This document shows, piece after piece, positions 1 to 64,000 of a DNA stretch of 64,000 bases. The stretch is taken from the NCBI RefSeq assembly GCF_900258475.1, contig NZ_LT984887.1, positions 62,001-126,000 on the forward strand. Direction: 5' to 3'. Source of the DNA: Anaerococcus sp. Marseille-P3915 (GTDB lineage Bacteria; Bacillota; Clostridia; Tissierellales; Peptoniphilaceae). Position numbers and translations under genes: made by a program. The notes under the pieces were generated by a model. The model did no database searches and had not been told where the DNA came from. It was given only the letters and a program-made list of their open reading frames with translations. Every line of letters starts with the position of its first letter. Position 1 is the first letter of the stretch.

Positions 1-792
1 AAAACAGCCAAACTCTACACAGATTTTTCCTTCATGACAAGTGATATGGTAATTGGCCAAGATTGCAAAGATCTTTTTGATAATATCCTAATAGGAAATC
101 TCGAAGGTACTTATAAAAAGCTCTTGGTTGCCCCAAAATCAATGCAAGTAGGACTATATGATCTAATAGATGATCAGATAGATAAGGCTCAAAGGGGAGA
201 AGAAGCCTATATAAGGTTAAAAATGAATTCCATTTCTGATAGGGTTTTAATTAATAGGCTGGCAAGGGCATCTCAAGCAGGCGTTAAAATAGAAATGATG
301 GTAAGGGGCATAACTTGCATCCTGCCAGGAATTGAAGGTAAAACTGACAATCTTGAAATTTACCAAGTAGTGGGAAGATTTCTAGAACATCATAGAATCT
401 ATCAATTTGGCAAGACTAATCCAAAAATTTATATATCATCAGCTGATTTTATGACAAGAAATATTAGAAATAGGATGGAAGTAGCTGTTCCAATAGAAGA
501 TTGTAGGATAAAGAAATATATATTAGACTTCACCAATCTAATGTTTTCTGATGATGTAAAGATGAGAAAAATGGATAGGTCAGGTTTTTATAAAAAGGTA
601 GACAATATTAAAAATATTAATGCTCAAGAAGTTCTTATGATAAAATCCATTGAAGCTTCTAAAAATGTAAAAAATAAAAATCAATCAGACAATAATATAA
701 ATATAAATAAAAAGATTGATAAAAAATTGCAAGAGAAAAATATGAAAAACAGAAGCTTTTTAAGCTATATCGTATCAATTTTTAAGAAATAG
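1..792 (+). CDS. ppk1: Polyphosphate kinase 1, C-terminal part (5' end outside window)
   Basis: The reading frame is open from base 1, so the start lies upstream; 263 residues are visible. PPK1 makes inorganic polyphosphate reversibly from ATP. The first residues (KTAKLYTDFSFMT) match the conserved stretch after the autophosphorylated histidine, which would be just outside the window. The C2 phospholipase-D-like domain follows: EAYIRLKMNSISDRVLI, ARASQAGVKIEMMVRGITC and SADFMTRNIRNRMEVAVPIED. The last 60 or so residues are lysine- and asparagine-rich and look like a lineage-specific tail. A terminator follows about 25 bp after the stop. The family call is firm; the catalytic N-terminal half cannot be judged. 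Confidence 0.93.
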   Translation, partial: KTAKLYTDFSFMTSDMVIGQDCKDLFDNILIGNLEGTYKKLLVAPKSMQVGLYDLIDDQIDKAQRGEEAYIRLKMNSISDRVLINRLARASQAGVKIEMMVRGITCILPGIEGKTDNLEIYQVVGRFLEHHRIYQFGKTNPKIYISSADFMTRNIRNRMEVAVPIEDCRIKKYILDFTNLMFSDDVKMRKMDRSGFYKKVDNIKNINAQEVLMIKSIEASKNVKNKNQSDNNININKKIDKKLQEKNMKNRSFLSYIVSIFKK

Positions 793-815
793 TCAAAATA
801 AAACTAAAAAATGTA

Positions 816-843
816 AAAATCCGACAAATAAGTCGGATTTTTC
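816..843 (+). terminator. Rho-independent terminator after ppk1
   Basis: The 8-bp stem AATCCGAC (818-825) / GTCGGATT (832-839) has a 6-nt loop and is followed by a T-rich run. Confidence 0.85.
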
Positions 844-895
844 TTATAAAACATCAAAAAATCCACATTTTGCCCTAGGTTTTTTTTCCAAAAGA

Positions 896-904
896 TGTTA
901 TAAT
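896..904 (+). promoter_or_regulatory. Possible extended -10 promoter for the VanY-type gene
   Basis: TGTTATAAT is an extended -10 match (TG-N-TATAAT). It lies about 120 bp before the next start codon, so a leader of roughly 110 nt is implied. No good -35 is seen. Confidence 0.45.
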
Positions 905-1022
905 GAATATAGCAAATGGTAAAACAGCGCTAAAGCTATGAATTGAAATATATTTATAATTATGCAAAATTTTACTTATCCAAAAGACTCACAAAAATAT
1001 TGAAATAAATAGAGGATTGAAA

Positions 1023-2021
1023 ATGTCAAACAAAGGAATAAGAGAGCTTAAGAGACGCAAAAGACGCGAAGCAAGAAAGAAAAGAAAAAGGGCGATTTTG
1101 CTTGGGGTAGGTGCACTACTTACAATCACCACCATCAAATTTGCCATACCTGAAAAAGATACCTACCAAATCAAAAGGCCAAGTGAATACAGAATGGCTT
1201 CAGGTGATCTTGTCAGAGAAACTAACGAAGATAAGAAAACGCAAGAACGTGATGTTCATGTAGCCACAGAGATTGGTTTTAAAGATACAGATATAGCAGA
1301 TGAGCTAAAAATAGAAGATAGCTCATACCAAGATCAATTAATTGAATATGTAAAATGCATGCAAACCCAATATGCCTACCAATTTCCTAATGATTATTCA
1401 AAAACAGATAAATTCATTAAGGAAGGCGCATATTTAGGTTTTTATGGCTGTGAAAATGGCTTTGCCAAGGTAAAGATAGATGACACCTATTATTATGTAA
1501 ATAAGTATGGACTTGCAAGGCTAGGTAAAAATGAACAGATAAAGGTTGTAAATGGCTTAGCTTATGTAAGTGAAGCCTACCCACTATCAGCTAATTTTGA
1601 TCCAGGGGTAGATAAGACAGCCAGACGTGCTTTTGAGACAATGCGTCAAGATATGGCAAGGGAAAACCTAGACCTAAGGATAGCATCTGATTATAGAGGC
1701 TATGATCTTGAGCAAAAGATGTTTGAAGCAGGTGAGGTAGATGCCTCAAAACCTGGAACAAGTGAGCACCAACTAGGTGTGGCCTTCGATTTTTTTACCG
1801 AAGGCAGCAAATATAACGATAAATTTGAAGCGACAGCTCAATACAAGTGGCTAGCAGAAAATGCCTATAAATACGGCTTTATCGAGAGATATCCAAAAGG
1901 CAAAGAAAACATAACCCACCACAAGGCCCAACCATGGCACTTTAGATTTGTGGGTGTTGAAAATGCCAAAGAGATCTATGATAACAAGCTAACCCTTGAA
2001 GAATTCTTAAAAATTAACTAG
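1023..2021 (+). CDS. Membrane-anchored D,D-carboxypeptidase, VanY/M15B family
   Basis: Likely trims the terminal D-Ala from peptidoglycan stem peptides at the cell surface. The protein (332 aa) starts with a very basic cytoplasmic stretch (KRRKRREARKKRKR) and one membrane segment (AILLGVGALLTITTIKFAI), then a charged linker. The M15B core is in the C-terminal third: SDYRGYDLE, the zinc-ligand motif SEHQLGVAFDF (H and D ligands), then the catalytic region ending in AQPWHFRFVG (H ligand). I chose the ATG at 1023 rather than an in-frame TTG at 1017, because AGAGGA (1011-1016) is correctly spaced only from the ATG. ridA follows after 8 bp, so the two may be cotranscribed. Confidence 0.88.
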   Translation: MSNKGIRELKRRKRREARKKRKRAILLGVGALLTITTIKFAIPEKDTYQIKRPSEYRMASGDLVRETNEDKKTQERDVHVATEIGFKDTDIADELKIEDSSYQDQLIEYVKCMQTQYAYQFPNDYSKTDKFIKEGAYLGFYGCENGFAKVKIDDTYYYVNKYGLARLGKNEQIKVVNGLAYVSEAYPLSANFDPGVDKTARRAFETMRQDMARENLDLRIASDYRGYDLEQKMFEAGEVDASKPGTSEHQLGVAFDFFTEGSKYNDKFEATAQYKWLAENAYKYGFIERYPKGKENITHHKAQPWHFRFVGVENAKEIYDNKLTLEEFLKIN

Positions 2022-2029
2022 GAGGAAAT

Positions 2030-2401
2030 ATGAAAGCAATCAATACAGAGAAAGCACCAGCAGCAGTAGGAGCATACGTACAAGCAATAGCAACAGATAA
2101 TTTAATATTCACATCAGGCCAACTCCCATTAGATCCAGCAACAGGAGAACTTGAAAGTGATATCAAAAAGGCTACAAAAAGAGCTCTAGAAAATATCAAA
2201 GCTATAGTAGAAGAAGCAGGTTCATCAGTTGATAAAATAATAAAATGCAATGTATTTTTAGATAAAATCGAAGACTTCGCAGCCTTTAATGAAGTATACG
2301 AAGAATTCTTCGGTGACCACAAACCAGCAAGAAGCGCCCTAGAAGTAGCAAACATACCAAAAGGAGCAGTAATAGAAATCGAAGCTATAGCATTGTCCTA
2401 A
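2030..2401 (+). CDS. ridA: RidA family enamine/imine deaminase
   Basis: RidA hydrolyses reactive 2-aminoacrylate-type enamines made by PLP enzymes. At 123 aa the protein has normal family length and all the expected blocks: APAAVGAYVQA, FTSGQLPLDPATGEL, a central helix, the conserved CNVFL segment, PARSALEVANIPKGAVIEIEAIA with the substrate-binding arginine, and the terminal glutamate strand. GGAGG sits 4-5 nt before the ATG. The last codons are also the first bases of a 110-bp tandem repeat that continues for 430 bp downstream, so a piece of this gene's 3' end has been copied into its own downstream region. Confidence 0.95.
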   Translation: MKAINTEKAPAAVGAYVQAIATDNLIFTSGQLPLDPATGELESDIKKATKRALENIKAIVEEAGSSVDKIIKCNVFLDKIEDFAAFNEVYEEFFGDHKPARSALEVANIPKGAVIEIEAIALS

Positions 2402-2830
2402 CGAGAACGAAGTTCGAGTTATGGAAATACTTATGCAGAGGTATGAACTTGTCCTCTTTTTCTGAAAGAAAATGAGCAGAAAGTTCCACCGATGCTATAG
2501 CCTTGTCCTAACGAGAACGAAGTTCGAGTTATGGAAATACTTATGTAGAGGTATGAACTTGTCCTCTTTTTCTGAAAGAAAATGAGCAGAAAGTTCCACC
2601 GATGCTATAGCCTTGTCCTAATTTGTCCTGAAGGAAAATTATGGAAAGACTTATGTAGAGGCATGAACTTATCTTTATTTTCTGAAATAAAATAATCAGA
2701 AAGTTCTGCCGATACTATAGCCTTGTCCTAGCGAGCACGAAGTGTGAGTTATGGAAAGACTTATGTGGAGGCATGAACTTGTCTTTATTTTCTGAAAGAA
2801 AATAAATAGAAAGTTCTGCCGACACTATAG
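2391..2830 (+). repeat. Four tandem 110-bp repeats beginning in the ridA tail
   Basis: The marker CTATAG recurs at exactly 110-bp spacing (boundaries about 2390, 2500, 2610, 2720 and 2830). Copies 1 and 2 are nearly identical; 3 and 4 are more alike to each other. Each unit starts with the last codons and stop of ridA, then holds two predicted hairpins. Hairpin one in copies 1 and 2 is GAAC-GAA-GTTC and in copy 4 is GCAC-GAA-GTGT. Hairpin two in copy 1 runs from GGTA at about 2441 through GAACTT (2445-2450) to AAGTTC (2481-2486), with an inner stem 2454-2463/2467-2476 closing a GAA loop. Paired bases change together between copies. There is no open frame of note. Confidence 0.92.
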
Positions 2831-3075
2831 CTTTAATTAAAAAAAGTTTTTGGCAAAAAGCAGTTGGTTGTGCCCAATTTTGAGCATATATTCTTAGAAT
2901 TTGCGGATACATTTCAATAATTTTGTCAAAGCAATTTGAGTTTAAAAATACTTATAAAACGAGATTTTTAGCTTTTTTGATAATAAAATCATTTTATGAT
3001 TTGTTTTATGATTCATTAAATAAATTGTTTAAAAATTCTCATTATATAAAAATCAAATCTAAGAAAAAACAAAGT
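2831..3075. other. AT-rich intergenic stretch without a gene
   Basis: About 245 bp between the repeat array and a terminator. Only short A/T runs and a weak TTGTTT...TATATA promoter-like pair (about 3025-3050) that could serve the Nudix gene are seen. The short minus-strand frame here is low-complexity and has no ribosome site. Confidence 0.5.
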
Positions 3076-3096
3076 TGACCCATCCGGGTCATTTTT
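3076..3096 (+). terminator. Rho-independent terminator closing the ridA/repeat transcript
   Basis: TGACCC (3076-3081) / GGGTCA (3086-3091) with a 4-nt loop, then TTTTTG. It is the first convincing terminator after ridA, so the tandem repeats probably lie in a long ridA 3' untranslated region. It stands only 40 bp before the Nudix start. Confidence 0.7.
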
Positions 3097-3136
3097 GTTT
3101 TTGTGGAAATTGAAAATAGAGTTAGGGGAGATAGAG

Positions 3137-3622
3137 ATGGATCAGGATTGTGGATTTAGAAAAGGTAATAAGCGGTTTAGGTATAGGGCGGCTGCCATTA
3201 TAGTTGAAGAAGATTGCCTTTTGTTTGCGGGAAATGAAGTAGAGGACTATTACTATTCCGTTGGTGGCGGAGTACATCTGGGGGAAAGTTCTGAAGAAGC
3301 TGTAAAAAGAGAAGTATTCGAAGAAACAGGAATTAATTATGAAGTGGATTATTTGGCTATAATCCATGAGAATTTCTTTGTAGGAAGTTCTAATTTAGAA
3401 GGCGTCGATTGCCATGAGATTTGCTTTTATTACATGATGAAGCCTAAGGGCAATAAGAATCTTAAGAGTAATAGCTACACCATGGAGGGGCTTAAAGAAT
3501 CTATGCACTGGATTCCAATTGATGAACTTGATAACTATAAAGCATATCCATCTTTTATTAAAGAATATCTTAAGTCAGATCATTGCGGCTTAGAACATAT
3601 AATTACAGATGAGAGATCCTAA
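3137..3622 (+). CDS. Nudix hydrolase
   Basis: Hydrolyses a nucleoside diphosphate linked to another moiety; the substrate cannot be read from sequence. The Nudix box is complete: GGVHLGESSEEAVKREVFEETGI, matching Gx5Ex7REUxEExGU with the metal-binding glutamates. The start chosen is the ATG at 3137, with AGGGGAG about 7 nt upstream; an in-frame TTG at 3095 would begin inside the terminator tail. The resulting 161-aa length is normal for a single-domain Nudix protein. No partner gene is adjacent. Confidence 0.85.
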   Translation: MDQDCGFRKGNKRFRYRAAAIIVEEDCLLFAGNEVEDYYYSVGGGVHLGESSEEAVKREVFEETGINYEVDYLAIIHENFFVGSSNLEGVDCHEICFYYMMKPKGNKNLKSNSYTMEGLKESMHWIPIDELDNYKAYPSFIKEYLKSDHCGLEHIITDERS

Positions 3623-3729
3623 GATTTTTTGCCAATTTCTTAAGATATCCTCTTTATTTAGAAAAACTTTTCATTAATAAAAAAATTGATAAACTAAAAA
3701 CTTATTTATAAGGAAAGTTTCGATTTTCA

Positions 3730-3758
3730 TTGACAAAAAAATCATTTTATACTAACAT
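3730..3758 (+). promoter_or_regulatory. Promoter of the thiW-thiM-thiE operon
   Basis: TTGACA (3730-3735), 17-bp spacer, TAACAT (3753-3758), placed just before the TPP riboswitch so that transcription would begin at its 5' end. Confidence 0.7.
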
Positions 3759-3764
3759 AGGTAT

Positions 3765-3853
3765 AGACAAGGGAGTTCTTTAAAGATCTGAGAGGAAGTT
3801 AATCTTCGACCTTAGCTGATTTGGATAATGCCAACGTAGCTAGTCGCAATCTT
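3765..3853 (+). promoter_or_regulatory. TPP riboswitch
   Basis: The two hallmark TPP aptamer segments are present in order: CTGAGA (about 3788) and CTGATTTGGATAATGCCAAC followed by GTAG (about 3817-3840). GAC near the 5' end pairs with GTC of TAGTCG at the 3' end as P1. The aptamer is followed by a terminator at 3887-3915 and then by thiamine salvage genes, so the usual logic (TPP bound, transcription stopped) fits. Confidence 0.93.
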
Positions 3854-3886
3854 TTTTATGAGTTGATTCTTATCATGAATTTTTTT

Positions 3887-3915
3887 GAAACAGTCTTTGT
3901 GCTGTTTCTTTTTTT
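3887..3915 (+). terminator. Expression-platform terminator of the TPP riboswitch
   Basis: GAAACAG (3887-3893) / CTGTTTC (3902-3908) with an 8-nt loop and a run of seven Ts. Confidence 0.85.
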
Positions 3916-3920
3916 ATTTC

Positions 3921-4244
3921 ACTTTTATCTTTGATTAAACTTTCTTGTGAAGATCGTTTAGCGGTAGATCGGGCAGACCACTTTCTATCGCTTAAGAAAA
4001 GATGCTTACAAAGAAAGGTTGTAATTTAAAAAGAGATGAGCATTTACCACTTTAAATAATGCAGTGGAGGCGCTGGAATCTAAGTTTGTAGTTGACTTAG
4101 GTTTTTATAGGCTAGGTGGAGGATATAATTGTAGCAAGAATTTATTGCTATTTTTAATACCTTGCACCAAATTTCAAAGATATAGGAGGAGAATTTGTCG
4201 AGTCTATAGAAAAAATTAGCCAATTTATAAAAATTAGACCCAAA
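3921..4244 (+). promoter_or_regulatory. Long structured leader between riboswitch terminator and thiW; no gene
   Basis: No convincing reading frame exists here, but several paired elements do. There is a 9-bp stem AGCGGTAGA (3960-3968) / TCTATCGCT (3984-3992) with one G-U pair. Two mutually exclusive helices follow, GCATT/AATGC (4040-4044/4058-4062) and CCACT/AGTGG (4047-4051/4063-4067). A terminator-like hairpin CTAAGT/ACTTAG plus GTTTTT lies at 4080-4106, and a second, TAGCAA/TTGCTA plus TTTTT, at 4132-4155. GCAAG (4134-4138) could instead pair with CTTGC (4161-4165). It resembles attenuator architecture; I do not recognise a known riboswitch class. Confidence 0.5.
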
Positions 4245-4258
4245 CTCCTCAAAAGGAG
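4245..4258 (+). promoter_or_regulatory. Hairpin covering the thiW ribosome-binding site
   Basis: CTCCT (4245-4249) pairs with the Shine-Dalgarno AGGAG (4254-4258), 6 nt before the thiW ATG. Translation could be limited by this small stem. Confidence 0.5.
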
Positions 4259-4264
4259 AGTAAA

Positions 4265-4810
4265 ATGAAAGAAAAAAACAAAACTTATATCATGATAACT
4301 TTATCCATGTTTGTAACAATTGGAGTAGTAATTTCACCCATCCTCAGATTTGAAGGCTTTGCGCCAACGGCTCACTTTGTAAATATAGTTTGTTCAGTCT
4401 TTATGGGACCTTGGTATAGCCTTGCAAATGCAATCCTCACTGCCTTTATCAGGATGACTTTTTTAAGTATTCCACCTCTTGCAGTGACTGGCCAAGTTTT
4501 TGGGGCGGTCCTTTCTGGAATTTTATATAGAAAGACTAAGGGTTCAATAATAGCAGCTGTAATAGGTGAGATTATAGGAACAGGAATAATCGGGGCAATA
4601 ATATCAGCACCTGTAATGACCCTATTTTTGGGAAATAAAAATATTGCCTTATTCTACTATATTCCAAGCTTTTTTATAGCAACTCTCTTAGGAGGCTCAG
4701 TAGCTTTTATCTTCTTAAAGACCCTCCAAGGATCAAATATGCTGATAAAGATACAAAATTCTTTAGGAATCCAAGCTTATGAAAAATCTAAAAGACCTAG
4801 TAAAAATTAG
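4265..4810 (+). CDS. thiW: ThiW, thiazole-specific ECF transporter S component
   Basis: A 181-aa integral membrane protein with about five hydrophobic segments, matching the ThiW family that binds the thiazole moiety of thiamine and works with a shared ECF energizing module (none is encoded here). The N-terminal run ISPILRFEGFAPTAHFVNIVCSVFMGPWYS is typical. Position next to thiM and thiE, downstream of a TPP riboswitch, confirms the role in thiazole uptake. The last 32 bp overlap the start of thiM, suggesting translational coupling. Confidence 0.9.
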   Translation: MKEKNKTYIMITLSMFVTIGVVISPILRFEGFAPTAHFVNIVCSVFMGPWYSLANAILTAFIRMTFLSIPPLAVTGQVFGAVLSGILYRKTKGSIIAAVIGEIIGTGIIGAIISAPVMTLFLGNKNIALFYYIPSFFIATLLGGSVAFIFLKTLQGSNMLIKIQNSLGIQAYEKSKRPSKN

Positions 4811-5594
4811 GGCAGAGATAAGAAAAAAAGAACCCCTAATCCATGCCATTACCAATCCCATAGCCATAAATATGGTTGCAAATTCAATCTTATTTGTGGG
4901 TGCTAAGCCAATTTGCGCTGAGCATCCACAAGAGATGGAAGATATAACCCCAAAGGCAGATGCCCTATCAATAAATCTGGGCAATATCAACCAGCAAAGA
5001 ATGGAAGCCATGGATAGGGCATCTTTTTTTGCAAGTAAGAAGGGTCTACCTATAGTAATAGACCTGGTAGGAATTGGGGCGAGCAAGTTAAGACTTAACT
5101 TTGCTAAAAATTTATTTGATAAATATAAATTTTCTTTACTCAAGGGTAATGCCTCAGAAATTATAGCCCTAGCTAAGGGAGCTTCTTCTGCCAAGGGAGT
5201 CGATGTTGGTAAAGATGATGAGGATAAGAGCCTAGAATATTTGATAAAAACTTGCCAAGCCTTAAGTAAGAAATACCAGGCGGCAGTTCTTCTTACTGGT
5301 AAGATTGATATTTTGGTAAAAGATAATAAGTATTACCTAATAGAAAATGGTTGTCCAGAACTATCTAATATAACTGCAACAGGCTGCATGCTTACAGGCT
5401 TAATTTCAGCCTTTATAGCGGTGACCGATGTCATAAATGCAAGCCTACTTGCCATGCTAATTATGGAAATCGGTGCAGAAATGTCGGATAAAGATAAGCC
5501 TTACAGCTTTTTTGTAGATCTTATGGATAAGATTGGGACAATAAGTGATGAAATTATAATTGATCATGCAAAAATCAAGGAGGGAGAAATTTGA
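4779..5594 (+). CDS. thiM: Hydroxyethylthiazole kinase
   Basis: Phosphorylates 4-methyl-5-(2-hydroxyethyl)thiazole for thiamine salvage. 271 aa, normal length, ribokinase-like fold. Visible signatures: HAITNPIAINMVANSILFVGAKPICAEHPQEMEDI, DLVGIGASKLR, LLKGNASEI, and the anion-hole/catalytic region NITATGCMLTGLISAF, where the cysteine of the family motif TGTGC is conserved. It begins inside the thiW coding end and its stop overlaps the thiE start. Confidence 0.95.
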   Translation: MKNLKDLVKIRAEIRKKEPLIHAITNPIAINMVANSILFVGAKPICAEHPQEMEDITPKADALSINLGNINQQRMEAMDRASFFASKKGLPIVIDLVGIGASKLRLNFAKNLFDKYKFSLLKGNASEIIALAKGASSAKGVDVGKDDEDKSLEYLIKTCQALSKKYQAAVLLTGKIDILVKDNKYYLIENGCPELSNITATGCMLTGLISAFIAVTDVINASLLAMLIMEIGAEMSDKDKPYSFFVDLMDKIGTISDEIIIDHAKIKEGEI

Positions 5595-6205
5595 AAAAAT
5601 TATATCTGGTGACAAATTCTGATAAATACACAGAAGAAGAATTTCTTAGAAGAATAGAGGAGGCACTTAGGGGAGGAGTGGATATCCTCCAACTTAGGGA
5701 AAAGGAAAAAACTGATGGGGAAATACTTGACCTTGGCAAAAAGGTCAAGGCCCTTTGTGATAAGTATAAGGTCCCTATGCTAATAGATGATAAGCCACAT
5801 TTAGCCTGGGCCCTGGCTTGTGGGGTCCATGTTGGAGAAGATGATATGCCAGTTGGCCTTTGCAGGAAGCTTTTAGGGCCTGATGCCCTAATAGGAGCAA
5901 CAGCCAAGTCGGTAGAAAAGGCCAAAGAGGCAGAGGAAGCTGGTGCTGATTATTTGGGAGTGGGGGCGATTTTTGAAACCAAAACCCATGTCAAAACCAG
6001 AAGGACCTCTGTAGAAACTCTAAAAGAAATCAAGGAAAAAGTAGCTATAGATGTCTATGCTATAGGCGGCCTTAATTTTGATAATGTAGATGTTTTAGAA
6101 GGATCTGCTATCGATGGGATTTGTGTTGTAAGGGCTATAATGGATGCAGAAAATGTTTATGAAGAGACAAAGAAATTAAAGGGAAAAATAGAAGAAATTT
6201 TATAA
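5591..6205 (+). CDS. thiE: Thiamine phosphate synthase
   Basis: Joins thiazole phosphate (from ThiM) with HMP diphosphate to give thiamine phosphate. 204 aa TIM barrel with DILQLREKEKTDGEIL, LIDDKPHLAWALACGVHVGEDDMP, IGATAKSVEKAKEAEEAGADYLGVGAIFETKTH and VYAIGGLNFDN. The start is TTG at 5591, overlapping the thiM stop as TTGA, with a strong AAGGAGG upstream. No thiD or thiC is in the operon, so HMP diphosphate must be made by a gene elsewhere or imported. Confidence 0.95.
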   Translation: MKKLYLVTNSDKYTEEEFLRRIEEALRGGVDILQLREKEKTDGEILDLGKKVKALCDKYKVPMLIDDKPHLAWALACGVHVGEDDMPVGLCRKLLGPDALIGATAKSVEKAKEAEEAGADYLGVGAIFETKTHVKTRRTSVETLKEIKEKVAIDVYAIGGLNFDNVDVLEGSAIDGICVVRAIMDAENVYEETKKLKGKIEEIL

Positions 6206-6209
6206 TAAG

Positions 6210-6251
6210 AACCCCAGGGCCAATCATTTTTAAGGATAGACCTGGGGTTTT
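6210..6251 (+). terminator. Terminator after thiE
   Basis: AACCCCAGG (6210-6218) pairs with CCTGGGGTT (6241-6249) followed by TT. It sits between convergent thiE and fprA and could serve both strands. Confidence 0.85.
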
Positions 6252-6268
6252 GTTAATAAGAAAATATA

Positions 6269-7486
6269 TTAGATTTCTGTATTTTTAATATCTTCAGCTA
6301 TAACCTTAGCAAGTTCTTTAAGTTCTGCTATTTGTGGTTCTTTTACTGCTGAATTTATTTTTACATCTTCGCCGATGTATTTACATTTAGCCGGTTCTAA
6401 GATTTCTTTTGAAATCTCAAGGGATTTTCCGCCCCATGACCAGTTGTTTAAGAAAGAAACTGTTCTATTTTTATATCCTGTACCTACAAGCTCTCTTAGG
6501 AAGGCATCCATTTTGTAATAAAGACCAGCATTGTAGTTGATTGGTGCAAATACTTGGTGGCTGAATCTATGGCAATCTGCTATTGGATATGATGGGTCCC
6601 AATCACTTACATCATATAAAACTATGTCTTCTACACCAAGCTTAGCTAGCTCTGCGGCAAGGATATCACTTGCTTGTTCTGTATCTCCATACATTGATGA
6701 GAATACTATAGCAACACCCTTATTTTCTGGAATAAATCCTGCCCAACGGCTGTATTTTTCAAGGATAAATTCGATTGATTCCTTATCCTTATAAACAGGT
6801 CCGTGTAGTGGAAGGATAGTGTTGATTGGAAGTCCTTCAACCTTTTTAAATAGGTTTTGAACCATCTTGCCTTGTTTACCAACTATATTTATATAGTAAC
6901 GTCTAGCTTGTTCTAGCCAGTCACCCTTGTGGATAACCTTGCTAGCTTCGATATTACCAGCTATAGCATTGAAAGCACCAAAGGCATCTGCTGAGAAGAA
7001 GAGTCCTTCGTTTGTTTCATAGGTCATAAATACTTCTGGCCAGTGAACCATTGGAGCAAAGACAAATTTAAGATTTCTCTTACCAATATTTAGCTCATCG
7101 CCATCTTTGATTTCATAATACCTATCTTTGAAATTATCATTATAGAATTGTTCGTATAATTTAAATGTTTTTGCATTACCAACAAATTTACAATTTGGGT
7201 ATTCCTTTAGGACAAAGTCTATGTTTCTGCAGTGATCAGGTTCCATGTGGCTTATAACTATATAATCAAGATCTTCACCATCAAGGGCTGCCTTGATATT
7301 TTCTAGATATTGTCTAGTAAAGGCTCCCTCAACAGAATCCATTAGAACATTCTTCTCATCCTTGATTACAAAAGAGTTATATGAAACTCCATTTGGAACT
7401 TCAAACATATTCTCAAATCTTGCAATTCTGCGGTCATTTACTCCGACCCAGAATATATTATCAAGTACCTCTATTATATTGTACAT
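6269..7486 (-). CDS. fprA: FprA-type A-flavoprotein (diiron/FMN O2 or NO reductase)
   Basis: Reduces O2 to water or NO to N2O, protecting anaerobic metabolism. 405 aa in two domains. The N-terminal metallo-beta-lactamase-like diiron domain has the ligands SHMEPDH, HW at MVHWPE, SADAFG and LPLHGPVYK; the C-terminal flavodoxin-like FMN domain begins VAIVFSSMYGDTEQA. Length is that of the plain FprA type without a rubredoxin tail. The ATG at 7486 is preferred over a GTG at 7492 because AGGAGT (7493-7498) is well spaced from it. It is divergent from the acyl-CoA dehydrogenase gene. Which gas is the main substrate cannot be read from the sequence. Confidence 0.92.
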   Translation of the reverse strand: MYNIIEVLDNIFWVGVNDRRIARFENMFEVPNGVSYNSFVIKDEKNVLMDSVEGAFTRQYLENIKAALDGEDLDYIVISHMEPDHCRNIDFVLKEYPNCKFVGNAKTFKLYEQFYNDNFKDRYYEIKDGDELNIGKRNLKFVFAPMVHWPEVFMTYETNEGLFFSADAFGAFNAIAGNIEASKVIHKGDWLEQARRYYINIVGKQGKMVQNLFKKVEGLPINTILPLHGPVYKDKESIEFILEKYSRWAGFIPENKGVAIVFSSMYGDTEQASDILAAELAKLGVEDIVLYDVSDWDPSYPIADCHRFSHQVFAPINYNAGLYYKMDAFLRELVGTGYKNRTVSFLNNWSWGGKSLEISKEILEPAKCKYIGEDVKINSAVKEPQIAELKELAKVIAEDIKNTEI

Positions 7487-7550
7487 ACGCACTCCTTTAT
7501 TATTATTTCAACTTAACTATACCTGTTTTTTGAGAAATAGAAACATTTTC

Positions 7551-7587
7551 TTGACAATAAATAAACAATTGCAAATAATTATCATTT
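7551..7587 (+). promoter_or_regulatory. Promoter with Fur-box-like AT-rich palindrome (acyl-CoA dehydrogenase gene)
   Basis: TTGACA (7551-7556), 17-bp spacer, AATAAT (7574-7579). The -10 overlaps AATAATTATCATTT, which resembles half of a Fur/PerR-type operator. The promoter is fairly clear; the metalloregulator site is only a resemblance. Confidence 0.45.
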
Positions 7588-7689
7588 TAATGTTTGGATT
7601 GATAAAATATGGGTATCATTTTATTAGGATATAAAAGTTATAATACTTTATACAATATAATTTATCTAATAAAAATAAAAGGAGATAAT

Positions 7690-9366
7690 ATGGCATTTAA
7701 TTTACCAAGAGATCTAGAAGAATTTAGAAAAGTCGTTAGGGCTTTTGCTGAGGAAAAGGTTAAACCTATAGCCTTTCACTTAGACCAGACTAAAGAATTC
7801 CCTGCAGAAATTGTAAAGGAAATGGGTCAAATGGGCCTTATGGGAATACCTTTCGATGAAAAATACGGTGGAGCAGGCTTAACTAACGAACACTATTCTA
7901 TAGCAGTCGAAGAACTATCAAGAGTAGATGGTGGCGTAGGTGTAATTTGTTCAGCTCATACCTCACTAGGTACATGGGGAATCAATGAATTTGGTACTGA
8001 AGAACAAAAAGAAAAATATCTAAGACCTCTTGTAGATGGAACTTATATCGGTGGTTTCGGTCTTACAGAAGACAATGCTGGTTCAGACTCAGCAGGAACA
8101 GAAACAACTGCAGTAGATAAGGGAGATTACTACCTATTAAATGGTAAGAAAATCTTTATAACAAACGCACCAGAAGCCCAAACCTATCTAGTAACAGCAG
8201 TTACAGAACCAGGCAAGGGTAATCACGGTATATCAATGTTTATAGTTGATAAGGACTTTGAAGGTTTTACCTTCTCAGAACCATACGACAAATTAGGTAT
8301 TAGATCATCAATTACAGCTGAGCTTCACTTTAAAGATGTAAAAGTTCCAAAAGAAAACCTACTTGGTGAACTAAACAAGGGCTTTAAATACGCAATGATG
8401 ATCCTTGATGGTGGTAGAATTGGTATAGCAAGTCAAGCCCTAGGTATAGCTCAAGGTGCTTATGAATCAGCTCTAGAATACTCAATGAATAGAATTCAAT
8501 TTGGTAAGGCAGTAGGTCATTTCCAATACAACTCTTTCACCTTAGCACAAATGGCTACAGAGCTTAAGGCAGCTAGACTATTAGTTTATGATGCAGCTAA
8601 GAAGAAAGATGCTCACGTAAAAGGCTATGGTAAGGATGCTGCAATGGCTAAACTTTACGCATCAGACCTTGCTGAAAAACTTACATCTAAAGCCCTACAA
8701 CTATATGGTGGTTCAGGCTTTATAAAAGGTGTAGATGTAGAAAGACACTACAGAGATGCTAAGATTACTCAAATTTATGAAGGAACAAATGAAATCATGA
8801 AACTTGTAATCTCAGGCTACATCCTTCCAAAAGATAAGACAGCTAAAAAGGTTGAAAAACCAGTAGCTCAAGAAGCAGAAAAGAAACAAGAAATCTTCAC
8901 AGGAGATCCAAAAGAAGCAGCTAAGAAATTAGTAGCAGCTCTTGTAGCTGATGGTTATAAACTAAAGGCTGAACCAGTAGACCTAGAAGGCTCAGTTGAA
9001 GAAGCTGACAGAGTAGTAGCTATAGGTATGGGTATTGGTGAAGAAGGCAACGTAGAAATTGCTAAGAAGCTTGCAAATCTTACAGGTTCAGTTCTAAGCG
9101 GATCAAGACCAATAGCAGAAGTTAAAAAATATATACCACTTAGACAATATATCGGACTTTCTGGTAGGAAATTTAAGGGAGACCTATATATAGGAATCGG
9201 TATATCTGGAGCAATGCAACACTTAAAGGGAGTAGAAGAAGCTAAAACTGTTGTAGTAATAAACAATGATGAATCAGCTAAGTTCTTCAAACACGCTAAA
9301 TACGGTATAGTTGGTGACTTCCACAAAGTTGTTCCTGCTCTAATCGAAGAAATAGAAAAACTATAA
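7690..9366 (+). CDS. Acyl-CoA dehydrogenase fused to an EtfA-type FAD-binding domain
   Basis: Two-part protein of 558 aa. Residues 1-380 are a short-chain acyl-CoA dehydrogenase: FGLTEDNAGSDSAGT, the helical C-terminal domain, and ITQIYEGTNEI with the catalytic glutamate. After a lysine/glutamate linker, residues of about 430-558 match domain II of electron-transfer flavoprotein alpha: LSGSRPIAEVKKYIPLRQYIG, LYIGIGISGAMQHLKG and AKYGIVGDFHKVVPALI. The EtfA N-terminal domain is absent and no etfB is adjacent. It likely reduces crotonyl-CoA or a similar enoyl-CoA with a built-in flavin relay. The start at 7690 has AAAGGAG upstream; an earlier in-frame ATG at 7609 has none. Codon use is even and looks highly expressed. 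Confidence 0.9.
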   Translation: MAFNLPRDLEEFRKVVRAFAEEKVKPIAFHLDQTKEFPAEIVKEMGQMGLMGIPFDEKYGGAGLTNEHYSIAVEELSRVDGGVGVICSAHTSLGTWGINEFGTEEQKEKYLRPLVDGTYIGGFGLTEDNAGSDSAGTETTAVDKGDYYLLNGKKIFITNAPEAQTYLVTAVTEPGKGNHGISMFIVDKDFEGFTFSEPYDKLGIRSSITAELHFKDVKVPKENLLGELNKGFKYAMMILDGGRIGIASQALGIAQGAYESALEYSMNRIQFGKAVGHFQYNSFTLAQMATELKAARLLVYDAAKKKDAHVKGYGKDAAMAKLYASDLAEKLTSKALQLYGGSGFIKGVDVERHYRDAKITQIYEGTNEIMKLVISGYILPKDKTAKKVEKPVAQEAEKKQEIFTGDPKEAAKKLVAALVADGYKLKAEPVDLEGSVEEADRVVAIGMGIGEEGNVEIAKKLANLTGSVLSGSRPIAEVKKYIPLRQYIGLSGRKFKGDLYIGIGISGAMQHLKGVEEAKTVVVINNDESAKFFKHAKYGIVGDFHKVVPALIEEIEKL

Positions 9367-9378
9367 AAATCTTAAGAT

Positions 9379-9404
9379 GGGCCCTCCGGGGTCCTCTTTT
9401 TTTG
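9379..9404 (+). terminator. Terminator after the acyl-CoA dehydrogenase gene
   Basis: GGGCCC / GGGTCC stem with one G-U pair and a short loop, then TCTTTTTTTG. Confidence 0.75.
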
Positions 9405-9437
9405 TCCACAAGGGGTAAAATAAGATTAGGTGATAAA

Positions 9438-11231
9438 ATGAAAAGAAAAATAAAAATTACGGCTAAAAATTTCCCACTAGCTCTTGGAAATGTAAAAGCC
9501 AATCTTAAAAAAATAAAAGAAATAATTAAGAATTGTGAAGAAGAGAAAGTAAATATTCTATGTTTGCCAGAGCTTTGCCTAACAGGGGCAAGCCTTTACG
9601 ACTCATATTTAGAAGGCGACCTTCTAGAGGCGGCTGAAAATGGCCTAAGGGACTTAGTAGAATTTAGTAAGAACTTTGATTTGGCCTTTACTATAGGTCT
9701 ACCAATTAAGACAAAATTTGGTATTTACAATGCGGTAGCCCTAATTAAGGGTGGAGACCTACTTGGACTTGTGACTAAGTCTGAACTTAAAAATTATGAA
9801 AAATCCATATTTTCTGATAAGCCAGAGGGAACATTTAGGGCTTTTGACTACGAACTAGATTACGAACCTTTTGTAAATTTCATATCAGGCCTTAAAATAG
9901 GAATATCTGTAGGTGAAGATGACTTTGAATCCTACCCAAAAGCCTTTGACCTCAAAAAGATGGGAGCTGATATTATTCTGAACCCGTCAGCTTTTACTAG
10001 AACAATTGGCTCTGATGATGATCTTAGAAAGGATATAGAGTATTTATCAAAAGACCTTATATATGTTAACGCCTCAGCAGGCCCTGGTGAGTCTTCAACA
10101 GACTTTGTCTATAGTGGATCAAAAATTCTAGCCAAAGACGGTAAAATTTTAGAGGGTGATACAGGAATATTTCTCATGGACATCCAGGAAATAGAATATG
10201 AGCCAAACTTCCATAATTTTACAGAAGAGAAGGTAGATGTAGAAAAATTTCCATACCTACCTAAGGAAGAATTTTCTTATGAATTTATGAAGGAAACCCT
10301 AGAAATAGGTGCCCTTGGCCTAATAAAAAGACTTGAGGCAATAGGTGCTGATAGGGTATTTCTAGGCCTATCAGGCGGCCTTGATTCGACTATGACCCTC
10401 CTTATCATAAATAAGGCCTATGACCTAATGGGTCTTGATAAGGATAAAATAGGCATTTACACCATGCCAGCCTTTGGCACAAGTGATAGGACCAAGTCAA
10501 ATGCCTATAAGCTTGCAAAAAGCCTAGGACTTGACCTAAAAGAAATAAATATTAGCAAGTCTGTAAGTGCGCACCTTGCTGACATTGGTCACGATGGGAT
10601 AACAGCAGATACAGCCTATGAAAATGCCCAGGCCAGGATGCGTACCCAAGTCCTCTTTAACCTAGCCAATATGTATGGGGGTCTTGTAATAGGAACTGGA
10701 GACTTATCCGAGTGTATGCAGGGATTTGCCACCTACAATGGCGACCACATGTCAAATTATTCCTTAAATGCTACCCTAATGAAAACTGAGCTTAGGTATA
10801 TAATTAAATCCTATGCCCACTTTACAGATAATAAGGACCTAGCAGAAGTCCTAACTGATATTTTAGAAACTCCAGTATCTCCAGAGCTTAAGAGCGAGGA
10901 TAAGGGAGAAATAAGCCAAAAAACTGAAGAAATCATAGGGCCTTACGAGCTAATAGATTTCTTTATTTACCAACACTTGACCTACCATAAAAAGGCTAAG
11001 GAAATCCTAGCTGATGCAATAATTGCTTTTGCTGATAAATATGATGAAAAAACTATAAAAAAATGGTTGATATCATATTTTAAACGCTTTACAGCAAGCC
11101 AATTTAAAAGGTCATGTGCAGTAGATGGGCCAAATATCACAGGCAGGTCCTTTTCACCAAGAGCAGGCTTCAGGATAGCCTCAGATATGTCAGCTAAGAT
11201 GTATTTGGAGGATTTAGCAGATGAAAACTAA
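9438..11231 (+). CDS. nadE: NAD+ synthase with N-terminal nitrilase-like (glutaminase) domain, nucleophile lost
   Basis: Makes NAD+ from deamido-NAD+ and ATP. 597 aa. The nitrilase-fold half keeps the glutamate (LCLPELCLTGAS) and lysine (TKSELKNYE) of the amidase triad. At the nucleophile, however, where the family has G-x-x-x-C-E-D, it reads GISVGEDDF, with glycine 159 in place of cysteine (codon GGT, 9912-9914). The synthetase half is intact: LGLSGGLDSTMTLL (PP-loop near residue 310), GTGDLSECMQGFATYNGD, and the C-terminal KRSCAVDGPNITGRSFSPRAGFRI. It may therefore depend on free ammonia. The ATG at 9438 follows AGGTGA. The last 11 bp overlap the next gene. Confidence 0.9.
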   Translation: MKRKIKITAKNFPLALGNVKANLKKIKEIIKNCEEEKVNILCLPELCLTGASLYDSYLEGDLLEAAENGLRDLVEFSKNFDLAFTIGLPIKTKFGIYNAVALIKGGDLLGLVTKSELKNYEKSIFSDKPEGTFRAFDYELDYEPFVNFISGLKIGISVGEDDFESYPKAFDLKKMGADIILNPSAFTRTIGSDDDLRKDIEYLSKDLIYVNASAGPGESSTDFVYSGSKILAKDGKILEGDTGIFLMDIQEIEYEPNFHNFTEEKVDVEKFPYLPKEEFSYEFMKETLEIGALGLIKRLEAIGADRVFLGLSGGLDSTMTLLIINKAYDLMGLDKDKIGIYTMPAFGTSDRTKSNAYKLAKSLGLDLKEINISKSVSAHLADIGHDGITADTAYENAQARMRTQVLFNLANMYGGLVIGTGDLSECMQGFATYNGDHMSNYSLNATLMKTELRYIIKSYAHFTDNKDLAEVLTDILETPVSPELKSEDKGEISQKTEEIIGPYELIDFFIYQHLTYHKKAKEILADAIIAFADKYDEKTIKKWLISYFKRFTASQFKRSCAVDGPNITGRSFSPRAGFRIASDMSAKMYLEDLADEN

Positions 11232-12021
11232 AAATAAGGTAATTTTGGCAAGCCTTGCACTAGCGGCAGGGCTTGGCCTAAAATACAACCACGACCAGTG
11301 CTTTGTAGCCAGGGAAAAGACAGAAACTTTCTACTCTGATAAGGTCGAATCAGATATAAAAATAACCCATATAAGTGACTTCCACTCAAATGTCCTAGTG
11401 AATCTAGAGGAAGTTCTAGGAAATATAAAAAAATTTGACCCAGACTTAATATTTTTAACCGGGGATATGATAGATTATCCTACAGATTCTAAAATAGAAA
11501 GGACCATGTATTTTATCAACAAGCTAGATGAGCTTGGCATAAAAACATACTTTGTAAGCGGCAACCACGAAGAAGCAAGCCAAGATTCAGAAAAATTCTA
11601 TGCCCAGATCCAGGATTTAGGCATAAGATTTTTGCAAAATGAGGGAGAAAAGATTAAAATAAGAGATAATGACCTATATATTTATGGGACAAGTTATTTT
11701 GGGGCAAATCTTGCAGCCTTTGATCCAAGTGAAAATTCCTTAAACCTAGTCTTATCTCATTTTTCAAAGAAAATCAGGGATAAGTATGACCCAAGAATTG
11801 ATTTTATATTTTCAGGTCACACCCACGGAGGCCAGGTAAGAGCACCTTTTATAGGAGCACTAGTTGCGCCAGGTGAGGGTTATTTTCCAAAATACGATAG
11901 GGGAGAATTCAAATACGGCTCATCCACAATCTATATAGAAAGCGGCCTAGGCAACACCTTCTTGCCACTGAGGTTTCTAAACCCAATCTCCTACACAAAC
12001 ATCACAATCAAGCGTCCTTAG
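11221..12021 (+). CDS. YkuE-like membrane-anchored metallophosphoesterase
   Basis: 266 aa with an N-terminal hydrophobic segment (VILASLALAAGLGL) and a calcineurin-like phosphoesterase core facing outward. All metal-binding blocks are present: ITHISDFHS, IFLTGDMID, VSGNHEE, LVLSHF and SGHTHGGQVR. YkuE-type proteins are thought to act on phospholipid or nucleotide-lipid phosphates; the substrate here is unknown. It starts within the nadE 3' end (GGAGG about 9 nt upstream). Its last two codons and the TAG stop lie inside the tRNA-Arg gene that follows. Confidence 0.87.
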   Translation: MKTKNKVILASLALAAGLGLKYNHDQCFVAREKTETFYSDKVESDIKITHISDFHSNVLVNLEEVLGNIKKFDPDLIFLTGDMIDYPTDSKIERTMYFINKLDELGIKTYFVSGNHEEASQDSEKFYAQIQDLGIRFLQNEGEKIKIRDNDLYIYGTSYFGANLAAFDPSENSLNLVLSHFSKKIRDKYDPRIDFIFSGHTHGGQVRAPFIGALVAPGEGYFPKYDRGEFKYGSSTIYIESGLGNTFLPLRFLNPISYTNITIKRP

Positions 12022-12085
12022 TTTAATGGCAAAATAGGGGTGTCCGAAGCCCAAGATCAGGGTTCGATTCCCTGAGGGCGTGCCA
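12012..12085 (+). tRNA. tRNA-Arg (anticodon CCG)
   Basis: A 74-nt cloverleaf with encoded CCA. Acceptor GCGTCCT/AGGGCGT (12012-12018/12075-12081); D stem GTTT/AAAT; anticodon stem 12037-12041/12049-12053 with loop GTCCGAA, giving CCG at 12044-12046; T arm CAGGG-TTCGATT-CCCTG (12058-12074); discriminator G and CCA 12083-12085. The anticodon stem has one weak end pair (G-A). It has no promoter of its own visible and its positions 1-10 overlap the end of the phosphoesterase gene, so it is probably cut from the nadE-phosphoesterase transcript. Confidence 0.88.
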
Positions 12086-12087
12086 AA

Positions 12088-12166
12088 GAAAAAGAACTGC
12101 ACAAAATGACCGAATCCCAAATCAGCAATACGGATGGGATTGGTCAGTTGATGCAGTTCTTTTATT
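12088..12166. terminator. Long bidirectional terminator between tRNA-Arg and nuclease gene
   Basis: A long hairpin: AAAGAACTGCA (12091-12101) with TGCAGTTCTTT (12152-12162), TGACC (12107-12111) with GGTCA (12142-12146), and AATCCCA (12113-12119) with TGGGATT (12135-12141), flanked by A- and T-runs. It sits between convergent transcripts. Confidence 0.85.
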
Positions 12167-12848
12167 TTGCTGGCCTAAAACCAGCTTTTTTTGCTTCTTC
12201 TTCGCTATCAAAAATTATGGCGTTTTTATCTTTCGTGTTTTTATAGCCATAACTTCCCTCTAGGTGGTAGAGGCCTGAGTTTTTGTTGGCTTTTACCTTT
12301 TTCTTGGTATTTTCCTCTCTACTTGACCAGATTCCTATAGCCTTATCCATGGCTTGATTTTCTAGGGCTTCTAGCTGGTCTTGGTATTTGGTATCTGGCT
12401 TATAAAAGTTTGAAAAGGCAAGGCCTTCCTTAACTAGGATTCCATTTAAAGTTTTTTTGCCAATATCATCTGTACTTGGGTTTACTACTGGCTCTTCTAG
12501 CCAGATATAACGCAAAAGTCTGTCGTACTTATCCCTGTCAGATATATCTTTTTCTAGGTAAATGTCCTTATCTTTTAGAGCTTTTTCTGTAAAATCTTTG
12601 GCTTCTGGCCCCATAAATTCATCTGGGTGGTCCCTATTTGCAATCTCGGGTGTATTAATTCCAACAAAGCGGACTTTTTCTATATTTCCGTTTATATTTA
12701 CCCTGATTGTATCACCATCGATAATTTGAATGACCTGGGCTTTGACATAGGAACTTTGATTTTCTTCAACCTTGCTAGGTTGATTTTCTAAATCACAAGA
12801 ACTAAGACTAAGCGCAAGGCAAAGGTATATTAATATCTTCCTAAGCAT
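12162..12848 (-). CDS. Secreted/lipoprotein thermonuclease (SNase family)
   Basis: A 228-aa extracellular nuclease. The N-terminal signal ends in a lipobox (LSLSSC), so it should be lipid-anchored. The SNase domain shows VIDGDTIRVNINGNIEKVRFVGINTPE (metal Asp and catalytic Arg), MGPEAKDF, and the second arginine region DKYDRLLRYIWLE. The C-terminal YHLEGSYGYKNTKDKNAIIFDSEEEAKKAGFRP is the small motif found after SNase or MBL domains in many Firmicutes. The ATG overlaps the end of the upstream Fur-family gene by 8 bp, so they form one operon. Confidence 0.9.
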   Translation of the reverse strand: MLRKILIYLCLALSLSSCDLENQPSKVEENQSSYVKAQVIQIIDGDTIRVNINGNIEKVRFVGINTPEIANRDHPDEFMGPEAKDFTEKALKDKDIYLEKDISDRDKYDRLLRYIWLEEPVVNPSTDDIGKKTLNGILVKEGLAFSNFYKPDTKYQDQLEALENQAMDKAIGIWSSREENTKKKVKANKNSGLYHLEGSYGYKNTKDKNAIIFDSEEEAKKAGFRPAK

Positions 12849-13260
12849 TTATCTTGGCCTGGCAGTCTGGGCAAATACCATAAAATTCGAAATTATGGCC
12901 TTCGATAATAAAGCCAGTTTCTCTTTCGATTTGGCCTTCAAGCTCATGAATTGGGCAATTTTCTATTGTAAATTTCTTATGGCAATGGCTGCAAGTTATA
13001 AAATGCTTGTGATTTTCCTTCTTTATTTGGTAATAATTTATTCCGTCAAGATCGCTTGTCTTAAAAAGAAGATTGCTCTCTTCTAAGATATTTAAGTTTC
13101 TGTAGATGGTAGAAAGGTCAATTGCAAGTTCATCTTTTATTCCGTCATAGATATTTTGGCTAGAAACAGGGCTATCAGCCTCTAAAATATATTCAAATAT
13201 TATCCTCCTAGCCTTGGTAATTCTTAGGTTTTTGTCTTTTAAGAGTTCGTTAAGTTTCAT
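12841..13260 (-). CDS. zur: Fur-family metalloregulator, probably Zur
   Basis: A 139-aa repressor with a winged-helix half (RITKARRIIFEYILEADSPVSSQNIYDGI, then DLSTIYRNLNILEESNLL) and a dimerization half. The latter has two CxxC pairs (CSHCHKK and CPDC) for structural zinc and the histidine-rich HKHFITC and EGHNFEFYGIC segments for the sensing site. Head-to-head with znuACB and with a palindrome over the znuA start, it is best read as the zinc uptake repressor; Fur or PerR identity cannot be excluded from sequence alone. AAGGAG lies just before its ATG. Confidence 0.82.
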   Translation of the reverse strand: MKLNELLKDKNLRITKARRIIFEYILEADSPVSSQNIYDGIKDELAIDLSTIYRNLNILEESNLLFKTSDLDGINYYQIKKENHKHFITCSHCHKKFTIENCPIHELEGQIERETGFIIEGHNFEFYGICPDCQAKINA

Positions 13261-13295
13261 ATTATCACTCCTTAGGATATTATTATACTTTTTAT

Positions 13296-13345
13296 TTGAC
13301 AGAGGGGTAATTTATTATATAATACTTAATGCAAATAACTTGCAT
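13296..13345 (+). promoter_or_regulatory. znuA promoter with palindromic operator
   Basis: TTGACA (13296-13301), 16-bp spacer, TATAAT (13318-13323). Immediately after it is ATGCAA-N5-TTGCAT (13329-13345), a perfect 6-bp inverted repeat covering the likely transcription start. It is the best candidate site for the divergent Zur-like regulator, though it does not match the Bacillus Zur box that I know. Confidence 0.65.
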
Positions 13346-13358
13346 AAAGGAGAATTAT

Positions 13359-14423
13359 ATGAAAAATAAAAATATATTAATGTTAATGGCCCTAAGCTTA
13401 GCCTTCACAGCTTGTGGTAATCAATCACCAAAAGAAGCAGATACTAAGACTCAGGTAGAAGAGCCTCAAAAAACAGATAAGGAAGTAGCAAGCGATGAAA
13501 TTTATGGATCTTTTTATCCAATCTATAATCTAACTAAACAAATAGCTGGAGATAAATTCAACGTAAAAGCTTTCAACTCTCTTACAAGCGAATCTCATGG
13601 CTGGGAGCCATCTGCTAAGGATATGGCAGAATTATCTGAAGCTAAATTGTTATTTATAAATGGTGCTGGCATGGAGGAATGGAAAGATTCTGTAGAAGAA
13701 AGTCTCGATATAGAAATGGTAGATACTTCTAAAGATTTAGATCTAATTAAGGCAAGTGAAGAAGACCACGACCATGACCATGACCACGAAGATGCAGACC
13801 ACGATCACGACCATGAAGATGCCGACCATGACCACGAAGACGCAGACCACGATCATGATCATGAAGAAGGCGAAGAAGGTCACCATCACCACCATCATGG
13901 AGAATTTGACCCACACACCTGGCTATCTCCAGTAAATGTCAAAGCCCAAGCTAAGGTAATAGCTGATAAATTATCAGAAATTGACCCAGCAAATAAGGAT
14001 TATTACCAAGAAAATTACGAAAAAATCGCAGCAGACCTTGATGGAATAATCGAAGAATACACAGACAAATTCTCTAAAGTAGAAAATAAGAAATTCATAG
14101 TTCCTCACCAAGCTTTCGGATATATAGCAAGAGACTTTGGCCTAGAACAAATTCCGCTTGCAAGCCTAACATCAACAGATGATCCAGATGCTAAGGCTAT
14201 GAAGGAAGTTACAGACCTAGCTAAGGCAAATAAATTAAACACAGTATTTTATGAAGCAGGCGGTTCAGATAAAGCAGCAAAGACCATAGCTGATGAAATC
14301 GGCGCAAAAGTAGCTCCACTAAACACCATGGAATTTGCAAGCAAAGAAGAACTAGATAAGGAAGTTAAAATTCAGGATATAATCAAAGAAAACCTTGAAA
14401 ATATCTACAAATCTCTAGCATAA
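13359..14423 (+). CDS. znuA: Zinc-binding lipoprotein of the ZnuABC/AdcABC importer
   Basis: A 354-aa lipoprotein (signal plus lipobox LAFTAC) that captures Zn2+ outside the membrane. The cluster A-1 fold has its metal histidines at SHGWEPSAKD, FDPHTWLSP and PHQAFGYI. Between the first and second lies a long His/Asp/Glu loop (DHDHDHDHEDADHDHDH type, ending in six histidines), typical of zinc rather than manganese binders. The ATG at 13359 follows AAAGGAG; an in-frame ATG at 13329 lies in the operator and is unlikely to be used. Confidence 0.93.
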   Translation: MKNKNILMLMALSLAFTACGNQSPKEADTKTQVEEPQKTDKEVASDEIYGSFYPIYNLTKQIAGDKFNVKAFNSLTSESHGWEPSAKDMAELSEAKLLFINGAGMEEWKDSVEESLDIEMVDTSKDLDLIKASEEDHDHDHDHEDADHDHDHEDADHDHEDADHDHDHEEGEEGHHHHHHGEFDPHTWLSPVNVKAQAKVIADKLSEIDPANKDYYQENYEKIAADLDGIIEEYTDKFSKVENKKFIVPHQAFGYIARDFGLEQIPLASLTSTDDPDAKAMKEVTDLAKANKLNTVFYEAGGSDKAAKTIADEIGAKVAPLNTMEFASKEELDKEVKIQDIIKENLENIYKSLA

Positions 14424-14449
14424 TCCTATATTAAAAGCATAATATATAC

Positions 14450-15109
14450 ATGAAGCTTATAGAAATAGAAAAACTAAAATTTGGATATAATGAAAATTTA
14501 ATATTAAAAGATGTAAATTTAAGTCTTGAAAAAGGAGACTTTGCCGTAATTTCTGGAGAAAATGGATCAGGCAAGTCAACCCTCATCAAGCTAATTCTAG
14601 GTGGACTTAAAAAGGATGAGGGGTCCATTAGGCTTTTTGGTATAGACATAGAAGATTTTAAAAATTATAACAAGCTTGGCTATGTCCCACAGGTCAATGA
14701 TTCTATAAAAATAGCCTTTCCTGTTACCTGCTGGGAATATGTAAGCCTAAACCTCTACAAGGATTTTAACATCTTTAAAAAACTTAAAAAATCTAACAAG
14801 GAAGATGTAGAAAATATCTTTACCAGCCTAAATATCAAAAACCTAATAGATAGGCCCTTCAACAAACTATCAGGAGGCCAAGCCCAAAGAGTAATGATAG
14901 CAAGGGCCCTAGTAGCAAACCCTGACCTTTTAGTCTTAGATGAACCAACAGTAGGTATTGACCAAAAGTCCAAAGACGACTTCCTAAAACTCTTAGTCCA
15001 CCTAAACACCAATCACGGGATTTCAATTTTAATGATAACCCACGAGATGGAAATTTTAGGCGACTATGTGGATAAGATATTTAGATTAAGGGAGGGAGTC
15101 ATATGTTAA
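14450..15109 (+). CDS. znuC: Zinc ABC transporter ATPase
   Basis: 219 aa. Walker A GENGSGKST, Q-loop LGYVPQ, signature LSGGQAQRV, Walker B LLVLDEPTVGID, H-loop MITHE. It energizes ZnuB. It overlaps the permease start by 7 bp. Naming follows the His-rich binding protein next to it. Confidence 0.92.
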   Translation: MKLIEIEKLKFGYNENLILKDVNLSLEKGDFAVISGENGSGKSTLIKLILGGLKKDEGSIRLFGIDIEDFKNYNKLGYVPQVNDSIKIAFPVTCWEYVSLNLYKDFNIFKKLKKSNKEDVENIFTSLNIKNLIDRPFNKLSGGQAQRVMIARALVANPDLLVLDEPTVGIDQKSKDDFLKLLVHLNTNHGISILMITHEMEILGDYVDKIFRLREGVIC

Positions 15110-15918
15110 ACTATGATTTTATGAGAAGGGCCCTAGGGGTAGGAATAATGCTTGCCCTAATCATTCCCATGATAGGTATGGTCATGATAAATAGAAAGAC
15201 ATCCATGATAGGAGATGCCCTTTCTCACTCATCGCTAGCAGGTATAGCTATGGGATTAATTATGTCAATAAATCCCATGTGGACATCCCTTATAATCTGT
15301 ATAATATCAGCCTTTGCAATAGAATTAATCAGGAAAAAATTTAAAGAATTTGGCGACATGGCCACAGCCATCATAATGAGCCTAGGCATAGGCCTTGCGG
15401 CAATCCTTTCAGACTTTGCCCCAGGAGGCAAATCCTTTGAATCATACCTATTTGGCTCAATAACAACAGTATCATCTAGTGATTTGATCATGGTTAGTAT
15501 AATATTTGTCCTAGTAAGCCTAGCATCCTTCTACCTCTACAATGCCCTGCTTTATATATCAATCAACCCCCTAATGGCAAGGCTAGCAGGAGTAAGGGTG
15601 GCACTTATTAATTCAATATTTACAGCCCTAACAGCCCTAACAATTGCAATTTCAGCAAAGATAGTAGGAGCCTTGATGATCACATCCTTAATGGTAATAC
15701 CGGTAGCAAATGCACTGATAATAGCCAAATCCTACAAGCAAACCTACATCATATCCCTAATATTTTCCCTAATATTCATGATTTTAGGAATTACCATATC
15801 CTACTACGGCGGCCTAAAACCAGGCGGAACCATAGTAGTACTCGCCATAATCTCATTAATGATTACAGGCCTAATAAAGTTAATAAGCGACAAGCTAAAG
15901 AAAAAGATCTCTAAATAA
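15103..15918 (+). CDS. znuB: Zinc ABC transporter permease (ABC-3 family)
   Basis: A 271-aa membrane protein with about eight hydrophobic segments and the ABC-3 hallmark GDALSHSSLAGIAMG near the N-terminus. The C-terminal NPLMARLAGVRV region contacts the ATPase. It completes the zinc import operon. Confidence 0.92.
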   Translation: MLNYDFMRRALGVGIMLALIIPMIGMVMINRKTSMIGDALSHSSLAGIAMGLIMSINPMWTSLIICIISAFAIELIRKKFKEFGDMATAIIMSLGIGLAAILSDFAPGGKSFESYLFGSITTVSSSDLIMVSIIFVLVSLASFYLYNALLYISINPLMARLAGVRVALINSIFTALTALTIAISAKIVGALMITSLMVIPVANALIIAKSYKQTYIISLIFSLIFMILGITISYYGGLKPGGTIVVLAIISLMITGLIKLISDKLKKKISK

Positions 15919-15933
15919 AAAGGGGTCTTTTTT
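15900..15933 (+). terminator. Probable terminator after znuB
   Basis: AAAAAGA at the end of znuB can pair with TCTTTTTT about 18 nt later. The stem is AT-rich, so the call is tentative. Confidence 0.4.
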
Positions 15934-15978
15934 GTGTCCTCATATGTTATAATATTAATATATAAAGAAAGGATTTTT

Positions 15979-16701
15979 ATGAAGATTATTATTTCACCAG
16001 CCAAAAGTTTTAAACATTTTGATAATATAGATACAGAGGAACTGCTTTTTCCTAAGAAGACAAGGATTTTAGTTGATAAAATTAAGAAGCTTTCTATGAA
16101 TGAGATGGGTAACCTCAATAGGACCAACGATAAATTGACCGAGAAGGCCTATTATGATTTCCAAGATTTTGATTTTGACAAGTTAAAAAATCCGGCACTT
16201 TTTTCCTATGATGGCCTTGTTTTTAAGCAATTTAAGATGGATGATTTTGATGATTTAGCTTATCTAAACGATCATGTTTATATCCTATCAGCTCTATATG
16301 GCCTTCTTAGGCCGATGACAGGGATTCGTGATTATAGGCTTTATTTTGACAATACTATGTATGACCTTTACGAATTTTGGGGCAAGGATCTTTATAATAA
16401 GCTTTTTGAAGATGATGACCTGGTTTTAAATCTGGCATCTAAGGAATATACCAAGACCATCAGGCCATTTCTTAAAGATGAGGATAAGTTTATCACTGTT
16501 GATTTTAAGGAAAATCGTGATGGCAAGCTTAAATCAATTGTCTCCTACATGAAGCAGGCTAGGGGAGTCATGCTTAGGGAGATTATTAAAAATAAAATCG
16601 AAGATATTAACCAGGTTAAAGAGCTTGTTATCAATGATTATAAGTATGACCCTTATTATTCTACGCCTGATACCCTTACTTTTGTGAGGGATAAGAGATG
16701 A
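15979..16701 (+). CDS. yaaA: YaaA family peroxide-stress protein
   Basis: 240 aa, full family length. YaaA lowers free iron and DNA damage during H2O2 stress in E. coli and binds DNA. Family motifs: MKIIISPAKSF, GLVFKQF, ILSALYGLLRPMTGIRDYRL, FWGKDLY, NLASKEYTK and AKHARG-like MKQARGVMLREI. The ATG at 15979 has GAAAGGA upstream. The stop overlaps the sbcD start (ATGA), making it the first gene of a DNA-repair operon. Confidence 0.92.
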   Translation: MKIIISPAKSFKHFDNIDTEELLFPKKTRILVDKIKKLSMNEMGNLNRTNDKLTEKAYYDFQDFDFDKLKNPALFSYDGLVFKQFKMDDFDDLAYLNDHVYILSALYGLLRPMTGIRDYRLYFDNTMYDLYEFWGKDLYNKLFEDDDLVLNLASKEYTKTIRPFLKDEDKFITVDFKENRDGKLKSIVSYMKQARGVMLREIIKNKIEDINQVKELVINDYKYDPYYSTPDTLTFVRDKR

Positions 16702-17819
16702 AACTCCTCCACCTATCTGACCTTCATATTGGCAAAAGTCTGGGTAATTTTTCACTCTTGGAAGATCAGAAATATGTTCTTGATCAAATCTTAGAAATTA
16801 TTGAAGAGAAAAAGGTCGAAGCTGTCATGATTGCAGGAGATATTTTTGATACAGCCCTTGCAAGTGCAGAGGCTCTAGACCTTTATAATTATTTTATAGA
16901 AAAAATCGTCTTTGATCTTGATATCCCAGTCCTTGCCATAGCAGGTAACCACGATTCAGCCAAAAGGCTTGATGTCAACAAAAGATTTTATAAGACTAAT
17001 AAATATTACCTAGCAGGTGAATTTAATAGGGATAAGGTCACACTTTTTGATGATGAGGGCCCTCTTAATTTTTACCTTTTGCCTTTCATGTCCCTAGCCA
17101 AAGGAGAGGTTCTTTTTGGGGAAAAGCTTGATGATTTTACTAGGCTTTATGAGCTTGCACTTGAGGGGATAGATTATAATGATAGAAATGTCTTAATCAC
17201 CCACTGCTATGCTTCTTATAGTGAAAGTACTCTAGAGACAGCCTATAATGAGGGCCAAAAGCCCCTAGTTATTGGCGGGTCTGACATGATGGATGCTAGT
17301 CTTTTTGATAGATTTGACTATGTGGCCCTAGGCCACCTTCATTCTGCCCACTTTGTTAAGGAAGAAAAAATAAGATATGCCGGGACCTTTATGCCTTATT
17401 CCTTTGATAAGAAGGATATTAATAAGTCTGTGACCCTAGTTGACCTAAAAAAAGATAGTCTAGAAATAGAAAAAATTCCTATAAAGCTTCTTAGAGAATT
17501 TGAAGTAAGGCAGGGGCTTTTTGATGATTTGATTAGAGAAGATCCGTCAGATTCTTATATCAAATTCATCCTAGATGATGAGGCGACAGTTGAAAATGCC
17601 ATGGCAAAATTTAAGGCCAAATTTCCAAATGCAGTCCTTATAAATTATGCAAATAAGTCTGTCTTTGACCTTGACGGGGAAAGTCTTGATATAGACCTAG
17701 ACAATAAAAACCCCCTAGAGCTTTTTGCTGACTTTGTTGACTTTAAAGACAGCAGAAAGCTTACAGAGGCAGAAGTTGAAATCTTGAAAGAAGTGATTGG
17801 AGAAGATTTTGAAGGCTAA
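16698..17819 (+). CDS. sbcD: SbcD, Mre11-type nuclease subunit
   Basis: 373 aa. With SbcC it cuts hairpins, palindromes and protein-blocked DNA ends. The phosphoesterase blocks are complete: LLHLSDLHIGKSL, MIAGDIFDTA, AIAGNHDSAKRL, ITHCYAS and YVALGHLHSAH. The C-terminal third is the capping/SbcC-binding part. Start and stop overlap both neighbours (ATGA with yaaA; 11 bp with sbcC). Confidence 0.94.
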   Translation: MKLLHLSDLHIGKSLGNFSLLEDQKYVLDQILEIIEEKKVEAVMIAGDIFDTALASAEALDLYNYFIEKIVFDLDIPVLAIAGNHDSAKRLDVNKRFYKTNKYYLAGEFNRDKVTLFDDEGPLNFYLLPFMSLAKGEVLFGEKLDDFTRLYELALEGIDYNDRNVLITHCYASYSESTLETAYNEGQKPLVIGGSDMMDASLFDRFDYVALGHLHSAHFVKEEKIRYAGTFMPYSFDKKDINKSVTLVDLKKDSLEIEKIPIKLLREFEVRQGLFDDLIREDPSDSYIKFILDDEATVENAMAKFKAKFPNAVLINYANKSVFDLDGESLDIDLDNKNPLELFADFVDFKDSRKLTEAEVEILKEVIGEDFEG

Positions 17820-20800
17820 GAGACTAAAAATGCGAGGTTTTCTGACCTACAAAAATGAAATAGAAATAGATTTTACCAAGTTTTTTGATAAGAAAATCTT
17901 TCTAATATCAGGCCCTACAGGGTCAGGTAAGACTACGATATTTGATGCCATATCCTTTGCCCTTTATGGGTCTATTCCAAGAGAAATAAGCCAAGAAAAT
18001 ATGAGGAGTGACTATCTTAAGGAATATGATCCGGACACTTTCGTTGAATTTGAATTTGAAATTGGGTCAAAGACTTATCTTATAGAAAGATACCCAAATC
18101 AAAGGTCCATGGGAGCTAGGGGTCCAAGGAATTTAAGCCATAAGGCAAGTCTTTTTGATATAAGCGATGAGAAGAAGCTTTTAGCAGATAAGCCAAGAGA
18201 TGTAGAGCCCATGGTTAAGGAGATAGTGGGTCTTGATGTAGACCAATTCTCAAAGGTAATGCTCCTAGCCCAGGGCAAGTTCCAGGAGTTTTTATCAGCT
18301 AAATCAGATGTAAAGGCAGCCCTACTTTCTGATATTTTCAAAACCAAAAAATACAGGGATATTACAGGTAGGCTCAAGGAAAGGGCCAAGACAAGCAAGA
18401 ATAAAATTAAGGAAATTGATGATAAATTATTAAATATTATCTCCTATGATGAAATCTTAAAAGAATCGATCAATGAGGATTATATACTAGCTCTTGATTT
18501 TAAAAATATCCAAAAAATTATAGAGGACAATGAAAATGACCTTGGACTTAAGCTAGATGAGTTAAAGAAGGAAGAAGAAAGACTAGATAAAAATATAAAA
18601 AATTCTTATAGGAACTTGGAGAAGTCTAAAAATACTAATGAGAATATAAGCTCTTATCAAAAATCACAAGCGGCTTACAATCTTTTGTATAAGAATTTTG
18701 AAGAAAAATCTAAAGAAAAATCTGACCTAGACCTAGCTAGCTTTGCCAAATCAATCAAAATCTATGAGGAAAGAATAGAAAAGACTCAGGATTCTGTAGA
18801 AAATTTGACCAAAAACCTAGAGGCAGATAAAAATCTTTTGGAAGAGAAAAATGCTGAAGCAAAAAATCTAGAAAAAGACTTGGCAAAGATAGACGACCTT
18901 GCCAAAAATTTAGATAAAAACAAACTTGCCCTAGCAGAAAAGGAAAAGACCTACCAAGCTCTTGGTGAATTTTTATCAAATAAAAAAGCCTACGAATCTA
19001 TAAAAACTATTGAAAAAGAAAAGCAAGACTTAGAGGAAAAGATAAAAAATATAGATGAGAATCTAGAAAACTTAAGAAAAACCTATGGACAAGCCCGTGA
19101 AGATAAGGCGAAACTTAAGGAAGAGGGCCTAGAACTTAAGGAAAAATTAAGGGCCAGAGAAGATAAGCTTCTTAGCCTTAAGAAAGACCAGGCAAGGCTT
19201 CTAGAAAACAAGGCCTATGAGAAAGATATTGAAAGCTTAAGCAAGGAAAGAGAAAATTATCTTAACTTAAAAGATAAAGCGAGCCTAGATAGGGAAATTG
19301 ACCAGCTGAATTATTTTATTGAAAGGCTAAATAAAGATGGGATATGCCCTGTTTGTGGGACTAGGCATGAAGAAAAATTCCCCCTTCACAAGTCAGAGGG
19401 CTTAGATTTTGATAAGATAGTTGAAAAGCTAAATGACCTTAACCTATCCTTTGAAAAGATTAGGCTACTTATTGATAAAAATATCAAAGATTTGGAAATG
19501 GACGATAGTCTTGAAAATATAAGGGGTCTTATAAAGGAAAATGAGGACCTTATCAAATCTTATGGGGATCTATTAGCTAAAAATCAAAAGGAGATTGACC
19601 TTAAAGATAAGTTATTACAAAAGACAGAGGAAGAGGGGAAGACCTTGGGCCTTGAAAAAGAAAATCTAGGCCAAGCTTTAAAAGAAATAAATATTAAGCT
19701 AGACCGACTCCAAGAGTTAAAAATCGCCTACCTTAGCCAGAAGGAGAAAATGGAGGGCCTTAAAGAAGAAGCCCTATTAGCTGAAATAAAGTCATTTGAA
19801 AAAAATATAAAAGAAGCAAGTGATTTTATAGAAAAGACTAAGTCCCATGATCAAGAAATAAAACTTGCCCTTTCAAGTCTTAAGGCAGAAATTGGATCTT
19901 TTGAAAAAACTCTTTCAGAAAATAAAGAAAATCTCACAGCCTACAAAAAAGAATTTAAGGACAAAGTATCTGAAAAATTTGAAAATGAGGATGTCTACAA
20001 GGGTTATCTTGATAAATTTGATGAGTTCGACCTTTTAAAAAGAGCAAACGAAGAATATTTTAAAAATCTTGATAGACTAAAGGCTAATCTTGATAATCTA
20101 AAGGATTTTAAAGACCTTGAAATCATAGATTTAGAAATCTTTAAAGAAAAAATTATAGATCTTGAAGAAAAGGCAAAATCTCTGGCTGATAGAAAACTAT
20201 CTCTAAATCAAGGCTTATCTTCCTTTAAAAGGGCGGGCCTTGAGATAAAGGCCATAAGCCATGAATTTGAAAAGGAAAAGAATAAGTCTCTTAGTCTTAC
20301 AAGACTTGCTGATCTTGCAAGCGGGACAAGTGGAGCCAATAAGGGAAGGGAGAGGATTGATTTTGAAACCTACATCCTAAGTGTCTACTTTGATAGGGTT
20401 CTTAACTTTGCCAATAAGAGGTTTAATAAGATGACAGATGGTCAATTTACTATGATAAGGAAAAAGGAAGCGACCGATAATAGGTCCAAGGCAGGTCTTG
20501 ATATAGAAATCCTAGATTCAAATACAGGTAAGCGCCGCCCAGCCACAAGTCTTTCAGGTGGGGAATCCTTCCTTGCAAGCCTATCCCTTGCCCTTGGCCT
20601 TTCTGATGAAATTGGAGCAGAAAATGGGGGAATCAGGATAGATACCCTATTTATAGACGAGGGATTTGGAACCCTTTCTAAGGAATTTCTGGATAATGCC
20701 ATAAGGGCTATTGAAGAAATTTCTAAGGATGACAGGTTTGTTGGCCTAATTTCTCACGTGGATGAATTAAAAGATGCCATTGATGCCAAGATTTTGATAA

Positions 20801-20844
20801 GTTACGAGCCAAGCGATGGATCAAAGATAGAGGTGAAAGCATGA
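17809..20844 (+). CDS. sbcC: SbcC, Rad50-type SMC ATPase
   Basis: About 1011 aa. Walker A GPTGSGKTT (residues about 35-43); a long coiled coil of Lys/Glu-rich heptads interrupted near residue 513 by the zinc hook CPVCG; then signature LSGGESFLASLSLALGL (near 912), Walker B LFIDEGFGTLS and the H-loop SHVDEL. I prefer TTG at 17809 (MKAKRLKMRGFLTYKNE) because GGAG at 17799 is 6 nt upstream; a TTG at 17797 would add four residues. It partners SbcD and its TGA overlaps the addB ATG. Confidence 0.94.
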   Translation: MKAKRLKMRGFLTYKNEIEIDFTKFFDKKIFLISGPTGSGKTTIFDAISFALYGSIPREISQENMRSDYLKEYDPDTFVEFEFEIGSKTYLIERYPNQRSMGARGPRNLSHKASLFDISDEKKLLADKPRDVEPMVKEIVGLDVDQFSKVMLLAQGKFQEFLSAKSDVKAALLSDIFKTKKYRDITGRLKERAKTSKNKIKEIDDKLLNIISYDEILKESINEDYILALDFKNIQKIIEDNENDLGLKLDELKKEEERLDKNIKNSYRNLEKSKNTNENISSYQKSQAAYNLLYKNFEEKSKEKSDLDLASFAKSIKIYEERIEKTQDSVENLTKNLEADKNLLEEKNAEAKNLEKDLAKIDDLAKNLDKNKLALAEKEKTYQALGEFLSNKKAYESIKTIEKEKQDLEEKIKNIDENLENLRKTYGQAREDKAKLKEEGLELKEKLRAREDKLLSLKKDQARLLENKAYEKDIESLSKERENYLNLKDKASLDREIDQLNYFIERLNKDGICPVCGTRHEEKFPLHKSEGLDFDKIVEKLNDLNLSFEKIRLLIDKNIKDLEMDDSLENIRGLIKENEDLIKSYGDLLAKNQKEIDLKDKLLQKTEEEGKTLGLEKENLGQALKEINIKLDRLQELKIAYLSQKEKMEGLKEEALLAEIKSFEKNIKEASDFIEKTKSHDQEIKLALSSLKAEIGSFEKTLSENKENLTAYKKEFKDKVSEKFENEDVYKGYLDKFDEFDLLKRANEEYFKNLDRLKANLDNLKDFKDLEIIDLEIFKEKIIDLEEKAKSLADRKLSLNQGLSSFKRAGLEIKAISHEFEKEKNKSLSLTRLADLASGTSGANKGRERIDFETYILSVYFDRVLNFANKRFNKMTDGQFTMIRKKEATDNRSKAGLDIEILDSNTGKRRPATSLSGGESFLASLSLALGLSDEIGAENGGIRIDTLFIDEGFGTLSKEFLDNAIRAIEEISKDDRFVGLISHVDELKDAIDAKILISYEPSDGSKIEVKA

Positions 20845-23800
20845 TTTCATTAATACTAGCAAAAAAAGAACAGGATAAGAGCCTATATATTTACAAGGAA
20901 ATAGAAAAAAGGCTTGAAGCTGGTCAAAAATCAATTCTTATAGTTCCTGAGCAATACACCCTAGAAACTGATATAGACTTCATAAACAATATCAGATTTT
21001 CTTCAGTAATGGATGCTAAGGTCCTTTCCTTTTCATCCTTTGCTGCATTTTTCCTAGATAGGGCGGGCCTTGATAAGCTTAAATTCCTAAATAAGGAAGG
21101 CAAGCTCATGATCCTTACAAATATAATGCACGATTTAAATGATAAGCTCACTCTTTTCAAAAATTCCTATGGAAATATCGACTTCATCAATTCGATTACA
21201 GATTTGATTGCAAGTTTTAAGGATAATAATTTTGACCAAGATTTTTTTGAAAGTATTAAGGATGCTGAAATAGATGAGGCCAGCAGGATAAAATTTGAGG
21301 AAATAAGGCTAATCCTTGATGCCTACCAGGAAGCTCTTTCAGGCAAATTCATTGATGGTGAGGATATGACCTCTCTTTTAGCAGAATCCATTAAGGATGC
21401 AGACTTTCTAAAGGACTATCACTTTTATTTTGATAAGTTTGACTATATGGAAGAAAGGAAACTTGAGCTTATATCTGCCCTTGTAAGGGAAGAAATTGAC
21501 ATCACTATTGGCCTTAATCTAGATCCTAAAAATCTAAATGAAGCCCTTCCAAGAGCAGAAATATTTGACCCAGCCTTTGGCTTTTATAAAAAACTTAGAT
21601 CTAATTTTAATTGTGAAATTATAGAAATGGAAAATACGGAAAATAAGGCAGACCTTGACCACTTCTTAGATAACTTTGATATTTTTAACCCAAGGCCATA
21701 TCTAGATAAGCCTAATAATATTAGGGTTTTAGAGTCTATATCGACAAGGACTGAGGTGGAAAATATTGCCCTTCTTATCAATAAATTAATAAAAAGTAAG
21801 GACCTAAGATATAATGATTTTGCCATCTACATGACAGAAAATAGCGAATATGAAAATATCCTAGCTAAGACCTTTGATAGGTATGACATCCCTATATTTT
21901 TGGATAAGCGTAGGAAGATGAGTGATAATCACATTATAAAGACCTTTCTTGCCCTCCTTAGGCTTAGGGTTAATAAATACAGAAAAGAAGACCTCTATTA
22001 TATCCTAAATTCTAAGCTAATTGATTTTGGTGAAACTTACGAGGAAGATTGCCACATCTTCATCAAATTTATTGGCAAAAGAAATATAGCGGGTGCCATG
22101 TTTGAAGATGATAAGTATTTTATTCTGGATTATGATTTCTATGAAAAGTTTTTGGAAAATGATCCAAAAAGAGAAGAAAAGCTTAAGAAAAAGGAAGAAG
22201 AATACCAGGCCATAAATAGGGTAAGGGATAAGATTTTAGACCTTTTAGGAAATTTAGCTAATGAAGGGAAGATACGAGACCTTGTTGAAGGTATCTATAA
22301 GATGATTTCTGATTCATCAATAAGACTTGCCATTACAAGTTTTCAGGAAGAATTAAAGGACCTTGCAGCCCTTGATGATTATAGAGAAAATGAGCAAATT
22401 TGGGATAAATTTATAGAGATTTTAGACCAATTAGTTTTAATTATGGGTGAGAGAGATACAAGTCTTTCTAGGATTTATAGCCTAATAGAAGCAGTGACTA
22501 AGGATATTAAAATTGGCCTAATTCCACCATCTAAGGACCATCTTATAGTAAGTGATTTTAAGAGGGAGAGGGTTTCAAATAAAAAGATAAATATAATTTT
22601 AGGCCTTAATGATGCCTATTTTCCATCGGGAGAGTCTAGGGATTTTATCATAAATGATGATGAGAAGGAAGACCTAAAAAAGCGTGGGATTGACCTTAAA
22701 TTATACGATAAAGATAATGAAAGTCTTGAAAAGCTAAGTCTTTATAAGATAATTGTAGGATCTGACAAGCTAATATTTTCCTACGCTCTTTCTGATAAGT
22801 CAGGAAAAGAACTCAAGAAAAGCTTGGTTTTAAATGATATTTTAAATATTTTCCCTCAGATGCAAGTAAAATCAATTACAAAACTTGAGCCTAATCTTGC
22901 CGCTTATTCTAAGGAAGGCCTTAAGAAATTTGCCCTAGAAAATCTAGAAAAGATTAAGAAAAACGAAAAAATAAGCAAGGAAGATTTGGACTTAAGCCTA
23001 GATTTCATCAAGTATTTAAAAGATAATTTAGAAAAAAACGACAATCAGAAAATCTATGATTCAATTTTCAAGGGACTCTTTTTTACCAATGACAAGGCTC
23101 CGCTTAATTTAGACCTTGCTGGCAAGCTTTATGGGAAAAGGGCATATTCAGTTTCAGAAATTGAAACTTATTCACGTTGTCCTTACAAATATTTTATCTC
23201 CTACGGCCTAAGACCTGACGTGGAAAATGATTTTGACATTGACCAGATGGAAATAGGAAATATCGTCCACAAGTCACTTGAAGAGCTTTCAAGATTATTA
23301 AAAGAAGAAAATATCGACGATATCACAGATGAAAAACTAGATACGCTTTTAGAAGAAAATTTCAAAGAAGGCATAGATTTAAACCTGGAAGCTTTGAGAA
23401 AAGATTCGCCTAAAAATGCCTATATCCTTGAAAATATGCTAAATTCTGCTAAGAGAAATGCAAGGGAAATCAAAAGAGGTCTTAAAAGGTCAGACTTTAA
23501 GCTCTTTGCCTTTGAGGAAAGCTTTGATAAGGGAGGATTTTTTGACCAGGTCGATATAGATGGGGAAAACTACCTAAGGGGTAGGATTGACAGGATAGAT
23601 AAGGCAGGAGATTTAATTAGGATTATAGATTATAAGACAGGGGCCAAGAGCTTTAAACTTGTAAATGTCCTAAATGGTCTTGATCTCCAGCTTATTGTCT
23701 ACATGATGGCAGCAAGTGATAAAGATTTTAAACCTGTAGCCTCTTTCTACTTGCCACTTAGGGATGAGATTGAAAAGATGGATAAGGTTTCACTTACAGA

Positions 23801-24197
23801 TCAAGAAAATCTCAAGGAAATCCTAGCAGATAAGTTCCAGATGACAGGCCTTTTGCTTAAGGTTAATGAAGAAGTTATAAGGCTTATGGATAGGGATTAT
23901 GACAAGGATAAGCTTGCTGTCTTTGACCCAAAGAAAAATGAAATTGTAAATCCTGAAGACTTTGAGGTTTTGACACACTTTACCAAGGATTTGATAAAAC
24001 AAATAATTGAAAATATCAAAAATGGCCTAATCGACCTAAGGCCTGTCAGGGAAGATAAGCAAAGAAAAGAATGCACCTATTGCGATTATAGGGGCATATG
24101 CAAGTTTGATGAGATAATTGATTCAGATAGGTTTAGGGATATAGACAAGTCCCTAAAGATAGAAGATGTAAAGAGGGATGCTTATGACAGAGATTAA
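20841..24197 (+). CDS. addB: AddB, nuclease subunit of the AddAB helicase-nuclease
   Basis: 1118 aa. It processes double-strand breaks with AddA. The C-terminal RecB-type nuclease has YLRGRIDRIDKA, IRIIDYKTG, and the four iron-sulfur cysteines (YSRCPYKY, then CTYCDYRGIC). At the N-terminus, where the Bacillus protein carries GxxGxGKS, this one reads LAKKEQDKSLY: the lysine and serine remain but the glycines are gone, so the nucleotide site looks degenerate, as in RexB-type proteins. IVPEQYTLETD is conserved. It is gene four of the overlapping repair operon. Confidence 0.92.
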   Translation: MISLILAKKEQDKSLYIYKEIEKRLEAGQKSILIVPEQYTLETDIDFINNIRFSSVMDAKVLSFSSFAAFFLDRAGLDKLKFLNKEGKLMILTNIMHDLNDKLTLFKNSYGNIDFINSITDLIASFKDNNFDQDFFESIKDAEIDEASRIKFEEIRLILDAYQEALSGKFIDGEDMTSLLAESIKDADFLKDYHFYFDKFDYMEERKLELISALVREEIDITIGLNLDPKNLNEALPRAEIFDPAFGFYKKLRSNFNCEIIEMENTENKADLDHFLDNFDIFNPRPYLDKPNNIRVLESISTRTEVENIALLINKLIKSKDLRYNDFAIYMTENSEYENILAKTFDRYDIPIFLDKRRKMSDNHIIKTFLALLRLRVNKYRKEDLYYILNSKLIDFGETYEEDCHIFIKFIGKRNIAGAMFEDDKYFILDYDFYEKFLENDPKREEKLKKKEEEYQAINRVRDKILDLLGNLANEGKIRDLVEGIYKMISDSSIRLAITSFQEELKDLAALDDYRENEQIWDKFIEILDQLVLIMGERDTSLSRIYSLIEAVTKDIKIGLIPPSKDHLIVSDFKRERVSNKKINIILGLNDAYFPSGESRDFIINDDEKEDLKKRGIDLKLYDKDNESLEKLSLYKIIVGSDKLIFSYALSDKSGKELKKSLVLNDILNIFPQMQVKSITKLEPNLAAYSKEGLKKFALENLEKIKKNEKISKEDLDLSLDFIKYLKDNLEKNDNQKIYDSIFKGLFFTNDKAPLNLDLAGKLYGKRAYSVSEIETYSRCPYKYFISYGLRPDVENDFDIDQMEIGNIVHKSLEELSRLLKEENIDDITDEKLDTLLEENFKEGIDLNLEALRKDSPKNAYILENMLNSAKRNAREIKRGLKRSDFKLFAFEESFDKGGFFDQVDIDGENYLRGRIDRIDKAGDLIRIIDYKTGAKSFKLVNVLNGLDLQLIVYMMAASDKDFKPVASFYLPLRDEIEKMDKVSLTDQENLKEILADKFQMTGLLLKVNEEVIRLMDRDYDKDKLAVFDPKKNEIVNPEDFEVLTHFTKDLIKQIIENIKNGLIDLRPVREDKQRKECTYCDYRGICKFDEIIDSDRFRDIDKSLKIEDVKRDAYDRD

Positions 24198-27100
24198 AAA
24201 AACCAAGGCCCAAGAAGCTGCCATAGACACAGAAGATAAAAATATAATAGTTTCAGCTGCAGCAGGATCCGGCAAGACCTTTGTCCTAGTTGAAAGAATC
24301 ATCAGCCTAATGAAGAAATATCATATAGATATTGATAAGATGATAATTGTAACCTTCACCAACAAATCTGCAATCGATATGAAAAATAAGATAAGGGCAA
24401 GGCTAGAAGAGGCGGCAGATGACTTTGATCCAGATTTTCTTAGAAGACAGATAAGGCTCTTAAAGACTGCCCAAATTAAAACCCTCCATGCTTTTTGCTC
24501 TGATATGATTAGGGAAAATTTCTATTATTTTGATAAGTTAAGTCCTAATTTTAAGGTCCTAACAGAAAATACATCTATTATTATGAGGGCAAATGCCATA
24601 GATGAAATATTTGATGAAGAATATGAAAAGATGACAGATGGCTTTAGGATCTTTTTAGAAAATTTCGCCCAAAATAGAAATGATTCTCCTGCCAAAGGTC
24701 TTATTCAAGATACTTACAACATGATAATCGGCCAAATTGACCCACTTGCTTGGCTTGATAAAAATACAAGGTCAGCAAATATCGGTGACAAGCTTAAGGA
24801 GATTTCAAAAAAATCTCTGAGGGACATGAAAGATAAGGCTTTTAAGCTAACAGTCATGGCCAATGAAAATGACATGAGAGAAAAACTCCAAGAGCTTGTG
24901 ACAGAAGATTATTCAATATTTTTAGACCTTGAAAATAATCTTGACTCTTGGGATGAATTTTTAGAAAAAATAGAAAAGGTAAAGTTTGGCAGACTTTCTT
25001 CATCCAAAAATGATGATAAATTCCTTTACAATATCCTAAGAACTGACAGAAATTCCTATAAAAATTCTCTGGATAAGCTCAAAAATCTGGTAAGAAATAC
25101 ATCTTCTGACCTTATAAGCCTTACAAGCCATAAGGAAGAAATCCTCTTAGGAGAAATTAATAGGCTTACAAGGCGTTTTATGGAAGTTTTTGATCAGAAG
25201 AAAAAGGCCAAATCTTATCTAGATTTCAACGACCTCGAGCAATATTTTATAAGGCTATTAGATAATGAAACTGCAAGAAATAAGCTTGTTGATAAATTTG
25301 AATATATCTTCTTCGATGAATACCAAGATTCAAATGAAATTCAAAACTATATAATAGAAAAGCTTAAAAGGGAAAGAAGGCTATTTTTCGTAGGAGACGT
25401 CAAGCAATCAATCTATGGTTTTAGGAGGGCAAGGCCTGACTTATTCCTAGAAAAGCTTGATATATACGAAAGGGAAGAAGATTCTGTTAGGATAAATCTA
25501 AATGAGAACTTCAGAACTGATAGGCTACTCTTAGATTTTAATAACTATATCTTTGATAGGATAATGACCAAAGAGACAAGTGGCATTGACTATAAAAACG
25601 GCGGCCACAGGTTAAATTTCGGAAGAGATAAGGAAAATCCAAATGCCAAAGTAGGCCTTACAGTTCTTGATAAGGCAGTAAATGAGGAAGATTACCTAGT
25701 TAGACTCATAAGAGATTTAGTAGGGGAAGGCTATGCCTATAAGGATATAGCAATCCTTTTAAGAAGCGGAAATAAGTCATATGTATATGAAGAAGCCTTC
25801 AAAAGAGCAGATATTCCTTATTTTAACGACATATCAAAGGTATCATTTTTGGCAGCAGAGGTTAATTTTTTCATAAATCTTTTAAAATATCTGGCCAATC
25901 CAAATGATGACATTGTTCTGCTTTCTGTCCTTAGAAGCGAAATTTTTAATTTCAGCGAAGATGACCTGGTAGAAATAAAGCTTTATTCTGATTCCTTTAG
26001 GTTTTATGATTGCTTTGATAATTATGATGGGAATGAGCAAATAAAGGCAAAAATTGATAATTTTAAGCTGGTCATAAAGGATTTAAAAAATAAACTCGCC
26101 ATCTACTCTCTTTTCGATTTTGCTAACTACCTTTTTGAAAAAACTGGCCTTTACGACTTCCTCATGGCAAGGGATTTGGGAGCTGATAGGATAAATAATA
26201 TAGAATCCCTAATCGACCTCATGGCAGAATACGACTCAGCCAATGACAATGGTCTTTATGGATTTTTAACCTATTATGAAAATATTTCAAAGACCCAAAA
26301 AGATAGCATAGACCAGTCAAGAGATTTATCTGAAGAAGAGGACCTGGTAAGGATAATGACCATCCACAAGTCAAAAGGGCTTGAATTTAAGGTGGTAATC
26401 CTTGCAGATTCATCAAGATTAATAAGAAATATGCATTCGAGAAATCTTGCAATATTTGATGATAAGCTTGGCATTGGAATCGATGTTGCAGATTATGATA
26501 GAAAGGTCAAGGTCTCATCAATAAATAAAAAGTTAATTGAAAATAAGCTTGTAGAGGAAGATAAGAAAGAAGAGATGAGAATCCTCTATGTAGGTCTAAC
26601 CAGGGCTGAGGAAAGGCTATATATAACAGGAACTAAGTCACAAAGCTCTTTAGCAAAGCTTTATCAAAATGTAGATTATCTTGAAATGTCAAGCCACCTA
26701 GACTGGATCCTCTCAAGCCTATCCTTCGATAAGATAGGTGAGGAAATTTTTGCTAAAGACTACTTTACAGATGATTTTGATAAGCGAGTAGATATATCAT
26801 ATCTTGAAAGCCTAGAAGAAGAAAAAGTCAGGGAAAGTAGGGATATAGGTAAAATATTTGAGGATATCAAACCTAGTGCAAATTATAAAAAAATAGAAGA
26901 CCTAATGGATTTTACCTACAAGGGGGTAGATGATATAGGCGAAAGCCTTAAAAAATCAGTAACAGAGATAGCAAAAGACTTCAACAAAGAAGAGGAAGGC
27001 TACGAAAGATCATCTTTTGGGGAAAATTATTCAAATATAGACTTCAAGAAACCAGCCTTCATAGAAGAAGAAAAAACCTACTCAGCCACAGACAAGGGAA

Positions 27101-27543
27101 GCCTAATCCACAAAGTCTTTCAGAAACTCCCAATGAAAGAATATGATAGAGAGAGTCTTAAAGCAGAAATAGAAATCTTAATAGAGAACCAAATAATAGA
27201 AAAAGAAGGGGCAAAACTTTTAGAAGTGGATAAATTTTTAGGATTTTTCCAAAATGATCTGATAAAAGAATTAATCAAGGAAGAAACACCTTACAGAAAA
27301 GAAGAATCCTTCCTAATGCAGTATGAGGATTACTACGTAAATGGTCAGATAGACCTAATCTTTGAAAAAGAAAACGAAATAATCCTAATAGACTTCAAGA
27401 CAGATAGGATAAAAAGAGAAGAAGCCTACAAAAAGCAGTTAGAAATCTACAAAAAAGCTTTAGAAGAAGCCTTGGGCAAAAAGGTAAGCATGGGGCTTAT
27501 ATATTGGTATAATAGTGGGGAGATTAGTGTTTACAATAAATAA
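24184..27543 (+). CDS. addA: AddA, helicase-nuclease subunit
   Basis: 1119 aa UvrD-like helicase plus nuclease. Walker A SAAAGSGKTFVLVERI, motif Ia VTFTNKSAIDMK, Walker B FIFFDEYQDSN, motif III GDVKQSIYGFRRARP, motif V MTIHKSKGLEFKVVI, motif VI LYVGLTRAEERLY, and C-terminal nuclease GQIDLIF...LIDFKTDR. An ATG at 24184 is preferred over 24178 because AGAGGG directly abuts the earlier one. It overlaps the end of addB and closes the operon. Confidence 0.94.
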   Translation: MTEIKKTKAQEAAIDTEDKNIIVSAAAGSGKTFVLVERIISLMKKYHIDIDKMIIVTFTNKSAIDMKNKIRARLEEAADDFDPDFLRRQIRLLKTAQIKTLHAFCSDMIRENFYYFDKLSPNFKVLTENTSIIMRANAIDEIFDEEYEKMTDGFRIFLENFAQNRNDSPAKGLIQDTYNMIIGQIDPLAWLDKNTRSANIGDKLKEISKKSLRDMKDKAFKLTVMANENDMREKLQELVTEDYSIFLDLENNLDSWDEFLEKIEKVKFGRLSSSKNDDKFLYNILRTDRNSYKNSLDKLKNLVRNTSSDLISLTSHKEEILLGEINRLTRRFMEVFDQKKKAKSYLDFNDLEQYFIRLLDNETARNKLVDKFEYIFFDEYQDSNEIQNYIIEKLKRERRLFFVGDVKQSIYGFRRARPDLFLEKLDIYEREEDSVRINLNENFRTDRLLLDFNNYIFDRIMTKETSGIDYKNGGHRLNFGRDKENPNAKVGLTVLDKAVNEEDYLVRLIRDLVGEGYAYKDIAILLRSGNKSYVYEEAFKRADIPYFNDISKVSFLAAEVNFFINLLKYLANPNDDIVLLSVLRSEIFNFSEDDLVEIKLYSDSFRFYDCFDNYDGNEQIKAKIDNFKLVIKDLKNKLAIYSLFDFANYLFEKTGLYDFLMARDLGADRINNIESLIDLMAEYDSANDNGLYGFLTYYENISKTQKDSIDQSRDLSEEEDLVRIMTIHKSKGLEFKVVILADSSRLIRNMHSRNLAIFDDKLGIGIDVADYDRKVKVSSINKKLIENKLVEEDKKEEMRILYVGLTRAEERLYITGTKSQSSLAKLYQNVDYLEMSSHLDWILSSLSFDKIGEEIFAKDYFTDDFDKRVDISYLESLEEEKVRESRDIGKIFEDIKPSANYKKIEDLMDFTYKGVDDIGESLKKSVTEIAKDFNKEEEGYERSSFGENYSNIDFKKPAFIEEEKTYSATDKGSLIHKVFQKLPMKEYDRESLKAEIEILIENQIIEKEGAKLLEVDKFLGFFQNDLIKELIKEETPYRKEESFLMQYEDYYVNGQIDLIFEKENEIILIDFKTDRIKREEAYKKQLEIYKKALEEALGKKVSMGLIYWYNSGEISVYNK

Positions 27544-27549
27544 TGGGTA

Positions 27550-27584
27550 TTTTAGGGGAGCTTCCCCTAAAACCCCTTTTTTTA
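27550..27584 (+). terminator. Terminator after addA
   Basis: TTTTAGGGG (27550-27558) / CCCCTAAAA (27564-27572), loop AGCTT, then CCCC and seven Ts. Confidence 0.88.
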
Positions 27585-28482
27585 TTATCCAAGATAATAG
27601 TATTTTAGACTTTGATTCTTCGTAACTTAACCATTTAATATTTAATTTCTATTTACTATTGAATCTTCGTAATAAGGGGAGGCCCAAGGACCCTTTCGCA
27701 TGGGTCCTCATCGGCCTCCCCTTAAACCCCTCCCCGTTACACCCCACAAGCGACTCCTTAGCGGAGTGCGAACAGAGAAGATTGCCTAACGGCAATCCTA
27801 TCTTGGTAGACAAATCTCTTTGTTTTAGATTTCCTTATTCTTACTGATTTTGACATTCTGATGCCTAAAAATCTCAATCTAGTCCAAATATTTATTTTGT
27901 ATACACTCTACATCTCAGCACTTACAAAATTTAATTTGTACTCGTGCGTCAGGAGATTTTCTTAACGGCATCTCCATTTACAAAATATTCCGACCATGGG
28001 AGAATTATTCTGTATTCTGAGAGGATATTGACATCTAAGTAAGTATTGGTCTCGTTTGCCATTGGCAAACATTGCTATTGGTGGGTCTAAGTAAGAGAGC
28101 TTTGATATTTACTGAATTAAAATCGTCAATTATTTTAAATAGAGGAAGCGTTAAGAAAATTTTGTTGAGCGTAACGAAGTGAAGCGAATCTAAATTTTTA
28201 GCTGACGAGATTTGAAATAATAGATTTTGAACCAGGATGAATAGCCGTCAGGTCTAATATAGAAGATTGCTAGAAGCAATCTTCAGTTTGCCCTCTGCAA
28301 GAGTCGCTTGCGGGGTGTAACGAAGAGGGGGTGTAAGGGGGAGGGCGATGAGGACCCATGCGAAAGGGTCCTTGGCCCTCCCCCTTTGGCGAAGTCATCA
28401 GCTTGATGACAATTATTTATTATGAGATAAAATTACAAGAATAAAAGTAAATAATAATTTTATCTTGGATAAAAAACCCCTA
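27576..28482. repeat. Gene-free giant imperfect palindrome (about 900 bp)
   Basis: The left half reappears reverse-complemented in the right half around an axis near 28029-28062. Anchors: 27586-27596 with 28461-28471 (11/11), 27685-27713 with 28346-28374 (29/29), 27735-27755 with 28302-28322 (20/21), 27957-27967 with 28149-28159 (11/11), and a central GTTTGCC-ATT-GGCAAAC (28054-28070). Each arm also folds on itself. Left: AAGGGGAGGCC/GGCCTCCCCTT (27674-27684/27713-27723) enclosing AGGACCC/GGGTCCT, and GATTGCC/GGCAATC (27780-27797). Right: the counterparts at 28335-28345/28376-28386 and 28262-28284, plus GTCATCA/TGATGAC (28394-28410). The reading frames here are short and follow the palindrome; I see no real gene or transposase. 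Confidence 0.88.
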
Positions 28483-28507
28483 ATAACTAGTATATCAATT
28501 ACTGTAA

Positions 28508-29236
28508 TTAATAAAACCCCCCATTTATATGAATAATATCCCCAGTTATATAAGAAGCCTCATCAGAGATCAAGTACCTCACTAGGCCTGCGATTTCTTC
28601 TGGCTTTGCTAGTCTTTTTATGCCTACTTCTTCTTTTAACTGATTTATTTCTTCTGGGCTAAAGTCTCTTTTCATCATGTCTGTATCTACCATGCCTGGG
28701 GCTATGGCGTTTACTCTTATATTTGATGGGGCTAATTCTTTGGCCATGGCCTTGGTGAAGGTATTTATGGCGCCCTTGCTTGTAGAGTAGGAAGATTCCA
28801 TGCTTGCTCCGAAGTCTCCCCAGATTGAGCTGATATTTATGATTACTCCCTCTTTTTTCTCAATCATTTTTGGTATGGCTCTTTTGGAGTTTAGAAAGAC
28901 CGAATTAAGGTTGGTATTTATTACATCCAGCCACTTGTCAAAGGGAGTGTCTTGGATTAGGCCAAAGTAGGATATACCTGCGTTATTTATTAGGATGTCG
29001 ACATTTTTGAAATTGTCTTCAATGATTTTAAACATCGCTTCTACCTGGTCTTCATCTGATACATCTGCCCCTATGGCTATTACCATGGGATTTATTTCTC
29101 TTAATTCTTTTAGAAGGTTCATGGCTTCATCTTTGCTCTTATTATAATTTATTACGATTTGATAATCTTTTGCGAGGTTTTTGGCAATTGCAGCACCTAT
29201 TCCCCTGGAAGATCCTGTTATTAATACTGTTTTCAT
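28508..29236 (-). CDS. ymfI: Short-chain reductase, probably YmfI-type EF-P 5-aminopentanone reductase
   Basis: 242-aa classical SDR. Cofactor motif TGSSRGIGAAIA, NNAGIS, catalytic serine in NISSIWGDFGAS, YSTSK with the Tyr-Lys pair, NAIAPGMVDTDM, and the C-terminal YITGDIIHINGG. The SSIWG...GAS stretch is what I associate with the YmfI group, which reduces the 5-aminopentanone carried by elongation factor P in Firmicutes; a FabG-like 3-oxoacyl-ACP reductase is the alternative. It is divergent from the aldo/keto reductase and reads toward the giant palindrome. Confidence 0.8.
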   Translation of the reverse strand: MKTVLITGSSRGIGAAIAKNLAKDYQIVINYNKSKDEAMNLLKELREINPMVIAIGADVSDEDQVEAMFKIIEDNFKNVDILINNAGISYFGLIQDTPFDKWLDVINTNLNSVFLNSKRAIPKMIEKKEGVIINISSIWGDFGASMESSYSTSKGAINTFTKAMAKELAPSNIRVNAIAPGMVDTDMMKRDFSPEEINQLKEEVGIKRLAKPEEIAGLVRYLISDEASYITGDIIHINGGFY

Positions 29237-29313
29237 AACTTTATTATAACATATTTGTTAAATAGGGTATAAATTTATTGATGGTATGATGATTAGAATT
29301 CTAAGGAGTAGAT
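29237..29313. promoter_or_regulatory. Divergent promoter region, SDR / aldo-keto reductase
   Basis: On the minus strand TATAAT lies close to the SDR start (complement of 29241-29248 region); on the plus strand TATGAT is near 29284. AAGGAG precedes the aldo/keto reductase ATG. No operator is obvious. Confidence 0.4.
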
Positions 29314-30150
29314 ATGAAATATTTTAAATTAAATGATGGAACTAAGGTTCCTGCAATTGGTTTTGGTACTTTTAAGATTACTGAAGAAGCTGATATGGAA
29401 AGGTCCATTGGCTCTGCAATAGAAGCAGGCTATAGGTATTTTGATACTGCAAAATACTATGAAAATGAAGACTTAGTTGGTAAATACCTTAAGGGTTCTG
29501 GTCTTAAAAGGGAAGAAATACAAGTAGCTACAAAGGTTTGGCCTGTAGATTTTGATCCAGAGGCTTGCAAAAGATCAATTGAAAATTCTCTAAAAAAGCT
29601 TGACCTCGATTATATAGATGTTTTATTGCTTCACTGGTATGGAGAAGATTTTGATAAGGCTTGGAAAGTTTTTCAGGCCTATAGGGACCAAGGCCTTGTT
29701 AAATCTATAGGTGTGTGTAATTTTACAATTCCACAGCTTACAGAACTTATAAGTCTTGGCGAAAAGCCAGTCCTTGACCAATTAGAAAGTCATTTATATT
29801 TACAAGATACAGATAATAAGAATTTCCTAATGGAAAATGGCATCCTCCACCAAGCTTGGGGACCACTTTCTCAAGGTAAGTCCAATCTTTTGGATGAGCA
29901 AATCCTAAAAGAAATAGGGGATAAGTACGGAAAAACTCCTGCCCAAATTGCCCTTAAATGGAATATAGAAAGGGATACTATGGTCCTTGTAAAATCTTCA
30001 AATGAGGGAAGGATTAAGGAAAATATTTCGATTTTTGACTTTGACCTTAGCGAAGAAGACATGAACGCCCTTGCCAGCCTTGATAGGAAGGAAAGATTTT
30101 CAAATGACCCAGAAAATAAGGAGTGGCTTGATAAGATAAGAAGAGGATAG
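29314..30150 (+). CDS. Aldo/keto reductase
   Basis: 278 aa NADPH-dependent carbonyl reductase, AKR superfamily TIM barrel. Catalytic tetrad: Asp and Tyr in YFDTAKYYENE, Lys in ATKVWP, His in VLLLHWYG. The C-terminal cofactor loop is VLVKSSNEGRIKENISIFDF. The physiological aldehyde or ketone is unknown. A terminator follows. Confidence 0.9.
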   Translation: MKYFKLNDGTKVPAIGFGTFKITEEADMERSIGSAIEAGYRYFDTAKYYENEDLVGKYLKGSGLKREEIQVATKVWPVDFDPEACKRSIENSLKKLDLDYIDVLLLHWYGEDFDKAWKVFQAYRDQGLVKSIGVCNFTIPQLTELISLGEKPVLDQLESHLYLQDTDNKNFLMENGILHQAWGPLSQGKSNLLDEQILKEIGDKYGKTPAQIALKWNIERDTMVLVKSSNEGRIKENISIFDFDLSEEDMNALASLDRKERFSNDPENKEWLDKIRRG

Positions 30151-30168
30151 GAAAATATATTTAAGGAA

Positions 30169-30195
30169 TCGGCGATTATACTTGCCGGGTTTTTA
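30169..30195 (+). terminator. Terminator after aldo/keto reductase
   Basis: TCGGC / GCCGG with a 10-nt loop followed by GTTTTT. Confidence 0.6.
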
Positions 30196-30216
30196 ATAAA
30201 TATAAAAGGAAGAAAT

Positions 30217-30981
30217 ATGATTTACAAAAATGATCTAGCAATTTTGGAGTTTGACGATAATATCGAATCGGTGATTATGCCGAATCACGAAAATCTAGAC
30301 ATAAATTTACCTGTTAAATGCGTTTATGCTTTTTTGGAAGATGAGATTGACAGATATGTCGTGAGAAATGAAGGGGAGATTTTAGGTCATTTTGAATCGG
30401 CAACAAAGACTTATCCTATTTATAAAATTAATCATAAGGGCCATGACCTTTGTCTTGCTCAAGCCCCAGTTGGCTCTGCTCCAGCAGCCCAACTTTTGGA
30501 TTGGCTTATTGGCTATGGTGTAAGGGAAATAATTTCCACTGGAACCTGCGGATCTCTAATAGATATAGCAGAGTCGACTTTTCTTGTTCCTGTGAGGGCC
30601 TTAAGGCAGGAAGGGACAAGCTTTCATTATGTTTTGCCATCTAGGTATATTGACATAAATCCTAGAGCAGTTTCAGCTATAGAAAGAGTATTTAGACAAA
30701 GAGGACTCAAATATAAGGAAGTCATGACCCGGACTACTGATGGATTTTATAGGGAGACAAAAGATTTGGTAAATTATAGAGTTGATGAAGGCTGTGCTGT
30801 TGTTGAGATGGAATGTTCTGCCCTTGCAGCTGTTAGTCAAATGAGAAAGGCTATCTGGGGAGAAATTCTTTTTACTGCTGATACCTTGGCAGATGTAGAA
30901 AATTATGATCAGAGAAACTGGGCTAGAAATTCCTTTTCCTATGCTTTAGAGCTTGCTATGGATGCAGTGATTGAAATTTAA
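30217..30981 (+). CDS. Nucleoside phosphorylase family protein
   Basis: 254 aa, phosphorylase superfamily fold that cleaves a nucleoside with phosphate. Seen: LAQAPVGSAPAAQLLDWLIGYGVREIISTGTCGSL (glycine-rich phosphate/ribose region), TTDGFYRET, and VVEMECSALAAVSQ with the Met-Glu that binds the ribose hydroxyls. The sequence is nearest in style to uridine phosphorylases, but the base specificity is not certain. It has its own ribosome site (AAAGGAAG) and stands alone between terminators. Confidence 0.82.
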   Translation: MIYKNDLAILEFDDNIESVIMPNHENLDINLPVKCVYAFLEDEIDRYVVRNEGEILGHFESATKTYPIYKINHKGHDLCLAQAPVGSAPAAQLLDWLIGYGVREIISTGTCGSLIDIAESTFLVPVRALRQEGTSFHYVLPSRYIDINPRAVSAIERVFRQRGLKYKEVMTRTTDGFYRETKDLVNYRVDEGCAVVEMECSALAAVSQMRKAIWGEILFTADTLADVENYDQRNWARNSFSYALELAMDAVIEI

Positions 30982-30999
30982 ATAAGGATTATTCCAATT

Positions 31000-31031
31000 A
31001 AAAAGGCGAGGATTTTAGTCCTTGCCTTTTC
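31000..31031. terminator. Bidirectional terminator
   Basis: AAAAGGCGAGGA pairs with TCCTTGCCTTTT (one G-T) across a 6-nt loop, with A- and T-runs outside, between convergent genes. Confidence 0.85.
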
Positions 31032-31046
31032 AGATGTTTAATTTTA

Positions 31047-31585
31047 TTAGTCTATAAATTTTTTAGCAAAGTCTACGAAAGCATCGCATGCGCTCTTTAC
31101 AAATGGTCTAGTTTCTTCGATTAGTTTGCCGTCTTTATCAAATAATTCGTTAATCTTAGCTAGGTATACTTCTGGTTTACTCATGGCTATGAGGTCTACA
31201 CAGGTGAAAGATTGCTTTAGGGCAAGGTTACTTGATACACCGCCCATTGTACCTATGGTTGAGCTAAATACTGTAGCAGGTTTTCCTGCCCAAAGATTAC
31301 CTTCTGGTCCACGAGATGCTATATCGATTGCATTTTTTAAAACTGGGGCAAGGGATCTGTTGTATTCTGGTGTGATAAAGATAAAGGCATCACATTTTTT
31401 GACATCTTCTCTAAGTTTGATGTAGGCTGGGTGAATTTCGCCCATGTCTAGGTCTTGGTTATAAAAAGGTGTCTCGCTTAGGTCGATCTTATATGTTTCA
31501 ACATCAAGCAGTTCTGCTACTTCCTTGGCAAGTTTTTTATTCCATGAAATTGTCTAAGTGATCCTACTAATAATCCTATTTTCAT
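31047..31585 (-). pseudogene. NADPH-dependent FMN reductase, frameshifted
   Basis: Reading backward from the ATG at 31585 gives MKIGLLVGSLRQF and then stops soon after. The other frame continues WNKKLAKEVAELLDVETYKIDLSETPFYNQDLDMGEIHP and then the intact remainder, including FITPEYNRSLAPVLKNAID (flavin-binding), SSTIGTMGG and the C-terminus. The two pieces join if one base is added near 31546-31550, next to a run of three As (TTT in the gene). The span of 539 bp is one short of 180 codons, agreeing with a 1-nt deletion. Either a recent pseudogene or a sequencing error. Confidence 0.85.
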
Positions 31586-31643
31586 TGATAAATCCTTTCT
31601 TTTTTCTTTAATTAAATTATACCCTAAAGTATAAATTATAAGC

Positions 31644-31670
31644 AAAAAGAGCCAGCTAAAGCTAGCTCTA
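31644..31670 (-). terminator. Terminator after nfnB
   Basis: On the minus strand AGAGCTAGCT / AGCTGGCTCT with a short loop, then TTTTT. Confidence 0.8.
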
Positions 31671-31674
31671 ATGT

Positions 31675-33066
31675 TTAATCATTTTTATTTCTTATATATT
31701 TGTCAATATTAGCTGCAGCTTTTTTACCTGCTCCCATGGCAAGGATTACTGTAGCTGCGCCGCTTACAGCATCACCACCTGCAAAGACCCCGTCTTTTGT
31801 GGTCATGGTTGTATCATCAATTATGATTCCGCCCCAAGATTCTGTTTCTATGTCTGGGTTGGTGTGTTTGATAAGTGGGTTTGGAGATTGGCCAATTGAA
31901 ATTATCACTGATTCAAATGGGACTTCTTCATATTCTCCAGTTGGAAGTGGTCTACGTCTACCTGATGCATCTGGCTCACCTAGGACCATTTTTTCTACCT
32001 TAACAGCCTTTACCCAACCATTTTCGCCCATAATTTCTACTGGATTGTGGAGGTTCATGAAGTTGATGCCTTCTTCAATGGCGTGATGGCTTTCTTCAGC
32101 CCTTGCTGGCATTTCTTCAAAGCTTCTACGATATACTACTGTCACATCTGCCCCAAGTCTTTTGGCTGATCTTGCAGCATCCATTGCCACGTTTCCACCA
32201 CCTACTACACAGACTTTTTTGCCTACATGGACTGGTGTGTCGTATTCTGGGAACTTGTAGGCCTTCATGAGGTTCATACGGGTTAGAAATTCATTTGCTG
32301 AGTAGACTCCATTGTAATTTTCTCCTGGAATGCCTAAAAATGAAGGAAGACCTGCACCTGTCGAGATATAAATTGCTTCATAGCCCTTTTCCTTTAGGTC
32401 ATCAAGGGAGAGGGTTCTACCGACTATGACATTTGTCCTAAGCTTAACACCTAGGCCAATTACGTTTTTAAGTTCTGTATTTACAAGATTTTTAGGAAGT
32501 CTAAATTCTGGTATACCATACATCAATACTCCTCCAGCTGTGTGGAAGGCATCAAAGAGGGTTACCTTGTAGCCAAGTTTGGCAAGGTCTGCTGCAGCAG
32601 TTAGGCCAGAAGGTCCAGCACCTACAACAGCTACCTTTTCCTTGTTAGCATAGACTTCTACTGGTTTTTTATATTTTAAATTATTGTGATAGTCTGCGAC
32701 AAATCTTTCAAGCCTACCGATTGCAACAGGTTCGCCTTTTTTGCCTCTAGTACATACTCCCTCGCATTGGTTTTCTTGAGGGCAGACCCTACCGCAGATA
32801 GCTGGGAGGTTGTTGGTTTCAGAAATTTTTTGGTAGGCTGCCTCTATATCTCCTTCTGTGATGAGGTGGATAAATTCTGGAATCTTTACAGAAACTGGAC
32901 AGCCATCCATACAAGGTTTGTTCTTGCATTGAACACAGCGCATGGCTTCTTCTTGAGCCATTTCAAGAGTATAACCTTGGGCTACTTCTTCAAAGTTTTT
33001 GTTACGAACATTTGGGTCTTGTTCTGGCATTTTGACTTTTTCTTGACTCATATTAAATTTGGCCAT
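31675..33066 (-). CDS. nfnB: NfnB, electron-bifurcating transhydrogenase large subunit
   Basis: 463 aa, GltD-like. With NfnA it couples NADH and reduced ferredoxin to two NADP+. The N-terminal cysteine clusters for [4Fe-4S] centres are CVQCKNKPCMDGCPV and CGRVCPQENQCEGVC. The FAD GxGxxG is VAVVGAGPSGLTAAADLAKLGYKVTLFDA, the NADP-binding motif is VCVVGGGNVAMDAARSAKRLG, and GDAVSGAATVILAMGAGKKAA closes the fold. It is translated from a start overlapping the nfnA end by 14 bp. The partner subunit distinguishes it from a glutamate synthase small subunit. Confidence 0.92.
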   Translation of the reverse strand: MAKFNMSQEKVKMPEQDPNVRNKNFEEVAQGYTLEMAQEEAMRCVQCKNKPCMDGCPVSVKIPEFIHLITEGDIEAAYQKISETNNLPAICGRVCPQENQCEGVCTRGKKGEPVAIGRLERFVADYHNNLKYKKPVEVYANKEKVAVVGAGPSGLTAAADLAKLGYKVTLFDAFHTAGGVLMYGIPEFRLPKNLVNTELKNVIGLGVKLRTNVIVGRTLSLDDLKEKGYEAIYISTGAGLPSFLGIPGENYNGVYSANEFLTRMNLMKAYKFPEYDTPVHVGKKVCVVGGGNVAMDAARSAKRLGADVTVVYRRSFEEMPARAEESHHAIEEGINFMNLHNPVEIMGENGWVKAVKVEKMVLGEPDASGRRRPLPTGEYEEVPFESVIISIGQSPNPLIKHTNPDIETESWGGIIIDDTTMTTKDGVFAGGDAVSGAATVILAMGAGKKAAANIDKYIRNKND

Positions 33067-33895
33067 TTCTTACCTCCCCAGTCAGGTTGCAGATGTGTTC
33101 TCTTTCTTCTGTAGCATAGTTTCTGGCTCTATTCATAGCTTCATCAAAGTCTACTAAAAATCCGTCAAAGTCAGGTCCATCTACGCAGGCAAATTTCATT
33201 TCTCCGCCTACAGTTAGCCTGCAACAGCCACACATGCCAGTTCCATCTACCATTATAGAGTTCATTGAAACTGTTGTAGGAATATCGTGTGGTCTTGTAA
33301 CAGCTACAACATTTTTCATCATAATAGCAGGGCCAATGGTTAGGACGTGGTCGTATTTTTTGCCTTCATTTATAAGATCTTCGAGCACTTGGGTTACAAA
33401 ACCTTGTCTGCCATAAGATCCATCGTCTGTTGTTATGTATAAATTATCAGAACAAGCCTTTAGCTCGTCTTCTAGTATGATTATGTCCTTATTTTTAAAA
33501 CCCATTATTACATCGACATTAGCTCCGACCTCGTGAAGGTATTTAGCTTGTGGATAGGCTATAGCTGTACCAAGTCCTCCGCCCACAACGCATACATTTT
33601 TGCCCTTAAGGGAATCTAGGTCTGTTGGCACACCAAGTGGTCCTACAAAGTCTAAAAATCCATCGCCAGCCTTAAGATTATCCATCCTCATAGTTGTACC
33701 ACCGATAATTTGTACAATGATAGTTACGTTTTCTTCGTCAGTTGATGATATGGTAAAAGGCACTCTTTCGCCCTTTTCATCAAGCCTTAGGATAATAAAT
33801 TGGCCTGGGAGAGCTTTTCTTGCAATCTCTGGGGCTTTAACAACAAATTTGATAGTGTTAGCATTCAAATTTGTCTTTTCAATAATTCTTGCCAT
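33053..33895 (-). CDS. nfnA: NfnA, electron-bifurcating transhydrogenase small subunit
   Basis: 280 aa ferredoxin-NADP reductase-like protein of the dihydroorotate dehydrogenase B electron-transfer group. FAD region LPGQFIILRLDEKGERVPFTI, NAD region VVGGGLGTAIAYPQAKYL, and a C-terminal [2Fe-2S] site with MCGCCRLTVGG...FACVDGP. Its adjacency to nfnB identifies the pair. It is divergent from the ABC exporter gene. Confidence 0.92.
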   Translation of the reverse strand: MARIIEKTNLNANTIKFVVKAPEIARKALPGQFIILRLDEKGERVPFTISSTDEENVTIIVQIIGGTTMRMDNLKAGDGFLDFVGPLGVPTDLDSLKGKNVCVVGGGLGTAIAYPQAKYLHEVGANVDVIMGFKNKDIIILEDELKACSDNLYITTDDGSYGRQGFVTQVLEDLINEGKKYDHVLTIGPAIMMKNVVAVTRPHDIPTTVSMNSIMVDGTGMCGCCRLTVGGEMKFACVDGPDFDGFLVDFDEAMNRARNYATEEREHICNLTGEVRNGQI

Positions 33896-33999
33896 TATTC
33901 CTCCTCAAATTGAAATTAAAAGCTAGTAGATATAAGCTTTTCTTTACTGATAATATACTATTTTGACAAGGATTAAGCAATGAGCCTGTAAAAAGCAAT

Positions 34000-34027
34000 T
34001 TGAGGTGATATATTTATAAAATATAGT
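34000..34027 (+). promoter_or_regulatory. Possible promoter of the ABC exporter gene
   Basis: TTGAGG (34000-34005), 16-bp spacer, TATAGT (34022-34027), 40 bp before the start codon. Confidence 0.45.
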
Positions 34028-34066
34028 ATTATAAAGCTATTGTTAATAATAAAAGAAGGGAGTTTT

Positions 34067-35842
34067 ATGGAAAAGCAAAAGAGAAAATACACAACCAAAT
34101 ACCTTTTGAAACGCTTCATACCATATTATAAGCCATATAAAAAGGTACTTATACAAGATTTAATAGCGGCAAGCCTTACAACCCTATCAGAGCTAATCCT
34201 TCCAATTTTATTATCCTACCTTACAGATTGGGCACAAATTGGGATTTTGGATGGGCCAAGGATAGTAAAGGTTGCTATAATATATGCCATAACTAAGTCA
34301 ATATCAGTAATAGCCAGATACTTCATGCAATCAAGGGGCCACATAATGGGAGCCTTCATCGAAAAGGACATGAGAAGGGACATTTTTAACCACCTCCTAG
34401 AGATGGATACAGAATTTTTCAACGAATCAAAGGTCGGTCAGCTAATGACTAGACTTACCTCAGATTTGTTTGAAATAACAGAATTTTCCCACCACGTCCC
34501 AGAAGAATTCTTAGTCGGGGCAATCAAACTAATTATATCCTTTATAGTATTGATAAATATTGATATCAAGCTATCTTTAATAATATATTTGATGATTCCA
34601 ATCATGTATATCATGTCAAGAAGGTCCAGGGAAAAATTTAGACAGGCTACATTTGAGACCAAACGTCAAATAGGGGCAATCAATGCAGGAGTAGAGGATA
34701 CTTTGCTTGGCATAAGCGTAGTAAAGTCTTTTGCCAACGAAGGAGTCGAAAAGGGTAAATTTGCCAAGGAAAATTCCAAATTTGCCGATATAAAATCTGA
34801 TAGATACTATGCTATGGCTAGATTTTTCATGGTCAAGGATTCTTTTTCAGGAATTATGTATCTACTTTTGATAAGTTTTGGTGGCTACTTTGTAGTAAGT
34901 GGAGAGATAAGTCCTGGAGATTTAATAGCTTTTACCATGTATCTAAACATGCTAATTGCAACAATTGAAAGGCTAATTAACTTCACCGACACCTTTGAAG
35001 CAGGAACTACAGGAATAGAAAGATTTGTAGAAGTAATGAGCCTAGATAAGGATATATTTGATAAGGAAAATCCAGAAAATCTTGATGATGTGAAGGGTAA
35101 GATTGAATTTGAAAATGTCTACTTCAAATATCCAAACACGCCAGATGAGGACCCTTATGTATTAGAAGATATGTCATTTAAGATAAATGTCGGCGAAAAC
35201 ATAGCCCTAGTAGGCCCATCAGGAGCTGGAAAGACAACTATCTCAAAATTAATCCCAAGATTTTATGATGTTGATAAGGGGTCTATAAAAATCGACAATA
35301 CTGATATTAAGGACCTATCAATTGAGTCACTTAGAAATAATATAGGAATCGTCCAACAAGATGTCTACCTATTTTCAGGCACAGTTAGGGAAAATATCGC
35401 CTATGGTAAGGATGATGCTACTGAGGCTGAAATAATAGAGGCTGCTAGACTTGCTGGGGCAGATGAATTTATAAAAGATTTGCCAGATGGCCTTGATACC
35501 TATATAGGAGAACGTGGAGTGAAATTATCCGGCGGTCAGAAACAAAGGATATCAATTGCCAGGGTATTTTTGAAAAATCCACCAATCTTAATCCTAGATG
35601 AGGCTACAAGTGCTCTAGATAATAAGAGCGAGGCAATTGTACAAGCTTCCCTTGAAAAATTATCTAAGGGTAGGACAACCCTCACCATAGCCCACAGGTT
35701 ATCAACCATAATTAATGCTGATGAAATCCTAGTTTTAACTTATGATGGCATAGTTGAAAGAGGAAACCACAAGAATCTTTTAGAGAAAAAAGGCGTCTAT
35801 TATAATCTATATAATTCCAATAACACAGACTTATTTGGATAA
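34067..35842 (+). CDS. ABC exporter, fused membrane and ATPase domains
   Basis: 591-aa half-transporter of the MsbA/BmrA type. Residues 1-320 hold six membrane helices; the ATPase domain has Walker A GPSGAGKTT, Q-loop IVQQDVYLFSG, signature LSGGQKQRI, Walker B ILILDEATSALD, H-loop AHRLS. It probably works as a homodimer because no partner half-transporter is adjacent; the substrate is unknown (lipid or drug). The ATG at 34067 follows AAGGGAG; the TTG at 34040 lacks a ribosome site. Confidence 0.9.
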   Translation: MEKQKRKYTTKYLLKRFIPYYKPYKKVLIQDLIAASLTTLSELILPILLSYLTDWAQIGILDGPRIVKVAIIYAITKSISVIARYFMQSRGHIMGAFIEKDMRRDIFNHLLEMDTEFFNESKVGQLMTRLTSDLFEITEFSHHVPEEFLVGAIKLIISFIVLINIDIKLSLIIYLMIPIMYIMSRRSREKFRQATFETKRQIGAINAGVEDTLLGISVVKSFANEGVEKGKFAKENSKFADIKSDRYYAMARFFMVKDSFSGIMYLLLISFGGYFVVSGEISPGDLIAFTMYLNMLIATIERLINFTDTFEAGTTGIERFVEVMSLDKDIFDKENPENLDDVKGKIEFENVYFKYPNTPDEDPYVLEDMSFKINVGENIALVGPSGAGKTTISKLIPRFYDVDKGSIKIDNTDIKDLSIESLRNNIGIVQQDVYLFSGTVRENIAYGKDDATEAEIIEAARLAGADEFIKDLPDGLDTYIGERGVKLSGGQKQRISIARVFLKNPPILILDEATSALDNKSEAIVQASLEKLSKGRTTLTIAHRLSTIINADEILVLTYDGIVERGNHKNLLEKKGVYYNLYNSNNTDLFG

Positions 35843-35848
35843 AATTGG

Positions 35849-35871
35849 CGGAAGGAAGCTTCCGTCTTTTT
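35849..35871 (+). terminator. Terminator after the ABC exporter
   Basis: CGGAAG (35849-35854) / CTTCCG (35859-35864), GAAG loop, then TCTTTTTA. Confidence 0.85.
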
Positions 35872-35920
35872 ATTGGTAAAAATCCTTTAAGATGTATAAT
35901 AAAGGGAGAAAGGGTGACTT

Positions 35921-36721
35921 ATGAAGAAATTTTTTGGAAAGTTCCTTCACGGACTTGCAACATTAATCGGGACTATTTTTACAGTCCTTATAAATTTTAT
36001 GAATATTTTAGTAATGACCTTTGAGGGCATCAGATCTCTCCTTGCAGTCGTATTTATGCTGGGTTGTTCAACTTTTATATTTTTGCCAACCTTGCTCTTA
36101 TTTTTACCATCAAAGGTGTGGATGGCAATTTTTGTAATCATGATAATACCAGTTCTTGGACCAAGTTTTATATCATTTTTAAGATATGGCAACTATGTCC
36201 TAACTGAATGGATGTATGACAGAGCCAACTCCCTAATTACAGGAGAAAAGCAAGGATTTGACTCTCTTGGTGATTATTCAGAAAAATATATAAATGATAG
36301 GCAAAAGGAAAGACAAAGAGCTGCCGAAGAAGAGGCTAGGGCACGCCAAGAGAGGATGAATGATTACTTTGAAGATATATTCGGTAACTTCACCTACTAT
36401 GAAACAAGAGATTTTGGCCAAGGAGATTTTTCTGGCTTTGGTAACTATCAAAACCAAGGCGGATATCAAGGTGGATATCAGAATTATGGAGTAAATGACC
36501 TAGGTTTTAAGGAAAAATACGAAAAATCTTGTCAAACCTTAGACCTACCTTTAAATACAGACATTTACCAGGTTAAGCTTAATTATAGAAAGCTTGCAAA
36601 AAAATACCATCCTGATCTAAATAAAGAGCCAGGAGCTAAGGAGAAATTCCAAGAGGTAAATGCAGCCTATGAGTTTTTGAGTGAAGATAATATCAAAAAG
36701 TATAAGAATACTTACCTATAG
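35921..36721 (+). CDS. Membrane protein with C-terminal J domain
   Basis: 266 aa. The N-terminal 95 residues carry two or three hydrophobic helices ([64 protein letters not shown]). A charged, Gly/Gln/Tyr-rich linker follows, and then a J domain at 205-266 with the HPD tripeptide ([12 protein letters not shown]) and YEFLSED. It should recruit DnaK to the membrane face; clients are unknown. It heads an operon with the ThrE-type genes 9 bp downstream. Confidence 0.83.
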
Positions 36722-36729
36722 GAAAAATT

Positions 36730-37512
36730 ATGCATGATCAGATAAGAAATGAAGAATCAGCTGTCCTATTATCAGAAATAGCCAGCGATGCTGGTGCCAT
36801 CATGCTTGAAAATGGTGCTGAAGTTTATAGGGTAGAAGATACAATTGAAAGAATTATAAGAAGTAAGAAAAATACTAAGGATGTGGATGTTTACTCAACT
36901 ACCAATGTTATAATCCTAAGCTTTTCTTACAAAAATGAAGTCCATACCAATGTTAGGAGGGTCAAAGCTAGGTCAAATAACCTTTATTATATAGATAAGG
37001 TCAATAGCTTTTCCAGGTCCTTCTGTAGGGGAGAGATGAGCCTTGAAAATGCCCTAAGGGAGCTTAAAAACATTAAGGAATCACCAGATAAACCCCTAAT
37101 TTTTAAGATTGTCGGTGCAGGAATTGCAGCTGCTGCTTATTCACTCCTTTTAAAGGGTGGTATAAAAGAGATGCTAATTTCCTTTATTGTAGGAAGCTTA
37201 TCCTACTATTTTGCTCATTTTCTTGAAGAAAATAGCTTGGGATATTTTGTTGTTAATTACCTCTACGGAGTAATGGTTTCACTGGTAACTATCCTTGCCC
37301 TTAACTTTATTGGAGGGATTGAGTCATCTAAGGTTATAATTTCTTCAATGATGGCCTTTGTTCCTGGAATAATGCTTACAAATTCCATGAGAGACTTGAT
37401 GAGTGGGGATTCAACCTCTGGTCTAACTGGAGCGGTTATTGCAATTTTAATTTCAACAGCCCTTGCCATGGGCGTAGGTACACCGATTACTATTATGAAG
37501 CTTTGGAGTTAA
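36730..37512 (+). CDS. Threonine/serine exporter, ThrE N-terminal-domain protein
   Basis: 260 aa. The soluble part has the family pattern GAIMLENGAEVYRVEDTIERI and VDVYSTTNVIILSF, followed by about five membrane segments. In many Firmicutes ThrE is split into two proteins, and the next gene supplies the second half. Substrate (Thr/Ser or another small solute) is inferred from the family only. Confidence 0.85.
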   Translation: MHDQIRNEESAVLLSEIASDAGAIMLENGAEVYRVEDTIERIIRSKKNTKDVDVYSTTNVIILSFSYKNEVHTNVRRVKARSNNLYYIDKVNSFSRSFCRGEMSLENALRELKNIKESPDKPLIFKIVGAGIAAAAYSLLLKGGIKEMLISFIVGSLSYYFAHFLEENSLGYFVVNYLYGVMVSLVTILALNFIGGIESSKVIISSMMAFVPGIMLTNSMRDLMSGDSTSGLTGAVIAILISTALAMGVGTPITIMKLWS

Positions 37513-37513
37513 G

Positions 37514-37996
37514 ATGTTATATATAAAAGAATTTATAATTTCAACTATATCTGCCTTTGGATTTTCATATGTGTTTAATTCGCCAAAAAAGTCAGTCTTA
37601 GTTTCAGGACTTAATGCGGGCTTTGGCTGGGTGATATTTAGGCTTGTTGAGCAATTTAGCGAATCTGTCTATATAGCTTCTTTTATGTCAGCCTTATTTA
37701 TAGCCATAAGTTCAGAAGTTTTGGCAAGAATTTTTCATTATCCAGCCAGCATATTTATCTTCCCTGGCATAATAAATCTTTGCCCAGGAGAAGCAATTTA
37801 CAATACTATGAGATATTTTATAGCAAATGAGACACCTATGGCTATAATTTCACTTTATAAGGCCCTTGGTATAGCAGCAGCCATTGCCTTTGGAGTCTTA
37901 TTGTCATCATCATTTTCCTTATCTTTAAGGACTTATAAGGAAAGAAGCCACAGGAGAACAGATTTTTTAAGCATATTATTAGGGAGAAAAAAATGA
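37514..37996 (+). CDS. Threonine/serine exporter, ThrE C-terminal-domain protein
   Basis: 160 aa, about four to five membrane helices, with RIFHYPASIFIFPGIINLCPGEAIYNTM, typical of the small ThrE partner. It starts 1 bp after the larger partner stops, and its stop overlaps msrA (ATGA). Confidence 0.85.
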   Translation: MLYIKEFIISTISAFGFSYVFNSPKKSVLVSGLNAGFGWVIFRLVEQFSESVYIASFMSALFIAISSEVLARIFHYPASIFIFPGIINLCPGEAIYNTMRYFIANETPMAIISLYKALGIAAAIAFGVLLSSSFSLSLRTYKERSHRRTDFLSILLGRKK

Positions 37997-38475
37997 TAGA
38001 AGTATATTTAGCAGGTGGGTGCTTTTGGGGAGTTGAAGCCTACTTTTCAAATCTTGTTGGAGTAATTAAGACAGAAGTAGGCTATGCCAATGGTAAAACT
38101 GCCACAACAACCTATGAAGAGTTAAAAGTTACTGGTTTTGCAGAAACAGTCAAAGTCACTTTTGATGAAGAAATTATAAGTTTAAATGAAATATTTGAAC
38201 ATTTTTACTATATAATTGACCCAACTAGCCTTAACAAACAGGGCAATGATGTTGGAAGCCAATATAGGACTGGAATTTATTCTAGGTCTGAAGCAATTTT
38301 AAAGGCAGCAAGAAACTTTTTAAATATTAAGCAAGAAAAAGAAAAAGAGAAAATTATGGTGGAAGTTAAGGTCCTAAATAATTATATCAGGGCTGAAGAA
38401 TACCACCAAGACTATTTAAAGAAAAACCCAGCTGGCTATTGCCATATAAATCTGGATGATGTATTGGAGATATAA
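37993..38475 (+). CDS. msrA: Peptide methionine-S-sulfoxide reductase
   Basis: 160 aa. Repairs Met-S-sulfoxide. The catalytic GGCFWGVEAYF is at the N-terminus, followed by GYANG, DPTSLNKQGNDVGSQYRTGIY and AEEYHQDYL. There is no MsrB domain. Its presence fits with fprA and yaaA as oxidative-stress defence. Confidence 0.95.
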   Translation: MIEVYLAGGCFWGVEAYFSNLVGVIKTEVGYANGKTATTTYEELKVTGFAETVKVTFDEEIISLNEIFEHFYYIIDPTSLNKQGNDVGSQYRTGIYSRSEAILKAARNFLNIKQEKEKEKIMVEVKVLNNYIRAEEYHQDYLKKNPAGYCHINLDDVLEI

Positions 38476-38476
38476 A

Positions 38477-39547
38477 ATGAAAATTAGAAAAATATTAGGC
38501 CTAGGCCTGGCCCTCCTTTTAGCTGGACCAAGTATTGCTTTTGCAGATGAAATAGTTTATTACGATAATAGCAATTTGGATAAGGTCTTAGTAGAAAATG
38601 GAATAAAGGTTGATACAAATAAAATTTCAGCAAGACGTCAAGCAGAAATAGCCAAAAATAATGATCAGGGCAGGCAAAATCTTACAAAAGAGACTAAAGA
38701 AGCAATTAAAGAAGTCAAAGAAGAAAAAGCTCCAGTTCTTTATCCAAAGACAGCAGTTTACTCAAATGTAGTAGATATTTCAGAGCACCAAAAGCCAAGT
38801 GCTATAAATTACGATAAGTTTGCCAAAGACATAGAGGGAGCCATCCTCCGTTCATCAATAACAACCTTTAAGGAAGATGAAAAAACTAAGGAAAAGACCT
38901 ATTATCTTAGAAAAGATTTCACCGTGGATACCCATTATGATAATCTTAACAGAAGGGGAGTTCCAATTGGATTTTATCACTATTCAAGGGCTACAAACGA
39001 AGAAGAAGCTAGAAAAGAAGCCAACTTCGTCCTAGATTTTGTTAAAGGCAAAAATGTATCTCTTCCAATCTATATAGATATAGAAGATAATCTAAGGCAG
39101 GCCAAGGCAGGCAGGGAAAACTTATCAAGGGCAGCAGATGCTTTTATAAATACAATGAAAGCCAAAGGATATCTTGCAGGAATTTATTCCTATCCACACT
39201 TTGCCAAAAACCACCTAACAAGAGAAGTTAGAAATAATAATGAATTTTGGATAGCTGATTATAAGGCGAAAAATTATACAGGCTATACAGATACAGACTT
39301 TGATGTATGGCAATATGCCCACACAGGCAGGGTAAATGGCTACAATGGTAACATTGATAAAAATATCCTATACAGAGATTATCCATTAATAATCAAAGGC
39401 AGATCATATAAGGATATGGATAAGCTTGTCCAAGAAATTATGGATGGCTATTGGTCCTATGGTAAGGAAAGAGAAAGACGCTTGACTTATGCAGGCTACG
39501 ACTATAATATAATACAAAAAGAAGTAAACAAAAGATTGAGAGGTTAA
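38477..39547 (+). CDS. Secreted GH25 lysozyme with C-terminal CW_7-like wall-binding motif
   Basis: 356 aa. Signal peptide (LGLGLALLLAGPSIAFA). The GH25 catalytic domain begins VVDISEHQKP and includes GFYHYSRATNEEEARKEANFVLDF, the acidic pair IYIDIED and DVWQYAHTG. The last 40 residues (DKLVQEIMDGYWSYGKERERRLTYAGYDYNIIQKEVNKRL, shown here in parts by motif DGYWSYG and AGYDY) match the Cpl-7-type repeat of phage and bacterial muramidases. It cuts MurNAc-GlcNAc bonds. The ATG at 38477 follows TTGGAGA and lies 1 bp after msrA. Confidence 0.9.
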   Translation: MKIRKILGLGLALLLAGPSIAFADEIVYYDNSNLDKVLVENGIKVDTNKISARRQAEIAKNNDQGRQNLTKETKEAIKEVKEEKAPVLYPKTAVYSNVVDISEHQKPSAINYDKFAKDIEGAILRSSITTFKEDEKTKEKTYYLRKDFTVDTHYDNLNRRGVPIGFYHYSRATNEEEARKEANFVLDFVKGKNVSLPIYIDIEDNLRQAKAGRENLSRAADAFINTMKAKGYLAGIYSYPHFAKNHLTREVRNNNEFWIADYKAKNYTGYTDTDFDVWQYAHTGRVNGYNGNIDKNILYRDYPLIIKGRSYKDMDKLVQEIMDGYWSYGKERERRLTYAGYDYNIIQKEVNKRLRG

Positions 39548-39549
39548 TT

Positions 39550-39771
39550 ATGGCAATTAAATATGATATAGTAGAAAATATCGGAGTATTATCGACAAAT
39601 GCTAAGGGTTGGACCAAGGAGCTTAACCTAGTAAGCTGGAATGAAAGAGATCCAAAATACGATATCAGAGATTGGAATGAAGATCACACAAGAATGAGCA
39701 AGGGTATAACTCTAAGTGCTGAAGAAGCGGAAGTACTTAAAAATATCCTAGCTGACGAATTTGAAGACTAA
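39550..39771 (+). CDS. YdbC/PC4-like single-stranded nucleic acid-binding protein
   Basis: 73 aa, with VENIGVLSTNAKGWTKELNLVSWNERDPKYDIRDWNEDH, the hallmark of the YdbC family whose PC4-like fold binds single-stranded DNA or RNA. Length is full for the family. It is the last gene before a strong terminator and is separated from the lysozyme by 2 bp. Confidence 0.85.
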   Translation: MAIKYDIVENIGVLSTNAKGWTKELNLVSWNERDPKYDIRDWNEDHTRMSKGITLSAEEAEVLKNILADEFED

Positions 39772-39775
39772 AAGC

Positions 39776-39799
39776 CTCTCCCTAGCTGGGAGAGTTTTT
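39776..39799 (+). terminator. Terminator after the YdbC-like gene
   Basis: CTCTCCC (39776-39782) / GGGAGAG (39788-39794), 5-nt loop, then TTTTT. Confidence 0.9.
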
Positions 39800-39814
39800 C
39801 TATAAGGAGAAAAA

Positions 39815-40228
39815 ATGGCATATTTTTACGCTTTAATATCAGCAATATTTGCTGCTCTCACATCAATCCTCGCCAAGGTTGGCATAGGAGATATTAATTC
39901 AAACCTAGCCACAGCCATAAGGACCTGCGTAGTCCTAGTATTTTCCTGGATAATGGTTTTTGTTGTAGGTGGCCAGCATGACCTAAGTCAAATATCCAAA
40001 AAATCCCTCATATTTTTGATTCTTTCAGGTCTTGCTACAGGCATTTCCTGGCTAGCCTTCTATAAGGCAATCCAACTAGGAGATGTATCAAAGGTTGTAC
40101 CGATTGATAAGTTAAGTGTTGTCTTTACCATAATATTTGCCTTTTTATTTTTAGGAGAAGTAGCCAGCAAAAAGGCTATAATTGGGACAATTTTTATCAC
40201 CATAGGCACGCTTGTCATGGTTTTATAA
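39815..40228 (+). CDS. Small EamA/DMT-type membrane protein (single repeat)
   Basis: 137 aa with four to five membrane helices; matches one half of the usual ten-helix EamA transporter: FYALISAIFAALTSILAKVGI, SGLATGISWLAFYKAIQLGDVSKVVPIDKLSVVFTIIFAFLFLGE. Such half-size proteins work as dimers. AAGGAG precedes the ATG. Substrate unknown. Confidence 0.85.
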   Translation: MAYFYALISAIFAALTSILAKVGIGDINSNLATAIRTCVVLVFSWIMVFVVGGQHDLSQISKKSLIFLILSGLATGISWLAFYKAIQLGDVSKVVPIDKLSVVFTIIFAFLFLGEVASKKAIIGTIFITIGTLVMVL

Positions 40229-40260
40229 AAATTGGGTAAAAATAAAATAAAGGAGATTTT

Positions 40261-40956
40261 ATGGAAAAAGAATTAAAAAATAAAAAAATATATTTACAAG
40301 TAAACACAAATGGGGCCTACATAGAAAAATTCACCTATGATGAGAAAGATGTATTTTACCCAAAATTTCAAAGGGAAATTAATGGCAAAAATAAAACAAG
40401 AGGTGGCAGTCATCCATGCCTTCCATCCTTTGGTCCAAGCGAGATAAACGACCTTAAAGATCATGGCTACGGAAGAGATTGCGAGTGGGAAATTAAGGAA
40501 ATAGGTGAAGATACAATTGAGTTATATCTTGCAGGAAGGTGTGGCTATGAAGGAGTAGATTCCTTTATAAAGTATGCATTGGGAGATGACTATTTATTTG
40601 CAGAAATAAAGATGGTAAATAATTCTGACAAAGACCAGCCAGTAGCACCAGGCTTTCACCCATATTTTAAAGCAGGAGAAAGCTTTAAAGTAGAGGGCCT
40701 AGATTTTGGCGACTTTAACCTAGAAGATACTTACTTTTTGGATGCTAGTGAAGTAAAATTCAGGGCAGAAAATTTTAATATAAAAATCACAAGCGATAAT
40801 TTCCACAAATTTGCCATCTGGACAGATTTCCTAGAAGATTATAGATGTGTAGAACCTTGCTACAATGGCAAGTCTTTCATCAAGGGCGGTGACCCATTTA
40901 TCCTTAAATCTGGCCAAACTTTTAAGGCATCAATGAAAATTAAAATCGAAGAATAA
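40261..40956 (+). CDS. Aldose 1-epimerase / mutarotase-like protein
   Basis: 231 aa galactose mutarotase-like beta-sandwich. Recognisable: GGSHPCLPSFGP, the catalytic histidine region APGFHPYF, and C-terminal CVEPCYNG with the likely catalytic glutamate. It is shorter than GalM (about 340) and resembles the group acting on sugar phosphates. AAGGAG before the ATG; separate from neighbours. Confidence 0.8.
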   Translation: MEKELKNKKIYLQVNTNGAYIEKFTYDEKDVFYPKFQREINGKNKTRGGSHPCLPSFGPSEINDLKDHGYGRDCEWEIKEIGEDTIELYLAGRCGYEGVDSFIKYALGDDYLFAEIKMVNNSDKDQPVAPGFHPYFKAGESFKVEGLDFGDFNLEDTYFLDASEVKFRAENFNIKITSDNFHKFAIWTDFLEDYRCVEPCYNGKSFIKGGDPFILKSGQTFKASMKIKIEE

Positions 40957-40960
40957 GCAA

Positions 40961-40990
40961 AATATCCAGGCTCAGGCTTGGATATTTTAA
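40961..40990 (+). terminator. Terminator after mutarotase-like gene
   Basis: AATATCCA (40961-40968) / TGGATATT (40979-40986) followed by TTAAAAT. Confidence 0.65.
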
Positions 40991-41038
40991 AATCAGTAAA
41001 TATTTTTTGTAAGAAATTTATGAAAAATCAAAGTAGAA

Positions 41039-41060
41039 AATGCCGCCTTAGGGCGGTTTT
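41039..41060. terminator. Second hairpin terminator
   Basis: CCGCC (41043-41047) / GGCGG (41052-41056), 4-nt loop, flanked by AAAA and TTTT. It lies between two plus-strand genes; it may be a backup terminator or attenuate the desulfurase operon. Confidence 0.6.
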
Positions 41061-41110
41061 CATTTGTCTTAAAATCTTGATATCAAGCTTTATAAAAGTA
41101 TATTGAGAGA

Positions 41111-43278
<2,168 letters not shown>

Positions 43279-43283
43279 AAATA

Positions 43284-43327
43284 AACCTTGAAGGCCATTT
43301 TAAAATGGATGCTTCAAGGTTTTTTCT
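43284..43327. terminator. Strong bidirectional terminator
   Basis: AAACCTTGAAG and CTTCAAGGTT enclose an inner CCATTTT/AAAATGG stem, with a T-run beyond, between convergent mnmA and exoA. Confidence 0.9.
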
Positions 43328-44154
43328 TATATGTTGATTTCTAGAACAATAGGTGTGTGGTCTTGCCTATCACCTGAGTTAATCATATCAGAATCTGTGA
43401 TTAAATCCTTTATTCTATCAGAAACTAGGAAATAATCAATCCTCCAGCCTGAGTTGTTGATTTTACTTGTCTTTACCCTTTGGGCCCACCAGGTGTACTT
43501 GCCTTCGACATTGCCGTGGATGTGCCTAAAGGTGTCTGTAAAGCCCTTTGCTAAGAGGTTAGTAAAGCCTTCCCTCTCCTCGTCTGTAAAACCAGCTGAC
43601 ATGTGGTTGTTTTCTGGGTGGGCTAGGTCAATTTCCTCGTGGGCCACATTGTAGTCGCCACAGGCAATTACTGGTTTATTTTTGTCAAGACTAGATAGAT
43701 AATCTGCATAAAGCTTGTCCCATTCTTGTCTTTCAGATAGTCTTGCAAGCTCACCACCCGCATTTGGTGTATAGACATGGGTGAAGTAATAATTTTCAAA
43801 CTCTAAAGTAATAATCCTACCTTCTAAATCCATAGTAGATGGGGCCCCGATTACAGGAAAGTCTACCTCAGGCTTTAGTCCTTTTTTATAAAGGGTCATG
43901 GTACCTGCATAGGATTTGCGAGCGCCTTCCTGGCTTGATAGCCAAACATAATCATAATCAGGGAAATATTCGGCAAGTTTTTCCTTATGTTTCTTGCTAG
44001 GGCCTCCGTGAGGAAGTTTAGTCTCTTGAATGGCGATTATATCCGCATCTTCCTTGACGATAGTATCTAATACTAAACGGCTCATTACAGCCCTAGCTGA
44101 ATCGCTTGTAAGGGCTGCATTTAGTGAATCTATATTCCATGAAATAAATTTCAT
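43327..44154 (-). CDS. exoA: Exodeoxyribonuclease III / AP endonuclease
   Basis: 275 aa. Cuts DNA at abasic sites and trims 3' blocks. MKFISWNIDSLNA, IAIQETKL (metal Glu), THVYTPNAGGE, ACGDYNVAHEEIDLA, TWWAQR, GWRIDYFLVS and DRQDHTPI with the catalytic Asp-His. Normal length. Its ATG is followed upstream by AAGGAG. Confidence 0.95.
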   Translation of the reverse strand: MKFISWNIDSLNAALTSDSARAVMSRLVLDTIVKEDADIIAIQETKLPHGGPSKKHKEKLAEYFPDYDYVWLSSQEGARKSYAGTMTLYKKGLKPEVDFPVIGAPSTMDLEGRIITLEFENYYFTHVYTPNAGGELARLSERQEWDKLYADYLSSLDKNKPVIACGDYNVAHEEIDLAHPENNHMSAGFTDEEREGFTNLLAKGFTDTFRHIHGNVEGKYTWWAQRVKTSKINNSGWRIDYFLVSDRIKDLITDSDMINSGDRQDHTPIVLEINI

Positions 44155-44236
44155 TTAAATCTCCTTTGCTATTTTCTTCTTATATTAGTATACAACTTAA
44201 AAAAAACTTTCAAAATTTCTACAAAATTAACACAAA

Positions 44237-44264
44237 TTTAACACCCTATTGGGTATTATATAAT
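44237..44264 (+). promoter_or_regulatory. Possible promoter of the NPKTG surface protein gene
   Basis: TTTAAC (44237-44242), 16-bp spacer, TATAAT (44259-44264). AAGGAGGG then precedes the ATG. Confidence 0.5.
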
Positions 44265-44299
44265 TAAGAAAGATACCAATATATTTTAAGGAGGGTGTC

Positions 44300-45724
44300 A
44301 TGAAAAAATCTAAATTATTACTAGCCCTAGCAATCTCAGCTATGTTAATTAACACTGCTTTCGCTAGCGAACAAATCCAAAATCAAAAAGTAAATGAAAT
44401 CGAAGCAGAAGACTCAATTACAAATCCAAAAGTAGCAGAATATAAGATTAAAAAGATTTATGAGGAAGGTGTTGACCTTGCAGCAGTTAATAACGAAGCA
44501 GAAGTCTACAATGTGCCAAAATCTTATTTTAAGGGAATGGACCTTAAGGAAGGAAAAGTATTTACCCTTTACACATCTTGGGAAATTCTAGAATCTGATC
44601 CTGCAAAATTTGCAAAAGTATATAGGGTCATAGAAGGTAAAGAAAGCCACGTAATAACTGACACTTATGTAATTAAAAAAATAAATGCAGAAGGGGTAGA
44701 CTTATATAAAAAATCTAATCCAGATGATTTATATAATGTTCCTAAGAGTGAATTCAAAAATATTGACCTTGTAGAAGGTAAAGAAGTTGAAATAACAGCC
44801 GATGATATTCTAACAGCCTCTGACCCTGCAAAATTTATTAAAATACATCAAATAAAAGAAGTGAAATCTGAAGAAGAAAAAATTGTAAAAGATTATGTAG
44901 TAAAAGAAATTCACGAAGAAGGTGTAGATCTTTATGAACTAGGAAATGAAGCAAATGTCTACAATGTTCCTAAAAAAGAATTTAAGGACATGAAGCTTGA
45001 AAAAGGCAAAGTCTTTACAATTACAACTAACGATGTAGTTATGACTTCTAATCCAGCCCAATTTGGTAAAATCTATTCAATAGTTGAAAAAGAACAAGCT
45101 AAAAAAATGACCAAAGAATATGTAGTAGAAAAAATAAATGGAGACTTTGTAACAGTCTATGAAAAAGGAAACAAAGAAGACAAATACAATCTAAATAAAA
45201 AAGATTTTGGAAAAGTAAATCCAGAAGTAGGCAAAACTTACAAGATAGAAACATCTGAAGAAATCCTAACATCAAATCCAGCTCAATTTGCAGCTGTATA
45301 TAAGGTTGAAGAAGTAAAAGAAAAACAAAAAAAGGAAGAGAAAAAAGAAAAAGCTAAAGAAACTATGCTTACAGACACCTTTGTAATAGAAAAAATCGAT
45401 GAGGAAGGAGTCACAGTAGCTAGAAAATCAAATAAGGAAGATAAGTATTTAGTCCCTAAAAAAGAATTTGGCAAAAGCGAATTAAAAGTAGGAAAAGTCT
45501 ATAAAATCACGACAGATGATGTAATCCTAACTTCTTATCCAGCCCAATTTGGCAAAATCTTTAAGATAGAAGAAGTAGAGGCAAAAGATAATAAAAAGGA
45601 AGATAAAAATTCTAAAAAAGAAAACAAGTCTTCTGCTAAAAACCCAAAGACAGGTCTAATCGGCTCATCAATGGCCCTAATTGGACTAATCGGTGCAGGT
45701 CTTGCTTATAAAAAAACTAAATAA
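44300..45724 (+). CDS. Wall-anchored surface protein with five ~75-aa repeats and NPKTG motif
   Basis: 474 aa. Signal peptide (LLLALAISAMLINTAFA), then five repeats at about 45-117, 118-193, 194-267, 268-342 and 358-433. Each carries a strand like YVVKEIHEEGVDLY, a YNVPKKEFK block, and GKVYKITTDDVILTSYPAQFGKIYKIEEV. A Lys/Glu-rich spacer leads to the sorting signal NPKTG, a hydrophobic segment (SSMALIGLIGAGLAY) and a KKTK tail. The SYPAQ strand recalls the DUF3221/YobA-type small domain; that is a resemblance only. Function unknown; an adhesin or ligand-binding role is plausible. No sortase gene is in the window. Confidence 0.88.
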   Translation: MKKSKLLLALAISAMLINTAFASEQIQNQKVNEIEAEDSITNPKVAEYKIKKIYEEGVDLAAVNNEAEVYNVPKSYFKGMDLKEGKVFTLYTSWEILESDPAKFAKVYRVIEGKESHVITDTYVIKKINAEGVDLYKKSNPDDLYNVPKSEFKNIDLVEGKEVEITADDILTASDPAKFIKIHQIKEVKSEEEKIVKDYVVKEIHEEGVDLYELGNEANVYNVPKKEFKDMKLEKGKVFTITTNDVVMTSNPAQFGKIYSIVEKEQAKKMTKEYVVEKINGDFVTVYEKGNKEDKYNLNKKDFGKVNPEVGKTYKIETSEEILTSNPAQFAAVYKVEEVKEKQKKEEKKEKAKETMLTDTFVIEKIDEEGVTVARKSNKEDKYLVPKKEFGKSELKVGKVYKITTDDVILTSYPAQFGKIFKIEEVEAKDNKKEDKNSKKENKSSAKNPKTGLIGSSMALIGLIGAGLAYKKTK

Positions 45725-45746
45725 GAGATAAATGTTTAACTTTATT

Positions 45747-45779
45747 ACAATCCATTCCTCAGGGGTGGATTGTTTTTTT
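45747..45779 (+). terminator. Terminator after the surface protein gene
   Basis: ACAATCCA / TGGATTGT with an 11-nt loop, then seven Ts. Confidence 0.9.
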
Positions 45780-45820
45780 GCTTATTTACGATAAAGTTAT
45801 CTTAAAAGAAGGGCTAGGCA

Positions 45821-46270
45821 ATGAAAAAATCACTTAAAATTTTTATAATAATATTTATAAGCATCATTGGTCTAATTGCGATTTTCAACCTAGCTTTAAA
45901 TATACTTAGGGAAAATTCTCAGCTTAAAGACCTAAAAGAAATAGGAGATAGGTTGTCTTCTTATAAGTTAGAATATTATAGTGAGCGTGGCTTTGGAAAT
46001 GATAGGGAGGATGTATATTCCTTTAGCCTAAAAGATGCAGATGATATAAAAGATTTTAAGGAAGTTAATGAATTTTTTGAAAAACGCTATGAAAATCTCA
46101 CTGACCTTATAAAAAGAGAAAATCCTGACCACCATATCCTCAATGACCTTGAGAAATTTAGGCAAAATTACGATATTTATTATATGGACCTAGATCTAAT
46201 GAGTGAAGAAAAATTATATTTTTATTCTCCAAAGACTAATAAGGGCTTCCTAATTATTTTCACTATCTAG
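45821..46270 (+). CDS. Unknown membrane-anchored protein
   Basis: 149 aa, not recognised. One N-terminal membrane helix (IFIIIFISIIGLIAIFNLALNIL) and an acidic, Tyr/Asp-rich outer domain of 115 residues. No cysteines or clear catalytic motif. GAAGGGC lies upstream. It stands 45 bp before the serine hydrolase gene and both are exported, so they may share a task. Confidence 0.7.
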   Translation: MKKSLKIFIIIFISIIGLIAIFNLALNILRENSQLKDLKEIGDRLSSYKLEYYSERGFGNDREDVYSFSLKDADDIKDFKEVNEFFEKRYENLTDLIKRENPDHHILNDLEKFRQNYDIYYMDLDLMSEEKLYFYSPKTNKGFLIIFTI

Positions 46271-46315
46271 ACTTTGATAAGCATAATGTGATAAGATTAG
46301 TAATAAGGAGAATAT

Positions 46316-47587
46316 ATGAAAAAGATTTTAAAACTAAGTCTACTAATACTGGGACTTTTTATAAGTTTTGGGACAAGGGCCTTTGCAGATGAAAATACTT
46401 TAAAAAATGACATTTACGATGCAATATATAAAAACATTGATGGAAAGCTTACTTATGACATAAATATAAAATCAATCGGTGGAGAAAGTGATGTTGATAT
46501 AAGGATGTCAAATGCTGATACGCCTTATCTTCCATCAGCATCGACTATAAAAATTTTCATAGGTCTTGCCATGAGAGATGCCATATATGATGGAGATTTT
46601 TCTTATACTGATGATATAAAAGAAGACCTTGACCTAGCCTTAAGAAATTCAGATAATGATGCAACAAACCGCCTCATAGAAAAATTAGGTTTTGATAGGA
46701 TAAATAGAGCGATTTTTAAATATACTTTGTCAGATAAAACTAGGCTTAATAGGCTAATGCTTGGCCAAGGAGATGAAAATATAACAAACTCTAAGGACCT
46801 AACTAAGGGACTCATTGAAATTTATAAGTCAAATGATGAAATATCTAAAGATATGATAAAATCAATGGAAGATTCATCATCAAAAAGAGTCAAGCTTTTA
46901 AAAGATATAAATCCAAGCTTATATTGCCTAAACAAAACAGGCGAGCTAAAAAATATTGAAAATGACCTAGCCCTTATAAATACTGGAAAGTCTAGCTTTA
47001 TAATAAGCCTTTTGACAGAAGATAGGGCAAATCTTGGTCGTGATATGCAAATAAAGCTCATAAATAACTTAGGTTTAGAAATAACAGAGGCCTTCGTTAA
47101 TTATGATAAGAAGATGACTCTTCTTAAGGAGCAAAAAGAAAGAGCAGAGATTTCTAGGATGGATACGACAGAGAAGAAACTAGCCTATGCAATTTATAAA
47201 AATCAGATAAGTTATGATGCAGCAAGCCTTTTATTAAAGACAAATTCTGTTGATAATATTAGAGAAAATTTAGAAAAATCAAATAAGAAATCAGAATATC
47301 TAGTAATAAGAGCAAGTGATTGCCTCGCCAAGCTTACAAAAAATAAAATAGAAAGTAAGGATGATAGGACCCTTAACCTAATTAGACTTATTTATACAGA
47401 TAAAAAAGATTTAAGACAAATAAATACCAGCCTTGCCCTAGCCTTTTATAACAACAACAGGAGCCTAGAAGCTGCAAAGACTCTTCTAGAAAAATCTCCA
47501 AGGGCAAGTCTTGATATTAGGTCAAAGCTATTGGCTAATATCAAAAACTCAGAAGAAATGGTAGAAAAAGCCAAAAAAATCCTATAG
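46316..47587 (+). CDS. Secreted class A beta-lactamase-fold serine hydrolase with helical tail
   Basis: 423 aa. Signal peptide, then the serine-hydrolase triad: STIK (Ser76, Lys79), SDN (112-114) and KTG in LNKTGEL. The position of the class A deacylating glutamate appears to hold lysine (in DKTRLN), so it may be a penicillin-binding or D,D-peptidase-like protein rather than a true beta-lactamase. The last 150 residues form an unmatched, helical, Lys/Leu-rich extension. It overlaps nothing; rluD follows after 13 bp. Confidence 0.8.
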   Translation: MKKILKLSLLILGLFISFGTRAFADENTLKNDIYDAIYKNIDGKLTYDINIKSIGGESDVDIRMSNADTPYLPSASTIKIFIGLAMRDAIYDGDFSYTDDIKEDLDLALRNSDNDATNRLIEKLGFDRINRAIFKYTLSDKTRLNRLMLGQGDENITNSKDLTKGLIEIYKSNDEISKDMIKSMEDSSSKRVKLLKDINPSLYCLNKTGELKNIENDLALINTGKSSFIISLLTEDRANLGRDMQIKLINNLGLEITEAFVNYDKKMTLLKEQKERAEISRMDTTEKKLAYAIYKNQISYDAASLLLKTNSVDNIRENLEKSNKKSEYLVIRASDCLAKLTKNKIESKDDRTLNLIRLIYTDKKDLRQINTSLALAFYNNNRSLEAAKTLLEKSPRASLDIRSKLLANIKNSEEMVEKAKKIL

Positions 47588-47600
47588 AAAAGAAATAAAC

Positions 47601-48518
47601 ATGATATTAATTGCAGATGATACGATAAGAGTAGATAAGTATATATCCGACGAACTTGATGAAATACCAAGGGAGAAGATAAAAGACTTTATCAAGGATA
47701 AGCTTATACTAGTAAATGAAAATCAAATAAAACCATCTTTCAAGCTAAAAGAGGGCGATGAAATCTTTATCGACGATAGCCTATTTGAAGTACCTGAATT
47801 AATAGCAGAAGACATCCCCCTAGATGTGGTCTATGAAAATGATGACTTAGCAGTCATTAACAAGCAAAAAAATCTCATAGTCCATCCGGCAGGATCAATT
47901 GTGACTGGAACCCTTGTAAATGCCTTGCTTTTTAAGTATGGTTATGACAATCTCTCCCACATTGGTGGCGAAGATAGGCCAGGCATTGTCCATAGACTTG
48001 ATAAGGATACGACTGGTCTTATGGTAATTGCCAAAAATAACGACTCCTACCGCTACCTTAAAAATCTTTTTGAAACTAGGAAGGTCAGAAAAGAATATCT
48101 GGCAATAGTCTTTGGGAATTTTAGGGAAAAATCAGCCAGGATAGAAAATTTTATGGGCAGAGACCCCCAAAATAGGAGAAAGATGGCGGTTTTAAATTCA
48201 GGGAGAAAGGCCATTTCTGAATATGAGGTCCTAAGTGAGGTCGAGAGATTTTCCCTAGTTAGGGTTCATATAATAACAGGCAGGACCCATCAGATAAGGG
48301 TCCATATGACAGATATAAACCATCCCCTCCTAGGAGATCCAGTCTATGGTAATTTCAAGCACAAATTTAACCTAGACCACCCACTTCTTCACTGCACCTA
48401 CCTTGCCTTTGAAGATAAAAATGGAGAAAAATTAGAATTTAACCAAGACCCACCAGAAGAATTTATGAAGTATCTAAATATCTTAGGCCTTGATAAAGAG
48501 AAGATAAAAGTTGAGTGA
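47601..48518 (+). CDS. rluD: RluA-family 23S rRNA pseudouridine synthase
   Basis: 305 aa. An S4 domain (residues 1-70) and the catalytic domain with the RluA signature GIVHRLDKDTTGLMVIAK (catalytic Asp), RTHQIRVHM and HPLLGDPVYG. Assignment to RluD within the family is by length and S4 domain only. The gene ends in a terminator that begins before its stop codon. Confidence 0.87.
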   Translation: MILIADDTIRVDKYISDELDEIPREKIKDFIKDKLILVNENQIKPSFKLKEGDEIFIDDSLFEVPELIAEDIPLDVVYENDDLAVINKQKNLIVHPAGSIVTGTLVNALLFKYGYDNLSHIGGEDRPGIVHRLDKDTTGLMVIAKNNDSYRYLKNLFETRKVRKEYLAIVFGNFREKSARIENFMGRDPQNRRKMAVLNSGRKAISEYEVLSEVERFSLVRVHIITGRTHQIRVHMTDINHPLLGDPVYGNFKHKFNLDHPLLHCTYLAFEDKNGEKLEFNQDPPEEFMKYLNILGLDKEKIKVE

Positions 48519-48533
48519 AAGCTCAGCTTTTTT
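48510..48533 (+). terminator. Terminator overlapping the rluD stop
   Basis: GTTGAG (48510-48515) / CTCAGC (48522-48527) with one G-T pair, then TTTTTT; the TGA stop lies in the loop. Confidence 0.75.
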
Positions 48534-48588
48534 ATTTAATTAAAAGTCTTAAATTATATGATATAATTATATAAGACAGGGGGTTAAT

Positions 48589-50118
48589 ATGTATTCAAAA
48601 ACTAATACAACTTCACTAATTGGCCTTGAAGGAAGGCTGGTGGAGGTTGAAAGCGATATAACAAGCGGCTTGCCAAAATTTAATATAGTTGGTTTGCCAG
48701 ATTCATCGATAAATGAAGCCAAGGATAGGGTGAGGGTTGCCCTAATAAATTCTGGCTACAAATTTCCAGCAGGTAGGATTACCATAAATTTATCACCAGC
48801 TGACTTAAAAAAGGAAGGCACACAACTAGATTTGCCTATTGCCATTTCCCTTCTAAGTTCTATGGGCATCATTGAAAGGATAAATGATGACTTCATCTTT
48901 CTTGGAGAACTTTCTCTAGATGGGAGGATTATGCCAATTAGGGGAGCTCTTGCCATGGTCATTTCTATGAGGGAAAAGGGCTTTAATAAATTTATAATTC
49001 CTTACGAAAATAGGGATGAATGTGCCATTATATCTGACATAGAAGTCTATCCTTTTATGAAATTAGAAGAAATTGTCGGATTTTTAAATGGAGACATTAG
49101 TAAAAGCCCTTATAAGATAAATCCAGCCCTTCTTGAAGATAAGGTATCCTATGACTATGATTTTAAGGACCTTAAGGGCCAGGAAAATCTCAAACGTGCA
49201 CTTCAAATAGCAGCTGCTGGAGGCCATAACCTACTCATGATAGGAGCTCCGGGATCTGGAAAGACCTTCTCAGCCAAGCATTTACCAACAATTCTTCCAG
49301 ATATGAGCTTTGAAGAAAGGGTGGAGGTTACAAAAATTTATTCTATAATGGGACTTCTTGATAGCGGTCATCTTGTAAATGAAAGACCTTTTAGGGCACC
49401 CCACCACTCATCAAGCCAGGTAGCCCTCATAGGCGGCGGCCATTCTGTTCCAAAGCCTGGTGAGATAACCCTAGCCCATAGGGGAGTTTTGTTTTTGGAT
49501 GAGTTTCCAGAATACCAGAAAAATGTTATCGAAGCTTTGAGAGAACCCCTAGAAAACAAGGAAATAAACGTGGCTCGTGCCCAGGCAAGCGTCAAATATC
49601 CTTCAGATTTTATTCTAATTGCAGCCATGAACCCATGCCCATGCGGCAATTATGGCAATCCACTTAAGGAATGCACTTGCTCCATAAATGAGATTAGAAG
49701 ATATTTAAATAAAATTTCTTCCCCAATCCTAGATAGGATTGACATCCACATAGAGATAAAACCTGTCAAATACGATGATTTAAGGGGAGATACTAAGTCT
49801 AAAACATCAGCTGAGCTAAAAAGTGAGGTAGTAAGGGCAAGGGAAATTCAAAGTGATCGATACAAGGACGAAAAAATAAAAACAAACGCCCTACTTTCAA
49901 CCAGGCAGATGAAAAAATATATCAAACTTAGCCCAGACGTTGAAAAAATTGGTCAAGTAGCCTTTAACAAATATAATTTTTCGGTAAGAAGCTATAACAA
50001 AATCCTTAAGATGGCAAGGACTATAGCAGACCTTGAGGCAAGCCCAGAAATTACTCAAAAGCACCTCTTAGAAGCCATCAGATACAGGTCCTTGGATGAT
50101 AAGTATTGGAGCGTATAA
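48589..50118 (+). CDS. comM: YifB/ComM-family AAA+ ATPase
   Basis: 509 aa. N-terminal Lon-like domain (VEVESDITSGLPKFNIVGLPDSSINEAKDRVRVAL), AAA+ core with Walker A GAPGSGKTFSAKHLP, Walker B LFLDEFPEY, sensor region AAMNPCPCGNYG, and C-terminal Mg-chelatase-like part SVRSYNKILKMARTIADLE. ComM promotes branch migration in natural transformation of other bacteria. Its stop shares a base with the next start (TAATG). Confidence 0.92.
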   Translation: MYSKTNTTSLIGLEGRLVEVESDITSGLPKFNIVGLPDSSINEAKDRVRVALINSGYKFPAGRITINLSPADLKKEGTQLDLPIAISLLSSMGIIERINDDFIFLGELSLDGRIMPIRGALAMVISMREKGFNKFIIPYENRDECAIISDIEVYPFMKLEEIVGFLNGDISKSPYKINPALLEDKVSYDYDFKDLKGQENLKRALQIAAAGGHNLLMIGAPGSGKTFSAKHLPTILPDMSFEERVEVTKIYSIMGLLDSGHLVNERPFRAPHHSSSQVALIGGGHSVPKPGEITLAHRGVLFLDEFPEYQKNVIEALREPLENKEINVARAQASVKYPSDFILIAAMNPCPCGNYGNPLKECTCSINEIRRYLNKISSPILDRIDIHIEIKPVKYDDLRGDTKSKTSAELKSEVVRAREIQSDRYKDEKIKTNALLSTRQMKKYIKLSPDVEKIGQVAFNKYNFSVRSYNKILKMARTIADLEASPEITQKHLLEAIRYRSLDDKYWSV

Positions 50119-51293
50119 TGCTTGACCAAAGAAAGATTTTATCCGATATAGATGGCTTTATCAACGATTTATTAAGCCACGCTATAAGGGAAAATGCATC
50201 TGATATCCATATTCAACAAGAAGAAACTTATGGCAAGATTAGATTAAGGATAGATGGGATTTTGTTTGATATAATGAGGATCAATAAAACAAATGCCAAG
50301 ATGCTTATATCGAAAATAAAAGTGGAAGCCAAGATGGATATTTCAGAAAAACGCCTCCCTCAAGACGGGGCCCTAAAGCTAGATAATTTTGAAAACATCG
50401 ATTTTAGGATATCAACCCTTGCCACAGTCAATGGTGAAAAGCTAGTCCTAAGAATCCTTTCCTTAGAAAGATTTAAAAATAGGGGAAGGCTTCTAGGTTT
50501 TTCTGACAATTCTAAGGAAAAATTGCAAAAGGCAATCAGCAAGAAAAGCGGCATGGTCCTAATAAGTGGGCCCACAGGTTCAGGAAAATCCACCTCTCTC
50601 TACAGCCTTTTAGAAAGCCTAAATACAGAGGAAGTAAACATAGTTTCAATTGAAGACCCAGTTGAATACAAGATAGAAAATATAAATCAAATATCAGTAA
50701 AGGAAAAAATCGGCTTAACCTATCCTAAAATCCTAAGGGCTATCCTCCGCCAAGACCCAGACATAATAATGATTGGCGAGATAAGAGATAAGGAGACAGC
50801 AGCCATAGCCATAAGGGCGGCCATAACTGGTCATTTAGTCGTGAGCACAACTCACACGACTGATGCCCTCTCAGCCTTAGTGAGACTAAAAGACCTAGGA
50901 GTAGAGGAATTTCTCATAAGATCGGCCATAAATGCCCTGGCCAGCCAAAGGCTAGTCAGAAAATTATGCACCTGCAAAAAAGCCGACACCATGACAGACT
51001 TCGAATATGAACTAGTAAGCAAATACCTAAGGGTAGATAAGAATACAAAAATTTACAGGCCTGTAGGCTGCCCAAAATGTAAAAAAGGCTACCTAGAACG
51101 CCAGGCAGTAGAAGAAGTAATCCTAATAGATGATGAATTTAAAGACATCCTCAAAAACTACGGCCTAGAATCAAAGGAACTAAAGGATAAGCTAAAAAAA
51201 GAAAAATTCAGACCAATGCTAACAAATGGCCTAATCCAAATAATGGAGGGTGAGACTTCTTTTGAAGAAGTGTTAAAGGTCCTAGACTATTGA
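50118..51293 (+). CDS. PilB/GspE-type secretion ATPase
   Basis: 391 aa hexameric ATPase of the type II secretion/type IV pilus/competence family. ENASDIHIQQEE (N-terminal domain), KRLPQDGAL, Walker A SGPTGSGKSTSLYSL, Asp box SIEDPVEY, RQDPDIIMIGEIRDKETA (Walker B), His box TGHLVVSTTHT, and zinc tetracysteine CTCKK...CPKCKKGY. The ATG at 50118 follows TTGGAG. No comGB/comGC-like or pilin gene is next to it. Cotranscription with comM suggests a DNA-uptake role. Confidence 0.9.
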   Translation: MLDQRKILSDIDGFINDLLSHAIRENASDIHIQQEETYGKIRLRIDGILFDIMRINKTNAKMLISKIKVEAKMDISEKRLPQDGALKLDNFENIDFRISTLATVNGEKLVLRILSLERFKNRGRLLGFSDNSKEKLQKAISKKSGMVLISGPTGSGKSTSLYSLLESLNTEEVNIVSIEDPVEYKIENINQISVKEKIGLTYPKILRAILRQDPDIIMIGEIRDKETAAIAIRAAITGHLVVSTTHTTDALSALVRLKDLGVEEFLIRSAINALASQRLVRKLCTCKKADTMTDFEYELVSKYLRVDKNTKIYRPVGCPKCKKGYLERQAVEEVILIDDEFKDILKNYGLESKELKDKLKKEKFRPMLTNGLIQIMEGETSFEEVLKVLDY

Positions 51294-51302
51294 GGCTAAA
51301 TT

Positions 51303-52595
51303 ATGAAAAAACATAAAAAAATATTAACACTTGCAATTGCTCTTATAATTGGTCTTTCTCTATCATTTATTTTAAGAGATAGGAAAGAGCATTTTGATTA
51401 TGAAATTGACCCTAAATATTATTCCAAAAGCCAGAGCTCCTTTGAAAATGACTTTGACTATGCCTTTGACACTCTAGAAAAATACTATGCACTGTTTTAC
51501 AGGAATGGGACCTATGATTTTTTGAAAAGGCGAAATGACTATAAGAAAGAAATCAAAAATATAAGTACAGATAGGGAGTTTTTTGACAGGATGAATAAGA
51601 TTTTAGCAGACTTGGGTGATGGTCATACCAATCTCTTAGATAATGAAGAATCTTATGACATGAAGGCGACCTTTGTCTTATCCAACAAGGAGGAAAAGGG
51701 AGAAGTAAATGTTGATTTGATAAATTATTTGTTTGGGACAAAAATCTCACGTTACTTCGAAAAGGTTTTTAAAGAATCTAAGGCTGCTACAAAAAATCTA
51801 ATTACCCAAGACATAAATAAGGACATAGCCTATTTAAAAATTAGGGCAATGATTGACCCAGGTACAGCAGATTTTGAGGAAGACTTAGACCTTTTAAAAA
51901 CTTACCTAAAAAAATCAAAAAATAAAAAGGCTTTAATTATTGATCTTAGAGGCAATGGTGGGGGTAATTCTGCTTATACAGATAGCTATTTGTATCCGAT
52001 GATTTTGGGGAAAAGAGAGTTTAAAGATAGCCATGAGTATATCCTATTTAGGTCAGAAGAGGTCTTTAAGTATGATCCTCAGTATCCGGAATTAAAGGAT
52101 TCCATAAAGAAAATTAAGGAGTCAGATTATAAATATTTGGAAGATAATATTCCTTTTCTTAAGAAAGATAAGAAGATGATGGAGAATATCAGAAAAAACT
52201 ACACTCACATCATCTTTAATCCTGGTCTTGAAAATACTGGCGAATTTGGAGATGACTATAAATTTAATGGCAAGCTCTATCTTTTGATAGATGAAGATGT
52301 TTATTCATCAGGCCAAATAGCAGCCCACTTTTTTAGCGATAATAAGCTTGGAACAATTATAGGGGAAAAGACAGGAGGAGATGGTATAGGGACAACACCA
52401 GCCATGGTAAAACTCCCAAACACCAAATACATCCTAAGATTCTCCCATGAACTAGGCCTTAGGGAAACAAAGTCAATGGAAGAATCAACCTATACAATCC
52501 CAGATATAGAGATTTCCAAAAAAGATCAATCAGAAATTCCTTCTAATGATGGGTGCGTCAAAAAAGTAATAGAAATAGAAGCTCAAAAAAATTAG
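51303..52595 (+). CDS. Secreted S41 family peptidase
   Basis: 430 aa. An N-terminal signal/anchor (LTLAIALIIGLSLSFIL), LGDGHTNLLD, the S41 core with ALIIDLRGNGGGNSAYTD, LYLLIDEDVYSSGQIAAHFF (catalytic Ser in SSG) and GEKTGGDGIG. The PDZ domain of CTP proteases is not obvious. It is 9 bp after the secretion ATPase but probably independent in role. Confidence 0.85.
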   Translation: MKKHKKILTLAIALIIGLSLSFILRDRKEHFDYEIDPKYYSKSQSSFENDFDYAFDTLEKYYALFYRNGTYDFLKRRNDYKKEIKNISTDREFFDRMNKILADLGDGHTNLLDNEESYDMKATFVLSNKEEKGEVNVDLINYLFGTKISRYFEKVFKESKAATKNLITQDINKDIAYLKIRAMIDPGTADFEEDLDLLKTYLKKSKNKKALIIDLRGNGGGNSAYTDSYLYPMILGKREFKDSHEYILFRSEEVFKYDPQYPELKDSIKKIKESDYKYLEDNIPFLKKDKKMMENIRKNYTHIIFNPGLENTGEFGDDYKFNGKLYLLIDEDVYSSGQIAAHFFSDNKLGTIIGEKTGGDGIGTTPAMVKLPNTKYILRFSHELGLRETKSMEESTYTIPDIEISKKDQSEIPSNDGCVKKVIEIEAQKN

Positions 52596-52627
52596 CCTAC
52601 AAACTTTAAAATAGTCTGTGGGCTTTT
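52594..52627. terminator. Bidirectional terminator
   Basis: AGCCTACA pairs with TGTGGGCT (one T-G) followed by TTTTTT, between convergent genes. Confidence 0.8.
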
Positions 52628-53515
52628 TTACATTATGGAAAAAATTTCCTTGTACCTATCCTCAGCACCCAGCTTACTTGTTTGAAATTTGTTTATTTCA
52701 AGATTTGATCTTGTAAGGATATTCATAAATTCTATATAATTATCTTCATTCATATTTATTTCAAGAATGCTTCTATCAGGATTTTCCTCAAATTTAAATT
52801 TTTCATTCCTTTCCAAGATGTTTTTAAAGACTGTAAGATTTTCATGATTTTTAAATCCTAACAATACTTTTAATTTCTTAAAATCATTAATATTTTCATA
52901 AATAAGTCCACCATCTTTTATAAAGAGGATATCATTTGTAACCTGGTCTATTTCTAGTAGAGAGTGTGATGATATTATTAGGGTCTTACCATTTTTATGA
53001 AGGTCTGTAATAATATGTCTTGTTTTTAGGATGCTTGTAGGGTCTAGGCCATTAAGAGGTTCATCCATTATTATAAGGTTATCATCCGGCATTATAGCCA
53101 TGGCAAGGAGGAGGTGTTGTTTCATACCTAGAGAATAGGAGGCAACTTTCTTGTCGATATAAGAGCCAATATCTAAAAAATCAATCACATAGGAAATTCT
53201 ATTTTCATCAAGCTTATGGCTTTCTTTTATAAATTTCAGATGGTCAAGACCAGTCAGATAGGGATATAGTATCGTATTATCTTTAAGGATTGACATTTTT
53301 TGAAAAACATCAGGCTTTTTATTGGAAATGCCAAAAATATTTATCTTCCCCTTATATGGTATAAGGTTTCCTATACAATTTATGAGGGTAGACTTACCTG
53401 CGCCATTTGGACCTACCAGGCCTAGGATTGTAGGCTTTTCTAAATCAAAAGAAATGTTTTTTAAAACCTTGTTTTTGCCATAAGATTTTTCTAAATTTTT
53501 AATAGATAGGATCAT
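52628..53515 (-). CDS. ABC transporter ATPase (ABC-2 exporter type)
   Basis: 295 aa. Walker A GPNGAGKSTL, Q-loop MSILKDN, signature YSLGMKQHL, Walker B IIMDEPLNGLDP, H-loop SSHSL; C-terminal 80 residues are an accessory domain. It is divergent from the small secreted protein and the large permease and is the likely partner of that permease. Confidence 0.9.
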   Translation of the reverse strand: MILSIKNLEKSYGKNKVLKNISFDLEKPTILGLVGPNGAGKSTLINCIGNLIPYKGKINIFGISNKKPDVFQKMSILKDNTILYPYLTGLDHLKFIKESHKLDENRISYVIDFLDIGSYIDKKVASYSLGMKQHLLLAMAIMPDDNLIIMDEPLNGLDPTSILKTRHIITDLHKNGKTLIISSHSLLEIDQVTNDILFIKDGGLIYENINDFKKLKVLLGFKNHENLTVFKNILERNEKFKFEENPDRSILEINMNEDNYIEFMNILTRSNLEINKFQTSKLGAEDRYKEIFSIM

Positions 53516-53535
53516 AAACCCTCCTTTACAAATCC

Positions 53536-53583
53536 TAATACGTTAGTATAGTAATAATATATCGTATTATTATCTTTTGTCAA
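53536..53583 (-). promoter_or_regulatory. ATPase promoter with inverted-repeat operator
   Basis: On the minus strand TTGACA (53583-53578), 18-bp spacer, TATTAT (53559-53554). TAATACG (53536-53542) and CGTATTA (53563-53569) form a perfect 7-bp inverted repeat with a 20-bp gap over the -10. A regulator of the GntR/YtrA or two-component type could bind there; none is encoded nearby. Confidence 0.55.
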
Positions 53584-53601
53584 TATTTATCTCGTAGATA
53601 G

Positions 53602-53991
53602 GTCTATGCCCTACACAATTAGGAGAGATTATGAATAAAATAAGAAAAATAATAATGATTGTACTAATGTTTGCATTATTACCTTTAGTAAATGTTAATG
53701 CTGAAACTGAAGTTAAAAAAGATACAGAATTTACAACAGGTTATAAAGCTGAAAAAGCTTATAGGTCAAAAATAGTTAGAGCAATGACACGTATGGCTCC
53801 TGATAAAGTCTATTATAAAAAACTTGAAGGAAACTATCTTTATGAAGGCTGGCTTTACTATGAAAGCTTTATTGGTATAGAGGAGAGCAGTGGATTAGGG
53901 TTATTTGTATATGGCGGCTATGTAAATGCTTACCCAAAGAATGATGTAATGAATTTGACCGTTGATAGATAGTTAGATTAAGGGCATAGAC
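53602..53991. repeat. 11-bp inverted repeat bracketing the small secreted-protein gene
   Basis: GTCTATGCCCT (53602-53612) and AGGGCATAGAC (53981-53991) are perfect reverse complements placed 19 bp before the start and 9 bp after the stop of the gene. The right copy is followed by TTTTCT. Confidence 0.85.
53631..53972 (+). CDS. Small secreted protein in ABC cassette
   Basis: 113 aa, family not recognised. Clear signal peptide (IIMIVLMFALLPLVNVNA), mature part of about 88 residues with KLEGNYLYEGWLYYESFIG and GLFVYGGYVNAYPKND. It contains no cysteine. A strong AGGAGAG precedes the ATG. The ORF sits between an ABC ATPase (divergent) and a permease, a layout seen with lactococcin 972-type bacteriocins and with peptide-sensing modules, but the sequence does not match lactococcin 972 in any way I can see. 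Confidence 0.75.
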   Translation: MNKIRKIIMIVLMFALLPLVNVNAETEVKKDTEFTTGYKAEKAYRSKIVRAMTRMAPDKVYYKKLEGNYLYEGWLYYESFIGIEESSGLGLFVYGGYVNAYPKNDVMNLTVDR

Positions 53992-54016
53992 TTTTCTAAT
54001 ATAGGAAGGAAAAATT

Positions 54017-56527
54017 ATGAAATTTGAATTAAAAAAGATTATAAAAAATAAAATTTTCCTTATTTTTATCCTCGCTAGTCTTATCTTTGTCCTTTTTATC
54101 AATTTTATCAAAAAAGCAGATATTGATTATTTTTTAATTGACGGTTTGGAAGATGTGAATGTACTTGATAGGGTTTTAGAAAAAGATAATGATCTTAGCT
54201 TTAAACTTTCTGACACTTACCCACCTACTACGATTTGGCAAGGAGTGACAGATAATTTTAATAAAGATTACCAAAAGATTGTTGGGCAAATTGATTATGA
54301 TGAAATGGTACTTTCAAGTGATGAATACCTAGGAGAAAATCCTCCTATTATGAGAGCATCTTTTTTCGAGGATATCTTAAATTTTATTGATAAGTACAAG
54401 CTTAAGACAAGTCCTCTAAATGAGCAGAAATTAATATTCTTAAGGGATTTTTATAGAAATATTGAAAGTAGAGACTTAAGCCCAGAATCTTTTATAAAAA
54501 ATATAAGAAAGTCAAGTCAAAATATTTTTTATTCTAATATAAAAATATATTTCGGCTTAGTTCCTGTCCTGTTAATAAGCCTATTTGTAGGTGCAAGCCT
54601 TAGTAGGGATTATGAAAATGGTCAGGCCTTTTTAAAATTAACTTCTATCAAGAAAAGGATTTGGATTTTACTTGATAAGCTTAGTCTAGGACTTTTTCTA
54701 GCTTTTATATATTTTCTTATAATTGTACTAACATCACTTTTAATAGGTAAAATTAATGGGGATTATGATTGGATTTTTACTTTACCAATAGGAAGTTTTG
54801 GGGAAAATCAAAACCAGGTTGTTTTTGCTGGATTTCTATGGAAAACTTTTCTTATCTTTATGGCAAGAGTGTTTTTCTTTAGTAGTGCCTTTATAAGCTT
54901 AGGATTGATTTTTAAAAATACCAATATTTTTCTAGAAACAGTGGTATTTATAAGTGGAGTTTTAGGTGCTTTAACTGAATTTGCTGAAAAATTACAAACC
55001 ATCTACAATCCATTTTATTTTTCCTATTATGATTTTATTCTCGGCAGCAAAAAATTAATGGGGAATATAAAAGGAAGGGTCGATTTTTCTTACCAAAGCC
55101 CAAGTTTTAAATTAAGCCTTATAGGAATTTATCTAATTTTCGGGATATTATTTTTGATAATTGCTTATGGTTTTATAAAATTTGCTAAGGGAAAGATTGG
55201 TAGAAACAAAATTAAAAAAGAAAGAATAAAGGTTAAGGATTTACTTTCTTTTGAAAAACTTAAAATAAAATCTTTTAGCAAAAATACAGGCCTAAGCTTC
55301 ACTCTTATCGCACTTATATTACTAATTTTCTCTATAAATCTAAGGTCAAAAATGACAAGCAAAGATTTTTATGCTTATAAAAATACCTTTATGAAGATTG
55401 CCATGATAAGAGATGGGGCAAATTTTATTGAAAACTCTAATACAAGTGATAAAGGTGAGGATCCCAACTTAGCTTCCAAGACTCAGGCTTATATGGATAA
55501 GCTTAATGACCTGGACAGGCTAAAGGAAGCATCTGATTCGGAGAATTTTTATAAAATTTTGTCAAAAGCTAGTTTGTTTGCTGAAAGTCTTGGTGATGAA
55601 TTAAACCCAAATCTTGCCGATGAGCACTTTAAGGTTTCTGAGGGAAATTTGATAAATGGAAAGATATCTGAGTTTTCAAAACAAGCCAGCCATAGTTTCA
55701 GAAAAGAGCTAATAAGTAGAGATATCAAGCCTATGAATTTAATTTTTGATAGAAGCCTTACTTATTATGATAAGTTAAAAGATGAAAGGGTTTTGGATGC
55801 TGCTATAAAGGCTCAGATACCTAAGGATACTTCTTCTTTTATACTGTTTTTAAAGCTTATAAATGAATATAAACTTCTTATCGTTCTTATAACGATATGC
55901 GTATTTATCTATGGAGGAGCTTATAAATATGAATTTATTAATGAAAATTCCTATGATTTGTTAAGGACTCAGCCTCTTGATTTAAGAAAAGTCTATGATA
56001 AAAAATTCCTAGCAAGTCTTACTTTTTGCCTTAAATTTTTACTAGTGACAAGCCTTGTGATTGTAATTTTGGGAATTTTCAATGACCCTAGGCATACTTT
56101 AAATTTTCCTATTTTAAAATATTTAGGAAGGGTAGCTGATCCGAATCTTGCTACAGACTATTCAAAGGATTTTACCTATATCTCTCTTGGCAGATATCTA
56201 TTAGATACGATGATTTTAAGCCTATCTTTTCTAATGTTTTTGCTAAGCATTGTTCAATTGCTAAGCCTTATTGTTAAAGATATGTTTAAGACCTATTTAT
56301 ACCTTGCCTTAATAATCTTAATGATGTTTTTAATTTTATACTTGTTTAGGTCCTATTCATATTTAAATCCCCTCACTTATTTCTTAGCTGAAGAAATTGT
56401 TGATGGCAGCCTAAGTGTAAAATATGGTATAAATCATTTTGATAGCTATATAGGATCGATTTACCTTATTTTGTTGGGAGTTTTAATCTATTTAATAGGA
56501 AGGAAATTGGCAAGGAAAATTTTATAA
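54017..56527 (+). CDS. Large ABC-2 permease, duplicated and fused
   Basis: 836 aa. The protein has two similar halves. The first has an N-terminal helix (FLIFILASLIFVLFINF), an outer domain, then ASLSRDYENGQAFLKLTSIKKRIWILLDK and four more helices. The second begins about residue 417 (SFTLIALILLIFSINL), has an outer domain of about 170 residues, then AYKYEFINENSYDLLRTQPLDLRKVYDKKF and four or five helices. The two RDYENG/KYEFINEN motifs mark the ATPase-contact loop in each half, so one chain may form the whole pore. Confidence 0.85.
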   Translation: MKFELKKIIKNKIFLIFILASLIFVLFINFIKKADIDYFLIDGLEDVNVLDRVLEKDNDLSFKLSDTYPPTTIWQGVTDNFNKDYQKIVGQIDYDEMVLSSDEYLGENPPIMRASFFEDILNFIDKYKLKTSPLNEQKLIFLRDFYRNIESRDLSPESFIKNIRKSSQNIFYSNIKIYFGLVPVLLISLFVGASLSRDYENGQAFLKLTSIKKRIWILLDKLSLGLFLAFIYFLIIVLTSLLIGKINGDYDWIFTLPIGSFGENQNQVVFAGFLWKTFLIFMARVFFFSSAFISLGLIFKNTNIFLETVVFISGVLGALTEFAEKLQTIYNPFYFSYYDFILGSKKLMGNIKGRVDFSYQSPSFKLSLIGIYLIFGILFLIIAYGFIKFAKGKIGRNKIKKERIKVKDLLSFEKLKIKSFSKNTGLSFTLIALILLIFSINLRSKMTSKDFYAYKNTFMKIAMIRDGANFIENSNTSDKGEDPNLASKTQAYMDKLNDLDRLKEASDSENFYKILSKASLFAESLGDELNPNLADEHFKVSEGNLINGKISEFSKQASHSFRKELISRDIKPMNLIFDRSLTYYDKLKDERVLDAAIKAQIPKDTSSFILFLKLINEYKLLIVLITICVFIYGGAYKYEFINENSYDLLRTQPLDLRKVYDKKFLASLTFCLKFLLVTSLVIVILGIFNDPRHTLNFPILKYLGRVADPNLATDYSKDFTYISLGRYLLDTMILSLSFLMFLLSIVQLLSLIVKDMFKTYLYLALIILMMFLILYLFRSYSYLNPLTYFLAEEIVDGSLSVKYGINHFDSYIGSIYLILLGVLIYLIGRKLARKIL

Positions 56528-56533
56528 TAAGTT

Positions 56534-56566
56534 GGCAGCTTTTATATAAGGCTGCCCTTATTTTTT
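56534..56566 (+). terminator. Terminator after the permease gene
   Basis: GGCAGC (56534-56539) / GCTGCC (56551-56556), 11-nt loop, then CTTATTTTTT. Confidence 0.8.
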
Positions 56567-56622
56567 ATAGAAAATTAGCCAGTCTTTGAGTATAATGACT
56601 TAAGGAATTTAAGAGAGGACTT

Positions 56623-57318
56623 ATGACTGAATTAAAAATACCATCCCATCTTGCTATCATTCTTGATGGCAATGGAAGATGGGCTAAGAAACAAAATAGG
56701 CCTAGGACCTTCGGCCATAAGGAAGGTGCGGAAAATGTGATTAGGATTGCAAGGTCTGCCAAGAAGTTTGGCATTAAGACTTTGACTCTTTATGCATTTT
56801 CTACAGAAAATTGGAAAAGACCCGCTAGTGAGGTCGGATTTTTGATGGATTTGCTTATTAAATTTGTAAAATCCAAACTTGATGAACTTATTGCAGAAGA
56901 TTGTAAGCTTAATTTCTTGGGAGATATTTCTAAGCTTCCAGAAAAAACAAGAGAAGCTTGCCTTTATGCCTTGGATAAAACCAAGGATAACAAGTCTCTG
57001 CTTATAAATATTGCCCTTAATTATGGGGGTAGGGATGAGCTTGTCCATGCCTTTAGAGAAATTATGGCCAAGGGATATGGTCCTGATGATATTACAGAAG
57101 AGATGATTTCTGATAATTTATATACATCAGGTCAATCTGACCCAGACCTTTTGATTAGACCTGGCGGTGAGCTTAGGTTGTCTAATTTTCTAATCTATCA
57201 GATGGCTTACACAGAGCTTTATTTTACAGATGTTTTGTGGCCAGATTTTACTGAGGATGATTTAAAGGATGCAATCCTTGATTTTACTAGAAGAGATAGA
57301 AGATATGGTGGCCTATGA
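56623..57318 (+). CDS. uppS: Isoprenyl (undecaprenyl diphosphate) synthase
   Basis: 231 aa. Makes the C55 lipid carrier for wall synthesis. HLAIILDGNGRWAKKQNRPRTFGHKEGAENV with the metal Asp, TLYAFSTENWKRP, LLIRPGGELRLSNFLIYQMAYTELYF, and C-terminal FTRRDRRYGGL. It overlaps cdsA by 4 bp. Confidence 0.96.
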   Translation: MTELKIPSHLAIILDGNGRWAKKQNRPRTFGHKEGAENVIRIARSAKKFGIKTLTLYAFSTENWKRPASEVGFLMDLLIKFVKSKLDELIAEDCKLNFLGDISKLPEKTREACLYALDKTKDNKSLLINIALNYGGRDELVHAFREIMAKGYGPDDITEEMISDNLYTSGQSDPDLLIRPGGELRLSNFLIYQMAYTELYFTDVLWPDFTEDDLKDAILDFTRRDRRYGGL

Positions 57319-58094
57319 TTAAGTTTTTAAACAGGGCCTTTGGTGGTGCTGTAATATTAACACTTTTGATTTTAATAACTTACTTGGGCAGGATTCCACT
57401 TGCTCTTGGAGTGGCAGCTTTTTCTTATATAGCCCTCCATGAGATGGATAAGGCCCTTAGTAAGATTAAACTCCACCTACCAATGAAGTGCCTTTATTTT
57501 ACTAATGGGATAATCATGCTTGCGGCCTTTATAAATAATTCTGATATTTATATAGCTTCCCTTGTGGTTTCGGTTTTGTATTTATTTATGTACATCATCC
57601 TAACTGGTCACTACAGCCTTTATGATGGCTTTGCTGCAGCCTTTGTTATGCTTTATGTATCATTTTTGATCTCCCATATCCTAAGGATAAAAAATGTGTC
57701 CTATGTGTGGATGCTTTATATTACAGCCTGGGGATCTGATACCTTTGCCTATCTTGTTGGCAGCCTTTTTGGCAGGCACAAGATGGAATGGATGGCTCAC
57801 ATTAGCCCGAATAAGACCATTGAGGGGTCAATTGGTGGAATTGCTGGAGCTACGATTTTAAATATTGTCTATTGCCATGAATTTGGCCTTGACACTTATG
57901 TTAGAGAGATAGTTATTTTTACAATTATTGCTGCGATTATGTCACAAATTGGTGACTTGATTGCATCTTATATTAAAAGACAAACTGGAATTAAAGATTT
58001 TGGTAACCTAATACCAGGCCATGGTGGCATCCTTGATAGGTTTGATTCTATCATGTTTATTGCACCTGTCCTTTATCTTTTTTCTAGGATTTAA
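57315..58094 (+). CDS. cdsA: Phosphatidate cytidylyltransferase
   Basis: 259 aa, about eight membrane helices. Makes CDP-diacylglycerol for phospholipids. Signature: SQIGDLIASYIKRQTGIKDFGNLIPGHGGILDRFDSIMF, with the metal aspartates. It is normally followed by dxr; here rseP follows at once. Confidence 0.95.
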   Translation: MIKFLNRAFGGAVILTLLILITYLGRIPLALGVAAFSYIALHEMDKALSKIKLHLPMKCLYFTNGIIMLAAFINNSDIYIASLVVSVLYLFMYIILTGHYSLYDGFAAAFVMLYVSFLISHILRIKNVSYVWMLYITAWGSDTFAYLVGSLFGRHKMEWMAHISPNKTIEGSIGGIAGATILNIVYCHEFGLDTYVREIVIFTIIAAIMSQIGDLIASYIKRQTGIKDFGNLIPGHGGILDRFDSIMFIAPVLYLFSRI

Positions 58095-58103
58095 GGAGAA
58101 TTG

Positions 58104-59120
58104 ATGAGAATATTAATAGCGGTAGTACTATTTTTGCTACTAATTGTATTTCACGAGTTTGGTCACTTCCTTGTGGCCAAACTTTCTGGAATCAAGGTAA
58201 ATGAGTTTGCAGTGGGCATGGGGCCCCTTATTTTTTCTAAAGAAAAGGGAGAGACCCTTTATTCTTTAAGGCTAATCCCAATTGGTGGCTACTGTGCCAT
58301 GGAAGGTGAGGATGAAGAATCGCCAGACCCTAGATCTTTTGATAGGGCACCGGCTTCTAAGAGATTTCTAACAATCTTGGCAGGCCCTGTAGCTAATCTT
58401 ATTATAGCTGTCCTAGTCTTTATGACTGTGGGCCTTATGGCAGGGATAATTACTACTTCAATAGGGGATTTTACAGAAAATTCACCAGCTAAAGAAGCTG
58501 GCATGCAAGTAGGAGATGAGATAAGAAAAGTTGGAGATAAGGATATCAAAGATTTCACTGATATTTCTGCAGGAATTGCTGATTTTTATAAGGATAAGGA
58601 TTATGATAAGCCTATCACAGTTCAGTATTATAGAGAAAGTTCAGATACCATCACAGCTGTAGATTTGAAGGTAGAAGTAAAAGATGATTCTGCCTATATT
58701 GGTATAATGCCAGCAAGAAAGAGGCCAGGATTTTTTGAAGCTATTGGCCTTGGTTTTAGTGAAACTTGGAAAAATATCAAGATGATTTTTACAGTTCTTG
58801 GTAGACTATTTACAGGAAAAATTGCCCTAGGAGCCCTATCAGGTCCAATTGGAGTCCTAAAGGAAATGGGCAACCAAGCCAATAACGGCCTTGCCAATCT
58901 CTTATACTTTTTAGGTTATATTTCTGTTAACCTAGCAGTTTTTAACCTACTTCCAATACCAGCCCTTGACGGGTCAAAGCTTTTGACAAGTGGGATAGAG
59001 ATATTGACAGGCAAGAAAATAAACAAAAAAATCGAAGAAAGAATCACCATAGTTGGATTTATCCTCCTAATGGGACTTATAATTTTGGTAAGCATAAAAG
59101 ATATAATTAATTTATTTTAA
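58104..59120 (+). CDS. rseP: RseP/RasP site-2 metalloprotease
   Basis: 338 aa intramembrane protease. VFHEFGHFLVA with the zinc histidines, one PDZ domain (SPAKEAGMQVGDEIRKVGDKDI), NLLPIPALDGSKLL with the third ligand Asp, and a C-terminal helix. The ATG at 58104 follows AAGGAG; TTG at 58101 is too near to it. Confidence 0.95.
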   Translation: MRILIAVVLFLLLIVFHEFGHFLVAKLSGIKVNEFAVGMGPLIFSKEKGETLYSLRLIPIGGYCAMEGEDEESPDPRSFDRAPASKRFLTILAGPVANLIIAVLVFMTVGLMAGIITTSIGDFTENSPAKEAGMQVGDEIRKVGDKDIKDFTDISAGIADFYKDKDYDKPITVQYYRESSDTITAVDLKVEVKDDSAYIGIMPARKRPGFFEAIGLGFSETWKNIKMIFTVLGRLFTGKIALGALSGPIGVLKEMGNQANNGLANLLYFLGYISVNLAVFNLLPIPALDGSKLLTSGIEILTGKKINKKIEERITIVGFILLMGLIILVSIKDIINLF

Positions 59121-59132
59121 AAGGAAGGCAAA

Positions 59133-60191
59133 ATGAGAAGACAAACTAGGAAAATTTTTGTAGGAGATGTTGCTATTGGAGGCGACTCTCCTATTTCTAT
59201 CCAATCAATGACAACAGCAAAAACATCAGATGTGGATGCGGTAGTAAAGCAAATAAGGGCCCTTGAGGCTGAAGGCTGCGATATATCTCGCTCAGCCATC
59301 AATACCATAGAAGATGCTAAGGCCATCAGAAAAATTAAGGAAGCTACAAATATTCCTTTTGTAGCAGATATACAATTTGATTACAAGCTTGCCCTAGCAG
59401 CTGTAGAAAATGGCTGTGATTGCTTAAGATACAATCCAGGCAATATTGGCGGCAAGGATAAGGTAGCTCTTTTAGTTGAAGAATGCAAGAAACGCTCAAT
59501 TCCAATAAGGATTGGGGTAAACTCAGGTTCTGTTTCAAGAGAAATTGTCGATCGCTTTGGGGGAGTTAATAAGGATTCCCTTGTGGCAAGTGCCCTTGAA
59601 GAGGTTAAAATCCTTGAAGACATGGATTTTCACGATATAAAAATATCTGTAAAATCATCTGATGTAAATACCATGATAGATGCCTATAGGCTCTTATCTT
59701 CAAAGGTTGACTACCCACTTCACCTAGGAGTAACAGAGGCAGGACCTCTCTATCAAGCCCTTGTCAAATCATCAATTGGTATAGGTTCTTTATTAAAAGA
59801 TGGAATTGGCGATACGCTTAGGGTTTCAATCACAGGTGATATTGTTGAAGAAGTTAAGGCTGGCAAGGCAATTCTAAAGGCCCTTGGCCTAAGACGAGAT
59901 GGGCTTGATATAGTATCTTGTCCAACTTGCTCAAGAACTACCGTAGACCTTCCAAATATTGTTGCAGAAGTTGAAGAAAAATCAAAGGGCCTTAAGGTAA
60001 ATACTAAGGTTGCAATCATGGGTTGTCCAGTAAATGGGCCTGGAGAATCAAAGGAAGCTGACTATGGGATTTCTGCAGCAAATGGCATGGGATTCTTGTT
60101 TAAAGATGGAAAGACTATCAAGAAAGTAAAGGAAGAAGAAATAGTAGATACCCTAATAGAAGTTTTGAAAGAAAAGCAAGATGAGAATTGA
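59133..60191 (+). CDS. ispG: 4-hydroxy-3-methylbut-2-enyl diphosphate synthase
   Basis: 352 aa. The [4Fe-4S] enzyme of the MEP pathway. SIQSMTTAKT, DIQFDYKLALAA, RYNPGNIGG, and iron-sulfur ligands in SCPTCSRTTVDL and IMGCPVNGPGES. Its last 11 bp overlap the polC start. It shows the MEP pathway is used, although dxr is not in this cluster. Confidence 0.96.
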   Translation: MRRQTRKIFVGDVAIGGDSPISIQSMTTAKTSDVDAVVKQIRALEAEGCDISRSAINTIEDAKAIRKIKEATNIPFVADIQFDYKLALAAVENGCDCLRYNPGNIGGKDKVALLVEECKKRSIPIRIGVNSGSVSREIVDRFGGVNKDSLVASALEEVKILEDMDFHDIKISVKSSDVNTMIDAYRLLSSKVDYPLHLGVTEAGPLYQALVKSSIGIGSLLKDGIGDTLRVSITGDIVEEVKAGKAILKALGLRRDGLDIVSCPTCSRTTVDLPNIVAEVEEKSKGLKVNTKVAIMGCPVNGPGESKEADYGISAANGMGFLFKDGKTIKKVKEEEIVDTLIEVLKEKQDEN

Positions 60192-63100
60192 TCTGGGCTC
60201 TTTAATAAAAATTGAAAAAGAAATTTTTTATATAATTGAAGCTACCTATTACAAAAAAGAAAATAGGCTCCACCTTTTGATAGAAAGCGAAGACCCACTT
60301 TTAAGCAACAAGGAGGAAGACCTAAGAGAATATTTTTCTGACATGGACCTTTCTATAAGCTATAAAAAAATAGAGATAGAAGAGCCTCATGAATTAGAAA
60401 ATATAAATGAAGAAGTTCCTGAAAATTTAGGTAATAATTACGATTCGTTTGTGGATGATTTTGAAGAAGAAATTGACTATATGGATATACCTCCTTATGA
60501 AGACTTAAAGCCTAGTAAGGAAGATATGCCAAGTGATAATTTTCAAAATATTGGCCAAAAGCCTGAAAAAGTAGAAGATGAGCCTTTAAATTCAAATAAG
60601 GAAGGAACTTCTTCTCAAGAAGAAAAAACAGCAACGGGAGAAATTCCTCAAAAGGAAGAAAATCCTAATGAACAAGACTCGGCAAAAGACCTAAAAAAAG
60701 CCAAGGAGGCCAAGCTCCAAAGGCAAATTGCCAATGCAATTTCTATCCAAAACTCAGCCAAGGAAAAAATCCAAAAGCAAAAGCCAGCTGAGGATGGCCT
60801 AAATTTTGGTAAAAAGCAAAGGCTAGAGCCTATAAATATAGAAGATCTTTATGATAAAAAGGGCATGGCAAATGGCCTCCTAGGTAGGATTTTTGGACTA
60901 TCTTGCTTTGAGACTAAAAATGGATATTTTATCTATACCTTTGACCTTGAAGATAAGACCGATGCCATATCTTGTAAGATTTTTGCCAATAAAAATAACA
61001 ATTATAAGCTTGAAGGCCTAAAAGATGGGATGGCAGTCCAGGTTGAAGGAACTCTTAACTTTGATGACTTTGCCAAGGAAGATGTCTTTACAATCAATTC
61101 TGTGAGGGAGGCTCTAATTGGTAAGAAAGTTGACCTAGCAGCTGACAAGCGTTTTGAGCTCCAGCTTCACACCAAATATACCAACCTCGATGGTTTTGTG
61201 GATGATGGAGACCTTTTAGGCACTCTTACAGACTGGGGTTGGGATACAATTGGTATAACCGATACGGAGAACCTCCAAGTCCTACCAAATATCTATGACA
61301 AGTACAAGTCAAAAGGTATCAAGGTTTTGCCAGGTGCAGAACTCCTTATGGTTGAAGATGACCTTAGGATTCTTACAAATCTATCAGAAAAGGATCCAGC
61401 AGATTTTAAAAAGCTTGAAGAAGGCTCTTTCGTAGTATTTGATATAGAGACCACAGGCCTTTTAAGATATAGGGATGCCATTACAGAAATTGGTGCAGTT
61501 AGGGTTGAAAATGGAGAAATAACCGAGACTTACAACCAGCTAATAAACCCTGAAAGGATGTTGCCTGAAAAAATTATAGAGATAACAGGCATAACAGATG
61601 CCATGCTTGCCGATAAGCCAAAGATAGATGAGGTCTTGCCAGGATTTTTAGAATTTTGTGGGGATGCAATCCTAGTTGGTCAAAATACAGACTTTGACGT
61701 TGGCTTTATTAGGGTTAATGCCCAAAAGTTAGGACTTAAATTTGACCCAGTCTACCTAGACACCTTGCCAATGGCTAGGGCACTTTTTGATGATATGGGC
61801 AAGTTCTCCCTAGATAAAATAGCTAGAAAGCTTGAAATCCCAGCTTTTAACCACCACAGGGCAAGCGATGATGCTAGGGCTACAGCCCAGATTTTCATTA
61901 AGATGTTTGAGATGATTACTAAAGAAGAGGGCATAAGCCTTCTAAATATCAATTCTCTAACGACTAATTATCCAAAGGCCAAGCACAAAACCTATTCAGT
62001 TTTAGCCTATGCCAAGGATAAGATAGGTCTTAAAAATCTCTACCAACTAATTTCAGAATCAAGGATGAACCATATAGCAAATGGCGAAGCGAGGACTCCT
62101 TTATCTACGATTCTAAAATATAGTGAGGGCCTAATTTTAGGCTCTGGTGGATCTGAAGGAATTCTTGTCGATTATCTAATAAATCAAAGATCTGATAGGG
62201 ATATAGAAAAATATCTAGGGCTCTTTGATTTCTACCAGGTTGAGCCCCTATCTATCTATGAAGATATGATAGAAAGTGGGAAAATTGATTCCAAAGACCA
62301 GGTAAGGGCCATAAATGAAAAGATAATTGCCTATGGAAATCGCGATAAAAAGCTTGTAGCAGCAACCGGTGGGGTAAGATACCTAAATCCAAGGGACTAT
62401 AAGCTTAGAAATATCCTAAAGAAGGGGTCCTTCTTCTTCTATAAGGAAAATCGTCCTCTTTACTACCTAAGGACTACAGATGAGATGCTTAGGGAATTTG
62501 CTTATTTAGGTGATAAAATTTCTTATGACCTTGTAATAGCTAACCCTAAAAAAATTGCAGACCAGATTGAAGATTTAAGGCCGATTCCACCTGGCACTTT
62601 CCCTCCAAAAATCGAGGGGTCTGAAGAGATGCTTAGGGAAACTTGTTTTAGAAAGGCCCACTCAATCTATGGAGACAAGCTACCAGAAATTGTCGAGGCA
62701 AGGCTTGAAAAAGAGCTTAACTCCATTATTTCAAATGGCTATGCGGTCCTTTATATCATAGCCCAAAAGCTAGTTAAAAAATCTAACGACGATGGCTACC
62801 TTGTAGGATCTAGGGGATCGGTCGGTTCATCTTTTGCAGCGACAATGGCTGATATTACAGAGGTAAACCCACTTTGCCCTCACTATGTGTGCCCAAATTG
62901 CAAGCACTCAGAGTTTTTCCCAGAAGACCTCTTGGGTTCAGGTATAGATTATCCAGATAAAGCTTGTCCAGAATGCGGGACAGAGATGAAAAAAGATGGG
63001 CACAACATACCTTTTGAGGTATTTTTGGGCTTTGAAGGAGATAAGGAACCAGATATAGACTTAAACTTCGCTGGTGAATACCAACCTACAATCCACAAAT

Positions 63101-64000
63101 ATACAGAAGAGCTCTTTGGTAGGGGCCATGTATTTAGGGCAGGAACTATCGGCAAAATCCAGGACAATACAGCCTTTGGTTATATCAAAAAATACATGGA
63201 AGAAAATAATCTAAACCTAACCAATGCTCAGATTAGAAGCTTTCAAAGGGGGCTAAAGGATGTCAAAAGATCAACTGGCCAGCATCCGGGTGGCCTTATA
63301 GTTGTGCCAAATGATATAGATGTCTTTGATATAACCCCAATCCAGTATCCAGCAGACGATCCGAGGGGAGATATAAGGACGACTCACTTCCCATATTCAG
63401 TAATGGAAGAAACCCTCCTTAAGCTTGACCTTCTTGGCCACGATGTGCCTTCAATTATAAGGGCCCTCCAGGATTTAACAGATACAGATCCCTTAAATAT
63501 AAAGATGGATGATGCCAATGTCATGAAGATATTTTCATCTACAGAGCCTCTTAAGATTAAGCACGATTTTTCAAATAATGACATAGGAACCCTTGGCATA
63601 CCTGAGTTTGGTACAAACTTTGTAAGGGGGATGTTAAAGGATACCTATCCTAAGAAATTTTCAGAGATGGCTAGGATTTCTGGTCTCTCCCACGGAACAG
63701 ACGTGTGGCTTAATAATGCCCAAGACCTTGTAAAATCAAATACAGCATCCTTTGACGAAATAATTTCAACTAGGGATGATATCATGAATGCCTTAATCAC
63801 TGAAGGCCTTGATAAGAAAAAATCCTTCCAAATCATGGAAAGGGTTCGTAAGGGAAAGGGCCTTGATGATGAGACTATTGCTTATATGAAGGAAAATGGG
63901 GTCAAGGATTGGTATGTGGAATCCTGCCTAAAGATAAAATATCTTTTCCCAAAGGCCCACGCCGTTGCCTATTGTCTGATGTCTTATAGGATAGCCTATT
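60181..64000 (+). CDS. polC: DNA polymerase III PolC, replicative subunit (3' end outside window)
   Basis: Runs off the window; 1273 codons visible of a usual 1400-1450. ATG at 60181 lies inside the ispG end. In order: N-terminal domain and acidic linker, OB domain (MAVQVEGTLNFDDF), split PHP domain, DEDD 3'-5' exonuclease (FDIETTGLLRYRDAITEIGAV, near residue 421), rest of the PHP, zinc-binding cysteines (CPNCK...CPECG), palm (PDIDLNFAGEYQ), and finger. In the PHP domain metal ligands are changed: Q328 for the first His of HxH, T362 for the His of TDH, and R733 for the His of TGNVHYL. Confidence 0.95.
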   Translation, partial: MRIDLGSLIKIEKEIFYIIEATYYKKENRLHLLIESEDPLLSNKEEDLREYFSDMDLSISYKKIEIEEPHELENINEEVPENLGNNYDSFVDDFEEEIDYMDIPPYEDLKPSKEDMPSDNFQNIGQKPEKVEDEPLNSNKEGTSSQEEKTATGEIPQKEENPNEQDSAKDLKKAKEAKLQRQIANAISIQNSAKEKIQKQKPAEDGLNFGKKQRLEPINIEDLYDKKGMANGLLGRIFGLSCFETKNGYFIYTFDLEDKTDAISCKIFANKNNNYKLEGLKDGMAVQVEGTLNFDDFAKEDVFTINSVREALIGKKVDLAADKRFELQLHTKYTNLDGFVDDGDLLGTLTDWGWDTIGITDTENLQVLPNIYDKYKSKGIKVLPGAELLMVEDDLRILTNLSEKDPADFKKLEEGSFVVFDIETTGLLRYRDAITEIGAVRVENGEITETYNQLINPERMLPEKIIEITGITDAMLADKPKIDEVLPGFLEFCGDAILVGQNTDFDVGFIRVNAQKLGLKFDPVYLDTLPMARALFDDMGKFSLDKIARKLEIPAFNHHRASDDARATAQIFIKMFEMITKEEGISLLNINSLTTNYPKAKHKTYSVLAYAKDKIGLKNLYQLISESRMNHIANGEARTPLSTILKYSEGLILGSGGSEGILVDYLINQRSDRDIEKYLGLFDFYQVEPLSIYEDMIESGKIDSKDQVRAINEKIIAYGNRDKKLVAATGGVRYLNPRDYKLRNILKKGSFFFYKENRPLYYLRTTDEMLREFAYLGDKISYDLVIANPKKIADQIEDLRPIPPGTFPPKIEGSEEMLRETCFRKAHSIYGDKLPEIVEARLEKELNSIISNGYAVLYIIAQKLVKKSNDDGYLVGSRGSVGSSFAATMADITEVNPLCPHYVCPNCKHSEFFPEDLLGSGIDYPDKACPECGTEMKKDGHNIPFEVFLGFEGDKEPDIDLNFAGEYQPTIHKYTEELFGRGHVFRAGTIGKIQDNTAFGYIKKYMEENNLNLTNAQIRSFQRGLKDVKRSTGQHPGGLIVVPNDIDVFDITPIQYPADDPRGDIRTTHFPYSVMEETLLKLDLLGHDVPSIIRALQDLTDTDPLNIKMDDANVMKIFSSTEPLKIKHDFSNNDIGTLGIPEFGTNFVRGMLKDTYPKKFSEMARISGLSHGTDVWLNNAQDLVKSNTASFDEIISTRDDIMNALITEGLDKKKSFQIMERVRKGKGLDDETIAYMKENGVKDWYVESCLKIKYLFPKAHAVAYCLMSYRIAY

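Follow-up and report, generated by a model that had tools for sequence, protein, structure and literature searches.

The DNA analysed here, referred to as the window, is a stretch of 64,000 nucleotides from Anaerococcus sp. Marseille-P3915, in which the gap between addA (ending at 27543) and an SDR gene on the minus strand (28508-29236) is taken up by an imperfect palindrome about 920 bp long; SbcC, AddB and AddA are confirmed by Pfam near this copy. The ends of the palindrome were placed at about 27550 and 28475, and the paired segments of its arms lie on a common axis: a 66-nt pair, 27665-27730 with 28329-28394 (85%), a 39-nt pair (82%) and an outer 40-nt pair (83%). The local arm-to-arm score is 179, compared to 21.2 on average and 38 at most across 1000 dinucleotide-shuffled sequences, and the RNA fold is -352 kcal/mol, with a z of -18 relative to 20 shuffled sequences (-220 +/- 7 kcal/mol). 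These values bear out the sequence-only reading that had reported a palindrome of about 900 bp and placed it correctly; the anchors on which it relied (29/29, 20/21 and 11/11 inverted bases) are recovered in the arm alignment as about 30 identical bases, about 22 with one mismatch and an outer match of 13 bases. The chain of hairpins, with stems that differ between left and right and still match, is likewise recovered as inverted repeats I7 and I8, and, in line with the description of the region as devoid of genes, there is no large ORF within the window palindrome; across 66 element spans, the longest ORF has a median length of 67 aa and a maximum of 128 aa. When the covariance model of the arm core (R1) was scanned over the whole window, it matched the two palindrome arms only. 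An assembly join is an unlikely source of the palindrome because, as judged from the sequences, the identical architecture recurs in independent genomes. The parts of the window copy are as follows.

27550..27597, plus strand: left end, with a terminator-like hairpin (27550-27572) followed by a TTATC-CAA-GATAA hairpin motif (27585-27597)
27585..28028, plus strand: left arm of about 440 nt, arm class 1 of its own genome (arm alignment, tree class)
27665..27802, plus strand: left-arm core unit, hairpins h1-h3 (covariance model R1, 140 bits)
27673..27724, plus strand: left-arm hairpin h1, outer stem TAAGGGGAGGCC/GGCCTCCCCTTA (inverted repeat I7; covariation)
27753..27767, plus strand: left-arm hairpin h2 (consensus pairs; position read from sequence)
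27780..27797, plus strand: left-arm hairpin h3, GATTGCC/GGCAATC (consensus pairs; position read from sequence)
27860..27973, plus strand: left-arm hairpin h4, with conserved CTAAAAA and TTTTCTTAACG beside an internal loop (position read from sequence)
28029..28472, minus strand: right arm, arm class 2, the inverted homologue of the left arm (arm alignment, tree class)
28054..28070, no strand assigned: small near-centre hairpin GTTTGC/GCAAAC on the right-arm side (similar hairpins in other copies)
28260..28394, minus strand: right-arm core unit (covariance model R1, 113 bits)
28335..28386, minus strand: right-arm hairpin h1, AAGGGGGAGGGC/GCCCTCCCCCTT (inverted repeat I8)
28460..28472, minus strand: right-end copy of the TTATC-GATAA motif (read from sequence; arm alignment)

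The palindrome axis near 28028 coincides with the inner limit of the left arm. The small TTATC-CAA-GATAA hairpin, whose window position was read from the sequence, is also found at the ends of other copies in the copy alignment, and terminator-like sites number 3, compared to 0.6 in shuffles.

The window palindrome is one of many dispersed copies. A search for further copies, which the sequence-only reading had proposed as a check, was productive: the genome of origin contains 36 arm units and yields 86 matching pieces in a DNA search with the window element. Across the genus, the DNA search identified matches in 13 of the 31 genomes, including the genome of origin; eight of these have several matches, among them the element-bearing G001 (Anaerococcus degeneri DSM 29674, family Peptoniphilaceae), and five have a single weak one. 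The covariance model of the arm core matches 26 of the 31 genomes, with no arm unit in the other five, G010, G013, G018, G019 and G030, at the same threshold (E 0.01). The model and the underlying alignment (A1) cover a 139-position core from 52 of 99 arms, the excluded ones being truncated, interrupted by inserts or nearly duplicate; three of the original 102 arms (L126r, L130l and L130r) were dropped before the 99-arm core was compiled. Within the family, the model matches 46 of 130 genomes and 12 of 39 genera (1e-4), and within the order, 42 of 249 genomes (1e-6), all 42 in Peptoniphilaceae. In other genera of this family, large palindromes surround some of the matches (L211, L214, L229); several loci matched outside Anaerococcus show no large palindrome (for example, L210 and L213), so the matches outside the genus are less certain. 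No plasmid matched window positions 27650-28410. One motif of the element gave 3 stretches in viral contigs, none of which matches R1 (E 0.01), and 17 stretches in named genomes, of which only two A. degeneri records match R1. No description of such an element was found among the titles, abstract beginnings and few passages of the open-licence literature that were covered, and, in the part available of a paper on A. prevotii (PMC3035230), the sole passage on repeats is a CRISPR count of 0; the family is apparently an undescribed non-coding DNA repeat.

The full element consists of two homologous, diverged arms that are inverted and face inward; the retained duplication considered in the sequence-only reading thus stands insofar as one unit is the inverted homologue of the other. 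Among the 137 units detected in six genomes (E 1e-4), 110 form 55 inward pairs (within 1.3 kb) and 27 are unpaired, with three cases of same-strand neighbours and none of outward ones. The spacings of the inward pairs fall at 574-598 in 21 cases, at 486-488 in five and at 518-528 in four. In the arm tree, where some deep branches are weakly supported and the arm classes are defined within groups, the two arms belong to different classes in 48 of the 49 elements that have both (13/13 in the genome of origin, 5/5 in G008, 25/25 in G001/G005/G009 and 5/6 in G006/G014); in the exceptional G006/G014 element, L128, one arm is an outlier. The core is 128-142 nt long in 86 of 99 arms, and the element itself measures from several hundred to about 1100 bp across copies.

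Two variants of this design were observed. In G022, the arm units of a shortened element face inward at a distance of only about 210 bp and recur at close intervals (C1:423-433 kb and 490 kb). In some arms, h1 harbours an additional hairpin module of about 85 nt, whose AAATCAA loop is conserved and whose stems vary (L033; L035, in the left arm; L040; L042, in the arm on the other side); G001 and G009 also contain modules of this type at positions outside the element.

Conservation of structure was assessed at 41 stem pairs predicted on both strands, to which the stem and wobble counts are restricted. Among 3939 cells, 87.4% are Watson-Crick pairs, a figure that leans upward given that the stem structure was derived from the same sequences; shuffling the partners lowers it to 66.5% (maximum 67.7%), and sliding them to 26-47%. 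At least two Watson-Crick types occur in 26 of the 41 pairs and at least three in nine. When the two arms of the same element are compared, both sides of the stem pair differ in 515 of 1891 cells, and one side differs in 295 more. Of these 515 cells, 407 retain Watson-Crick pairing locally in both arms, and arm-to-arm pairing is lost there. One giant hairpin as the selected structure was rejected on these grounds: where the arms differ, pairing between them is lost and local pairing mostly holds. Judging by these substitutions, the conserved feature is a chain of local hairpins in each arm rather than one giant hairpin, so that the claim of a maintained structure, as opposed to chance, applies to the local hairpins and does not extend to the pairing of one arm with the other. 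The internal-loop motifs CTAAAAA, TTTTCTTAACG and TACACCC are mostly 80-100% identical (two columns are at 62% and 77%), compared to a mean identity of 59% in a set of stem columns picked as variable.

Watson-Crick replacement of this kind would also result from neutral upkeep, whereby template switching at replication forks (quasipalindrome correction) re-copies stems from their partners without any function. This process predicts Watson-Crick perfection without wobble bias, as observed, but on its own would keep neither the near-invariant motifs beside internal loops nor the narrow range of core lengths, and would not produce the strict inward pairing of two arm classes; we consider it quite improbable as the full explanation.

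Strong conserved secondary structure with covariation could also point to a long non-coding RNA with a defined structure, or to a convergent pair of RNAs, made from each copy. Yet, non-Watson-Crick cells in the element stems comprise 74 G.T and 89 A.C, compared to 12 and 1 (P 0.001) in a tRNA control (acceptor stems of 27 tRNAs pooled from the fetched loci, including a few from other bacteria); this pooled count could mask a preference since the arms are inverted and a transcript through the whole element would balance the strands. After splitting by arm class, wobbles on the two strands number 41 and 32 in the genome of origin and 31 and 32 in G001/G005/G009, so neither overall nor in the two largest groups is there a preference, and arm class 2 of the latter group has a single G.T in 1015 cells. 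The small groups, with few pair columns, are uneven, 2 vs 9 in G008 and 10 vs 1 in G006/G014. The folding energy oriented by arm class favours one direction in 10 of 13 copies from the genome of origin (by 3.7%, P 0.017) and in 18 of 25 from G001/G005/G009 (by 2.1%, P 0.005), with P values that are overstated, the copies being related rather than independent; the other two groups show no significant strand difference. The better folding of one strand and the G006/G014 wobbles hint faintly at a strand-specific (RNA) role. Promoter-like sites occur at the chance number (4 found vs 4.0 expected), and no Rfam family covers the element: the matches up to E 1 are to four animal microRNA families, all below the gathering score and taken as chance. 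The structured RNA envisaged in the sequence-only reading is therefore disfavoured and, in our assessment, improbable. Because the stems swap by Watson-Crick changes without a wobble preference, covariation acting on DNA rather than RNA seems favoured on balance.

The sequence-only reading had also called for a search for empty sites, and these were found at the addA-SDR junction itself. The adjacency of the two genes is retained in 25 of the 29 relatives in which the addA end was examined, and in 23 of these 25, no more than 231 bp separates the gene ends, which leaves no room for the element; in the other two, about 640 bp of different sequence separates addA from SDR and folds weakly and locally. 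The window copy is thus, by comparison of these junctions, an occupied site that is empty in relatives with the same neighbour genes. The gap of about 640 bp (L162 and L164, in G023 and G010, respectively) consists of unrelated sequence and is possibly a decayed gene. The proximity of SbcCD, which had been considered remarkable for so long a palindrome, does not survive as an argument: units are present by the dozen at other loci, and the element is missing from this junction in relatives that retain the addA-SDR neighbours. The SbcC neighbourhood of the window copy looks like a coincidence.

Some of the occupied sites are common to several species (L033/L082/L119 and L044/L080/L102/L118 are examples). 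Among 15 such same-site groups, a mutual best match was observed only in one small pair (L096/L111), which implies that copies have probably undergone exchange or that insertion has recurred. In one case, a segment encoding a HAD hydrolase and an AGCS transporter and located between two copies is inverted between G009 (C2:1041-1045 kb) and G001 (C8:68-72 kb). One occupied/empty pair from the same two genomes shows no clear target duplication; at the emptier site, an end-like motif persists and the terminator is a different one. Another candidate pair from G001 and G009 was dismissed as an unrelated tRNA-like repeat array. This array (L135, G001 C8, reverse strand, about 2540-3520 of the joined stretch) is composed of tRNA-like fragments (GGTTCGAGTCCC...) and AAGACTTTCCAT...GGACAAG units, and its copy number differs between G001 and G009.

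Several known classes of repeats resemble the element in part. MITEs are non-coding, inverted-repeat, dispersed and non-autonomous, and the element resembles them in all these respects, with dispersed non-coding copies at both occupied and empty sites. The relationship to MITEs proposed in the sequence-only reading holds to this extent; unlike MITEs, the element is hairpin-structured over its whole length. No clear target duplication was seen at the one occupied/empty pair compared, and no parent transposase was found, the Y1 family being the only one sought. The domain of this family, PF01797, in a survey that lumps RAYT with IS200 TnpA, is present in 21 of the 31 genomes and was not found in G005, G017 and G022, which carry units; mobilisation by a Y1/RAYT enzyme was rejected for this lack of association. 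The closest likeness is to REPINs, in which two homologous repeats in inverted orientation flank a less conserved spacer, with many extragenic copies, predicted DNA hairpins, compensatory changes and singlets as remnants (PMC3116915). The inward pairs and the compensated hairpins of the element reproduce this arrangement. In the same source, REPs span tens of bases, and the GI type consists of two invariant 16-mers 71 bp apart (PMC3116915), unlike the present units, which are about 400 nt long (the core alone exceeding REP size), contain several hairpins, come in two distinct arm classes and have no associated RAYT-type partner. From its sequence, the element is best described as a REPIN design enlarged many-fold that falls outside this class in unit size and transposase. 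BIMEs and REP clusters share with it palindromic extragenic repeats, alternating orientation and mosaic build (PMC2817692), but not the scale, the fixed inward pair or the arm classes.

Insertion sequences were observed in or beside several copies. An IS110-family element (with a 410-aa DEDD transposase) lies at the same base of h1, inside the CCT^CATCGG segment, in two copies from the genome of origin (L138, about 14995-16740, and L139, about 14147-15880; C1, about 1.531 and 1.551 Mb), as though the repeat were its target. REPs are reported to serve as IS110 targets (PMC1525189); the present case is similar in that one conserved hairpin point is used, and unlike it in that the targeted repeat belongs to a different, larger family. 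In both L138 and L139, an N is accompanied by a duplicated stretch, which probably reflects patching of the assembly. At L140:8495-9927 and L136:5181-6613, also in the genome of origin, palindrome copies have an IS3-like transposase pair directly beside or inside them.

The chromosomal distribution was examined in genomes in which dnaA could be mapped (seven, of which five have a usable main contig; the genome of origin and G015, with unordered contigs, fall outside the test, G006 and G014 are represented by the main contig, and the G024 length was taken as a rounded 1.9 Mb). In these five genomes, none of the 101 units, which form 35 clusters, is farther from dnaA than 0.59 of the half-chromosome. 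In three of the five, a distance of 0.60 is exceeded by 11 of 20 Y1 transposase copies and by none of 27 element clusters. The mean distance per genome is significant only in G009 (P 0.0002; 0.07-0.26 in the others), and the maximum-distance test gives 0.001-0.07; these P values are indicative, given that the interval was picked post hoc and the sites are partly shared by descent. Gene context could be assigned to 53 of 66 elements, with 29 in codirectional, 19 in convergent and 5 in divergent gaps, an excess of convergent over divergent ones (P 0.007).

parS and Noc-binding sites are multi-copy, short, duplex palindromic DNA located away from the terminus, and the element copies resemble them in being multi-copy, palindromic and origin-proximal. 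The main rival explanation is, accordingly, that the copies are host docking sites in the origin half for a nucleoid, segregation or nucleoid-occlusion-type protein, maintained by selection and gene conversion. The confinement to the origin-proximal part, the same-site copies in several species and the conserved motifs agree with this scenario. However, single-genome mean distances are significant in only one of five genomes; the element is not essential since five of the 31 genus genomes lack a unit at E 0.01; and the elements, which have secondary structure and range from several hundred to about 1100 bp, greatly exceed the usual size of binding sites. We regard docking sites as unlikely, albeit as the leading alternative.

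With belief and doubt about evenly balanced, we interpret the window element as a copy of a giant, REPIN-like, DNA-structured, non-autonomous and largely selfish repeat. The multiplicity of copies in one genome, their spread across the family, the strict inward pairing of two classes, the local Watson-Crick covariation, the empty site, the same-site copies that mostly are not best matches and the preference for convergent over divergent gaps argue for this interpretation. The lack of an associated transposase and of a clear target duplication at the one G009/G001 site argue against it, as does the sharing of several sites by distant species, unlike a lively transposon; confinement near the origin is unexpected of a purely selfish repeat, and the slight folding bias to one strand (10/13 and 18/25) and the uneven G006/G014 wobbles also count against it. 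Under the giant REPIN-like interpretation, each unit would fold into its own hairpins in single-stranded (lagging strand) or cruciform DNA, the folded units would be recognised by a DNA-acting protein encoded elsewhere, and that enzyme, recombination between copies or both would then copy, move or homogenise the inverted pair, which would be tolerated in gaps away from promoters. We infer both the transposition of the element and the existence of the putative binding protein.

A bolder proposal, speculative and unlikely, is that the family represents a new class of chromosomal elements, an obligate heterodimer of mirror-facing DNA units of about 400 nt, whose hairpins, folded in single-stranded or cruciform DNA and bearing conserved internal-loop motifs, would be read by a putative protein; confined to the origin half and kept by gene conversion, such elements might play a role in chromosome organisation or replication rather than being merely selfish.

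Covarying structure is usually taken to indicate RNA; here, the compensatory changes in a kilobase-scale repeat seem to act on DNA, in an element that is family-wide, follows a strict inverted two-class design and shows an origin-proximal distribution. If this is true, the element would offer a natural system for the survival of long imperfect palindromes in cells that encode SbcC, for the recognition of DNA hairpins and for the reshaping of chromosomes by repeats, as in the segment flanked by two copies that is inverted between two species.
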